A DNA stretch of 34,070 nt from Candidatus Limnocylindrales bacterium. GTDB taxonomy: Bacteria; Desulfobacterota; Binatia; UBA1149; CAITLU01. The translations under genes and the position numbers were made by a program. Below are positions 1 to 34,070 of the stretch, piece after piece; within the stretch, counting starts at the first letter, position 1, and the number at the start of each line of letters is the position of its first letter. The stretch covers positions 1 through 34,070 of the forward strand of contig DATNBU010000005.1 in the NCBI GenBank assembly GCA_035571835.1, in the 5' to 3' direction. The notes under the pieces were generated by a model that saw only the letters and a program-made list of their open reading frames with translations, did no database searches and was not told where the DNA came from.

Positions 1-14
1 GAATGGGGGACAAC

Positions 15-959
15 ATGAAAACGAGAGACAAGACGATGACGACACTGAAGTCCTTTCCGATCCTGATCGCGCTTGCCGCATTGTCGGCCTGCTCGACCAT
101 GAACAGCGGACACAGCGCTGCGCCGGCCGCCGGCCAGCAGACGTTCGCTACTCCGGAGGAAGCCGTTCGCGCCGTCGGTGCGATGGCCGGCGGCGGAGAC
201 GAAAAACGCACTGAGGAAATCTTCGGCCCGGGCTCCAACGATCTGGTTCGCTCCGGCGACGAGGTGGCCGATCACGACCGCGCGCTCGAGGTCAAGGCGA
301 TGATCGACAGGAAGGTCGCGTTCGAAGACCTCGACACGAACATGAAGGTCGCACTTCTCGGAGACGATGCCTGGCCGTTTCCGATCCCGCTCGTCAAGGG
401 CCGGAGCGGCTGGTACTTCGACACCGAAGCCGGACGCGAGGAAGTCGAGAACAGGCGCGTCGGTCGCAACGAGCTCGAGACGCTGGCGACTCTGCACGCG
501 GTCGTCGATGCGCAGCGCGAATACGGCGCGAGCCACGGCGGCGCTTACGCGCAGCGCGTGATCAGCAGCAAGGGCAAGCACGACGGCCTGTACTGGCCGG
601 TTGCGGCGGGAAAGCCGTCGAGCCCGCTTGGTCCGCTCGTGGCCGAGGCCGCGGCCGAAGGGTACAAGGCCGGCAACGAACCGCAGCCGTACCACGGCTA
701 CTACTTCAAAATGCTGACCGCGCAGGGAGCGAACGCACCCGAGGGTGCAAAGAGCTACCTCGATGCGAAGGGCGCGATGACGAAGGGATTCGCAATGGTC
801 GCGTGGCCGGCGAACTACGGAAACTCCGGCAAGATGACGTTCCTCGTCAGCGACCGGGGCATCGTGTTCCAGAAGGATCTCGGTGAGAACACCGAGTCTG
901 TAGCGAGCGCGATCACGACCTACGATCCGGACGACAGCTGGGACCCGACGGGCGATTGA
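15..959 (+). CDS. DUF2950 family lipoprotein
   Basis: Predicted 314-residue exported lipoprotein. An N-terminal hydrophobic stretch ends in the lipobox LSAC, with the lipidated Cys at residue 26. The rest matches the DUF2950 family along its length: an FATPEEAV start, WPFPIPLVK near 120-128, GRNELETL near 150, GKHDGLYWP near 187-195, GPLVAEAAAEGY, PYHGYYFKMLTAQG near 225-238, and VAWPANYGNSG near 262. The family has no established biochemical role, so none is assigned. I chose the ATG at 15 because GGGGGA lies six bases before it; ATGs at 3 and 36 are possible but have poorer ribosome sites. The stop overlaps the start of the next lipoprotein gene, so the two are probably co-translated. The family call is firm, the start moderately so. 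Confidence 0.85.
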   Translation: MKTRDKTMTTLKSFPILIALAALSACSTMNSGHSAAPAAGQQTFATPEEAVRAVGAMAGGGDEKRTEEIFGPGSNDLVRSGDEVADHDRALEVKAMIDRKVAFEDLDTNMKVALLGDDAWPFPIPLVKGRSGWYFDTEAGREEVENRRVGRNELETLATLHAVVDAQREYGASHGGAYAQRVISSKGKHDGLYWPVAAGKPSSPLGPLVAEAAAEGYKAGNEPQPYHGYYFKMLTAQGANAPEGAKSYLDAKGAMTKGFAMVAWPANYGNSGKMTFLVSDRGIVFQKDLGENTESVASAITTYDPDDSWDPTGD

Positions 960-1750
960 TCGTGACGATTCGAACGAGCTTCCTTCGCGTTGCCGCTGCG
1001 GCTTCGCTTGCAGCGGTCGCGGGGGTTGCAGGGTGCAGCCCCGCGGGCACACGCACGATGGAATCCGGCAAGACGGCGGCCGCACCGGCCGCCGTCGAGT
1101 CCGGCTTCCTTTCCGATTATGCGAAGCTTGCTCCGAGCGAGCAGTTCCCGGATCTGCGTTTTTACCGTGACGAGTCGCACAGGACCGGTTACCGCCGCAT
1201 CCTGTTCCGTCCCGTCGAGGTATGGCGCGGCGCCGACAAGCTGCTCACCGACGTTCCGGAGGAAGACCTCCAGTTCCTCGCCGACTCGTTCTACCAGGCA
1301 GTCCGTGGCCGGCTCGCCGGATCGTTCGAGATCGTCGACGCGCCCGGCAAGGGCGTTCTCGAAATCCAGCTTGCGCTTACGCTGGTGACGGATCCGAGCT
1401 CGAGCGTCGACTTCTATTCGACCGCGATTCCCGCAAAGGACGTCACGCCGCGAAGCGGTGCGCTGTCGCCCGCAACCCGCGCCTTCGTGCGCGCTTGCGC
1501 GCTGGAAGCGGAAATGTCGGAGCAGGACGGCTCAAAGCCGCAGGGAAAGAAGCACCGTGCTCCCCGCACCGTTCGCGCGGCGATCTACGACGTGCGTCGC
1601 GGCGACCAGTCGCCGAAGGGAAACGTTGCGACGTGGGAAGATGTGCGCGGCGTGTTCGACCGATGGGCCGGTGTGCTCGACGAGCGTCTGACGGCCCTGC
1701 GTGATGGCACGTTCAAGCCGCGCCTGACGACGAAAGCTCAGCGACAGTAA
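956..1750 (+). CDS. DUF3313 family lipoprotein
   Basis: Predicted 264-residue lipoprotein. The signal segment (residues 5-26) ends in the lipobox VAGC with Cys27. The mature part begins with SGFLSDYAKL and continues with an LRFYRD...YRRILFRPVEVW segment, the typical opening of DUF3313 proteins, which are outer-membrane-associated lipoproteins of unknown function. A TTG at 956 overlaps the stop of the preceding gene; a GTG at 962 in the same frame is an equally plausible start. The C-terminal part holds a basic stretch (KPQGKKHRAPRTVR) and a final helix-rich segment. The last 13 bases overlap the 3' end of a convergent gene. The pairing with a DUF2950 lipoprotein suggests a shared envelope role, but this is inference. 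Confidence 0.78.
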   Translation: MIVTIRTSFLRVAAAASLAAVAGVAGCSPAGTRTMESGKTAAAPAAVESGFLSDYAKLAPSEQFPDLRFYRDESHRTGYRRILFRPVEVWRGADKLLTDVPEEDLQFLADSFYQAVRGRLAGSFEIVDAPGKGVLEIQLALTLVTDPSSSVDFYSTAIPAKDVTPRSGALSPATRAFVRACALEAEMSEQDGSKPQGKKHRAPRTVRAAIYDVRRGDQSPKGNVATWEDVRGVFDRWAGVLDERLTALRDGTFKPRLTTKAQRQ

Positions 1751-2040
1751 ACGTCGGCCCTGCCGACACAGCGATACACGCGATCGCGACCACTGCCGCG
1801 CGCATCCCAGTCACAAAGGCCGCGCGAGCTGCCGGACGGCACCTTCGGATGGCCGCCCGCCATCTCGCACAGGTTCATGCTGTCTTCCTGCGCGAGCCAG
1901 ATCGCGTCTTCGCAGCAGTCGCGCTTGTTGTCGTGGTTCCAGCCGGTATCGCCCCAGCCCTTGTGCGAGTCGGCCATTGCCGGCGCCGCCGTCAGGACCG
2001 TTGCGAGAACGAAAAATGCCGTGGAACGAAAAGCTCTCAT
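1738..2040 (-). CDS. Small Cys-rich secreted protein, unknown function
   Basis: A 100-residue protein that I do not recognise. Residues 1-23 form a good signal peptide (hydrophobic core FFVLATVLTA, cleavage likely after PAMA). The mature 77 residues contain six cysteines (a CC pair near 42-43 and single Cys near 58, 76, 91 and 99), so up to three disulfides are possible in the periplasm. Trp and Asp are frequent (GWGDTGWNHDNKRD). It is convergent with and slightly overlaps the DUF3313 gene. No clear Shine-Dalgarno precedes the ATG at 2040, but the signal peptide and even cysteine count make a real gene likely. Confidence 0.65.
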   Translation of the reverse strand: MRAFRSTAFFVLATVLTAAPAMADSHKGWGDTGWNHDNKRDCCEDAIWLAQEDSMNLCEMAGGHPKVPSGSSRGLCDWDARGSGRDRVYRCVGRADVYCR

Positions 2041-2107
2041 CGCACGGCGACGCTACCACGCGTCCGTCCGCGACGCGAAGCGCCGATGACGAAACGCGAG
2101 GCGCGAT

Positions 2108-2539
2108 CTATTCCGGAAGAGTCTCGTCGGATCCTCCGAAGCTCTTCGGGAAATCCTTGAACTTCGGCAACCCGTCGCGCACGTTCATGACCTTCTCGCC
2201 GTAGTTGACGTGCAGCGTGGGCTCATAATGGAGCCCGTGCACGTTGCCCGCCGGCACGTCGGTCATGCCGAGCTGCGGATGCCGGATCAGCACCGGCGCG
2301 CCGCAACTCGTGCAGAAGTGGCGGTGGCTGGCTTCGGTCTTCTTGTAGACGCCGAGCTTGTCGGCGCCTTTTACGACGTTGACCTTCGGAGTCGGCCACA
2401 GCGTGGCGGCGTGGATCGGCGCACCGAGCCATCCCCGGCACGAATCGCAGTGACAGTACGCCTGCACGGCCGGATCGCCTTCGATCGCAATTTCCACCGC
2501 GCCACACGCGCAGCCGCTTTTGTAACTCGAGTTCGCCAT
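2108..2539 (-). CDS. GFA family (glutathione-dependent formaldehyde-activating-like / CENP-V) protein
   Basis: A 143-residue cytoplasmic protein of the GFA (CENP-V/GFA) zinc-binding fold. The zinc-ligand cysteines are visible as SGCACGAV (residues 8-15), YCHCDSCRGW (28-37) and FCTSCGAPV (75-83). Family members include S-(hydroxymethyl)glutathione synthase, but most have no proven substrate and the name should not be read as a proven reaction here. The start at 2539 is preceded by GGAGG seven bases upstream, a strong ribosome site. It lies alone between two secreted-protein genes on the same strand. Confidence 0.85.
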   Translation of the reverse strand: MANSSYKSGCACGAVEIAIEGDPAVQAYCHCDSCRGWLGAPIHAATLWPTPKVNVVKGADKLGVYKKTEASHRHFCTSCGAPVLIRHPQLGMTDVPAGNVHGLHYEPTLHVNYGEKVMNVRDGLPKFKDFPKSFGGSDETLPE

Positions 2540-2679
2540 CGGTTTCCTCCGTTTCGATTCCTTGCCCGTCAGGCAGGGTCCGAACCATTACGGTTTCTCG
2601 CGAACCAAGCCAGTGCCGCCGTGAAATGCCGGCGCAGGCCTGTTCGCACCCGCCGCGTGCGGACTGCCGTCGTTGCCGT

Positions 2680-3120
2680 CTACTCGTAATTGCCGAACAC
2701 GCGCACCCGCACGCGATACGCCGACTCCGGCCGGTACAGGGTCACACGGTACCTTATCCACGGTCCGTTCGGATTGACGTTGATCTCACCCGTGCGCAGG
2801 CGCGCACTCCCGATCACGTTTCCGGCGTCGTCGATGGTCGCGACCGTCACATGATCGACGATCTCGTCGAGCGCGATCGTGTCGGGCGGGATCGAGTACG
2901 AAAAGCGGAATCGCACCTCGACCGTACGACCGTCGTCGCCGTTGATCGCGACCGCGAACGCCTCGGCTCCGCCGCCTTCGAGGGGCTCGACGTCGTAGCG
3001 CATCTCTCCATTCTCGGCCGGCATCGCGATGGAAAGGCTCGCCTGGAGAGGCGGACCCGCCGCCGCGGCGACGACAGGGCAGGCGAGAACCATAGCCAGC
3101 AGCAGACCGATTGTTCTCAT
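2680..3120 (-). CDS. Secreted protein, unknown function
   Basis: A 146-residue protein with a clear signal peptide (MRTIGLLLAMVLACPVVAAAA, cleavage near residue 21). I do not recognise the family. The mature part is beta-rich, with alternating hydrophobic segments (ASLSIAMPAENGEMRY, VEVRFRFSYSIP, WIRYRVTLYRPESAYRVRVRVFG), which suggests an Ig- or jelly-roll-like periplasmic domain. The reading frame extends upstream, but the ATG at 3120 has AAGGAG seven bases before it and puts the signal peptide at the N terminus, so this start is preferred. Confidence 0.65.
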   Translation of the reverse strand: MRTIGLLLAMVLACPVVAAAAGPPLQASLSIAMPAENGEMRYDVEPLEGGGAEAFAVAINGDDGRTVEVRFRFSYSIPPDTIALDEIVDHVTVATIDDAGNVIGSARLRTGEINVNPNGPWIRYRVTLYRPESAYRVRVRVFGNYE

Positions 3121-3278
3121 GATCGTAGCTCCTTGCTCGCCTCCAGCATTCGCAGGCCCGATGCATCGGCGCAAGATCGTGCCGCTGCCGATTCGCCCGG
3201 TTGAGGATCGCCGGTTTCGCGGCATGCACTCGTATCCCTTGCCACGACCGTCGATCCGGCGTCATCTGTCGCGCCGAG

Positions 3279-3791
3279 ATGAATAAACCCCCGCCAGCGC
3301 GATCCTCGTCCGACCCGTCACGCGAGATCGTCATCGTCGACATCGACGGGACGATCGCCGACGTGCGTCACCGTCTGCACCACATCAACGGCCCGAAGAA
3401 GAAAAACTGGAAAGCGTTCTTTGAAGCGATGGATCGCGACACGCCGATCGCGCCCGTCATCGAGCGCGTTCGCGAGCTCGCGAAGACCAGCGAGATCGTC
3501 ATTATCACCGGACGTCCCGAGAGCTATGAAGCGCGCACGCTGGCGTGGCTCGCCCGGCACGACGTGCCGTTCTCACGCCTGCTCATGCGGCGCTCGGGCG
3601 ACCATCGCCAGGATTTCGTCGCGAAAGAGGACCTTCTGCACGAGCTGCCGGCCGGTCGCGTCACGCTGGCCATCGACGATCGCGCTCCGGTCTGCGACAT
3701 GTACCGTCGTCACGGCATCGAGGTCATCGAGGTCGCGAGCGACGTCGAAAACCAGAACGTCAACGAAGTTTACCGTAAGCACCCCGACTGA
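3279..3791 (+). CDS. HAD-superfamily phosphatase, polynucleotide-kinase 3'-phosphatase-like
   Basis: A 170-residue cytoplasmic HAD hydrolase. All core motifs are present: motif I DIDGTIAD (nucleophile and acid/base Asp), motif II ITGRP, the motif III lysine in FVAKEDLL, and motif IV AIDDR. The layout VDIDGT...HRLHHI...W.AFFEAM..D.PI with MRRSGDHR before motif III resembles the 3'-phosphatase domain of T4 Pnk/PNKP-type enzymes, which removes phosphate from nucleic-acid 3' ends. No kinase domain is attached, so the substrate is uncertain. The ATG at 3279 was chosen because the upstream in-frame part is basic, unconserved sequence that looks non-coding. No strong ribosome site is seen. Confidence 0.75.
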   Translation: MNKPPPARSSSDPSREIVIVDIDGTIADVRHRLHHINGPKKKNWKAFFEAMDRDTPIAPVIERVRELAKTSEIVIITGRPESYEARTLAWLARHDVPFSRLLMRRSGDHRQDFVAKEDLLHELPAGRVTLAIDDRAPVCDMYRRHGIEVIEVASDVENQNVNEVYRKHPD

Positions 3792-3879
3792 GACGCGCGT
3801 GCGTCCGTCAGGCGCACTGTGTACATGCCCGTCGCGGCTCGACGGCTGGTACCGTCGCGCCCGGAGGAGACCACCGGCA

Positions 3880-4566
3880 ATGAAACGAACCCTTATGACG
3901 GTCCTGCTCGCGCTCGCGGTCGTACCGAATGCCCGGGCCGCGGGTTACGGCGCCTACTTCGAGTACGCGAACGTGTTCGACGGCAAGTTCACCAACGGAT
4001 GCGACGGCTGCGATTTCAACGGCGACAGCGACATCGACTACGAAGAAGACCACTACGGCGTCGGTTTTACGTTCGATACGGCGGTCGCGATGGACAAGCT
4101 GTTCAACTACCGGCTGAGCGTCGGCTACGAGCATGTCTCCGCGGACTACAAAGTGAAGATCGACGGGGCCAAATTCTCGAGCGACGAAGACGGGGACGGG
4201 ATCGCGGTCGACAGCGCGTTCGGATTCGGCCTGGTCCGCAACAGCCGCATGCGCCTGTGGATCGGACCGGCCGTTCGGCTCAGCACGGACTTCTTCACTC
4301 CATCGGGCTACAGCGACTACTTCGATTTCGCGATCGGGGCAGGCCCGGAAATCGGCCTGAATTTCCACGTGAACGACCGCATTTCGCTCGGGATGACGGC
4401 CGGGTATCAGATTCTCTACAGCCTCAGCGTGACTGACGACAACAGCAGCTACTGCGACGGCCACGGCCATTGTTACGACTATGATTACGACAGCATCGAC
4501 GGCTACGAGCAGATGGCTTTCATCAAGCTCGTCATGCTGTTTCGTACCGCCGACGATATCTTCTGA
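3880..4566 (+). CDS. Outer-membrane beta-barrel protein with acidic, Cys-containing loops
   Basis: A 228-residue protein with a signal peptide (residues 1-20, cleavage after ARA) and amphipathic beta-strands typical of small 8-stranded barrels (YGVGFTFDTAV, YRLSVGYEHVS, FGFGLVRNSRMRLWIGPAVRLS, FAIGAGPEIGLNF). It ends in Phe, the usual C-terminal signal for the BAM complex. ATG 3880 has GGAGGAGA upstream. Three predicted loops are highly acidic: residues 40-57 contain a CxxC and several Asp, 101-111 read SDEDGDGIAVD like an EF-hand or thrombospondin-3 loop, and 190-209 hold Cys192, Cys198, two His and many Asp. Cation binding at the surface is a reasonable inference. It is not a recognised named porin. 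Confidence 0.75.
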   Translation: MKRTLMTVLLALAVVPNARAAGYGAYFEYANVFDGKFTNGCDGCDFNGDSDIDYEEDHYGVGFTFDTAVAMDKLFNYRLSVGYEHVSADYKVKIDGAKFSSDEDGDGIAVDSAFGFGLVRNSRMRLWIGPAVRLSTDFFTPSGYSDYFDFAIGAGPEIGLNFHVNDRISLGMTAGYQILYSLSVTDDNSSYCDGHGHCYDYDYDSIDGYEQMAFIKLVMLFRTADDIF

Positions 4567-4577
4567 GGGATATCGTC
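4552..4577 (+). other. Hairpin around the stop codon of the beta-barrel gene
   Basis: GACGATATC and GATATCGTC form a perfect 9-bp inverted repeat (4552-4560 with 4569-4577). The TGA stop (4564-4566) sits in the 8-base loop. There is no T-run, so this may be an mRNA-stabilising or weak termination structure rather than a standard terminator. Confidence 0.45.
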
Positions 4578-4581
4578 CCGG

Positions 4582-4630
4582 AATCGGGGACAGACGCCAG
4601 TTTCCCGAAAATCGGTGTCTGTCCCCGATT
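4582..4630. repeat. REP-like inverted repeat, type A copy 1
   Basis: The arms AATCGGGGACAGAC (4582-4595) and GTCTGTCCCCGATT (4617-4630) are perfectly complementary. The inner parts (GCCAGTTT against its partner ATCGGT side) pair imperfectly. The same arms recur at 9209-9258. The element begins 15 bases after the stop of the beta-barrel gene. It looks like the short palindromic units mobilised by REP-associated tyrosine transposases; the agent is inferred, as no such gene lies here. Confidence 0.85.
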
Positions 4631-4642
4631 TCGCATCTCGCG

Positions 4643-4670
4643 TTGACAGCGGGAGTCCGGTTCCTACCTT
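4643..4670 (+). promoter_or_regulatory. Candidate sigma-70 promoter for the 47-residue protein
   Basis: A perfect TTGACA (4643-4648) is followed 16 bases later by TACCTT (4665-4670), a weak match to TATAAT. It lies 60 bases upstream of the small membrane protein gene. The -10 element is poor, so this is tentative. Confidence 0.35.
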
Positions 4671-4729
4671 GAGTACCGTAAGGCGAGTGCGCCACCGGGC
4701 TTCCAGGGAGGCCCGAAGCGAGGTGCCAG

Positions 4730-4873
4730 ATGAACACTGCAAAAATGAACTACAATCAGCCTGACATGTTCCACGACGAGGCCGCACATCGACTGGAATG
4801 GCGGGTTGGGGTGCCGTTCGCAATCGCCGCGATGATCCTGGCGTTGTACGGGCTCTTCTACCACGCGTTCTGA
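4730..4873 (+). CDS. 47-residue single-pass membrane protein, unknown function
   Basis: Reads MNTAKMNYNQPDMFHDEAAH, then a charged RLEWR segment, one hydrophobic span of about 17 residues (VPFAIAAMILALYGLFY, residues 28-44) and a short HAF tail. It is too short for usual gene calls. It is supported by a GAGGTG ribosome site before ATG 4730, a TTGACA box upstream, and a strong terminator 30 bases after the stop. The soluble N terminus followed by a C-terminal membrane span suggests a tail-anchored or small regulatory membrane protein. I do not recognise it, and no function is assigned. Confidence 0.5.
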   Translation: MNTAKMNYNQPDMFHDEAAHRLEWRVGVPFAIAAMILALYGLFYHAF

Positions 4874-4903
4874 TCGAGCGCGCAAAAAACAACCTGACCG
4901 AGT

Positions 4904-4939
4904 GCGCGCATCGAGCAATCGATGCGCGCTTTTTATTTG
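4904..4939 (+). terminator. Intrinsic terminator with GCAA tetraloop
   Basis: GCGCGCATCGA (4904-4914) pairs perfectly with TCGATGCGCGC (4919-4929) around a GCAA loop, a stable GNRA-type tetraloop. TTTTTTATTT follows. It ends the transcript of the 47-residue gene, between convergent genes. Confidence 0.85.
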
Positions 4940-4995
4940 GCAGCTGGCGACAGACGCTGTTTCGCCGTGGCGGACCCGTCGCAGTTTCGCGGGTG

Positions 4996-7221
4996 CTATT
5001 TCCCGCCCGTCGCGTGCCATTCGAGTGCGCCGAGCGGATTGGAAAAATCGTCCGTCCACGCACGCTCGAGATGCTCGCTGACCGGCTTCCATTCCGGCGG
5101 AAGCGCGCGTCCCTCGTCGGGGCGTGCCAGGATCATCCACGTTGAAGCGCTTTTTCCTTCGCGCTCGTCCTGGTCGCGAAGCTTGAGGTCCTCGAACGCG
5201 TAACCGTCGAACCCGGACGGCTCACCGACGCTCTCCAGCACCGGCTGCAGCCGGAAGAAGCGGTTCGAGATGTGGAACAGCATCACGCCGCTCGGCGTCA
5301 GGTGTTCCGCGTACGTCGCGATCGCCTCTTTGGTGATCAGGTGAAGCGGGATCGCATCCGAGCTGAACGCGTCGACGATGATGATGTCGTAGCGCTTGTC
5401 TCCGCGCTCGGTGATCGAAAGGCGCGCGTCGCCGAGGATGATGTCCTTGCGCGCCGCCGGCGAGTTGGTCACGAACGTGAACAGGCGCGGGTCGCTGGCC
5501 ACGCGCGCCATCGTCGGGCTGAGCTCGAACAGATCCCACTCGTCGACCGGCCGCGCATAACAGGTGAGCGCGCCCGAACCGAGACCGATCAGCGCAACGT
5601 GCATCGGCGGCGAAGTCGCCGCCGCGGCCGTGAGGTATCGACCCGCCGGACCCGCCGGATGATAGTAGGAAACCGGATGGCAGCCGGACATTCCGCTGAC
5701 CCGCTGCATGCCGTGAACGGTCGAGCCGTGCACGACCCGGTGGAACTCACCGGTCTCGTCGATCGTCACCCGCACCCGTCCGAAAAAACTTCGCTCGGCG
5801 AAGATCGAGTGCCCGAACGGCGACGGCAGCAGAACCGACGTTGCAATCAGCGCCGCGAGCCGCGTCGCATAGACGGTCCCGCGTTCGTTGCCGGCGAGCG
5901 TGTAGAAGGCCGCCGGCAGATACGGCAGCGCCGGTCCGAAGACGCTGTCGGGAGAGATCCGCGTCGCCAGCGGCGTGCCGACCAGCACGAGCGCAGCCGG
6001 AACGACGACGTCGAGCACGCGGCTGAGCGCCGACCGTGCGCCCGGGCTTCCCGGCACCATCACGATCGATGCGAGCACGAGCGCAACCGGATACTCGACG
6101 AGCCCGTCGGTCAGAAGCGGCGGAACGAGCAGCGTGACGAGGCCGCCGACGGCGCCGCCGACCGAAATGGCCAGATAATACTGCGGCAGCAGCGCCGGCG
6201 GCGGCTGCAGCGCCGTAACCCGCACGTGGCAGAACAGGCAGCAGTAGAAGAACACGATCAGGTGCAGCGGAATCAGGAAGATCGCCGGGGAGTTGGCCTC
6301 GGCGCACAGCGTGACGACGACCGCAATCAGTGCGAGCGACGACAGGCGCGCCAGCAGGTTCGGCAGCGGATAGAGCGGCCGCCCGAACGCCACGATGAAC
6401 GTTGCAAGATAGATCGCGAGCGGAATCGTCCAGAAGAACGGAATCGATGCGATGTCGGTCAGGATGTAGCTGGTGACGCTCAGCAGCAGGCTGGCCGGGA
6501 CCGCGGTAAGGCCGATGATCTTCGCCCACTCGACGCCGCCGGAAGTCAGGTCGACGTCGGTTGCGAGCGCAGCCGGCGCGGGCTGCTCGCGGCGAAGCAC
6601 GCCGCCGAACGCGACGATTGCAGCGGCCACCACGACCAGCAGCGCGAGAAACACCGTTCGCTGCGCGCCGAGCGAAAGCTCGGGCTCGAACAGCAGCGGA
6701 TAGGCGAATAGCCCGAACATGCTTCCGGCGTTGCTCGCAGCATAGAGGCGGTACGGGTGCGCAGCCGTCGGATGCGACGAGCGTGCGAACCAGCTCTGCA
6801 CGAGCGTCGTCAGTGCCGCGAGCGCGACGAACGGCAGCAGCGCGTTGGCGACAAGCCACCCGACCAGCAGCCTGAGCGGTGCGTCGGTTACGTGCGGGAG
6901 ATGGACGACCGAGCCCGGATACGCGACGAACAGCGTCGCGAGCACCGCAAGCTGGACCGCGATCTGCGCGGTAAGGCTCGCAAGCCGCGTCACCGCGAGT
7001 GCGTAGAGGTAGCCGACGAGCAGCGCCACCTGGAAGAACACCATGCACGTGTTCCACAGCAGCGGCGTCCCGCCGAACGACGGCAGCAGGATCTTCCCGA
7101 CGTACGGCTCGAACGCGAAAAGAAGCAGCGACCCGAGGAATGTCGCCGTCACCGCCAGCCACAGCGCGAGGCGACCCTTTGTATTCGTCGCCGCGTCCAC
7201 GGCCGGCGCGGCCAGGCTCAC
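4996..7221 (-). CDS. Membrane-anchored spermidine-synthase-like protein (MFS-like membrane region plus aminopropyltransferase fold)
   Basis: A 741-residue fusion. Residues 18-470 form a polytopic membrane region with about 12 hydrophobic spans. The family motif EPYVGKILLPSFGGTPLLWN is at 38-57, and AERSFFGRVRV...HGSTVHGMQ lies near 475-506. The C-terminal 250 residues are a spermidine-synthase-like Rossmann domain: PVSYYHPAGPAG near 516, the nucleotide loop LIGLGSGAL near 544-552, DLFELSPTM near 563, IILGDARLSI near 594, and IIVDAFSSDAIP near 613-624. Classical enzymes transfer an aminopropyl group from decarboxylated SAM to a polyamine; fused membrane forms are mostly uncharacterised. Its ATG overlaps the stop of the arginine decarboxylase gene by four bases, which strongly supports a polyamine role. 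Confidence 0.8.
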   Translation of the reverse strand: MSLAAPAVDAATNTKGRLALWLAVTATFLGSLLLFAFEPYVGKILLPSFGGTPLLWNTCMVFFQVALLVGYLYALAVTRLASLTAQIAVQLAVLATLFVAYPGSVVHLPHVTDAPLRLLVGWLVANALLPFVALAALTTLVQSWFARSSHPTAAHPYRLYAASNAGSMFGLFAYPLLFEPELSLGAQRTVFLALLVVVAAAIVAFGGVLRREQPAPAALATDVDLTSGGVEWAKIIGLTAVPASLLLSVTSYILTDIASIPFFWTIPLAIYLATFIVAFGRPLYPLPNLLARLSSLALIAVVVTLCAEANSPAIFLIPLHLIVFFYCCLFCHVRVTALQPPPALLPQYYLAISVGGAVGGLVTLLVPPLLTDGLVEYPVALVLASIVMVPGSPGARSALSRVLDVVVPAALVLVGTPLATRISPDSVFGPALPYLPAAFYTLAGNERGTVYATRLAALIATSVLLPSPFGHSIFAERSFFGRVRVTIDETGEFHRVVHGSTVHGMQRVSGMSGCHPVSYYHPAGPAGRYLTAAAATSPPMHVALIGLGSGALTCYARPVDEWDLFELSPTMARVASDPRLFTFVTNSPAARKDIILGDARLSITERGDKRYDIIIVDAFSSDAIPLHLITKEAIATYAEHLTPSGVMLFHISNRFFRLQPVLESVGEPSGFDGYAFEDLKLRDQDEREGKSASTWMILARPDEGRALPPEWKPVSEHLERAWTDDFSNPLGALEWHATGGK

Positions 7222-9143
7222 GTGCCGTGCACTTCCTCGAGATAGGTGTAGCCGTTGAGGCCTTCCTCGTAGAACTTCAGGAAGCGGCCGGCTTCGAGAT
7301 GGTCGAGGCGACCCGCACGCACGGCCTTGTCAACGGCCACCTGCAGGCGGTGCACGAGCTGCTCCTTCGGGAACTGCACGTAGCCGAGCACTTCGCTGAC
7401 GGTGTCGCCCTTGATGATGCTGCCGATGACGACTTCGCCTTCCTCGGTCAGGTCGACGTGGACCGTATTGGTGTCGCCGAACAGGTTGTGCAGGTCACCG
7501 AGGATTTCCTGATACGCGCCGATCAGGAACGCGCCGAGGTAGTACGGCGAGCCGTCGAAGGTATGGAAGCGCAGCGTGCGCCGCACGTCGCGCCGGTCGA
7601 TGAAGTGGTCGATCTTGCCGTCGGAGTCGCACGTGACGTCGCCGATCACCGCGTGATGGGTCGGCATCTCGTTCAGCCGGTGGATCGGCATCACCGGGAA
7701 CAGCTGCTTGATCGCCCAGCTGTCGGGCATCGATTGGAACAGCGAGAAATTGCAGAAGTACGTGTCCGACAGCATGAGGTCGAGGCCTTCGAGCTCCTCC
7801 GGCACGAACTCGAGCTGCTCGGTCAGCTTGCGGATCTTGCGCAGCGTCGCGAAGAACAGGTTTTCGATCAGGCAGCGCTGGTCGAGCGGAAGATAGCCGG
7901 TCGCGAACTGGTTCATCGCGATGTCGAGAGCCTGCTGCGCGTCGTGGTAGCTCTCGAGCAGGTTGCGCGGCATCAGGCCCTGGTAGGTCTGCAGCAGGTC
8001 GTGAAGCGGCTGCTCGGCGTCTTCCGGCACGGCAAGCGGAATCTCCGCGCTGCCGCCCTGGTCGGCGACTCCGAGGCAGCCGAAGATCAGCGCCGAATGG
8101 TAGGCCGTAAGCGCGCGTCCGCTTTCCGAGATGATGTTCGGGTGCGGCACGCCGACTTCGTCGCAGACGTTCTGGATGTGGTAGACGACGTCGTTCGCGT
8201 ACTCCTCGAGCGTGTAGTTCATGCTCGATTCGAAATTGGTCTGCGAGCCGTCGTAGTCCACTCCGAGCCCGCCGCCGACGTTCATGTATTCGAGGCCCGC
8301 GCCGCGCTGGTAGAGCTCGGTGTAGATGCGCGCCGCCTCGATCAGCGCGGCCTTCACGTGCCGGATGTTCGTGATCTGGCTTCCGAGGTGGAAGTGCAGC
8401 AGCTTGAAGCAGTCGCCCATGCCGCGGCTCTTGAGCTCCTCGAACGCCGCAAGGATCTCGCTGACCGTAAGGCCGAACTTCGAACGGTGGCCGCCCGACG
8501 ACTGCCAGCGTCCGGACCCGCGCGCGGCAAGCTTGACGCGCATGCCGATCTGCGGGCGCACGCCGAGCCGCTCGGCGCTCTTCAGGATCAGGTCGAGCTC
8601 GGTGTACTTTTCGACGACCGGGATCACGTTGCGCCCGATCTTGAGCGCGAGCATCGCCATCTCGATGAACTCGCCGTCCTTGAAGCCGTTGCAGATGATC
8701 GGTGCATTGGCTTCGGTCATCGCGACGACGCAGAGCATTTCGGGCTTGCTGCCGGCTTCGAGGCCGAACCCGTACTCCTTTCCGATCTGCACGATCTGCT
8801 CGACCACGTGGCGCTGCTGGTTGACCTTGATCGGATAGACGCACTGGTAGGTGCCGTTGTACTTGTGATCCGAGATCGCGCGCGCGAACACGTCGTGGAT
8901 TTCCCGCACGCGATCCCGAAGGATTCCGTTGAAGCGCACGAGCAGCGGAAGATCGAGGCCGCGCAGCTGCATCGAGTCGACGAGCTGCTTGAGATCGACG
9001 AAGCGGTTCGGATCCTTCTGGGGATGGCAGAGCAGGTGTCCCGCGGCCGACACCGAGAAGTAGCCTTTGCCCCAGCCCTTGACCTCGTACAGTTCCGCGG
9101 CGTCCTGGGTCGACCAGCGCCGGGTCGCATCGTTCTGCATCAT
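7218..9143 (-). CDS. speA: Biosynthetic arginine decarboxylase
   Basis: A 641-residue PLP enzyme that converts arginine to agmatine, the first step of polyamine synthesis. The length fits SpeA. The PLP lysine is Lys106 in YPIKVNQQRH. Other hallmarks are GLEAGSKPEML (128-138), HFHLGSQITNIRHV (250-263), the phosphate-binding GGGLGVDYDGS (290-300), SESGRALTAYHS (339-350), and CDSDGKID (505-512) with the conserved catalytic Cys. ATG 9143 is preceded by AAGGTG seven bases upstream; a second ATG follows directly. The frame stays open far upstream, but that part overlaps the opposite-strand FAD enzyme gene and is spurious. No SAM decarboxylase is seen here. Confidence 0.95.
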   Translation of the reverse strand: MMQNDATRRWSTQDAAELYEVKGWGKGYFSVSAAGHLLCHPQKDPNRFVDLKQLVDSMQLRGLDLPLLVRFNGILRDRVREIHDVFARAISDHKYNGTYQCVYPIKVNQQRHVVEQIVQIGKEYGFGLEAGSKPEMLCVVAMTEANAPIICNGFKDGEFIEMAMLALKIGRNVIPVVEKYTELDLILKSAERLGVRPQIGMRVKLAARGSGRWQSSGGHRSKFGLTVSEILAAFEELKSRGMGDCFKLLHFHLGSQITNIRHVKAALIEAARIYTELYQRGAGLEYMNVGGGLGVDYDGSQTNFESSMNYTLEEYANDVVYHIQNVCDEVGVPHPNIISESGRALTAYHSALIFGCLGVADQGGSAEIPLAVPEDAEQPLHDLLQTYQGLMPRNLLESYHDAQQALDIAMNQFATGYLPLDQRCLIENLFFATLRKIRKLTEQLEFVPEELEGLDLMLSDTYFCNFSLFQSMPDSWAIKQLFPVMPIHRLNEMPTHHAVIGDVTCDSDGKIDHFIDRRDVRRTLRFHTFDGSPYYLGAFLIGAYQEILGDLHNLFGDTNTVHVDLTEEGEVVIGSIIKGDTVSEVLGYVQFPKEQLVHRLQVAVDKAVRAGRLDHLEAGRFLKFYEEGLNGYTYLEEVHGT

Positions 9144-9208
9144 GGCGCGCACCTTAAGCGATGCGCCCGTCGTGTCGAGCGACGCGAGCCCGTCGATGGA
9201 GCGAAGCG

Positions 9209-9258
9209 AAATCGGGGACAGACACTGATTTGTCGAAATCAGTGTCCGTCCCCGATTT
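9209..9258. repeat. REP-like inverted repeat, type A copy 2
   Basis: Two 23-bp arms (9209-9231 and 9236-9258) are complementary at 22 of 23 positions, the exception being ACAGAC against ACGGAC, around a GTCG loop. Each arm starts AAATCGGGGAC as in the copy at 4582. It lies in the divergent promoter region, 66 bases from the speA start and 62 bases from the FAD-enzyme start, so it could influence both transcripts. Confidence 0.9.
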
Positions 9259-9320
9259 CCCGCGAGCGTTGCGGGCGGGTGCGGGCTACAACGTGAGGCC
9301 GCCCGCGGGCGCCACTTCGT

Positions 9321-10913
9321 ATGTTCCGGGATCTCGAGCTTCGCCTGCTGCCTTCGCTCGCCACGCAGCCGGACGCCCTTCGCGACGCGGCAGCCCGGGC
9401 CGCCGGCGTCTCGCCGTCGCGCGTCCGGGGCGTGACCGCCCTGCGCCGTTCGCTCGATGCCCGTCCGCGATCTCCCGTCTATCAACTCCGCGTCCGCGTC
9501 TGGATCGATGAGGAGCCGCGCGCGCCGGAGCTCCTCGAGCTCGCTCTTCGCGACGTGCGCTCGGCGCCGCCCGTCGTCGTCGTCGGGGCAGGCCCGGCGG
9601 GACTGTTTGCCGCGCTCCGCCTGATCGAGGGCGGGCTGCGCCCGATCGTGCTCGAGAGGGGCAAGGACGTACGCGGCCGGCGCATCGACGTCGCACGGCT
9701 GAGCCGCGACGGGATCGTCAACCCGGAAAGCAATTACTGCTACGGCGAAGGCGGCGCCGGGACGTTTTCCGACGGCAAGCTCTACACGCGCTCGACCAAG
9801 CGCGGCGACGTCGAGCGCATCCTCCAGATCCTCGTCCGGCACGGCGCGCCGGCCGACATCCTCGTCGATGCGCATCCGCACATCGGCACCAACCGGCTGC
9901 CGCGCGTCGTCGATGCGATCCGCCGGACCATCGTCGAATGCGGCGGCGAGGTTCGTTTCGGCGCGCGCGTCGACGGGCTCGTGCGGGAAGCCGGCGCGGT
10001 GCGCGGCGTCGTGCTCGCGGACGGGGAGCGCGTTGTCGCGGGCTCCGTCATCCTCGCCACCGGCCATTCGGCGCGCGACGTGTACGCGATGCTCGACGAG
10101 AGCGGCATCCGGCTCGAACCGAAAGCGTTCGCGTTCGGAGTCCGCGTCGAGCATCCGCAGGCCCTCGTCGACTCGATCCAGTATCGCTGCGAGCGGCGTC
10201 CGGCCGAGCTTCCGCCGGCGTCGTACTCGCTGCTCCGGCGCGTCGACGGGCGCGGCGTGTACTCGTTCTGCATGTGCCCGGGCGGCGTCATCTGCCCGGC
10301 AACGACTTCGCAGGACGAGGTCGTCGTCAACGGCTGGTCGCCGTCGAGGCGCAACTCGCGCTGGGCAAACTCCGGTATCGTCGTCGAGACGACGATCGAA
10401 GACGCGCGCCGGCTTTGCGGCGACGGGGTGCTTGCGGGCGCGCGGCTGCAGGCGTCGATCGAGCAGCGTGCGGCCGAAGCCGGCGGAGGGCTCGCGGTCG
10501 CACCGGCGCAGCGCCTGATGGACTTCGTCGACGCGCGCGCGAGCACGGATCTTCCATCGTGCTCGTACCCGCCGGGAATCCGCGCGGCCGAGCTCGGCGA
10601 CGTGCTGCCCGGCTTTGCCGCGCACGCGCTTCGTGACGGCCTGCGGCTGTTCGGCGAACGCATGCGCGGCTTCCTGACCAACGACGCGGTCGTCGTCGGC
10701 GTCGAGACGAGGACGTCGGCGCCGGCGCGAATACCACGCGACGCCTCGACCGGAATGCATCCGGAAGTCCGCGGCCTGTTTCCATGCGGCGAAGGGGCCG
10801 GAGCCGCCGGCGGCATAGTGTCGGCGGCGATGGATGGCGAACGCGCAGCGGCGGCCGTTCTCGGCGTGCCATATGCGCGCGGAGCGGAGGCCGTCAGCGC
10901 TCGTAAAGCATGA
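9321..10913 (+). CDS. NAD(P)/FAD-dependent dehydrogenase (COG2509-like)
   Basis: A 530-residue flavoprotein. A roughly 80-residue N-terminal domain of mixed alpha/beta type (possibly substrate- or protein-binding) precedes the dinucleotide-binding motif VVVVGAGPAGLFAAL (85-99). Further family marks are ESNYCYGEGGAGTFSDGKL (136-153), the second FAD-contact segment VILATGHSARDV, and the C-terminal FPCGEGAGAAGGIVSAAMDG near 490-509. This corresponds to the widespread uncharacterised FAD-dependent dehydrogenase family. The substrate is unknown. The ATG at 9321 directly precedes the conserved region; its ribosome site is weak. The 3' end overlaps the convergent glycosyltransferase gene by 20 bases. 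Confidence 0.85.
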   Translation: MFRDLELRLLPSLATQPDALRDAAARAAGVSPSRVRGVTALRRSLDARPRSPVYQLRVRVWIDEEPRAPELLELALRDVRSAPPVVVVGAGPAGLFAALRLIEGGLRPIVLERGKDVRGRRIDVARLSRDGIVNPESNYCYGEGGAGTFSDGKLYTRSTKRGDVERILQILVRHGAPADILVDAHPHIGTNRLPRVVDAIRRTIVECGGEVRFGARVDGLVREAGAVRGVVLADGERVVAGSVILATGHSARDVYAMLDESGIRLEPKAFAFGVRVEHPQALVDSIQYRCERRPAELPPASYSLLRRVDGRGVYSFCMCPGGVICPATTSQDEVVVNGWSPSRRNSRWANSGIVVETTIEDARRLCGDGVLAGARLQASIEQRAAEAGGGLAVAPAQRLMDFVDARASTDLPSCSYPPGIRAAELGDVLPGFAAHALRDGLRLFGERMRGFLTNDAVVVGVETRTSAPARIPRDASTGMHPEVRGLFPCGEGAGAAGGIVSAAMDGERAAAAVLGVPYARGAEAVSARKA

Positions 10914-12315
10914 TGCGGACCTCGTCGGCGTACTTCGACGACACCTTCGAATGCGTGGCTTCGAGCAGCGCCTGGATGCGGATCGCGCGCACGATGTCTT
11001 CGCGCGACAGGACGAGCCAGACGCGATCGGCCGCGGAAGCTTCGGCTTTGTCGAACTCGTTCGAGAACAGCAGCTCGCCGTGCTGGAGCCGTGCCGGCTG
11101 CGGCGCGCCGGACCTCTTCAGATAGTATTCGAGTGCGAACGCGCTCCACGAGCTGTCGTACAGGATCGCATCGCCCGGCCGCGCGTCCTGGGCAACGAGG
11201 TTCGCCGGAGTCGTCCAGTCTTCCTCGTGTGGCCCCTCGGCAAACCCGCTGGCGACTTTCAGCTGGGAAGTGAGAATGACTCCGACCAGAACCCAGGCAA
11301 CCGGTGCCAGCGTTCGGTTCTGGCGGACGCTCGCGACGGCCGCGCCCGCAGCGAGCGTCCACGCCGGGATCGACATCACCAGATAGCGGTTGAGCAGGAC
11401 CGGACCCCACAGCGAGATCGTGGCAAGCGCCGCGAGCGGCCCGAGACCCCACAGGATGAAAAGCGTCGCGCCCCAGCGCGCGACCGGATCGCGTTCGCGC
11501 AAGATACGAACGACGAGAATTGCCAGCACGGCTACGTAAACGTACGGAACTCCCGAGCCGCCTCCCGCGAGGTATCCCGTCTGCCAGATCAGGTACTGGC
11601 TCGTCACCGGCGGAATCCAGCTGATCACCTTGTGCGACGCGGTGCCGAGCGTGTAGAGGATCGGCGCCGTCAGCGCGGTGATCGCGGCAATCCCGATCAG
11701 CAGGTTTTTTTTCGCAAACAGCGCGCGCGGGCCGAGCGCAGCCAGCGAAAGGATCTGGAATGCGATGGTGAACAGCGCGAACGAATGCGAGTACATCGCA
11801 AGGCCGCTCGCGACGACCCACCACGCGATATCGCGGCGACGACCGCTGTCGAGAGCCTTCGCCAGAAAGAGCGCCGCAAGGCACGAGCACATCATCGCGA
11901 GCGAGTAGCCGCGCGCTTCCTGCGCATAGCGGATCGAAAACCAGTGAATCGAAAGCAGTGCGCCCGCGACGAGTCCGGCGGCCATACCGAAAAGGCGCCG
12001 CCCGAGAAGACAGGTGAGGAGGATTGCGACGATCGAACAGATCGCCGAGAAGCCGCGAACCGTCGAGATGTCGTCGCCGAGCAGGTGCCATGGCCGCAGC
12101 GCCAGGTAGTAGAAAACCTGGTTGTTCAGTACCGGATTGTCGAGATGGCGCAGCAGATCGACGATCGGGACCTGCACCATCCCGAGCGTCTGGCCTTCGT
12201 CGAACCAGACTGATCTCAGCCCGATCCCGCTGAAGCGCACGTACGCGCCGGCGGCGAGGATCAACAGGACGAGAGCGCCGAAAATGCGCGATCTCGCGGA
12301 CTTGGCACCGGTCAT
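10894..12315 (-). CDS. GT-C (family 39 / ArnT-like) membrane glycosyltransferase
   Basis: A 473-residue protein with about 10 membrane spans. The first periplasmic loop carries WFDEGQT (Asp39-Glu40), the acidic pair expected of GT-C enzymes that take sugars from polyprenyl-phosphate donors. RYAQEARGYS, near 130-140, is a second family-typical segment (R.Y..EAR.Y). The C-terminal ~130 residues are soluble and presumably periplasmic, with a GDAILYDSSWSAFALEYYL segment. The likely role is transfer of a sugar to a lipid or protein acceptor at the outer face of the inner membrane; donor and acceptor are not readable from sequence. It is transcribed divergently from the TetR gene. Confidence 0.8.
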   Translation of the reverse strand: MTGAKSARSRIFGALVLLILAAGAYVRFSGIGLRSVWFDEGQTLGMVQVPIVDLLRHLDNPVLNNQVFYYLALRPWHLLGDDISTVRGFSAICSIVAILLTCLLGRRLFGMAAGLVAGALLSIHWFSIRYAQEARGYSLAMMCSCLAALFLAKALDSGRRRDIAWWVVASGLAMYSHSFALFTIAFQILSLAALGPRALFAKKNLLIGIAAITALTAPILYTLGTASHKVISWIPPVTSQYLIWQTGYLAGGGSGVPYVYVAVLAILVVRILRERDPVARWGATLFILWGLGPLAALATISLWGPVLLNRYLVMSIPAWTLAAGAAVASVRQNRTLAPVAWVLVGVILTSQLKVASGFAEGPHEEDWTTPANLVAQDARPGDAILYDSSWSAFALEYYLKRSGAPQPARLQHGELLFSNEFDKAEASAADRVWLVLSREDIVRAIRIQALLEATHSKVSSKYADEVRIMLYER

Positions 12316-12392
12316 TGGGGAAACATCTGCGACCGCTGAGCCCGAGTCGAGTCGGTCCGGCGGGAGTGTGCAGCGGCGGCCGGAAAAATAAA

Positions 12393-12430
12393 TATACCGG
12401 CAGTATACTCTTGCATTGGCGTATACCGGC
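12393..12430. promoter_or_regulatory. Candidate TetR operator and promoter
   Basis: TATAC-CGGCA-GTATA (12393-12407) is a perfect inverted repeat with a 5-base centre. TATACCGGC is repeated in direct orientation at 12422-12430. TATACT (12404-12409) inside the palindrome could be a -10 box. The site lies just before the TetR start at 12448 and in the divergent promoter region of the glycosyltransferase gene, the usual place for an autoregulatory operator. Binding is inferred from position and symmetry. Confidence 0.55.
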
Positions 12431-12447
12431 GACTAGGGTCCGCCGCC

Positions 12448-13176
12448 GTGAGCGTCGCCGCTTCCCCGACTCCGATCGCGTCCGGCCGCCGCGAGCGCCG
12501 CAAGCTCGAGGTGCGCCGGCGGATGATCGATGCCGCGCAGGCCCTCTTCGAAGAGCGCGGCGTCCACGCGACCACCGTCGTCGAGATCTGCGAGCGAGCC
12601 GACGTCGCGCACAAGACGTTCTTCAATCACTTCCCGGCCAAGCAGGACCTCGTCCGCGCAATGGCGCGCGAGGCGATCGAGTTCCTCCTCGACGACATCG
12701 CGACTGCGCACGCAAGCGGCCGCTCGACGGCGGGACGTCTCGACGCGTTTTTCGAGAGCGTCGCGACGCGCGCATCGGCGGCGGGCCCGATGCACCGCGA
12801 GCTGATGACCGAGATCATCCATGCCGCACAGGGCGCCGACGAGCCCACCGACGCGCGACGGCTGCATGCGGCGTTCGGTGCGATCGTTGCCGACGGCGTT
12901 CGCGCCGGAGAAGTCACGCGCAAGCATCCGAGCGAGACGCTGACCGAGACGATTCTCGGGATGTATTACGCGCTGATGTTCAACTGGGCGAACCTCGAAC
13001 ATTATCCGATCGCAGCCAGGGCGCGGGCCGCATCGAAGTTCCTCGCGGATGCGCTGGCGCCGCAGGGCTCGGAGGCGAGCCGTCCGAGCGAAGCGGCGGG
13101 CACGGGGCACGCAGCGCGCCCGCGACCGATTCGAAAGAACGTGCCACGCAAGGAGACTCTTCATGGCAAGGCGTGA
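12448..13176 (+). CDS. TetR/AcrR family transcriptional regulator
   Basis: A 242-residue repressor-type protein. The N-terminal HTH domain spans about residues 24-70: MIDAAQALFEERGVHATTVV, then EICERADVAHKTFFNHFPAK, the typical recognition helix and following YYHF-like element, here FFNHF. Residues 75-205 form the helical ligand-binding domain. The tail after 210 is low-complexity and basic. GTG 12448 has AGGG nine bases upstream. Its last 14 bases overlap the Rieske gene, so the regulator heads the catabolic cluster and probably controls it in response to substrate. The inducer is unknown. Confidence 0.88.
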   Translation: MSVAASPTPIASGRRERRKLEVRRRMIDAAQALFEERGVHATTVVEICERADVAHKTFFNHFPAKQDLVRAMAREAIEFLLDDIATAHASGRSTAGRLDAFFESVATRASAAGPMHRELMTEIIHAAQGADEPTDARRLHAAFGAIVADGVRAGEVTRKHPSETLTETILGMYYALMFNWANLEHYPIAARARAASKFLADALAPQGSEASRPSEAAGTGHAARPRPIRKNVPRKETLHGKA

Positions 13177-14128
13177 CAAGGAAAATTCGATCCTGCCGAT
13201 CCCGAACGGCTGGTTCGCCGTCGAGTGGACCAAGGAGCTCATCGCGGGCCAGGTCAAGAGCATCCACTACTTCGGGGAAGACCTGGTGCTTTTCCGCGGG
13301 CGCTCCGGCGAGGCGCACGTGCTCGATCCGTACTGCCCGCACCTCGGCGCGCATCTCGGCGAAGGCGGCCGCGTGCTCGGAGACGGCCTGCGCTGCCCGT
13401 TCCACGGCTGGACGTACGACGGCTCGACCGGCCAGTGCACGTCGATTCCGTACTGCGAGCGGATTCCGGCCAAAGCCGCGGTACGTGCGTGGCCGACGTG
13501 CGAAAAGAACGGAATGATCTTTGTCTGGCATCACAGCGAGGGCCAGGCGCCGACGTGGGAAGTGCCGCTGCTTGCCGAGATCGGTCACGCGGACTGGTCC
13601 GAGCCGCGCACGTTCGAGCTCGAAGTGCCGGTGCACGTGCAGGACATGCACGAGAACAACAACGATCCGGTTCATTTCCAGTTCGTGCACGGAAACCTCG
13701 AGCCGCTGCCGTCGGAAATCTCGTACGCCGCAGACGGGCGTGCCTATCGCATCTCGAGCCGGCAGATCCGCGACACACCGTACGGGCGCTTCGAGACGAC
13801 GCTGATCCGCGATTCGTGGGGCATCGGACTGTCGGCGGTCAGCACCGAAGGCATTCCGAACGCGGGGCTTCTGATGTTCTCGTCGACCAGCCCGGTCGAC
13901 CACGATCGCACGTTCTCGCGCTGGCTGCTGACCGCGACCAACAACATGGTCGACCTTGCCGGCGAGGACTTCATGAACGGGCTGACGACCGGCGTGATGC
14001 AGGACCTGCGCATCTGGTCGAACAAGGTCCATCGCGCGCGGCCGGTCTTGTGCGAGGCCGACACGTATCTCGCCGAGTTCCGGCAGTGGGTGAAGCAGTT
14101 CTACAGCCAGCCCGTGCAGACGCAGTAG
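13163..14128 (+). CDS. Rieske non-heme iron oxygenase, alpha subunit type
   Basis: A 321-residue oxygenase. The Rieske [2Fe-2S] ligands are Cys58 and His60 (YCPHLGAHL) and Cys78 and His81 (CPFHGWTYDG). The mononuclear iron site is in HENNNDPVHFQFVHG, with Asp168, His171 and His176; a C-terminal Asp in MQDLRIW may be the third ligand. The motif context resembles KshA (3-ketosteroid 9-alpha-hydroxylase) and the DAF-36/Neverland cholesterol 7-desaturase group more than ring-hydroxylating dioxygenases, so a hydroxylation or desaturation of a sterol- or terpenoid-like molecule is possible. It would need a separate ferredoxin/reductase, and none is seen nearby. ATG 13163 has AAGGAGA upstream. Confidence 0.88.
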   Translation: MARRDKENSILPIPNGWFAVEWTKELIAGQVKSIHYFGEDLVLFRGRSGEAHVLDPYCPHLGAHLGEGGRVLGDGLRCPFHGWTYDGSTGQCTSIPYCERIPAKAAVRAWPTCEKNGMIFVWHHSEGQAPTWEVPLLAEIGHADWSEPRTFELEVPVHVQDMHENNNDPVHFQFVHGNLEPLPSEISYAADGRAYRISSRQIRDTPYGRFETTLIRDSWGIGLSAVSTEGIPNAGLLMFSSTSPVDHDRTFSRWLLTATNNMVDLAGEDFMNGLTTGVMQDLRIWSNKVHRARPVLCEADTYLAEFRQWVKQFYSQPVQTQ

Positions 14129-14153
14129 GCTTATCGGAGTTCCACGCGGAGAC

Positions 14154-15395
14154 ATGGAGCACGGAGATATCGAGCACGGAGATATGGAAATGGATCGCTT
14201 CCTCGTCATTTCGTCGGATTGTCACGCCGGGCTGCCGCCCGATCAGTACCGCAACTATCTCGATCCGCAGTACCGCGAGTTGTTCGACGTCGCGCTGCCT
14301 CTGCAGATCGCAGAAATGGAAAAGATGTCGAAGATGTTCCTGATCGACGACATCAACCGCAAGTGGCGCGACGAAGTCGGCGACGCCCTGACCGGCGCGT
14401 GGGATCACGACGAGCGCCTGCGCGTGATGGACGCGGACGGCATCGCCGGCGAAATCATCTTCCCCGACGGAATCACCGAGATGAACACGCCGCCGTTCGG
14501 CGCGGGCCTGTCGCTGCCGGTCGAGGACCGCATCGTGCCCGAGCTGCAGTGGGCCGGCGCGCGCGCACACAACCGCTGGCTGGCCGAGCTCGTATCGATG
14601 GCGCCGGCGCGCCGTCTCGGCGTCGCGCTGGTTCCCGCACTGTGGGACGTCGACGAGGCGGTCAAGGAAGTCGAGTGGGCGCGGAAGAACGGGCTCGGCG
14701 GCGTGCTGCTGCCGTGCATGTGGCGGCATCTCGATCCGTACCACCATCCCAAATACGAGCCGCTGTGGTCGGCGTGCGTGGCGAACGACGTCGCGGTGCA
14801 TTTTCATTCGGGCCCCGCGCCGATGGAGGACGCGTTCGGCCCGATCGCCAATCCGGACGGCGTCGTGCGGCCGGGCGCGATGGGCATCTACGTTTCCGAG
14901 GTGGTGTGGTGGGCCGTGCGCCCGCTCACGTTCCTGATCTGGGGCGGCGTGCTCGAGCGGCATCCGAAGCTCCGCATCGCGATCACCGAGAGCACCACGA
15001 TCTGGGCGCCGGAGTATCTCGCGCTGCTCGACCAGCGCTATTCGGAAACGCACTATTCGGCGAAGCTCGGCGACTACCGAAGTCATCTCAAGAGCAAGCC
15101 GAGCGAGTACTTCGCGCGCCAGGTTGCGCTCGGCGCGTCGTGCATGTCACGCCGCGAAGCCGAGCTGCGCTACGCGATCGGGCTTTCGAACATCATGTGG
15201 GGCAGCGATTATCCGCATCCCGAAGGCACGTGGCCGGTGACGATGCCGCAGGTGCATGAAACGTTCGACGGCCTTCCCGAGAACGAAGTCGCCGCCATGC
15301 TCGGCCTCAACGCCGCGCGCTTCTACGGCTTCGACGTCGACGCGCTAGCCCCGATCGCCGCGCGCATAGGTCCTGCAACCGCGAGTTTTAAATAA
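14154..15395 (+). CDS. Amidohydrolase-2 family metal-dependent hydrolase/decarboxylase
   Basis: A 413-residue TIM-barrel protein of the PF04909 type. It shows SSDCHAG (Asp22, His24) after the first strand, HFHSGP (216-221), HPKLRIAITES (270-280), and the catalytic Asp352 in MWGSDYPHPEGTWP. Relatives are ACMSD-type decarboxylases and uncharacterised hydrolases found with Rieske oxygenases in catabolic clusters. It follows the Rieske gene by 25 bases. The start is ambiguous: ATGs at 14154, 14184 and 14190 each have a GGAG-like site, because a 15-bp unit is tandemly repeated here. The most upstream is listed; conservation begins around MDRFLVISSD (14190). The stop is one base from a REP-like element. 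Confidence 0.85.
   Translation: MEHGDIEHGDMEMDRFLVISSDCHAGLPPDQYRNYLDPQYRELFDVALPLQIAEMEKMSKMFLIDDINRKWRDEVGDALTGAWDHDERLRVMDADGIAGEIIFPDGITEMNTPPFGAGLSLPVEDRIVPELQWAGARAHNRWLAELVSMAPARRLGVALVPALWDVDEAVKEVEWARKNGLGGVLLPCMWRHLDPYHHPKYEPLWSACVANDVAVHFHSGPAPMEDAFGPIANPDGVVRPGAMGIYVSEVVWWAVRPLTFLIWGGVLERHPKLRIAITESTTIWAPEYLALLDQRYSETHYSAKLGDYRSHLKSKPSEYFARQVALGASCMSRREAELRYAIGLSNIMWGSDYPHPEGTWPVTMPQVHETFDGLPENEVAAMLGLNAARFYGFDVDALAPIAARIGPATASFK
14157..14186 (+). repeat. 15-bp tandem repeat over the start region
   Basis: GAGCACGGAGATATC (14157-14171) is followed by GAGCACGGAGATATG (14172-14186), and a weaker copy (ACGCGGAGACATG) precedes them at 14144-14156. Each unit carries a GGAG core and two end in ATG, giving alternative start sites for the amidohydrolase. 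Confidence 0.8.
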
Positions 15396-15396
15396 A

Positions 15397-15489
15397 GGGG
15401 ACAGGTACATTTAAAATTCCACTGCAATTCCGCGGCGCGAAAAATAGCGTGCCCGAAATACCACACGTTTTTTAAATGTACCTGTCCCC
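15397..15489. repeat. REP-like composite element, type B copy 1 (93 bp)
   Basis: The ends GGGGACAGGTACATTTAAAA (15397-15416) and TTTTAAATGTACCTGTCCCC (15470-15489) are inverted repeats. The ~53-bp centre includes CGCGGCGCGAAA and CCACACGTTT, both shared with the copy at 26579. The element lies one base after the amidohydrolase stop and 21 bases before the next start, whose AAGGAG site follows directly. It is MITE- or BIME-like and has no coding capacity. Confidence 0.9.
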
Positions 15490-15510
15490 ATTTTTCCAAG
15501 GAGAACAACG

Positions 15511-16308
15511 ATGGGGAAGCTGCGTTACGTCAAGACCTCCGATCAGATTGCAAAGGCACGGCAGAACAATGCGGAGTTCCTCGAGAGCACCGTGCGCTCG
15601 CTGCGTTTCGTCTACCGGACCGATCCCGAGGTGGCTGCGGCGCTCGTGCCGCAGCCGCTCGAGGTCGATCCGGCGTCGCACGTATGCGTGACGTTCTCGC
15701 ACGTCGCGATCCACCTGTCTCCGGACTTCACGTTCGAGATCGGCTCGGCGATTTTCGGCGTCAAGGCATCCTACGAGGGCGTCGCCGGCATCTACCTGGT
15801 GACGATGCCGATGACGACCGAGCAGGCCGTCGTCCCCGGCCGCGAAACCTTCGGCGAGCCGAAGAAGATCGCTGCGATCGAGTTCAAGAAGGACGGCCAG
15901 AACGTGATGAGCGAAGTCACGCGCATGGGGATGACGTACCTCGAGGGAAAGGGAACGATCGGTGCTGCGCTCGGGGCCCGTGAATTCGTCGAGTACGGTT
16001 ACTGCTACAAGGCGTTTCCGGCGTGCGAGAAGAGCCGCGCGTTCGACGGCGATCCGCTTCTGGTGCGGCTCGAGTGGCGCCACAAGCACACCGGAGCGTG
16101 GAAGCTCGACGGCGCTGCCCTCAATCTGTACGACTCGCCGTTCGATCCCGTGGCCGACGTGCCCGTGCGCGAGATCGTCTCGGCGGAATACGAAGAAGGC
16201 AGCGCAGAGAGCAACGGCCGCGTGCTGCGCAGCATTCCCGGCCAGTGGCTGGAGCCGTTCCTGCACCAGCGTTACGACGATACGTCCGGCGACGGCCTCG
16301 AGCTGTGA
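15511..16308 (+). CDS. Acetoacetate decarboxylase family protein
   Basis: A 265-residue protein of the ADC fold. The active-site pair is Lys118-Lys119 in RETFGEPKKIAAIEF, matching the Schiff-base lysine and its neighbour in acetoacetate decarboxylase. The preceding TYR-rich barrel segment (YEGVAGIYLVTMPMTTEQAVVPG) also fits. Family members catalyse decarboxylation or, in ADC-like proteins, aldol-type or hydrolytic reactions, so the exact reaction is open. Its place between amidohydrolase and SDR suggests that it processes a beta-keto acid or related intermediate. AAGGAG precedes ATG 15511 immediately after the REP-like element, so its leader is partly repeat-derived. Confidence 0.85.
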   Translation: MGKLRYVKTSDQIAKARQNNAEFLESTVRSLRFVYRTDPEVAAALVPQPLEVDPASHVCVTFSHVAIHLSPDFTFEIGSAIFGVKASYEGVAGIYLVTMPMTTEQAVVPGRETFGEPKKIAAIEFKKDGQNVMSEVTRMGMTYLEGKGTIGAALGAREFVEYGYCYKAFPACEKSRAFDGDPLLVRLEWRHKHTGAWKLDGAALNLYDSPFDPVADVPVREIVSAEYEEGSAESNGRVLRSIPGQWLEPFLHQRYDDTSGDGLEL

Positions 16309-16317
16309 GGCGCGGCG

Positions 16318-17190
16318 ATGAAGGACTTCCGCGGAAAGACCGCAGTCATCACGGGATCGGCGAGCGGAATCGGCAACGCGCTCGCCCATTCGCTGGCGCG
16401 CGAGGGCGCGCGCGTGGTGCTGGCCGATATCGAACAGGGCGCGCTCGATGCGGCCGTCACTGCGCTGCGTGAAACCGGCGCAGACGCGATCGGTGTGCGC
16501 ACCGACGTGTCATCGTTCGAGTCGGTGCAGGCGCTCGAGAAGGCGGCGGTCTCCGCGTTCGGCAACGTACACATCCTCGTCAGCAACGCGGGCGTCGGTG
16601 CGCACGAGGACGTTCCGGTCTGGGAGCTGCCGCTCAACGACTGGCGATGGTGCATGGCCGTCAACGTCTGGGGCGTGATCCACGGCATCAAGGCATTCCT
16701 GCCGGGCATGCTCGCGCACGGCGAGGAAGGCCACGTCGTGAACACGTCATCCGGAAACGGCGGCCTGATCCTCGTGCCGACGACGCCGATCTATTCCGCC
16801 ACCAAGGCCGCCGTCAGCGCGATCACCGAGAGCCTGCATCTCCAGCTCGCGATGCAGGGCGCAAAGATCCGCGCGCACGTCCTCTATCCCGGTCCTCACA
16901 TCGTCGCGTCCAACATCTTCACGGCGGCGCGAAACCGGCCCGAGGAATTCCGGCGCGAGACCGAGCAGATCGCGCCGCCGATCACGCTCGAAAGCCTCGG
17001 TCAGATTTTCGATGCGATGGGCCGCAAGCTCGAGACGACGTCACCCGCCGAGGTGGCCGAGCACGCAATGGACGGGCTGCGGGCCGACCGCTTCTACATC
17101 CTGCCGTGGACCAGCGACGGGAAGACGAGGTTTCGCGAACGCGTCGAGGGCATTCTCGATTGCCGCAATCCCGAGCCGCGGTTCTTCTGA
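16318..17190 (+). CDS. Short-chain dehydrogenase/reductase (SDR)
   Basis: A 290-residue classical SDR. The cofactor loop is TGSASGIG (12-19), followed by LADIE near 35-39 (the acidic residue at the end of strand 2 suggests NAD preference), SNAGVG (89-94), catalytic Ser144/145 (NTSSGNGG), and the YSATK motif with Tyr159 and Lys163. A C-terminal extension of about 50 residues contains AEVAEHAMDGLRADRFYILP. It probably oxidises or reduces a hydroxyl/keto group in the pathway that begins with the Rieske enzyme. It is nine bases after the decarboxylase-like gene, so the two are probably co-transcribed. Confidence 0.9.
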   Translation: MKDFRGKTAVITGSASGIGNALAHSLAREGARVVLADIEQGALDAAVTALRETGADAIGVRTDVSSFESVQALEKAAVSAFGNVHILVSNAGVGAHEDVPVWELPLNDWRWCMAVNVWGVIHGIKAFLPGMLAHGEEGHVVNTSSGNGGLILVPTTPIYSATKAAVSAITESLHLQLAMQGAKIRAHVLYPGPHIVASNIFTAARNRPEEFRRETEQIAPPITLESLGQIFDAMGRKLETTSPAEVAEHAMDGLRADRFYILPWTSDGKTRFRERVEGILDCRNPEPRFF

Positions 17191-17228
17191 CCGAACCGCT
17201 CGCGCGGTTCTTCTGAGCGAACGATCGG
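17177..17228 (+). repeat. 26-bp imperfect duplication at the SDR 3' end
   Basis: CGCGGTTCTTCTGA at 17177-17190, which contains the SDR stop, recurs at 17203-17216 followed by a similar GCGAAC. The units are 26 bases each and match at about 20 positions. It looks like a small tandem duplication of the gene end. Confidence 0.6.
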
Positions 17229-17270
17229 CTCGGTGTTGATGCTGCGGCATCCGCTCGCTATCCCGCTTGC

Positions 17271-18098
17271 ATGGGCGAGGACGTTTCGCGGCCGGTTGCG
17301 TGGCGCGCCGGCATCGCCGGTGCGGCGATTGCGGCTGCCGTCCTGCTGGCCGCGGTTGCGACAGCGTCCACAAACCTGAACGACGCCTCTTCCGACAAAA
17401 TCGAAGCCTCCACGATCGTTCCTGACCCGGTGCGCAGGGTCGGCGAAGTGCGGCTGCTGGCGCGCGGCGACGCCGTGGTCGTGCAGACGCTGCTTTCGAC
17501 GAAAGTGCTGTCGAGAGTGCTGGCGGAGATCGCGAAAAAGGAAGAGCACAACTGGCCGACCGCGCAAAAACTTGCAGACTCCGACGCGGCGCCGGTTGCG
17601 TCCGGCACGACCGAGTATCTGGCCGCGCTCGATGCCGCGCGCCAACGCCTCGAAGCGAGCGCGTCCGATTCCGATTCGCCGGAGCGCCGCCGCCGCGTGC
17701 TGATCGAATTTGCAGCGAGCGCGAACGACCAGGCCGTGTTCGTCGGCACGTTCCAGGCTGCGGGCGACGTCGGGCATCTCGACCTGAAAAGCCGCGAGAT
17801 CTTCTCCACACTGGCGCTGCCGCGCGCGTATATTCTTCGCGAGATCCGCCTGATCCTGGCCGATTCGTTCGACGTGGCGGAAGACCAGGTGGACCGTCTC
17901 GGTCCGCTCGGCCCCGCGGCCTCCGGTGCCGCCACGGGCAGCAGCGCGAGCACGTCGCCGGCGACAATTGCGCCTGCGCCTTCGAACAATGCGAAGCCTG
18001 CAACGTCGACTGGCAGCGAGCCCGCAACTCCTGCTGTGAAAGAACACGCTCCCGATTCCATGGGGTCGCCGCCGACCCCGAAGCCGCGCCAGCATTGA
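17271..18098 (+). CDS. Membrane-anchored protein, unknown function, coupled to RND exporter
   Basis: A 275-residue protein that I do not recognise. An N-terminal hydrophobic span (residues 12-32) acts as signal anchor. The predicted periplasmic part (35-215) is helical and charged, with VVVQTLLSTKVLSRVLAEI near 69-87 and RRRVLIEFAASANDQAVFVG near 138-157. Residues 218-275 are low-complexity Ala/Ser/Thr/Pro, like a flexible tail. The stop overlaps the TTG start of the RND exporter by four bases, so the products probably act together, perhaps as a periplasmic accessory. No clear ribosome site precedes the ATG at 17271. Confidence 0.65.
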   Translation: MGEDVSRPVAWRAGIAGAAIAAAVLLAAVATASTNLNDASSDKIEASTIVPDPVRRVGEVRLLARGDAVVVQTLLSTKVLSRVLAEIAKKEEHNWPTAQKLADSDAAPVASGTTEYLAALDAARQRLEASASDSDSPERRRRVLIEFAASANDQAVFVGTFQAAGDVGHLDLKSREIFSTLALPRAYILREIRLILADSFDVAEDQVDRLGPLGPAASGAATGSSASTSPATIAPAPSNNAKPATSTGSEPATPAVKEHAPDSMGSPPTPKPRQH

Positions 18099-20443
18099 CC
18101 AGCGAACGACTTCGCCGCCTGCGCGCGCCGTGCCTCGCGATCACCCTCGCGATCAGTGCGTGGCTCGGCCTTCATGCCGCACGCATCGGAGTCGAGCACG
18201 ACAACTCGTCCTTGCGCTCGACCGATCCCGCCGACCGCCGCAGCTACGAAGACTTCAAGGCCACGTTCGGCAGCGACGAAGACATTCTCGTCGCCATTGC
18301 GCACCCGCAGCTGCTGGACGCGCGCGGACTCGGCCTGATTGCCGACGTCACTTCGCGGATCCAGGCGATGGACGGCGTCCGCAAGGCGTGGAGCCTCGTC
18401 AACGTCGAAGAGATCGCCAGCGGAGAAACCGGCGCCGAGCCGCACCAGCTGCTGGCTCCGCCGTGGGATTCGCCGGACATCCGCGAGCGCACGCTCGCGG
18501 CGCTCGAGCGCAATCCCGATTTCACGGGCTGGCTCGTGTCGGCCGATCGAAAGACTGCGGGCATCGTCGTCGAGATCGAGGACCGCCCTGACGACAGCGA
18601 GTACCGGGCCCGTCTGGTCGCAAGCATCCGCGCGCTGTCGCCGGATATCGCAGCGGCCGGCGGCGAGATGCATGTGACCGGCGTGCCGGTGCAGAAGATC
18701 GACGTTTCCGAATACGTCGATCGCGATCAGGCCGTGCTGCTGCCGGCAGCGGTCATCGTGCTCGGGCTGACGCTCGCGCTGTTCTTCCGCCACATCTCCG
18801 GCGTCGTCGTCCCGCTCGCAGTTGCCGGCATCACGGTGGTGTGGACAGTCGGTGCATACGCGGCCAGCGGTCATTCGCTCAACGCGATCACTGCGCTGCT
18901 GCCGCCGGTGCTGCTCGTCATCGCGCTTGCGACGACCGTGCACGTTTACGATGCGTGGCTGGCAGGGCACTCGCCGGCCGGTGCACATCCGGACGGGCAC
19001 GGGGGCGACGGGCACGATCGGGATGGTCATGATCCGGACGGGCGCGATGACGCTGGCGGCGAGGATCGCGCCGCGCTTGCCGTGCGCGCCGTCTTCGTGC
19101 CCGCGCTGCTGTGCGCGGTGACCACTGCACAAGGCTTCCTGTCGCTTCTGATCGGCGGAAACCTGCCGGCTGTGCACGAGTTCGGCATCTTCGCCGCATT
19201 CGGCAGCGTGGTCGCGTTCCTCGTCGCAATGACCGTCGTGCCGGTCGCGCTTGCGGGCATCAAGCCGCCCGCGCATCGCGCGTCGGATGCGCACGGATGG
19301 ACGTTCCGGCTTCTCGGCGCGACCTCCGGCCTCGCGACGCGCAGGCCGGTCGCCGTGCTCGCGACGTTCACCGCGGTCACGCTTCTTCTTTCGGCGGGCA
19401 TTCCGCTGATCCGTACCAATACCGATCTCGTCGGCTTCCTTCGAAAAGACGCTCCGCTGCGCGTCGATACGACGTGGATCGACGAGCACCTGGCCGGAAC
19501 GATGCCTCTGGACTTCGTGATCCGCCGAACCGACGGAAAGCCCGTGCTCACGCTCGACGGCGCGCGCCGCCTCGAAGAGCTCGAGCGTTCGATTACCGCG
19601 CGCGAACACGTGGCGAGCGTGACCAGCGTCCTCGCGCTGGTGCGTCAGGTCCATCGTGCCGAGTCGGACGACCATCGTCTGGCGCTTCCCGCGGACGCCG
19701 AAACCCTGCAGGCCGAGATCGATCTGCTCGACGAAAGCGGGCATTCGCTGGTGCGGCGCTTTGCCGCACCGGAGATGACGTCGCTGCGCATGACGGCGCG
19801 CCTGCACGCCGTCGGAAGCGCCGTCTCCGGGCCGCTCGTCGCGGCAATCCGGAAGGATGCGGCGCGTATCCTCGGACCCGGCATCGAGCTGCAGCCGGTC
19901 GGATCGCTCTGGGAGGTCGTTCGCGATTCCGAAACGCTCGTCGATCAGCAGGTGACGAGCTTTGGCAGCGCGATCCTGCTCGTGGTCGCCGCAATCGGCC
20001 TTCTGCTGCGATCGTTCACGTTCACGATCGTCGCGATGATCCCGAACGTGATGCCGATCCTGTGGACCGGCGGGCTCATGGGCTACTCGGGCATCGAGCT
20101 GAGCACCGGCACCGCGATGATTGCGTCGGCCGTGCTCGGCCTCGTCGTCGACGACACGATCCATTACCTCTCGTACTACCGGCGCGTCTACCGCGGCGAT
20201 GCCATTGCGGCGATACGCACGACCAGCCGTGCCATTGGCGCCCCGGTCACGGTGGCATCGACGAGCCTCGTGCTCGGCTTCTGGGTGGGCGCGCTCGGCA
20301 GCTTCCTTCCGACGATTTATTTCTCGCTGCTGACGGGCCTGACGATGATCACCGGCGTCGTCTGCGATCTTCTGGTGCTGCCGGCAAGCCTGGTGCTGCT
20401 CGACCGGATCGGGCGCCGCCGCCGCGATCCGGGCACGGCGTGA
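18095..20443 (+). CDS. RND superfamily (MMPL/HpnN-like) exporter with His/Asp-rich insert
   Basis: A 782-residue inner-membrane transporter with the two-fold RND layout. TM1 is near 14-30, then a periplasmic domain (31-210) and TM2-TM6 (212-410). TM7 lies near 420-440, then a second periplasmic domain (445-625) and TM8-TM12 (630-770). GLVVDDTIHYLSYYRR near 690-705 is the conserved TM4/TM10-type Asp motif for proton coupling. Such proteins export lipids, hopanoids or hydrophobic metabolites. The TTG start overlaps the preceding stop. Residues 291-325, in the loop after TM4, hold an unusual repeat of DGH/DGR units (six His, many Asp and Gly) absent from the equivalent loop of the second half. 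Confidence 0.85.
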   Translation: MTSERLRRLRAPCLAITLAISAWLGLHAARIGVEHDNSSLRSTDPADRRSYEDFKATFGSDEDILVAIAHPQLLDARGLGLIADVTSRIQAMDGVRKAWSLVNVEEIASGETGAEPHQLLAPPWDSPDIRERTLAALERNPDFTGWLVSADRKTAGIVVEIEDRPDDSEYRARLVASIRALSPDIAAAGGEMHVTGVPVQKIDVSEYVDRDQAVLLPAAVIVLGLTLALFFRHISGVVVPLAVAGITVVWTVGAYAASGHSLNAITALLPPVLLVIALATTVHVYDAWLAGHSPAGAHPDGHGGDGHDRDGHDPDGRDDAGGEDRAALAVRAVFVPALLCAVTTAQGFLSLLIGGNLPAVHEFGIFAAFGSVVAFLVAMTVVPVALAGIKPPAHRASDAHGWTFRLLGATSGLATRRPVAVLATFTAVTLLLSAGIPLIRTNTDLVGFLRKDAPLRVDTTWIDEHLAGTMPLDFVIRRTDGKPVLTLDGARRLEELERSITAREHVASVTSVLALVRQVHRAESDDHRLALPADAETLQAEIDLLDESGHSLVRRFAAPEMTSLRMTARLHAVGSAVSGPLVAAIRKDAARILGPGIELQPVGSLWEVVRDSETLVDQQVTSFGSAILLVVAAIGLLLRSFTFTIVAMIPNVMPILWTGGLMGYSGIELSTGTAMIASAVLGLVVDDTIHYLSYYRRVYRGDAIAAIRTTSRAIGAPVTVASTSLVLGFWVGALGSFLPTIYFSLLTGLTMITGVVCDLLVLPASLVLLDRIGRRRRDPGTA

Positions 20444-20503
20444 AACCGTGTACCTGTCCGGAGTTTCCCATAGACTGCCCGCGCTTTGGAGATCGCAGGT
20501 CGC

Positions 20504-22048
20504 ATGACAGCAGCCTCGGCTGATGAGAGGGCCGCTGCTCCGGGAGCAGCAGCCGGCGAAACCGCGTCGCCGCGCGTAGCCATCGTCGGAGCCGGAGCCT
20601 CCGGCCTCTGCATGGCCATCGCGCTCAAGAAAGCCGGCATCGACACGTTCACGATCTTCGAAAAATCCGGCGGCGTGGGCGGCACGTGGCGCGACAACAC
20701 GTATCCGGGCTCCGGCTGTGACGTGCCGTCGCACCTCTACTCGTTTTCGTTCGCGCCCAATCCGGACTGGACGCACGCGTTCTCGCTGCAGCCGGAAATC
20801 CTCGAATACTTCGAAGACTGCGCGCGCCGCTTCGACCTCCTCCGGCACTGTCGTTTCCGCACCGAGCTCGAATCCGCGACCTTCGACGAGGCCGCCGGCG
20901 TATGGAGGCTGCTGACCAAAGACGGCGCGGAGATCGCGTGCGATGTGCTCATCAGCGGCGTCGGACAGCTCAACCGCCCGATGTATCCGAAGATCGACGG
21001 GCTCGAGTCGTTCCGCGGAAAGACGTTTCACTCTGCGCGATGGAACCACGGGTACGATCTTGCCGGCAAACGCGTCGCCGTCATCGGCAACGGCGCAAGC
21101 GCGCTGCAGTTCATTCCGAAGATCGCCCCGGTGGTCGGCAGGCTTTCGATCTTCCAGCGCAGCAACAACTGGATCGTTCCGCGCGGCGACCGGCCGTACA
21201 CCGAACGCGAGAAGCGCTGGTTCCGGCAGTCGACCGCGCTTCGCCTGCTGCACCGCGGCCTGATCTACCTCCTGCTCGAGAAGAACTTCTTTGCGTTCCG
21301 GCCCGGAACCCTGATGGCAAAGATCATGGAGCAGCGCGCGCGGGCGCAGCTCGCGGCGCAGGTTGCCGATCCCGTGCTTCGCGAGCGCCTGACGCCGGAC
21401 TATCCGATCGGCTGCAAGCGCATCCTGATCGGCGACGACTATTACCCGGCCCTGGTGCGCGACAACGTCGAGGTCGTCACCGATCCGATCGTCCGCGTGA
21501 AGCCGGAGTCGATCGTGACGGCCGGCGGACGCGAGCATCCGGTCGATGCGATCATCTACGGGACCGGCTTCGAGACCACGTCGTTTCTTGCGCCGATGCG
21601 CGTCGTCGGGCGCGGCGGACACCGGCTCGAAGAGGTCTGGAAGGAGGGCGCCGAGGCGTATCTCGGCGTCGCGGTGTCCGGCTTTCCGAATTTCTTCATG
21701 CTGTACGGGCCGAACACCAATCTCGGCCACAACTCGATCATCTTCATGATCGAGTGCCAGGTTCGCTACGTCGTTTCGCTGATTGCCGCGATGAAGCGGA
21801 TGCGCGCGCGCTGGCTCGACGTCAGGCCGGCCGCGATGGCGCGCTTCAACGAGGGCCTGCAGAAGCGGCTCGGCAAGTCGGTCTGGGCGACGGGCTGTAC
21901 GAGCTGGTACAAGACCGAAGGCGGCAAGATCACCAACAACTGGTCCGACTTCACGGTGCGCTACTGGTGGACCATGCGCCGGCCGAAACTCTCCGCGTTC
22001 GAAGCAGCGAACGCATCCGGCACATCCGCCAAAGGCGCAACTTCATGA
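20504..22048 (+). CDS. Flavin-dependent monooxygenase, Baeyer-Villiger type
   Basis: A 514-residue class B flavin monooxygenase. The FAD Rossmann motif is VAIVGAGASGLC (25-36), with GGTWRDNTYPGSGCD at 59-73 (the GxWxxxxYPGxxxD signature). The BVMO fingerprint F170-x-G-x3-H176-x3-W180-N is in FRGKTFHSARWN, where the usual Thr after His is Ser. The NADP-binding motif is VAVIGNGASA (191-200). Such enzymes insert oxygen into ketones to give esters or lactones. ATG 20504 with AGGT upstream is preferred over a TTG at 20486. The gene overlaps the following antiporter gene as ATGA. It could act on ketones made by the neighbouring Rieske/SDR cluster, but this is only inference. Confidence 0.88.
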   Translation: MTAASADERAAAPGAAAGETASPRVAIVGAGASGLCMAIALKKAGIDTFTIFEKSGGVGGTWRDNTYPGSGCDVPSHLYSFSFAPNPDWTHAFSLQPEILEYFEDCARRFDLLRHCRFRTELESATFDEAAGVWRLLTKDGAEIACDVLISGVGQLNRPMYPKIDGLESFRGKTFHSARWNHGYDLAGKRVAVIGNGASALQFIPKIAPVVGRLSIFQRSNNWIVPRGDRPYTEREKRWFRQSTALRLLHRGLIYLLLEKNFFAFRPGTLMAKIMEQRARAQLAAQVADPVLRERLTPDYPIGCKRILIGDDYYPALVRDNVEVVTDPIVRVKPESIVTAGGREHPVDAIIYGTGFETTSFLAPMRVVGRGGHRLEEVWKEGAEAYLGVAVSGFPNFFMLYGPNTNLGHNSIIFMIECQVRYVVSLIAAMKRMRARWLDVRPAAMARFNEGLQKRLGKSVWATGCTSWYKTEGGKITNNWSDFTVRYWWTMRRPKLSAFEAANASGTSAKGATS

Positions 22049-23466
22049 ATCGGATCCTCTCGGCTCTCTTCTTCGCTGTCCTTGCCCTGTCGCCTTCGCT
22101 TGCATGCGCGTCCGAATCGGCCGGCCTCGACGGCTCGACGCTGCCGTTGCCGTGGGCACTGCCGTTCGTCGGCATGCTGCTGTCGATCGCGATCCTGCCG
22201 CTGGCCGCGCCGCACCTGTGGCATCACCATTTCGGCAAAATCTCGGCCGCATGGAGCGCGCTCGTGCTGCTGCCGGCAGCAGCGCTCCACGGCGTGGACA
22301 GGGCAGTCCACGTGCTCGCGCACACGATGGTCCTCGAATACGTGCCGTTCCTCATCCTGATCGCGACGCTCTTCACGGTGGCCGGCGGCGTGCTGGTGCG
22401 CGGCAACCTGCACGGCGATCCCAAAACGAATGCGGCACTGCTTGCGATCGGCACGGTGCTCGCGAGCGTGATGGGGACGACCGGAGCAGCGATGCTGCTC
22501 GTGCGTCCGGTCGTACGCGCCAACGACGGACGCCGCCACAACGCGCACGTTCTCATCTTCTTCATCTTCCTGGTCGCCAATATCGGCGGCTCGTTGACTC
22601 CTCTCGGAGATCCGCCGCTTTTTCTCGGGTTTCTCAAGGGCGTCGATTTCTTCTGGCCGACCGTGCATCTGTTCGCACCGGCGACAACGGCGGCCGTCAT
22701 CGTGCTCGTCGTCTTCGTCATCATCGATTCGGTGCTTTACAGCCGCGATCATCAGTTTCGTGCGGTCTACGATCCGACGCCCGACAGCCCCATTGCGGTC
22801 GACGGGCGTGTCAATTTCGTCCTGCTCGCCGGTGTCGTGGCTGCGGTGCTCTTGAGCGGCCTCTGGCACCCGGCAGTGTCGTGGGAGGTCGGCGGAGTCG
22901 AAATCGAGCTGCAGAACGTCGTGCGCGACATCGCACTGATCGTCATTGCGGTCCTGTCGCTTCGCCTGACGCCGCACGGTCTTCGCGAGGAAAACGCGTT
23001 CTCGTGGGGCCCGATCCAGGAAGTGGCCATCCTGTTTGCCGGAATCTTCATCACGATGATCCCATCTCTCGCGATCCTTCGAGCCGGAATGCACGGCTCG
23101 CTCGCGCCGGTGGTCGGGCTCGTGACCGGCGCCGGCGGCGAGCCGATCGATGCAGCATACTTCTGGCTTTCCGGAGGGCTGTCGAGCTTCCTCGACAACG
23201 CGCCAACCTATCTCGTGTTCTTCAACATCGCGGGCGGCGATCCGCAGCATCTGATGGGGCCCGCTGCCCGGACGCTGATGGCGATTTCGGCGGGCTCCGT
23301 GTTCATGGGTGCGAACTCGTACATCGGCAACGCGCCCAACTTCATGGTCAAGTCGATCGCCGAGGAGCGCGGCATCGCGATGCCGAGTTTCTTCGGCTAC
23401 ATGGCGTGGTCGGTGGGCGTTCTGATCCCGACGTTTCTGCTCGTGACGTGGGTGTTCTTCGAATAG
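22045..23466 (+). CDS. Ion-transporter superfamily sodium:proton antiporter (CitMHS_2/NhaD-like)
   Basis: A 473-residue membrane protein with an N-terminal signal-like span followed by about 11 TM segments. Diagnostic segments are [24 protein letters not shown] near 175-199 and, in the second half, [19 protein letters not shown] near 384-402 and [21 protein letters not shown] near 422-442. These two re-entrant-loop-like motifs ([10 protein letters not shown] and DNAPTY) are typical of the IT superfamily of Na+/H+ antiporters and organic-acid transporters. The substrate cannot be fixed from sequence. Its ATG overlaps the stop of the monooxygenase gene, giving translational coupling. Confidence 0.82.
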
Positions 23467-23557
23467 ACCCCCGGCGCTCCAGTGCGCGGAGGTCCGGGCT
23501 TTGCATAGGCTTTCCACGCAGTCGCCATTTGCCGCGACCTGTGGAATCACAGGCCCC

Positions 23558-25225
23558 ATGAAGATGCCCGAGACGGCGAAAGCGCCGAACACGCCTCAGT
23601 TCGCCTACCAGGAACTTTTTCCGCACGCCGAGGACCAGACCGAGTACCGCCTGCTCACGAACGAGTTCGTCTCGACGGCCACGTTCGACGGCAAGGAGGT
23701 CGTAAAGGTCGATCCGCAGGCGCTCACGTACCTTACGCACCAGGCGTTTCGCGACTGCTCGTTCCTGCTGCGCGAGAAGCATCTGCGGCAGGTCGCCGCG
23801 ATCCTCGACGATCCCGAGGCTTCCGACAACGACCGCTACGTTGCGCTGACGATGCTGCGCAACGCCGAGGTCTCGGCCGAAGGAATTCTTCCGTTCTGCC
23901 AGGACACCGGAACGGCGACGGTCATCGGAAAGAAAGGGCAGGCGGTCTGGACCGGTGCCGACGACGCCGAGTTCGTCGCCAGAGGCGTGTTCGAGACCTA
24001 CACGCAGGAGAACCTTCGCTACTCGCAGAACGCGCCGCTCGACATGTTCCGCGAGGTCAACACCGGATCGAACCTGCCTGCGCAGATCGACCTCTATGCG
24101 ACCGGCGGCGATGCGTACGAGTTCCTGTTCATCGCCAAGGGCGGCGGATCGGCGAACAAGTCGTTCCTGTTCCAGGAAACCAGGGCGCTGTTGTCGCCCG
24201 AAGGTCTCGAGAAATTCTTCGCCGAAAAGATCCGCGCGCTCGGCACGGCGGCGTGTCCTCCGTATCACCTCGTCTTCGTGATCGGCGGGACGTCGGCCGA
24301 AGCGTGCCTGAAGACCGTCAAGCTCGCGTCCGCCAAAGCGCTCGACGATCTGCCGACCACCGGCAACGAGCTCGGCCGCGCGTTTCGCGACGTCGAGACC
24401 GAAAAGAAGGTTCTCGAGATTGCGCAGGCTTCGGGGATCGGCGCGCAGTTCGGCGGCAAGTACTTCGCGCTCGACACGCGCGTGATCCGGCTTCCGCGCC
24501 ACGGGGCATCGTTGCCGGTCGGCATCGGTGTTTCGTGCTCGGCCGATCGCAACATCAAGGGACGGATCGACAGGAACGGCGTCTGGCTCGAGAAGCTCGA
24601 GACCGATCCGGGAAAGTTCATTCCCGACAGTCAGCGGGTTCTCAAGCCGGCGGGCACCGTCGCGATCGATCTCAACCGCCCGATGAAGGAGATCCTGGCC
24701 GAGCTGTCGAAGCATCCGGTCACGACGCGCCTTGCGCTGACCGGAACGCTGATCGTGGCGCGCGACATCGCGCACGCTCGTCTCAAGGAGCGACTGGATG
24801 CGGGACAGCCGCTTCCCGAGTACTTCAAGAATCACCCGGTCTACTACGCAGGCCCGGCCAAGACGCCGAAGGGGCTGCCATCGGGCAGCTTCGGGCCGAC
24901 GACGGCCGGCCGCATGGATTCGTACGTGGACCTTTTCCAGTCGCACGGCGGATCGCTCGTCATGCTCGCCAAGGGGAACCGCAGCCCGGTCGTCACCGAA
25001 GCGTGCCGCAAGCACGGAGGTTTCTACCTGGGTTCGATCGGCGGGCCGGCCGCGATCCTGGCCAAGGAGAATATCCGCAAGGTCGAGGTCGTCGACTTTG
25101 CCGACCTCGGCATGGAGGCGGTCTGGAAGATCGAAGTCGAAAACTTCCCGGCGTTCATCCTGATCGACGACAAGGGCAACGACTTCTTCCGGGCGGGCCC
25201 GGCGTCGCAGCCGCCAAAAACCTGA
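23558..25225 (+). CDS. fumA: Fumarate hydratase class I, iron-sulfur (FumA/FumB type)
   Basis: A 555-residue single-chain class I fumarase, which interconverts fumarate and malate in the TCA cycle using an oxygen-sensitive [4Fe-4S] cluster. The three cluster cysteines are visible: Cys114 ([10 protein letters not shown]), Cys233 ([17 protein letters not shown]) and Cys327 ([10 protein letters not shown]). Their spacing equals that of E. coli FumA (105, 224, 318, from memory) with a constant offset of nine. The N-terminal alpha and C-terminal beta parts are fused as in FumA, not split. ATG 23558 was chosen; the upstream in-frame residues look like leader sequence. The symbol denotes family only, as FumA and FumB are not separable here. 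Confidence 0.93.
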
Positions 25226-25279
25226 GCAATCGGGCGGCGGCATGGTAACCCGCGAGGTGTGCGAACGTCTGGTAGTGCG

Positions 25280-26575
<1,296 letters not shown>

Positions 26576-26578
26576 AAA

Positions 26579-26670
26579 GGGGACAGGTACATTTAAAATT
26601 CCTCTGCATCTTCGCGGCGCGAAAGGCACCGACCTGAAATTCCACACGTTTATTAAATGTACCTGTCCCC
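26579..26670. repeat. REP-like composite element, type B copy 2 (92 bp)
   Basis: The ends GGGGACAGGTACATTTAAAA (26579-26598) and TTAAATGTACCTGTCCCC (to 26670) match those of the element at 15397. The centre shares TTCGCGGCGCGAAA and TTCCACACGTTT with it. It begins three bases after the msrBA stop and ends 12 bases before the alkB-like start, so it forms most of the spacer between these genes. Confidence 0.9.
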
Positions 26671-26682
26671 ATTTTTGGTGAT

Positions 26683-27306
26683 GTGAACGGAACGCTCTTC
26701 AACGACGAGCCGGTATGCGTGCGCATCCCGCTGCCGGATGCCGATGTCCTGCTGTATCGCAGGTTCGATCTCGGCATCGATGACGGCGAATGCCTGTCCG
26801 AGCTCGTTCGCGAGATCGCATGGCGCGAAGAGACCGTCACGCTGTGGGGAAAGACGTTCCTGCAGCCGCGGCTCGTGGCGTGGTACGGCGATCCCGGAGC
26901 ATCGTACCGCTACTCCGGGAAACGTTTCGATCCGCTGCCGTGGACGCCGCTCGTCGACTCCTTGCGCAGGAAGGTCGAGGCCGCGACGGGCGCCACGTTC
27001 AACAGCGTGCTCGCCAACTACTACCGCGACCACCGCGACAGCGTCGCGATGCACAGCGACGACGAACCCGAGCTCGGCGCCGAGCCGTGCATCGCATCGC
27101 TCAGCCTCGGCGAGACGCGCACGTTCGTGCTCCAGCACCGCACCGACAAGTCGGTGAAGAGCATGCGCATTCCACTCGGCTCCGGAAGCCTTCTCGTCAT
27201 GAAAGGTACGACCCAGCGCTTCTGGCAGCACGCGATCCCCAAAGAGAAATCGCCGTGCGGCCCGCGCGTGAACCTTACGTTCCGCCGGATCGTGCGTGCG
27301 TCATGA
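26683..27306 (+). CDS. alkB: AlkB-type 2-oxoglutarate/Fe(II)-dependent dioxygenase
   Basis: A 207-residue enzyme of the AlkB family that oxidatively removes alkyl groups from nucleic-acid bases. The iron ligands are His124 and Asp126 (MHSDDEPELG) and His183 (QHAIPK); 2-oxoglutarate is bound by Arg195 and Arg201 in RVNLTFRR. NYYRDHRDSVAMH and SLGETRTF match the ALKBH2/3-like bacterial branch more than E. coli AlkB. GTG 26683 is used because the frame upstream runs into the REP-like element; the ribosome site (GGTGAT) is weak. The gene stop is directly joined to a third GGGGACAGGTAC-type hairpin. Confidence 0.88.
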   Translation: MNGTLFNDEPVCVRIPLPDADVLLYRRFDLGIDDGECLSELVREIAWREETVTLWGKTFLQPRLVAWYGDPGASYRYSGKRFDPLPWTPLVDSLRRKVEAATGATFNSVLANYYRDHRDSVAMHSDDEPELGAEPCIASLSLGETRTFVLQHRTDKSVKSMRIPLGSGSLLVMKGTTQRFWQHAIPKEKSPCGPRVNLTFRRIVRAS

Positions 27307-27345
27307 AAAAAAGAGGACAGGTACGAAATGTACCTGTCCCCTTTT
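27306..27345. terminator. Minimal type B REP hairpin acting as bidirectional terminator
   Basis: GAGGACAGGTAC (27313-27324) and GTACCTGTCCCC (27330-27341) pair around GAAAT with a single G/T-type mismatch. Seven A precede it (27306-27312), giving a T7 tract on the minus strand. TTTT follows on the plus strand. It lies between convergent genes and starts at the last base of the alkB-like stop, so it should terminate the minus-strand DUF488 transcript and perhaps the plus-strand one. Confidence 0.75.
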
Positions 27346-27385
27346 CTGGTGCGGCTCCCGGCGGGATGCCGCCCTCGTCCAAAGC

Positions 27386-28282
27386 TCAGAGGTGCACGGT
27401 CGCGGCGCCGATCGCGAAATCCTTCTCGAGCACGCCGGAAACGCAGCGCCGGTGGGACCGTCCGGGATCGCGCTCGTAGCAGGTGAGCGCAATGCGGTCG
27501 CCGGCACGGATCCATGCGGAGATTTCCGACAGCAGCCGGTGGTGCTGCGGCAGGCCCTCCTTCACGAAGCTTTCGCAGATCGCATCGAATTCGGCCTGCG
27601 ACTTGGGAGCCTTGCGGTTCTCCGGCGACACGCCGAGCTCCGGAATATGGCGGTAGATGATGCCGACGCTCTGGCAGGCGACGTCGAGAGCCGGCTTGGA
27701 GAACCCGTACTGCCGGCTGCTCGGGTTGCGGCGCACGTCGAGGAGCTGCGAGACACCGGCGCGCAGGAGCTCGTTGAGGTAGCCTTCGAGCGAACGGCCC
27801 TGGTAGCCGATCGAAAGAAGTGACGCCTGCACTTTCACATCGCGCGCCTCCTCGACGCGGCGCTGTGCCTCGGGATCGGTGCCGAAGAGCTCGATGATCA
27901 TGCGGCTGCGCGTAGCGAAGTAGGGGTAGCGAAAGTAGGCCTCACGGGCGAGCGCGTCACCGTGTAGATGGCCGAACTCGTGAACGAATCCGTCGATTGC
28001 CGAATGACGGTGCCCGCGGATCGCGGCACTTCCGCTGTCCGTGATTTCCCAGCCGGCTTCCGTGTCGTGCAGCAGCCCGCCCACGACGAGCTCGCGCCGG
28101 TCCGCGTAGGATGTGAACGAAAACGCTCCGTATCGGCACGGTACGAATTCATACAGGCCGGCCGTCGGGTTCTCCTGGCTGAACAGGAAAAGCAGCTCCT
28201 GGAAATTTCGATTGCCGGAGCGCCCGCCGAGCGTGTCGAGCAGGGCGAGAAGAACATGCTGTCGGTTCAGTAGCGACGTCAC
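27386..28282 (-). CDS. DUF488 protein with N-terminal Panacea-like domain
   Basis: A 298-residue cytoplasmic protein. The C-terminal half is DUF488: LLSIGYQGRSLEGYLNELLR (155-174), LLDVRRNPSSRQYGFSK (180-196), IIYRHIPELG (208-217) and LTCYERDPGRSHRR near 275, where the usual CHR is SHR. The N-terminal ~130 residues (RNFQELLFLFSQE, YEFVPCRYGAFSF, ELVVGGLL) resemble winged-helix/Panacea-type domains, but that is a weak resemblance. Function is unknown; DUF488 proteins have been linked to nucleic-acid or defence contexts without a proven activity. The frame opens at 28393, but GTG 28282 has GGGGAG seven bases before it and begins at the conserved part. Confidence 0.72.
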   Translation of the reverse strand: MTSLLNRQHVLLALLDTLGGRSGNRNFQELLFLFSQENPTAGLYEFVPCRYGAFSFTSYADRRELVVGGLLHDTEAGWEITDSGSAAIRGHRHSAIDGFVHEFGHLHGDALAREAYFRYPYFATRSRMIIELFGTDPEAQRRVEEARDVKVQASLLSIGYQGRSLEGYLNELLRAGVSQLLDVRRNPSSRQYGFSKPALDVACQSVGIIYRHIPELGVSPENRKAPKSQAEFDAICESFVKEGLPQHHRLLSEISAWIRAGDRIALTCYERDPGRSHRRCVSGVLEKDFAIGAATVHL

Positions 28283-28478
28283 GGCGGCGCTCCCCAAAAG
28301 GCCAGCTCGCTGCGGAATTGGGAATTGCAACGGCCGGGAAAGTACCAGCCTTGTTTCATTGCAACAATCCCCACGGAGGTATTCGGGTATCAAAGAGATC
28401 TTTCGGACCTATTCAGTGAACGGGAGCACCGGGCATCGCTGCTGCCTTGCGGCCCTGGGTCCGGCGTGTGTCGGTGTA
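28283..28478. other. Non-coding spacer
   Basis: About 196 bases between two minus-strand genes. It should hold the leader and promoter of the DUF488 gene. TTGCAA occurs twice on the minus strand, at about 28329 and 28359, but no convincing -35/-10 pair or terminator was found. Confidence 0.4.
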
Positions 28479-29264
28479 TCAGGGAAGCACTGTGTACCAC
28501 GGATAGCGGGTGATCTCGCGGTAGCCCATTCTCCTGTAGATCGGCTCGCCCATGACCGACGCCTGAAGCGCGGCGACGCGGGCTCCCATGTCGAAGCCGG
28601 CGTTGCCCGCTGTGCGGGTCGCGATCTCGGCGAGTCCGCGGCCGCGTGCTTCGGGCGTCGTTCCGACCCAGTACAAGCCGGCCACACCGTGTGTGACCAT
28701 GACCATCGCTGCGGCCGACGCAGCGCCGGCCACCCGTATGAGGAACGCGCAGACGTGCGGCAGATCGAAAAAGCGCTCGTCGGCGAACTGCTCGTGCGCG
28801 ATCTTCGGCGGCATTCCGTAGGTCGCATAGGCCGCGCCGGTCACGTCGGCGAATTCCCTAGCGGCAACGCTGCCGCTTACCCGCTCGATCGTCACGCCGG
28901 CCGGCAAAGCAACATCGGGAAGGCGCCCGTCGAGCGCCATCCCGGGACTGTAGCCGATCCGTCCGATGCCGTCGGCTTCGAGCGCTTCGGCGATGTCCAG
29001 ATCGCGGTGCGACATCAGGCAGTACGTGTAGCCGTGGCCGCGCGGCCCGAACCATTGCTTCGCGCGCGCGATGACGCCGGCCGCCGGCAGCGCCGGCTCG
29101 AGCCGCATGACGCCCGTGAAGCCGACGGGAAAGCGATGTCCGGGTACGAAGAAGACGAGCCCGTCTTCTTCGTGGACGACGCCACCGGCGGTCGAGCGGG
29201 CACCTTCGCGATTGAACTCGATGTAGTTGAGGTCGGCCCGTCGGAGCAGCTCGGCGTCGTCCAT
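28479..29264 (-). CDS. GNAT family N-acetyltransferase
   Basis: A 261-residue protein. The C-terminal half is a GNAT domain: AAMVMVTHGVAGLYWVGTTPEARGRGLAE gives the beta4/motif A acetyl-CoA loop (R-G-R-G-L-A), and LQASVMGEPIYRRMGYRE is motif B with the usual Tyr. The N-terminal half (EFNREGARSTAGG..., FGPRGHGYTYCLMSH) is a degenerate GNAT-like repeat. Such two-lobed proteins acetylate small molecules or peptides; the substrate is unknown. The frame extends to a TTG at 29327, but ATG 29264 (MDDAELLRRADLNYIEF) begins the folded part. No strong ribosome site is visible for either. Confidence 0.75.
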   Translation of the reverse strand: MDDAELLRRADLNYIEFNREGARSTAGGVVHEEDGLVFFVPGHRFPVGFTGVMRLEPALPAAGVIARAKQWFGPRGHGYTYCLMSHRDLDIAEALEADGIGRIGYSPGMALDGRLPDVALPAGVTIERVSGSVAAREFADVTGAAYATYGMPPKIAHEQFADERFFDLPHVCAFLIRVAGAASAAAMVMVTHGVAGLYWVGTTPEARGRGLAEIATRTAGNAGFDMGARVAALQASVMGEPIYRRMGYREITRYPWYTVLP

Positions 29265-29368
29265 CGGGCGACGATGCGACGGACTCGCGGACAAGGAAAA
29301 TACCACCGAGGTTCCAGCAGGAAGCAAAAAAGACTTCCGATGTCATGGCCTTGCTTCGAGCCCACCGC

Positions 29369-29394
29369 TGGTGTTACCTGATATGGTAACACCA
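29369..29394. promoter_or_regulatory. Palindromic operator of the toxin-antitoxin-like module
   Basis: TGGTGTTACC (29369-29378) and GGTAACACCA (29385-29394) are a perfect 10-bp inverted repeat with spacer TGATAT. ACCGC and GCGGT extend it outward with one unpaired base. The right arm ends five bases before the GTG start of the first gene. Binding by the HTH protein of this module is the likely purpose, inferred from symmetry and position. Confidence 0.65.
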
Positions 29395-29398
29395 GGCG

Positions 29399-29593
29399 GT
29401 GACCAGAATCCGCCGTGGAAACTATATCTTCGTTACATGGCGCGGCGATCATCTCCCGCGCCGTCTTCATGTTTATCGGGACGGACGGCTGATCGTGAAG
29501 TGGAACCTTGAAACGAACGCGCCGATTGCCGGTGTCGCCGATGCGCGCGTGCGGTGGATGATTGCCAGCCTGCGGCGGGAGAAGCTCGTATGA
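29399..29593 (+). CDS. Small toxin-like protein (DUF4160-like)
   Basis: A 64-residue basic protein beginning MTRIRRGNYIFVTWRGDHLP. The segment LHVYRDGRLIVKWNLETNAPIAG (residues 23-45) and the C-terminal helix ARVRWMIASLRREKLV resemble DUF4160-type small proteins (HPxHxHV...G...DL.......R.L...I), which are commonly paired with an antitoxin-like partner. Here the HxPxHxHV signature is partly changed (HLPRRLHV). GTG 29399 follows the palindrome and has AGG upstream. It overlaps the next gene as ATGA. Toxicity is not shown, and the family assignment is moderate. Confidence 0.6.
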   Translation: MTRIRRGNYIFVTWRGDHLPRRLHVYRDGRLIVKWNLETNAPIAGVADARVRWMIASLRREKLV

Positions 29594-30102
29594 AAGTGCG
29601 TCGCGCCAGCATCAATCTCCGCAAGAAACAGCTCGAGCTCGTGACGAGATCAGGCCGGCTGTATCCGATGCCATTCGCGAGAATGATGCCGAGGCCTTCG
29701 GTGAAGGATCCGGTCGTCGAGCTTCATCTGGATTCGGAGCTCGGGAACGAAGCCGTGACCTACACGCTGGCCTCGGGCGAGGAGGGATCGGTTCATATCG
29801 ACCACGCGCTCGATTATAACTCCGACCCCACCTACCTGGCAGAACTGGCCCTGCACCGCCTGACGTGCGACGTTGCTTCGCACGTAAAATCTTCCGGACT
29901 CAGTATCCGTGAAATCGCACGGCGACTGCGCACGTCGGTGACCCAGGTGTACCGGCTTCTCGATACGACGAACTATTCGAAAAGCTTCGTTCAGACGCAT
30001 GCGCTACTGCAGATCGTCGACTGCGAGCTGAAGGTGGAAGTAAAGCCGCGACGCGCATCCCGCGCTTCGAGCGCGAAGGCCCGTTCACGAAAAGCGGCTT
30101 GA
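29590..30102 (+). CDS. HTH antitoxin-like regulator
   Basis: A 170-residue protein. The N-terminal half is a beta-rich domain (MKVRRASINLRKKQLELVTR; YPMPFARMMPRPS; DSELGNEAVTYTLASGEEGSVHID). Residues 100-125 form a clear helix-turn-helix (SSGLSIREIARRLRTSVTQVYRLLD), followed by TTNYSKSF. The tail after 152 is Lys/Arg/Ala-rich and probably disordered. The match to regulators encoded behind DUF4160-like genes, the ATGA overlap, and the palindrome before the pair suggest a self-repressing antitoxin. The function is inferred from arrangement only. Confidence 0.65.
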   Translation: MKVRRASINLRKKQLELVTRSGRLYPMPFARMMPRPSVKDPVVELHLDSELGNEAVTYTLASGEEGSVHIDHALDYNSDPTYLAELALHRLTCDVASHVKSSGLSIREIARRLRTSVTQVYRLLDTTNYSKSFVQTHALLQIVDCELKVEVKPRRASRASSAKARSRKAA

Positions 30103-30110
30103 AAAGCCGC
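30086..30110 (-). terminator. Intrinsic terminator of the minus-strand hydrolase gene
   Basis: On the minus strand GCGGCTT pairs with AAGCCGC around TTC (30094-30110) and is followed by TTTTCGTG. It lies about 50 bases past the hydrolase stop and overlaps the end of the plus-strand antitoxin-like gene. There is no T-run on the plus strand. Confidence 0.5.
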
Positions 30111-30161
30111 CGGTCCTCGGTCCCCGCCAAACGACTGCGTCAGATGGCATTGACCGATCGC

Positions 30162-31220
30162 TCACGGTCGCGGCGGCACGTCGAAGCTGCCGCCGATGCC
30201 GAGGACCTTCACGCGGTCGCGATCCCCGCCGGCCGCGTCCGCTGCGGCGAGCAGCTCTTTCGGCGGAAGATCGAGCGGCTCGAACGACAGCTTGAACGTG
30301 CCCCAGTGCATCGGGATCAGATAGCGCGCGCCGAGCTCGCGAAAAGCCCGGTATGCTTCGGCGGGATTGATGTGCTGCTCGCGCATGAACCAGCGCGGCT
30401 CGTACGCGCCGATCGGAAGCAGCGCGACATCGATGGGCGCCAGCTTCTTCCCATACTCGCGGAATCCCTGGAAGTATCCGGTGTCGCCGGCGAAGAAGTA
30501 GCGCGCCGTCCCGGAGTCGATGAGCCACGAGCACCACAGCGTGCTGTTGGTGGCGAGCTCGATGCGCCGCGACCAGTGCTGCGCCGGCAGACACGTCACC
30601 GTCCATCGGCCGCGCGTCGCGCTCTGCCACCAGTCGAGCTCGACGACGTCGTTGCGCCCGCGGTCGCGAAACCATGCCGCGAGACCGAGCGGAACGAACC
30701 AGTGCATGGTTGCCGGCAGGGCTTCGATGCTGTCGGCATCGAGGTGATCGTTGTGTGCATGAGAAATCACGCCCATCGCGTCCGCCGGAATCGACTCCAG
30801 CGGGAGCCCCGGCGGCGTGCGGCGGCCGACGACGAACATGCGCGTCGCGAAGTTGGGATCGGTCACGACCACGTCGCTGCCGTCGTGAATGGCCATGGTC
30901 GCATGGCCGATCCACGTGATGCGCGGCGACGGCAACGGCTCCGAAAGATCGCTTCCGTCGTTGGCGACCACGGGAAGGACCGGGGCGGCGCTGGTATCGA
31001 ACGGATTCCGCGTCAGCCCGAACCGCACCATCTTGAGGAAGCTCGGCGTGAATGGATGCCACGGGTTGAAAAAGCGCCCGTCGCGAACGTGCGGAGCATA
31101 AAGCAGAGCCGGATCGTCGCTGCCGTCGTCGGTTGCTGCAGCTTCGGGACTGACCGGCGACGACAGGCAGCCCGCGGCACACATGGCCAGCGCGAGGATC
31201 CACAACCGGAAGCTGGTCAC
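30162..31220 (-). CDS. Lipoprotein metallo-beta-lactamase-fold hydrolase (NAPE-PLD/UlaG-like)
   Basis: A 352-residue enzyme. A signal peptide ends in CAAGC with lipidated Cys18, so it is an envelope lipoprotein. The lactamase fold shows ITWIGHATMAI (101-111), the metal motif SHAHNDHLD (153-161), His215 (QHWS), Asp246 in FAGDTGYF and His305 in PMHWGTF. The order and the FNPWHPF and WFVPLGL segments resemble N-acyl-phosphatidylethanolamine phospholipase D-like proteins, so a phospholipid or other phosphodiester is a plausible substrate; this is not proved by sequence. GTG 31220 starts the signal peptide. It is divergent from the ABC importer genes. Confidence 0.8.
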   Translation of the reverse strand: MTSFRLWILALAMCAAGCLSSPVSPEAAATDDGSDDPALLYAPHVRDGRFFNPWHPFTPSFLKMVRFGLTRNPFDTSAAPVLPVVANDGSDLSEPLPSPRITWIGHATMAIHDGSDVVVTDPNFATRMFVVGRRTPPGLPLESIPADAMGVISHAHNDHLDADSIEALPATMHWFVPLGLAAWFRDRGRNDVVELDWWQSATRGRWTVTCLPAQHWSRRIELATNSTLWCSWLIDSGTARYFFAGDTGYFQGFREYGKKLAPIDVALLPIGAYEPRWFMREQHINPAEAYRAFRELGARYLIPMHWGTFKLSFEPLDLPPKELLAAADAAGGDRDRVKVLGIGGSFDVPPRP

Positions 31221-31310
31221 CGCCGGAAAGGGCAGCAGGGAACGACGCGAGTCAAGCGGCGTGATCGCGGCAGCGTTGTGCGAAGGCGTCGCGACGGGTC
31301 TAATCGCCCG
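31221..31310. other. Divergent promoter region, no clear sites
   Basis: Ninety bases between the hydrolase and the ABC binding-protein gene. They must hold both promoters and leaders, but no convincing -35/-10 pair, operator or strong ribosome site is visible. The start of the binding protein could be as far upstream as GTG 31278. Confidence 0.3.
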
Positions 31311-32741
31311 GTGCCGGTCGCCAGGCAGAATTCTCGTGCTCGATCGGCCGTTCCAGGATGGATCGGCGCCGCTGCGCTCGTCACGCTGCTCGCGTCGTGC
31401 AGCAGCCCGCGGGCCAGCTCGGAGGTTGTCTTCTGGGCGATGGGCAGCGAAGCCGAAGTCGCCGACTCGGTGCTCGACGGATTTCGCCGCACGCATCCGC
31501 AGATTCCGGTGCGGGTGCAGAGAGTGCCGTGGAGCGCCGCGCACGAAAAGCTGCTGACGGCCTATGTTGCCGGCTCGATGCCGGATGTCTTCCAGCTCGG
31601 CAATACATGGATCGCCGAGCTGGCCGCGCTCGGTGCGCTCGAGCGGCTCGATGATCGCGTCGCCGGCTCCGGCGCATCGGGCGAGTCCGGCGAATTCCGG
31701 GAGCCCGGCAAGTCCGACAATTCCGACAAGATGACCCGCGAGGATTTTTTCCCGGGTGCGCTCGAACCGAACCTCATCGACGGCGAGCTCGTCAGCTTGC
31801 CGTGGTACGTCGACACGCGGATCCTTTTTTATCGAAGCGATCTGCTGGCTGCGGCCGGTATCGCCGGTGCGCCTCGCACGTGGCAACAGTGGCGAGCGGC
31901 GATGCAGAAGGTGCGCGCGTCCGGCAAGCGCTACGGCGTGTTCCTTCCGATCGACGAATGGCAGACGCCGGTACTGCTCGCGCTCGGCGCCGGCGCGTCC
32001 TTGCTGCGCGACAACGACGGCCGCGGAAATTTCCAGAGCGACGAGGTCCGCCGCGCGTTCGGCTTCTACGCGAGCCTGTTTGCTGACGATCTCGCTCCGC
32101 GCGGATCGGACGCGCAGCTCGCGAACCTCTACCGCGAGTTTGCGGCCGGCTATTTTGCCTTCCTCGTCACCGGCCCGTGGAACCTGGGCGAGATGAAGCA
32201 CCGGCTTCCGCCCGAGCTCGACGGCTCGTGGACGACGGCGCCCGTTCCCGCTCCGGACGACGAAGACAGCGCCGGGTCCCGCACACCGGGGCCGTCGCAG
32301 GTCCCCGAGGCCGGCGGCACAGGCGCCTCGATCGCGGGCGGAGCAAGTCTTGCCGTCTCGTCGTCGTCGCCGCGCAAGGACGCGGCGTGGCAGCTCGTCG
32401 AATATCTGGTCTCGCCTGCGGTCCAGGCCGCGTTCCGCGAGCGAACCGGCGACCTGCCGTCGCGGCGCAGCGCCTGGGACGTGCACGGCCAGAACGACGA
32501 TGACGGCGACGAACGAGTGCGCGCGTTTCGCACGCAGCTCGATCACCTCGCAGCCACGCCGCGCGTTCCGGAATGGGAACGGATTGCCGCGCGCATCACG
32601 CTCCATCTCGAGCGCGTCGTTCGCGGCGACACCGATCTCGACCATGGCCTGGCCGATCTCGATCGCGACGTCGATGCGATCCTTGCGAAGCGCCGATCGC
32701 TCGCCGGCGCGGCTGCGCGACGCCGTGGAGACGGCGCATGA
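31311..32741 (+). CDS. ABC transporter sugar-type substrate-binding lipoprotein
   Basis: A 476-residue family 1 extracellular binding protein. The signal peptide ends in LLASC (Cys30). The mature part begins with VVFWAMGSEAE, then RVPWSAAHEKLLTAYVAGSMPDVFQLGNTW, SLPWYVDTRILFYRSDLL and GGASLAVSSSSPRKDAAWQLVEYL, all typical of sugar-binding MalE-like proteins. Two segments are unusual insertions: a Ser/Gly/Asp-rich stretch near 120-142 and a Pro/Gly/Ser-rich stretch near 305-335. A C-terminal Asp-rich segment (QNDDDGDERVR) precedes the last helix. The start is the GTG at 31311; no good ribosome site is visible. The ATGA overlap with the permease gene shows an operon. Confidence 0.85.
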   Translation: MPVARQNSRARSAVPGWIGAAALVTLLASCSSPRASSEVVFWAMGSEAEVADSVLDGFRRTHPQIPVRVQRVPWSAAHEKLLTAYVAGSMPDVFQLGNTWIAELAALGALERLDDRVAGSGASGESGEFREPGKSDNSDKMTREDFFPGALEPNLIDGELVSLPWYVDTRILFYRSDLLAAAGIAGAPRTWQQWRAAMQKVRASGKRYGVFLPIDEWQTPVLLALGAGASLLRDNDGRGNFQSDEVRRAFGFYASLFADDLAPRGSDAQLANLYREFAAGYFAFLVTGPWNLGEMKHRLPPELDGSWTTAPVPAPDDEDSAGSRTPGPSQVPEAGGTGASIAGGASLAVSSSSPRKDAAWQLVEYLVSPAVQAAFRERTGDLPSRRSAWDVHGQNDDDGDERVRAFRTQLDHLAATPRVPEWERIAARITLHLERVVRGDTDLDHGLADLDRDVDAILAKRRSLAGAAARRRGDGA

Positions 32742-33670
32742 GCCGGCGCGCGCGTCGTGAGGCAAGCCGCGCAGCCGCCGGAGCCATGCTGGCCGCGCCG
32801 GCACTGATGGTGATCGCGCTCTTCTTCTTCGTGCCGGTCGCCGCATCGCTCGTCCTCAGCGTGACCGACTTCGACCTCTATTCGATCGCCGACCTGTCGG
32901 TGCTTCGATTCGCCGGCCTCGCGAACTATTCCGCGATTCTCTCCGATCCCCAGTTCTGGCGGGCGATGCGCAATACGTTCTACTTCGTGCTGGTGGGCGG
33001 GCCGCTTTCGATCGCCGTGTCGCTCGCGGCCGCCCTGCTCGTCGATGCGCGCGCCGCGCGCTGGAAAGGGATCTTCCGGACGATCTTCTTCCTGCCGGTC
33101 ACGACGACCATCGTCGCGATCGCGGTGGTCTGGCGCTACCTCTACCACCCGCGCTACGGCCTGCTGAACCAGGCACTGCTCGCGATGGGCTTCGCACCGA
33201 TCGACTGGCTCGGCGATCCCGCATGGTCGATGCCGGCCATCATCCTGATGGCGGTCTGGAAGAACTTCGGGTTCAACATGATCATCCTGCTCGCCGGGCT
33301 GCAGAGCATTCCCGAGCGACTTTACGAGGCCGCGAGTCTCGACGGCGCGCGCGCGTGGAGACAGTTCCGCTCGATCACGCTGCCGCTGCTCGCGCCGACG
33401 CTCGGCTTCGTCACGCTGCTGACGGCGATCGGATATTTCCAGTTCTTCGCCGAGCCGTACGTGATGACGCAGGGAGGGCCGGCCGGCAGCACGCGCAGCG
33501 TCGTGCTGCTGATGTACGAGGAAGGTTTTCGCTGGTGGAATCTCGGGCGCGCGGCGGCCATCGCGTTCCTGCTGTTCATCGTGATCCTTGCAGCGACGGC
33601 GCTGCAGCTGCGGCTTGCACGCGCCGGGCTGAGCTCCGCGCCCGAGCCGGCGCGAAGGAACCCGGCATGA
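32738..33670 (+). CDS. ABC sugar importer permease (MalF/UgpA-like)
   Basis: A 310-residue inner-membrane permease with about six spans. The cytoplasmic EAA motif, which contacts the ATPase, is EAASLDGARAWRQFRSITLP (197-216). The N-terminal RRARREASRAAAGAMLAAPALMV and the periplasmic LFFFVPVAASLVLSVTDFD opening fit the first permease of carbohydrate importers. ATG 32738 overlaps the stop of the binding-protein gene as ATGA, and its own stop overlaps the next permease start, so all three are tightly coupled. The transported sugar is unknown. Confidence 0.9.
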   Translation: MSRRARREASRAAAGAMLAAPALMVIALFFFVPVAASLVLSVTDFDLYSIADLSVLRFAGLANYSAILSDPQFWRAMRNTFYFVLVGGPLSIAVSLAAALLVDARAARWKGIFRTIFFLPVTTTIVAIAVVWRYLYHPRYGLLNQALLAMGFAPIDWLGDPAWSMPAIILMAVWKNFGFNMIILLAGLQSIPERLYEAASLDGARAWRQFRSITLPLLAPTLGFVTLLTAIGYFQFFAEPYVMTQGGPAGSTRSVVLLMYEEGFRWWNLGRAAAIAFLLFIVILAATALQLRLARAGLSSAPEPARRNPA

Positions 33671-34070
33671 TGCCTGCGCGCGCGCGACGAATTGCCGGCG
33701 GCCTGGCCATACACCTGCTGCTCGTCGCAGCAGCCGTGCTCACGCTGTTCCCGCTGGTCTGGATGGTCGCGGCTTCGCTGATGCCGGCCGGCGAGGCGTC
33801 CTCGCTTCCGCCGCGCATCTTTCCGAGCACGCCGACGCTCGAGCATTACCGCATCCTTCTCGGCCGTCTCGACGTCGTGCGCTACCTCGGCGCGAGCGCG
33901 GCCGTCGCGCTCGGCGCGACGTTCTTCTCGGTCGTGCTGAACTCGATGGCCGGCTACGCGTTCGCGAAGCTGCGCTTCCCCGGACGCGAGCGCATCCGGC
34001 GCGTGCTGCTGGCGGCACTGGTGGTCCCCGGCCAGGTCGGAATGTTCCCGCTGTTCCTGCTGCTTCGCGA
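33667..34070 (+). CDS. ABC sugar importer permease (MalG/UgpE-like), 3' truncated by window
   Basis: The first 134 codons of a second permease; the reading frame runs past the window edge. It begins MMPARARRIAGGLAIHLLLV and has a first span followed by FPLVWMVAASLMPAGE and PRIFPSTPTLEHYRILL, the classic opening of MalG-type proteins. Next come VVLNSMAGYAFAKLRFPGRE, a conserved second/third span region, and VVPGQVGMFPLFLLLR. The first ATG overlaps the preceding stop. The EAA loop and probably an ATPase gene lie beyond the edge. Confidence 0.9.
   Translation, partial: MMPARARRIAGGLAIHLLLVAAAVLTLFPLVWMVAASLMPAGEASSLPPRIFPSTPTLEHYRILLGRLDVVRYLGASAAVALGATFFSVVLNSMAGYAFAKLRFPGRERIRRVLLAALVVPGQVGMFPLFLLLR

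Follow-up and report, generated by a model that had tools for sequence, protein, structure and literature searches.

The window, the whole stretch of 34,070 nucleotides that was analysed, comes from a bacterium whose phylum is little known and contains five co-directional open reading frames (ORFs) encoding a TetR-family regulator, a Rieske oxygenase (RO), a PF04909 protein (ARO), an ADC-fold protein and a short-chain dehydrogenase/reductase (SDR) (Table 1). All five were found where the original prediction had placed a set of co-directional genes with small gaps or overlaps: the TetR and RO ORFs overlap by 14 bases, the ADC and SDR genes are 9 bases apart, and a gap of 115 bases between the ARO and ADC genes contains a repeat. 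Translation of ARO probably begins at the ATG at 14190, which leaves 61 bases to the RO gene, because six aligned homologues, with starts set by gene calling in this analysis, begin at columns 11-13 of the ARO protein. The operon contains neither a reductase gene nor one for a small ferredoxin. An MMPL transporter and a 275-residue protein are encoded downstream and recur in the same genus (L023); they were rejected as operon parts since both are absent from L024. A search of 72,556 plasmids returned no match to RO, ADC or ARO at 60% identity or above.

Table 1. Features of the operon (ORFs at 12448-17190, + strand) and of the region just upstream, in window positions.
Feature	Position	Strand	Remark
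Palindrome TATAC-N5-GTATA, probable TetR operator	12393..12407	+	40 bases upstream of TetR start
TetR-family regulator	12448..13176	+	TetR_N 1.4e-14 (Pfam)
KshA-type Rieske oxygenase (RO)	13163..14128	+	Rieske 4.3e-21, KshA_C 7.3e-26 (Pfam)
PF04909 protein, probable dinuclear TIM-barrel monooxygenase (ARO)	14190..15395 (ORF can start 14154)	+	Amidohydro_2 1.9e-28
Inverted repeat element (REP-like)	15397..15489	.	between ARO and ADC genes
ADC-fold protein, distinct subfamily by sequence	15511..16308	+	PF06314 ADC 1e-35 (Pfam)
Short-chain dehydrogenase/reductase (SDR)	16318..17190	+	adh_short 4.2e-46 (Pfam)

The candidate operator occurs once in the window against 0.02 matches expected. In its exact form it was found in only three close genomes (G000, G001 and G005), with one site in each, always before the operon's TetR gene; there are 0 sites in G007, and a control pattern gave 0 sites in the genomes searched. 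A loose form is present in 5 of 26 group-1 upstream regions, and the block around the palindrome is similar in L023 and L024. Seventeen of the 26 group-1 loci (duplicate contigs counted) carry a TetR-cluster gene, which lies next before RO in 14, before ADC in L028 and L051, and before SDR in L039. The repeat between the ARO and ADC genes is GGGGACAGGTACATTT, an inverted pair at 15397-15412 and 15474-15489, whose half-sites number 99 genome-wide (up to 2 mismatches) versus 0 for the reversed control.

The RO is KshA-type according to Pfam, the PDB profile and the predicted fold, an assignment at the level of type that does not imply KshA identity. The resemblance to KshA noted in the original prediction is seen in the KshA_C domain, in the sequence profile, where KshA is nearest among solved structures (4e-48 vs 2e-23 for the next kind), and in the predicted fold, which matches KshA structures at Z 28.9-30.6 with the next at 28.0. 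That prediction had named phenylpropanoid or vanillate demethylases as the grouping that would count against it; placement by profile and fold, made without VanA or Neverland sequences, does not put the RO with them. The Rieske ligands (C58, H60, C78 and H81) and the iron site (H171, H176 and D281) are present and conserved, the ligand letters being CHCH and NDHHD in 25 of 25 group-1 matches (duplicate contigs counted). In a tree with long branches flagged and used lightly, whose rows included E. coli YeaW and HcaE and an SdmA-like row confirmed to be in the correct reading frame, the closest partner of KshA5 is a SAR86 paralogue (100/100), own paralogues L124 and L125 join next (89/82), and the window RO falls outside. 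We rejected the RO as an SdmA sterol 4beta-demethylase because it scores 68.8 bits (4e-19) against NCBIfam model NF052579, which has a cut-off of 600; that cut-off is reached in 0 of 58 genomes, the nearest being G021 with 409 bits. Among SAR86 relatives of the RO, 9 of the 21 that are full-length have lost the Rieske-cluster ligands and kept the iron site.

The product of the third gene is very probably, as judged from sequence and predicted fold, a TIM-barrel dinuclear-metal monooxygenase of the PtmU3/AibH2 type and not a hydrolase, and the original reading of it as an amidohydrolase is not supported. Its residues D22, H24, H218, E279, D352, H355 and E357 correspond to the AibH2/PtmU3 set of six metal ligands and one acidic second-sphere residue, listed for AibH2 in PMC7782822 as Asp25, His27, His211, Glu265, Asp337 and His340, plus an acidic residue at 342 (PtmU3 Glu313). 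These site letters are DHHEDHE in 25 of the 27 group-1 matches and DHHEDHD in 2, at least one of which (L028) is distant, at 127 bits, and does not adjoin ADC; DHHEDHE also stands in 64 of 65 actinobacterial ARO matches, the remaining one being cut, and the acidic position that follows the last His by two places (E357 here) is E or D in all uncut matches. PtmU3 is the top match both by PDB profile (5.8e-30) and in Foldseek, and VIA, whose lists re-rank Foldseek's own matches to the structures predicted for ARO and RO, aligns it with ARO at Z 36.5 (rmsd 2.8, 342 aligned, 28% identity). The scheme first put forward, with an ordinary mononuclear enzyme of PF04909 that acts as hydrolase or decarboxylase to open or trim a ring after Rieske attack, would suit the Pfam label Amidohydro_2, and decarboxylases of the same fold score at Z near 31 and the uncharacterised amidohydrolase 4dzi at 32.4, among the dinuclear oxygenases. 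We consider such an enzyme quite improbable, since the complete dinuclear ligand set and the acidic residue are conserved and PtmU3 is clearly on top, the best decarboxylase reaching Z 31.3; by alignment, two of the ARO ligand places are occupied by H and Y in a 5-carboxyvanillate decarboxylase of the PF04909 family. Because the ligands are present and PtmU3 ranks first by sequence and by fold, the operon would have two oxygenases of different kinds. The ARO motif recurs in three other PF04909 genes of the same genome.

By sequence, the ADC-fold protein is a distinct subfamily that scores 50.2 bits against the NCBIfam acetoacetate decarboxylase model NF002614, below its cut-off of 150. Its lysines K118 and K119 are kept in 91 of 93 matches, and both exceptions are fragments of a disrupted copy in L031. 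The SDR has the classical SDR glycine motif, reaches 310.9 bits against NF004843 (cut-off 308) and carries catalytic N116, S145, Y159 and K163, with N-S-Y-K in 60/60 matches above 200 bits. The intact active sites seen at the outset are present and conserved in RO, ADC and SDR alike.

Relatives of the operon are spread over very different bacteria. RO, ARO and ADC occur together in 22 loci besides the window, and the gene order is conserved in relatives, an outcome that the original prediction had needed. The 80 ADC loci kept for comparison comprise 24 titled Deltaproteobacteria, Myxococcota, Binatia and the like, 22 of SAR86 type and 34 from actinobacteria. Both RO and ARO accompany ADC in 19 of the 24, with the operon's SDR subfamily in only 7 of these 19. 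In 21 of the 22 SAR86-type loci the ADC gene has RO and SDR, and a P450 is present in 20 of 22 by clustering; a P450 motif locates one beside the SDR in 18 of the 22, and 5 of these 18 are encoded on the opposite strand. Every actinobacterial locus has at least one ARO (34/34; two in 31) and none has this RO, the counts for L096, L104, L107, L108, L110 and L114, where one or no gene was called, coming from ORF profile matches. Different oxygenases thus stand around the same ADC core: RO with ARO, RO with P450 in SAR86, and mostly two AROs in actinobacteria.

In loci with RO, ARO and ADC (duplicate contigs L038, L040 and L049 dropped), distances correlate for RO-ARO (r 0.585) and ADC-RO (r 0.347), neither value being reached in 2000 permutations, and not significantly for ADC-ARO (r 0.155, reached by 258/2000); untrimmed ORFs and profile columns agree. 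That the RO-ARO correlation is the best is what one would expect if the Rieske domain mainly fed electrons to ARO, the two forming one monooxygenase system, as is thought of the small Rieske protein AibG for AibH1H2, and AROs do often adjoin small Rieske proteins (PMC10811679, PMC10401708). Such a neighbour is frequent in the class and not defining; none was found among the called window genes scanned, which have a full RO instead. An electron-feeding role is unlikely given that the catalytic domain and iron triad are kept in all 25 group-1 RO matches, that 21 of the 22 SAR86 loci have the RO with no ARO above 200 bits, and that the actinobacterial AROs do without this RO.

We propose, with a probability of about one half, that the locus is a TetR-repressed operon whose enzymes oxidise a compound taken up by the cell. 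This would probably be an acid of terpenoid- or steroid-like structure, or its CoA ester. RO and ARO would each hydroxylate the substrate, the SDR would then convert an alcohol so formed into a ketone in the position beta to a carboxyl group, and the ADC-fold enzyme, via its Schiff-base lysine, would free CO2 or cleave a C-C bond. Decarboxylation is uncertain because the residues around the position that corresponds to Arg29 of clostridial ADC vary. Also weighing against the proposal are the ADC-ARO distances, which show no significant correlation, the presence of the SDR subfamily in only 7 of 19 loci with RO, ARO and ADC, the small number of genomes with the exact palindrome, the opposite strand of some SAR86 P450 genes, the recurrence of the ARO motif in three other PF04909 genes, and an operon that has neither reductase nor small ferredoxin gene. 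Since related sets are found in very different bacteria, the operon probably represents an unstudied route that oxidises and trims some ring-like or branched compound. Searches of the open-access literature, which are weak evidence, found nothing on a Rieske oxygenase with an amidohydrolase, ADC and steroid, nor on SAR86 with ADC, SAR86 with a Rieske oxygenase, or Rieske-cluster loss.

The window's 98% complete genome has no match at E 0.001 to the squalene-hopene-type cyclase family PF13243, which is matched in 5 of 10 genomes searched, two of them weakly; endogenous sterol making is therefore unlikely, and endogenous sterol or hopanoid making was rejected on this ground. A steroid-biosynthesis version of the pathway likewise appears unlikely from the missing PF13243 match and the SdmA score. 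The nearest solved structure to ARO is PtmU3, an enzyme of platensimycin biosynthesis, and this would fit a cassette for natural-product tailoring instead of catabolism. The chance of this seems small, as no terpene cyclase or synthase is among the Pfam-scanned window genes and no PF13243 match exists genome-wide, the cassette flanks are hardly common to loci, near duplicates excepted, and the neighbours of one SAR86 version include a TonB receptor and an acyl-CoA dehydrogenase. Another reading, which is very unlikely, is that a methyl group beside a ketone is removed: the oxygenases would turn the methyl into a carboxyl group, the SDR would make the neighbouring ketone and ADC would remove CO2, as in sterol C-4 demethylation but acting on an imported triterpenoid. 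All three architectures do combine an ADC-fold protein with two oxygenases, and often with the SDR, and the RO is weakly similar to SdmA, but its score is far under the SdmA cut-off.

Oxidative conversion of an imported acid or CoA ester remains our preferred reading. It is doubtful, though worth stating, that the loci form one unreported pathway across at least three phyla, in which ADC (often with SDR) is fixed, unrelated enzymes take up two oxygenase positions (RO+ARO, RO+P450 or ARO+ARO), and SAR86 RO can work without a Rieske cluster. If so, the SAR86 RO would have iron chemistry independent of the enzyme's own electron donor. The ligand-less RO relatives in SAR86 would make the need for a Rieske cluster directly testable. 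The swap of oxygenase types around one ADC offers a natural handle on substrate identity. A gene labelled "amidohydrolase" would join the dinuclear monooxygenases, a class that is small and recent. Linking these enzymes to a decarboxylase-like partner within a compact, regulated operon would yield a concrete testable reaction.

Parts of the operon resemble several known systems. The ADC-fold protein shares its family and Schiff-base lysine pair with acetoacetate decarboxylase (PDB 3bh2), from which it differs by falling below the NF002614 cut-off. SdmA and SdmB carry out sterol C-4 demethylation, and the operon is like them (NF052579) in combining a Rieske oxygenase with a dehydrogenase; it differs in an RO far below the SdmA cut-off and in a genome without a cyclase match. 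KshA, the oxygenase of 3-ketosteroid 9alpha-hydroxylase (PDB 4qdc, 4qdd, 2zyl), is like the RO in Rieske and KshA_C domains and in ligands, KshA5 (4qdc) being the best fold match (Z 30.6, 27% identity), but the RO is shorter (321 aa) and no other recognisable steroid gene is among the Pfam-scanned window genes. DitZ of Rhodococcus rhodochrous (PDB 8uyr), on which a title and abstract search of the open-access literature found no paper, is the second-best ARO profile match (3.1e-25, Z 33.8). The amidohydrolase-related dinuclear oxygenases AibH1H2 and SfbO share the ligand set and fold of ARO (Z about 33.5), yet they adjoin a small Rieske protein, whereas here a full Rieske oxygenase is present and the operon has no second PF04909 gene. 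ARO shares most with PtmU3, a TIM-barrel diiron monooxygenase (PDB 6omp; PMC7782822), in metal ligands and fold, and differs from it in its setting, an operon with RO, ADC and SDR.

The TetR, KshA-type Rieske oxygenase (RO), PF04909 protein (ARO), acetoacetate-decarboxylase-fold protein (ADC) and short-chain dehydrogenase/reductase (SDR) genes at 12448-17190 are a real, conserved operon with predicted local regulation. As the original prediction held, the genes are co-directional and closely packed, all being real, complete ORFs spaced by -14 (TetR-RO), 25 (RO-ARO), 115 (ARO-ADC, the largest gap) and 9 bases (ADC-SDR); the RO-ARO spacing is 61 bases if ARO begins at its likelier start, 14190. 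The window is an entire contig of a 5.46 Mb genome (65% G+C) that also encodes, counted genome-wide, five ROs of KshA-like type and four PF04909 genes (E 1e-10) and two ADC genes (E 0.001). We take its order to belong to Binatota; a second genome of that order includes contig DBZX01000059.1 (bacterium UBP10_UBA1149).

We assume, by analogy with its family, that TetR acts as a repressor. The TATAC-N5-GTATA palindrome occurs once per genome in the window's genome (G000) and relatives G001 and G005, always upstream of the operon's TetR, and a control pattern had no match across these three genomes and G007. G007 lacks the palindrome, though at its TetR-ADC locus GTATAC boxes occur around a shorter spacer. 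Because a loose form is present in only 5 of 26 upstream regions of group-1 loci (the window's own group, duplicates included), and GTATAC in 7 of 26, the palindrome is a trait of close relatives. Half-sites of GGGGACAGGTACATTT number 99 in the genome (at most two mismatches) versus 0 for a reversed control. Among relatives, only L023, a member of the same genus, was seen to have the downstream 275-residue protein and transporter next to the operon.

Features of the window and of SAR86 relatives
Feature	Position or loci	Strand	Remark
TATAC-N5-GTATA palindrome	12393-12407		1 match in window vs 0.02 expected
Inverted pair of GGGGACAGGTACATTT, REP-like	15397-15489		Within 115-base ARO-ADC gap
Inverted pair of GGGGACAGGTACATTT, REP-like	26579-26670		Second copy in window
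275-residue protein, then MMPL/HpnN-like transporter	17271-20443		275-residue protein without Pfam or NCBIfam match
741-residue ORF	4996-7221	-	Adjoins arginine decarboxylase; zero Pfam matches at E 0.001
ROs without full [2Fe-2S] ligands	L061, L064, L066, L068, L072, L073, L075, L079, L085		Gene ~6780-7940 in most

The predicted conservation of gene order in relatives was found: with duplicates removed, RO, ARO and ADC occur together in 22 loci besides the window. Across the loci compared, few flanking genes recur, near duplicates excepted. An ADC match at 1e-10 is present in 15 of 58 related genomes (own included), 12 of which have one below 1e-90, and among fourteen stretches cut for comparison L023-L027 and L029 carry all three genes. 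A genome-collection scan with ADC gave 178 relatives, 80 kept as loci; seven contigs are common to both sets. Twenty-four of the 80 are titled Deltaproteobacteria, Myxococcota, Binatia and similar: 19 have the trio, seven of these with an SDR of the operon's kind, and five lack RO and ARO, L054 among them being cut at the contig start. One relative of the gene cluster, L044, is titled Candidatus Binatia. SAR86-type loci have RO and SDR in 21/22, no ARO above 200 bits in any of the 22, and a P450 gene in 20/22 (by clustering), adjoining SDR in 18/22 (by motif). Actinobacterial loci (n=34) have two AROs in 31 and one in three, SDR in 26, and an RO of the operon's type in none. In five actinobacterial MAGs (L083, L087, L088, L089, L090) genes of shared homology clusters precede the ADC/SDR/ARO set; in L083, the only one with these genes annotated, they encode an acetolactate-synthase-type TPP enzyme and ketol-acid reductoisomerase. 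Distance correlations over 23 loci were r 0.585 for RO against ARO and r 0.347 for ADC against RO, each reached in 0 of 2000 permutations; ADC against ARO gave r 0.155, reached in 258 of 2000, and thus ADC does not clearly co-track with ARO.

The proposed KshA resemblance of RO was upheld by the best PDB profile (4e-48 to 7e-48; next kind, 2e-23) and fold matches (Z 28.9-30.6; dicamba monooxygenase, 28.0; model pLDDT 89.2). In a tree whose placing is soft, with some long-branched rows, RO groups with its syntenic relatives; the closest neighbour of KshA5 is a SAR86 paralogue, and two paralogues from the window's genome join that pair next. Contig G021:C4 (L126) of a same-class relative carries a gene resembling the sterol C-4 demethylation enzyme SdmA (409 bits, below the 600 cut-off), with a squalene-cyclase-type match ~2 kb away.

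At least one Rieske ligand is missing in 9 of 22 SAR86 RO matches (L080, a paralogue with intact ligands, included), and the mononuclear iron-site letters NDHHD are intact in 22/22; the L079 record is titled complete genome. We found no report of such relatives in open-access literature, an absence that is weak evidence. Among 107 genomes of one family, 23 had a match at 1e-100: 21 full-length (9 without ligands, 12 with; genomes largely those of the 22-match set) and two partial, which do not include the ligand site. Over 18 rows, two Rieske-domain types are 49% identical between and 89% and 66% within types, and the catalytic domains 86% between and 88% and 86% within; between L085 and L077, pN is 0.42 for the Rieske domain but 0.043 for the catalytic one. 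With synonymous sites close to saturation, dN/dS across four pairs of ligand-less domains was 0.03, 0.07, 0.09 and 0.25. The sequences point to two exchanged domain types in SAR86, with selection acting on both, and species seem to have exchanged the ligand-less type among themselves. Further RO matches (1e-20) are present in 13 of 14 SAR86 genomes searched, ligand-less and intact alike.

We infer every chemical step: RO and ARO would hydroxylate the substrate, which may be steroid-like as originally suggested, SDR would perform an oxidation and ADC a Schiff-base decarboxylation. This scheme fits every component as well as the way oxygenases are exchanged from group to group. The ADC lysines are kept in 91 of 93 matches, the other two being fragments of a single broken-up copy; positions around Arg29 of clostridial ADC are not conserved.

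The original parts list stood except for the third gene, labelled an amidohydrolase (Pfam Amidohydro_2), which matches dinuclear oxygenases. PtmU3 and DitZ were its top PDB matches in single-sequence and profile searches, and with an AlphaFold model (23 rows, mean pLDDT 86.2) PtmU3 ranked first in Foldseek and VIA (VIA Z 36.5, rmsd 2.8, 342 aligned), ahead of other dinuclear oxygenases and DitZ (Z 31.8-33.8), the uncharacterised amidohydrolase 4dzi (32.4) and decarboxylases (at most 31.3). AibH2 metal ligands described in PMC7782822 map onto D22, H24, H218, E279, D352 and H355, and the acidic residue onto E357. Among 27 group-1 ARO matches this seven-residue set reads DHHEDHE 25 times and DHHEDHD twice; of 65 actinobacterial matches, 64 have DHHEDHE and the remaining one is cut off. 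Because three other PF04909 genes of the window's genome share it, the ligand motif alone cannot single out the third gene. According to PMC10811679 and PMC10401708, dinuclear oxygenases of this class usually have a small Rieske protein as neighbour, whereas the neighbour of ARO here is a full Rieske oxygenase.
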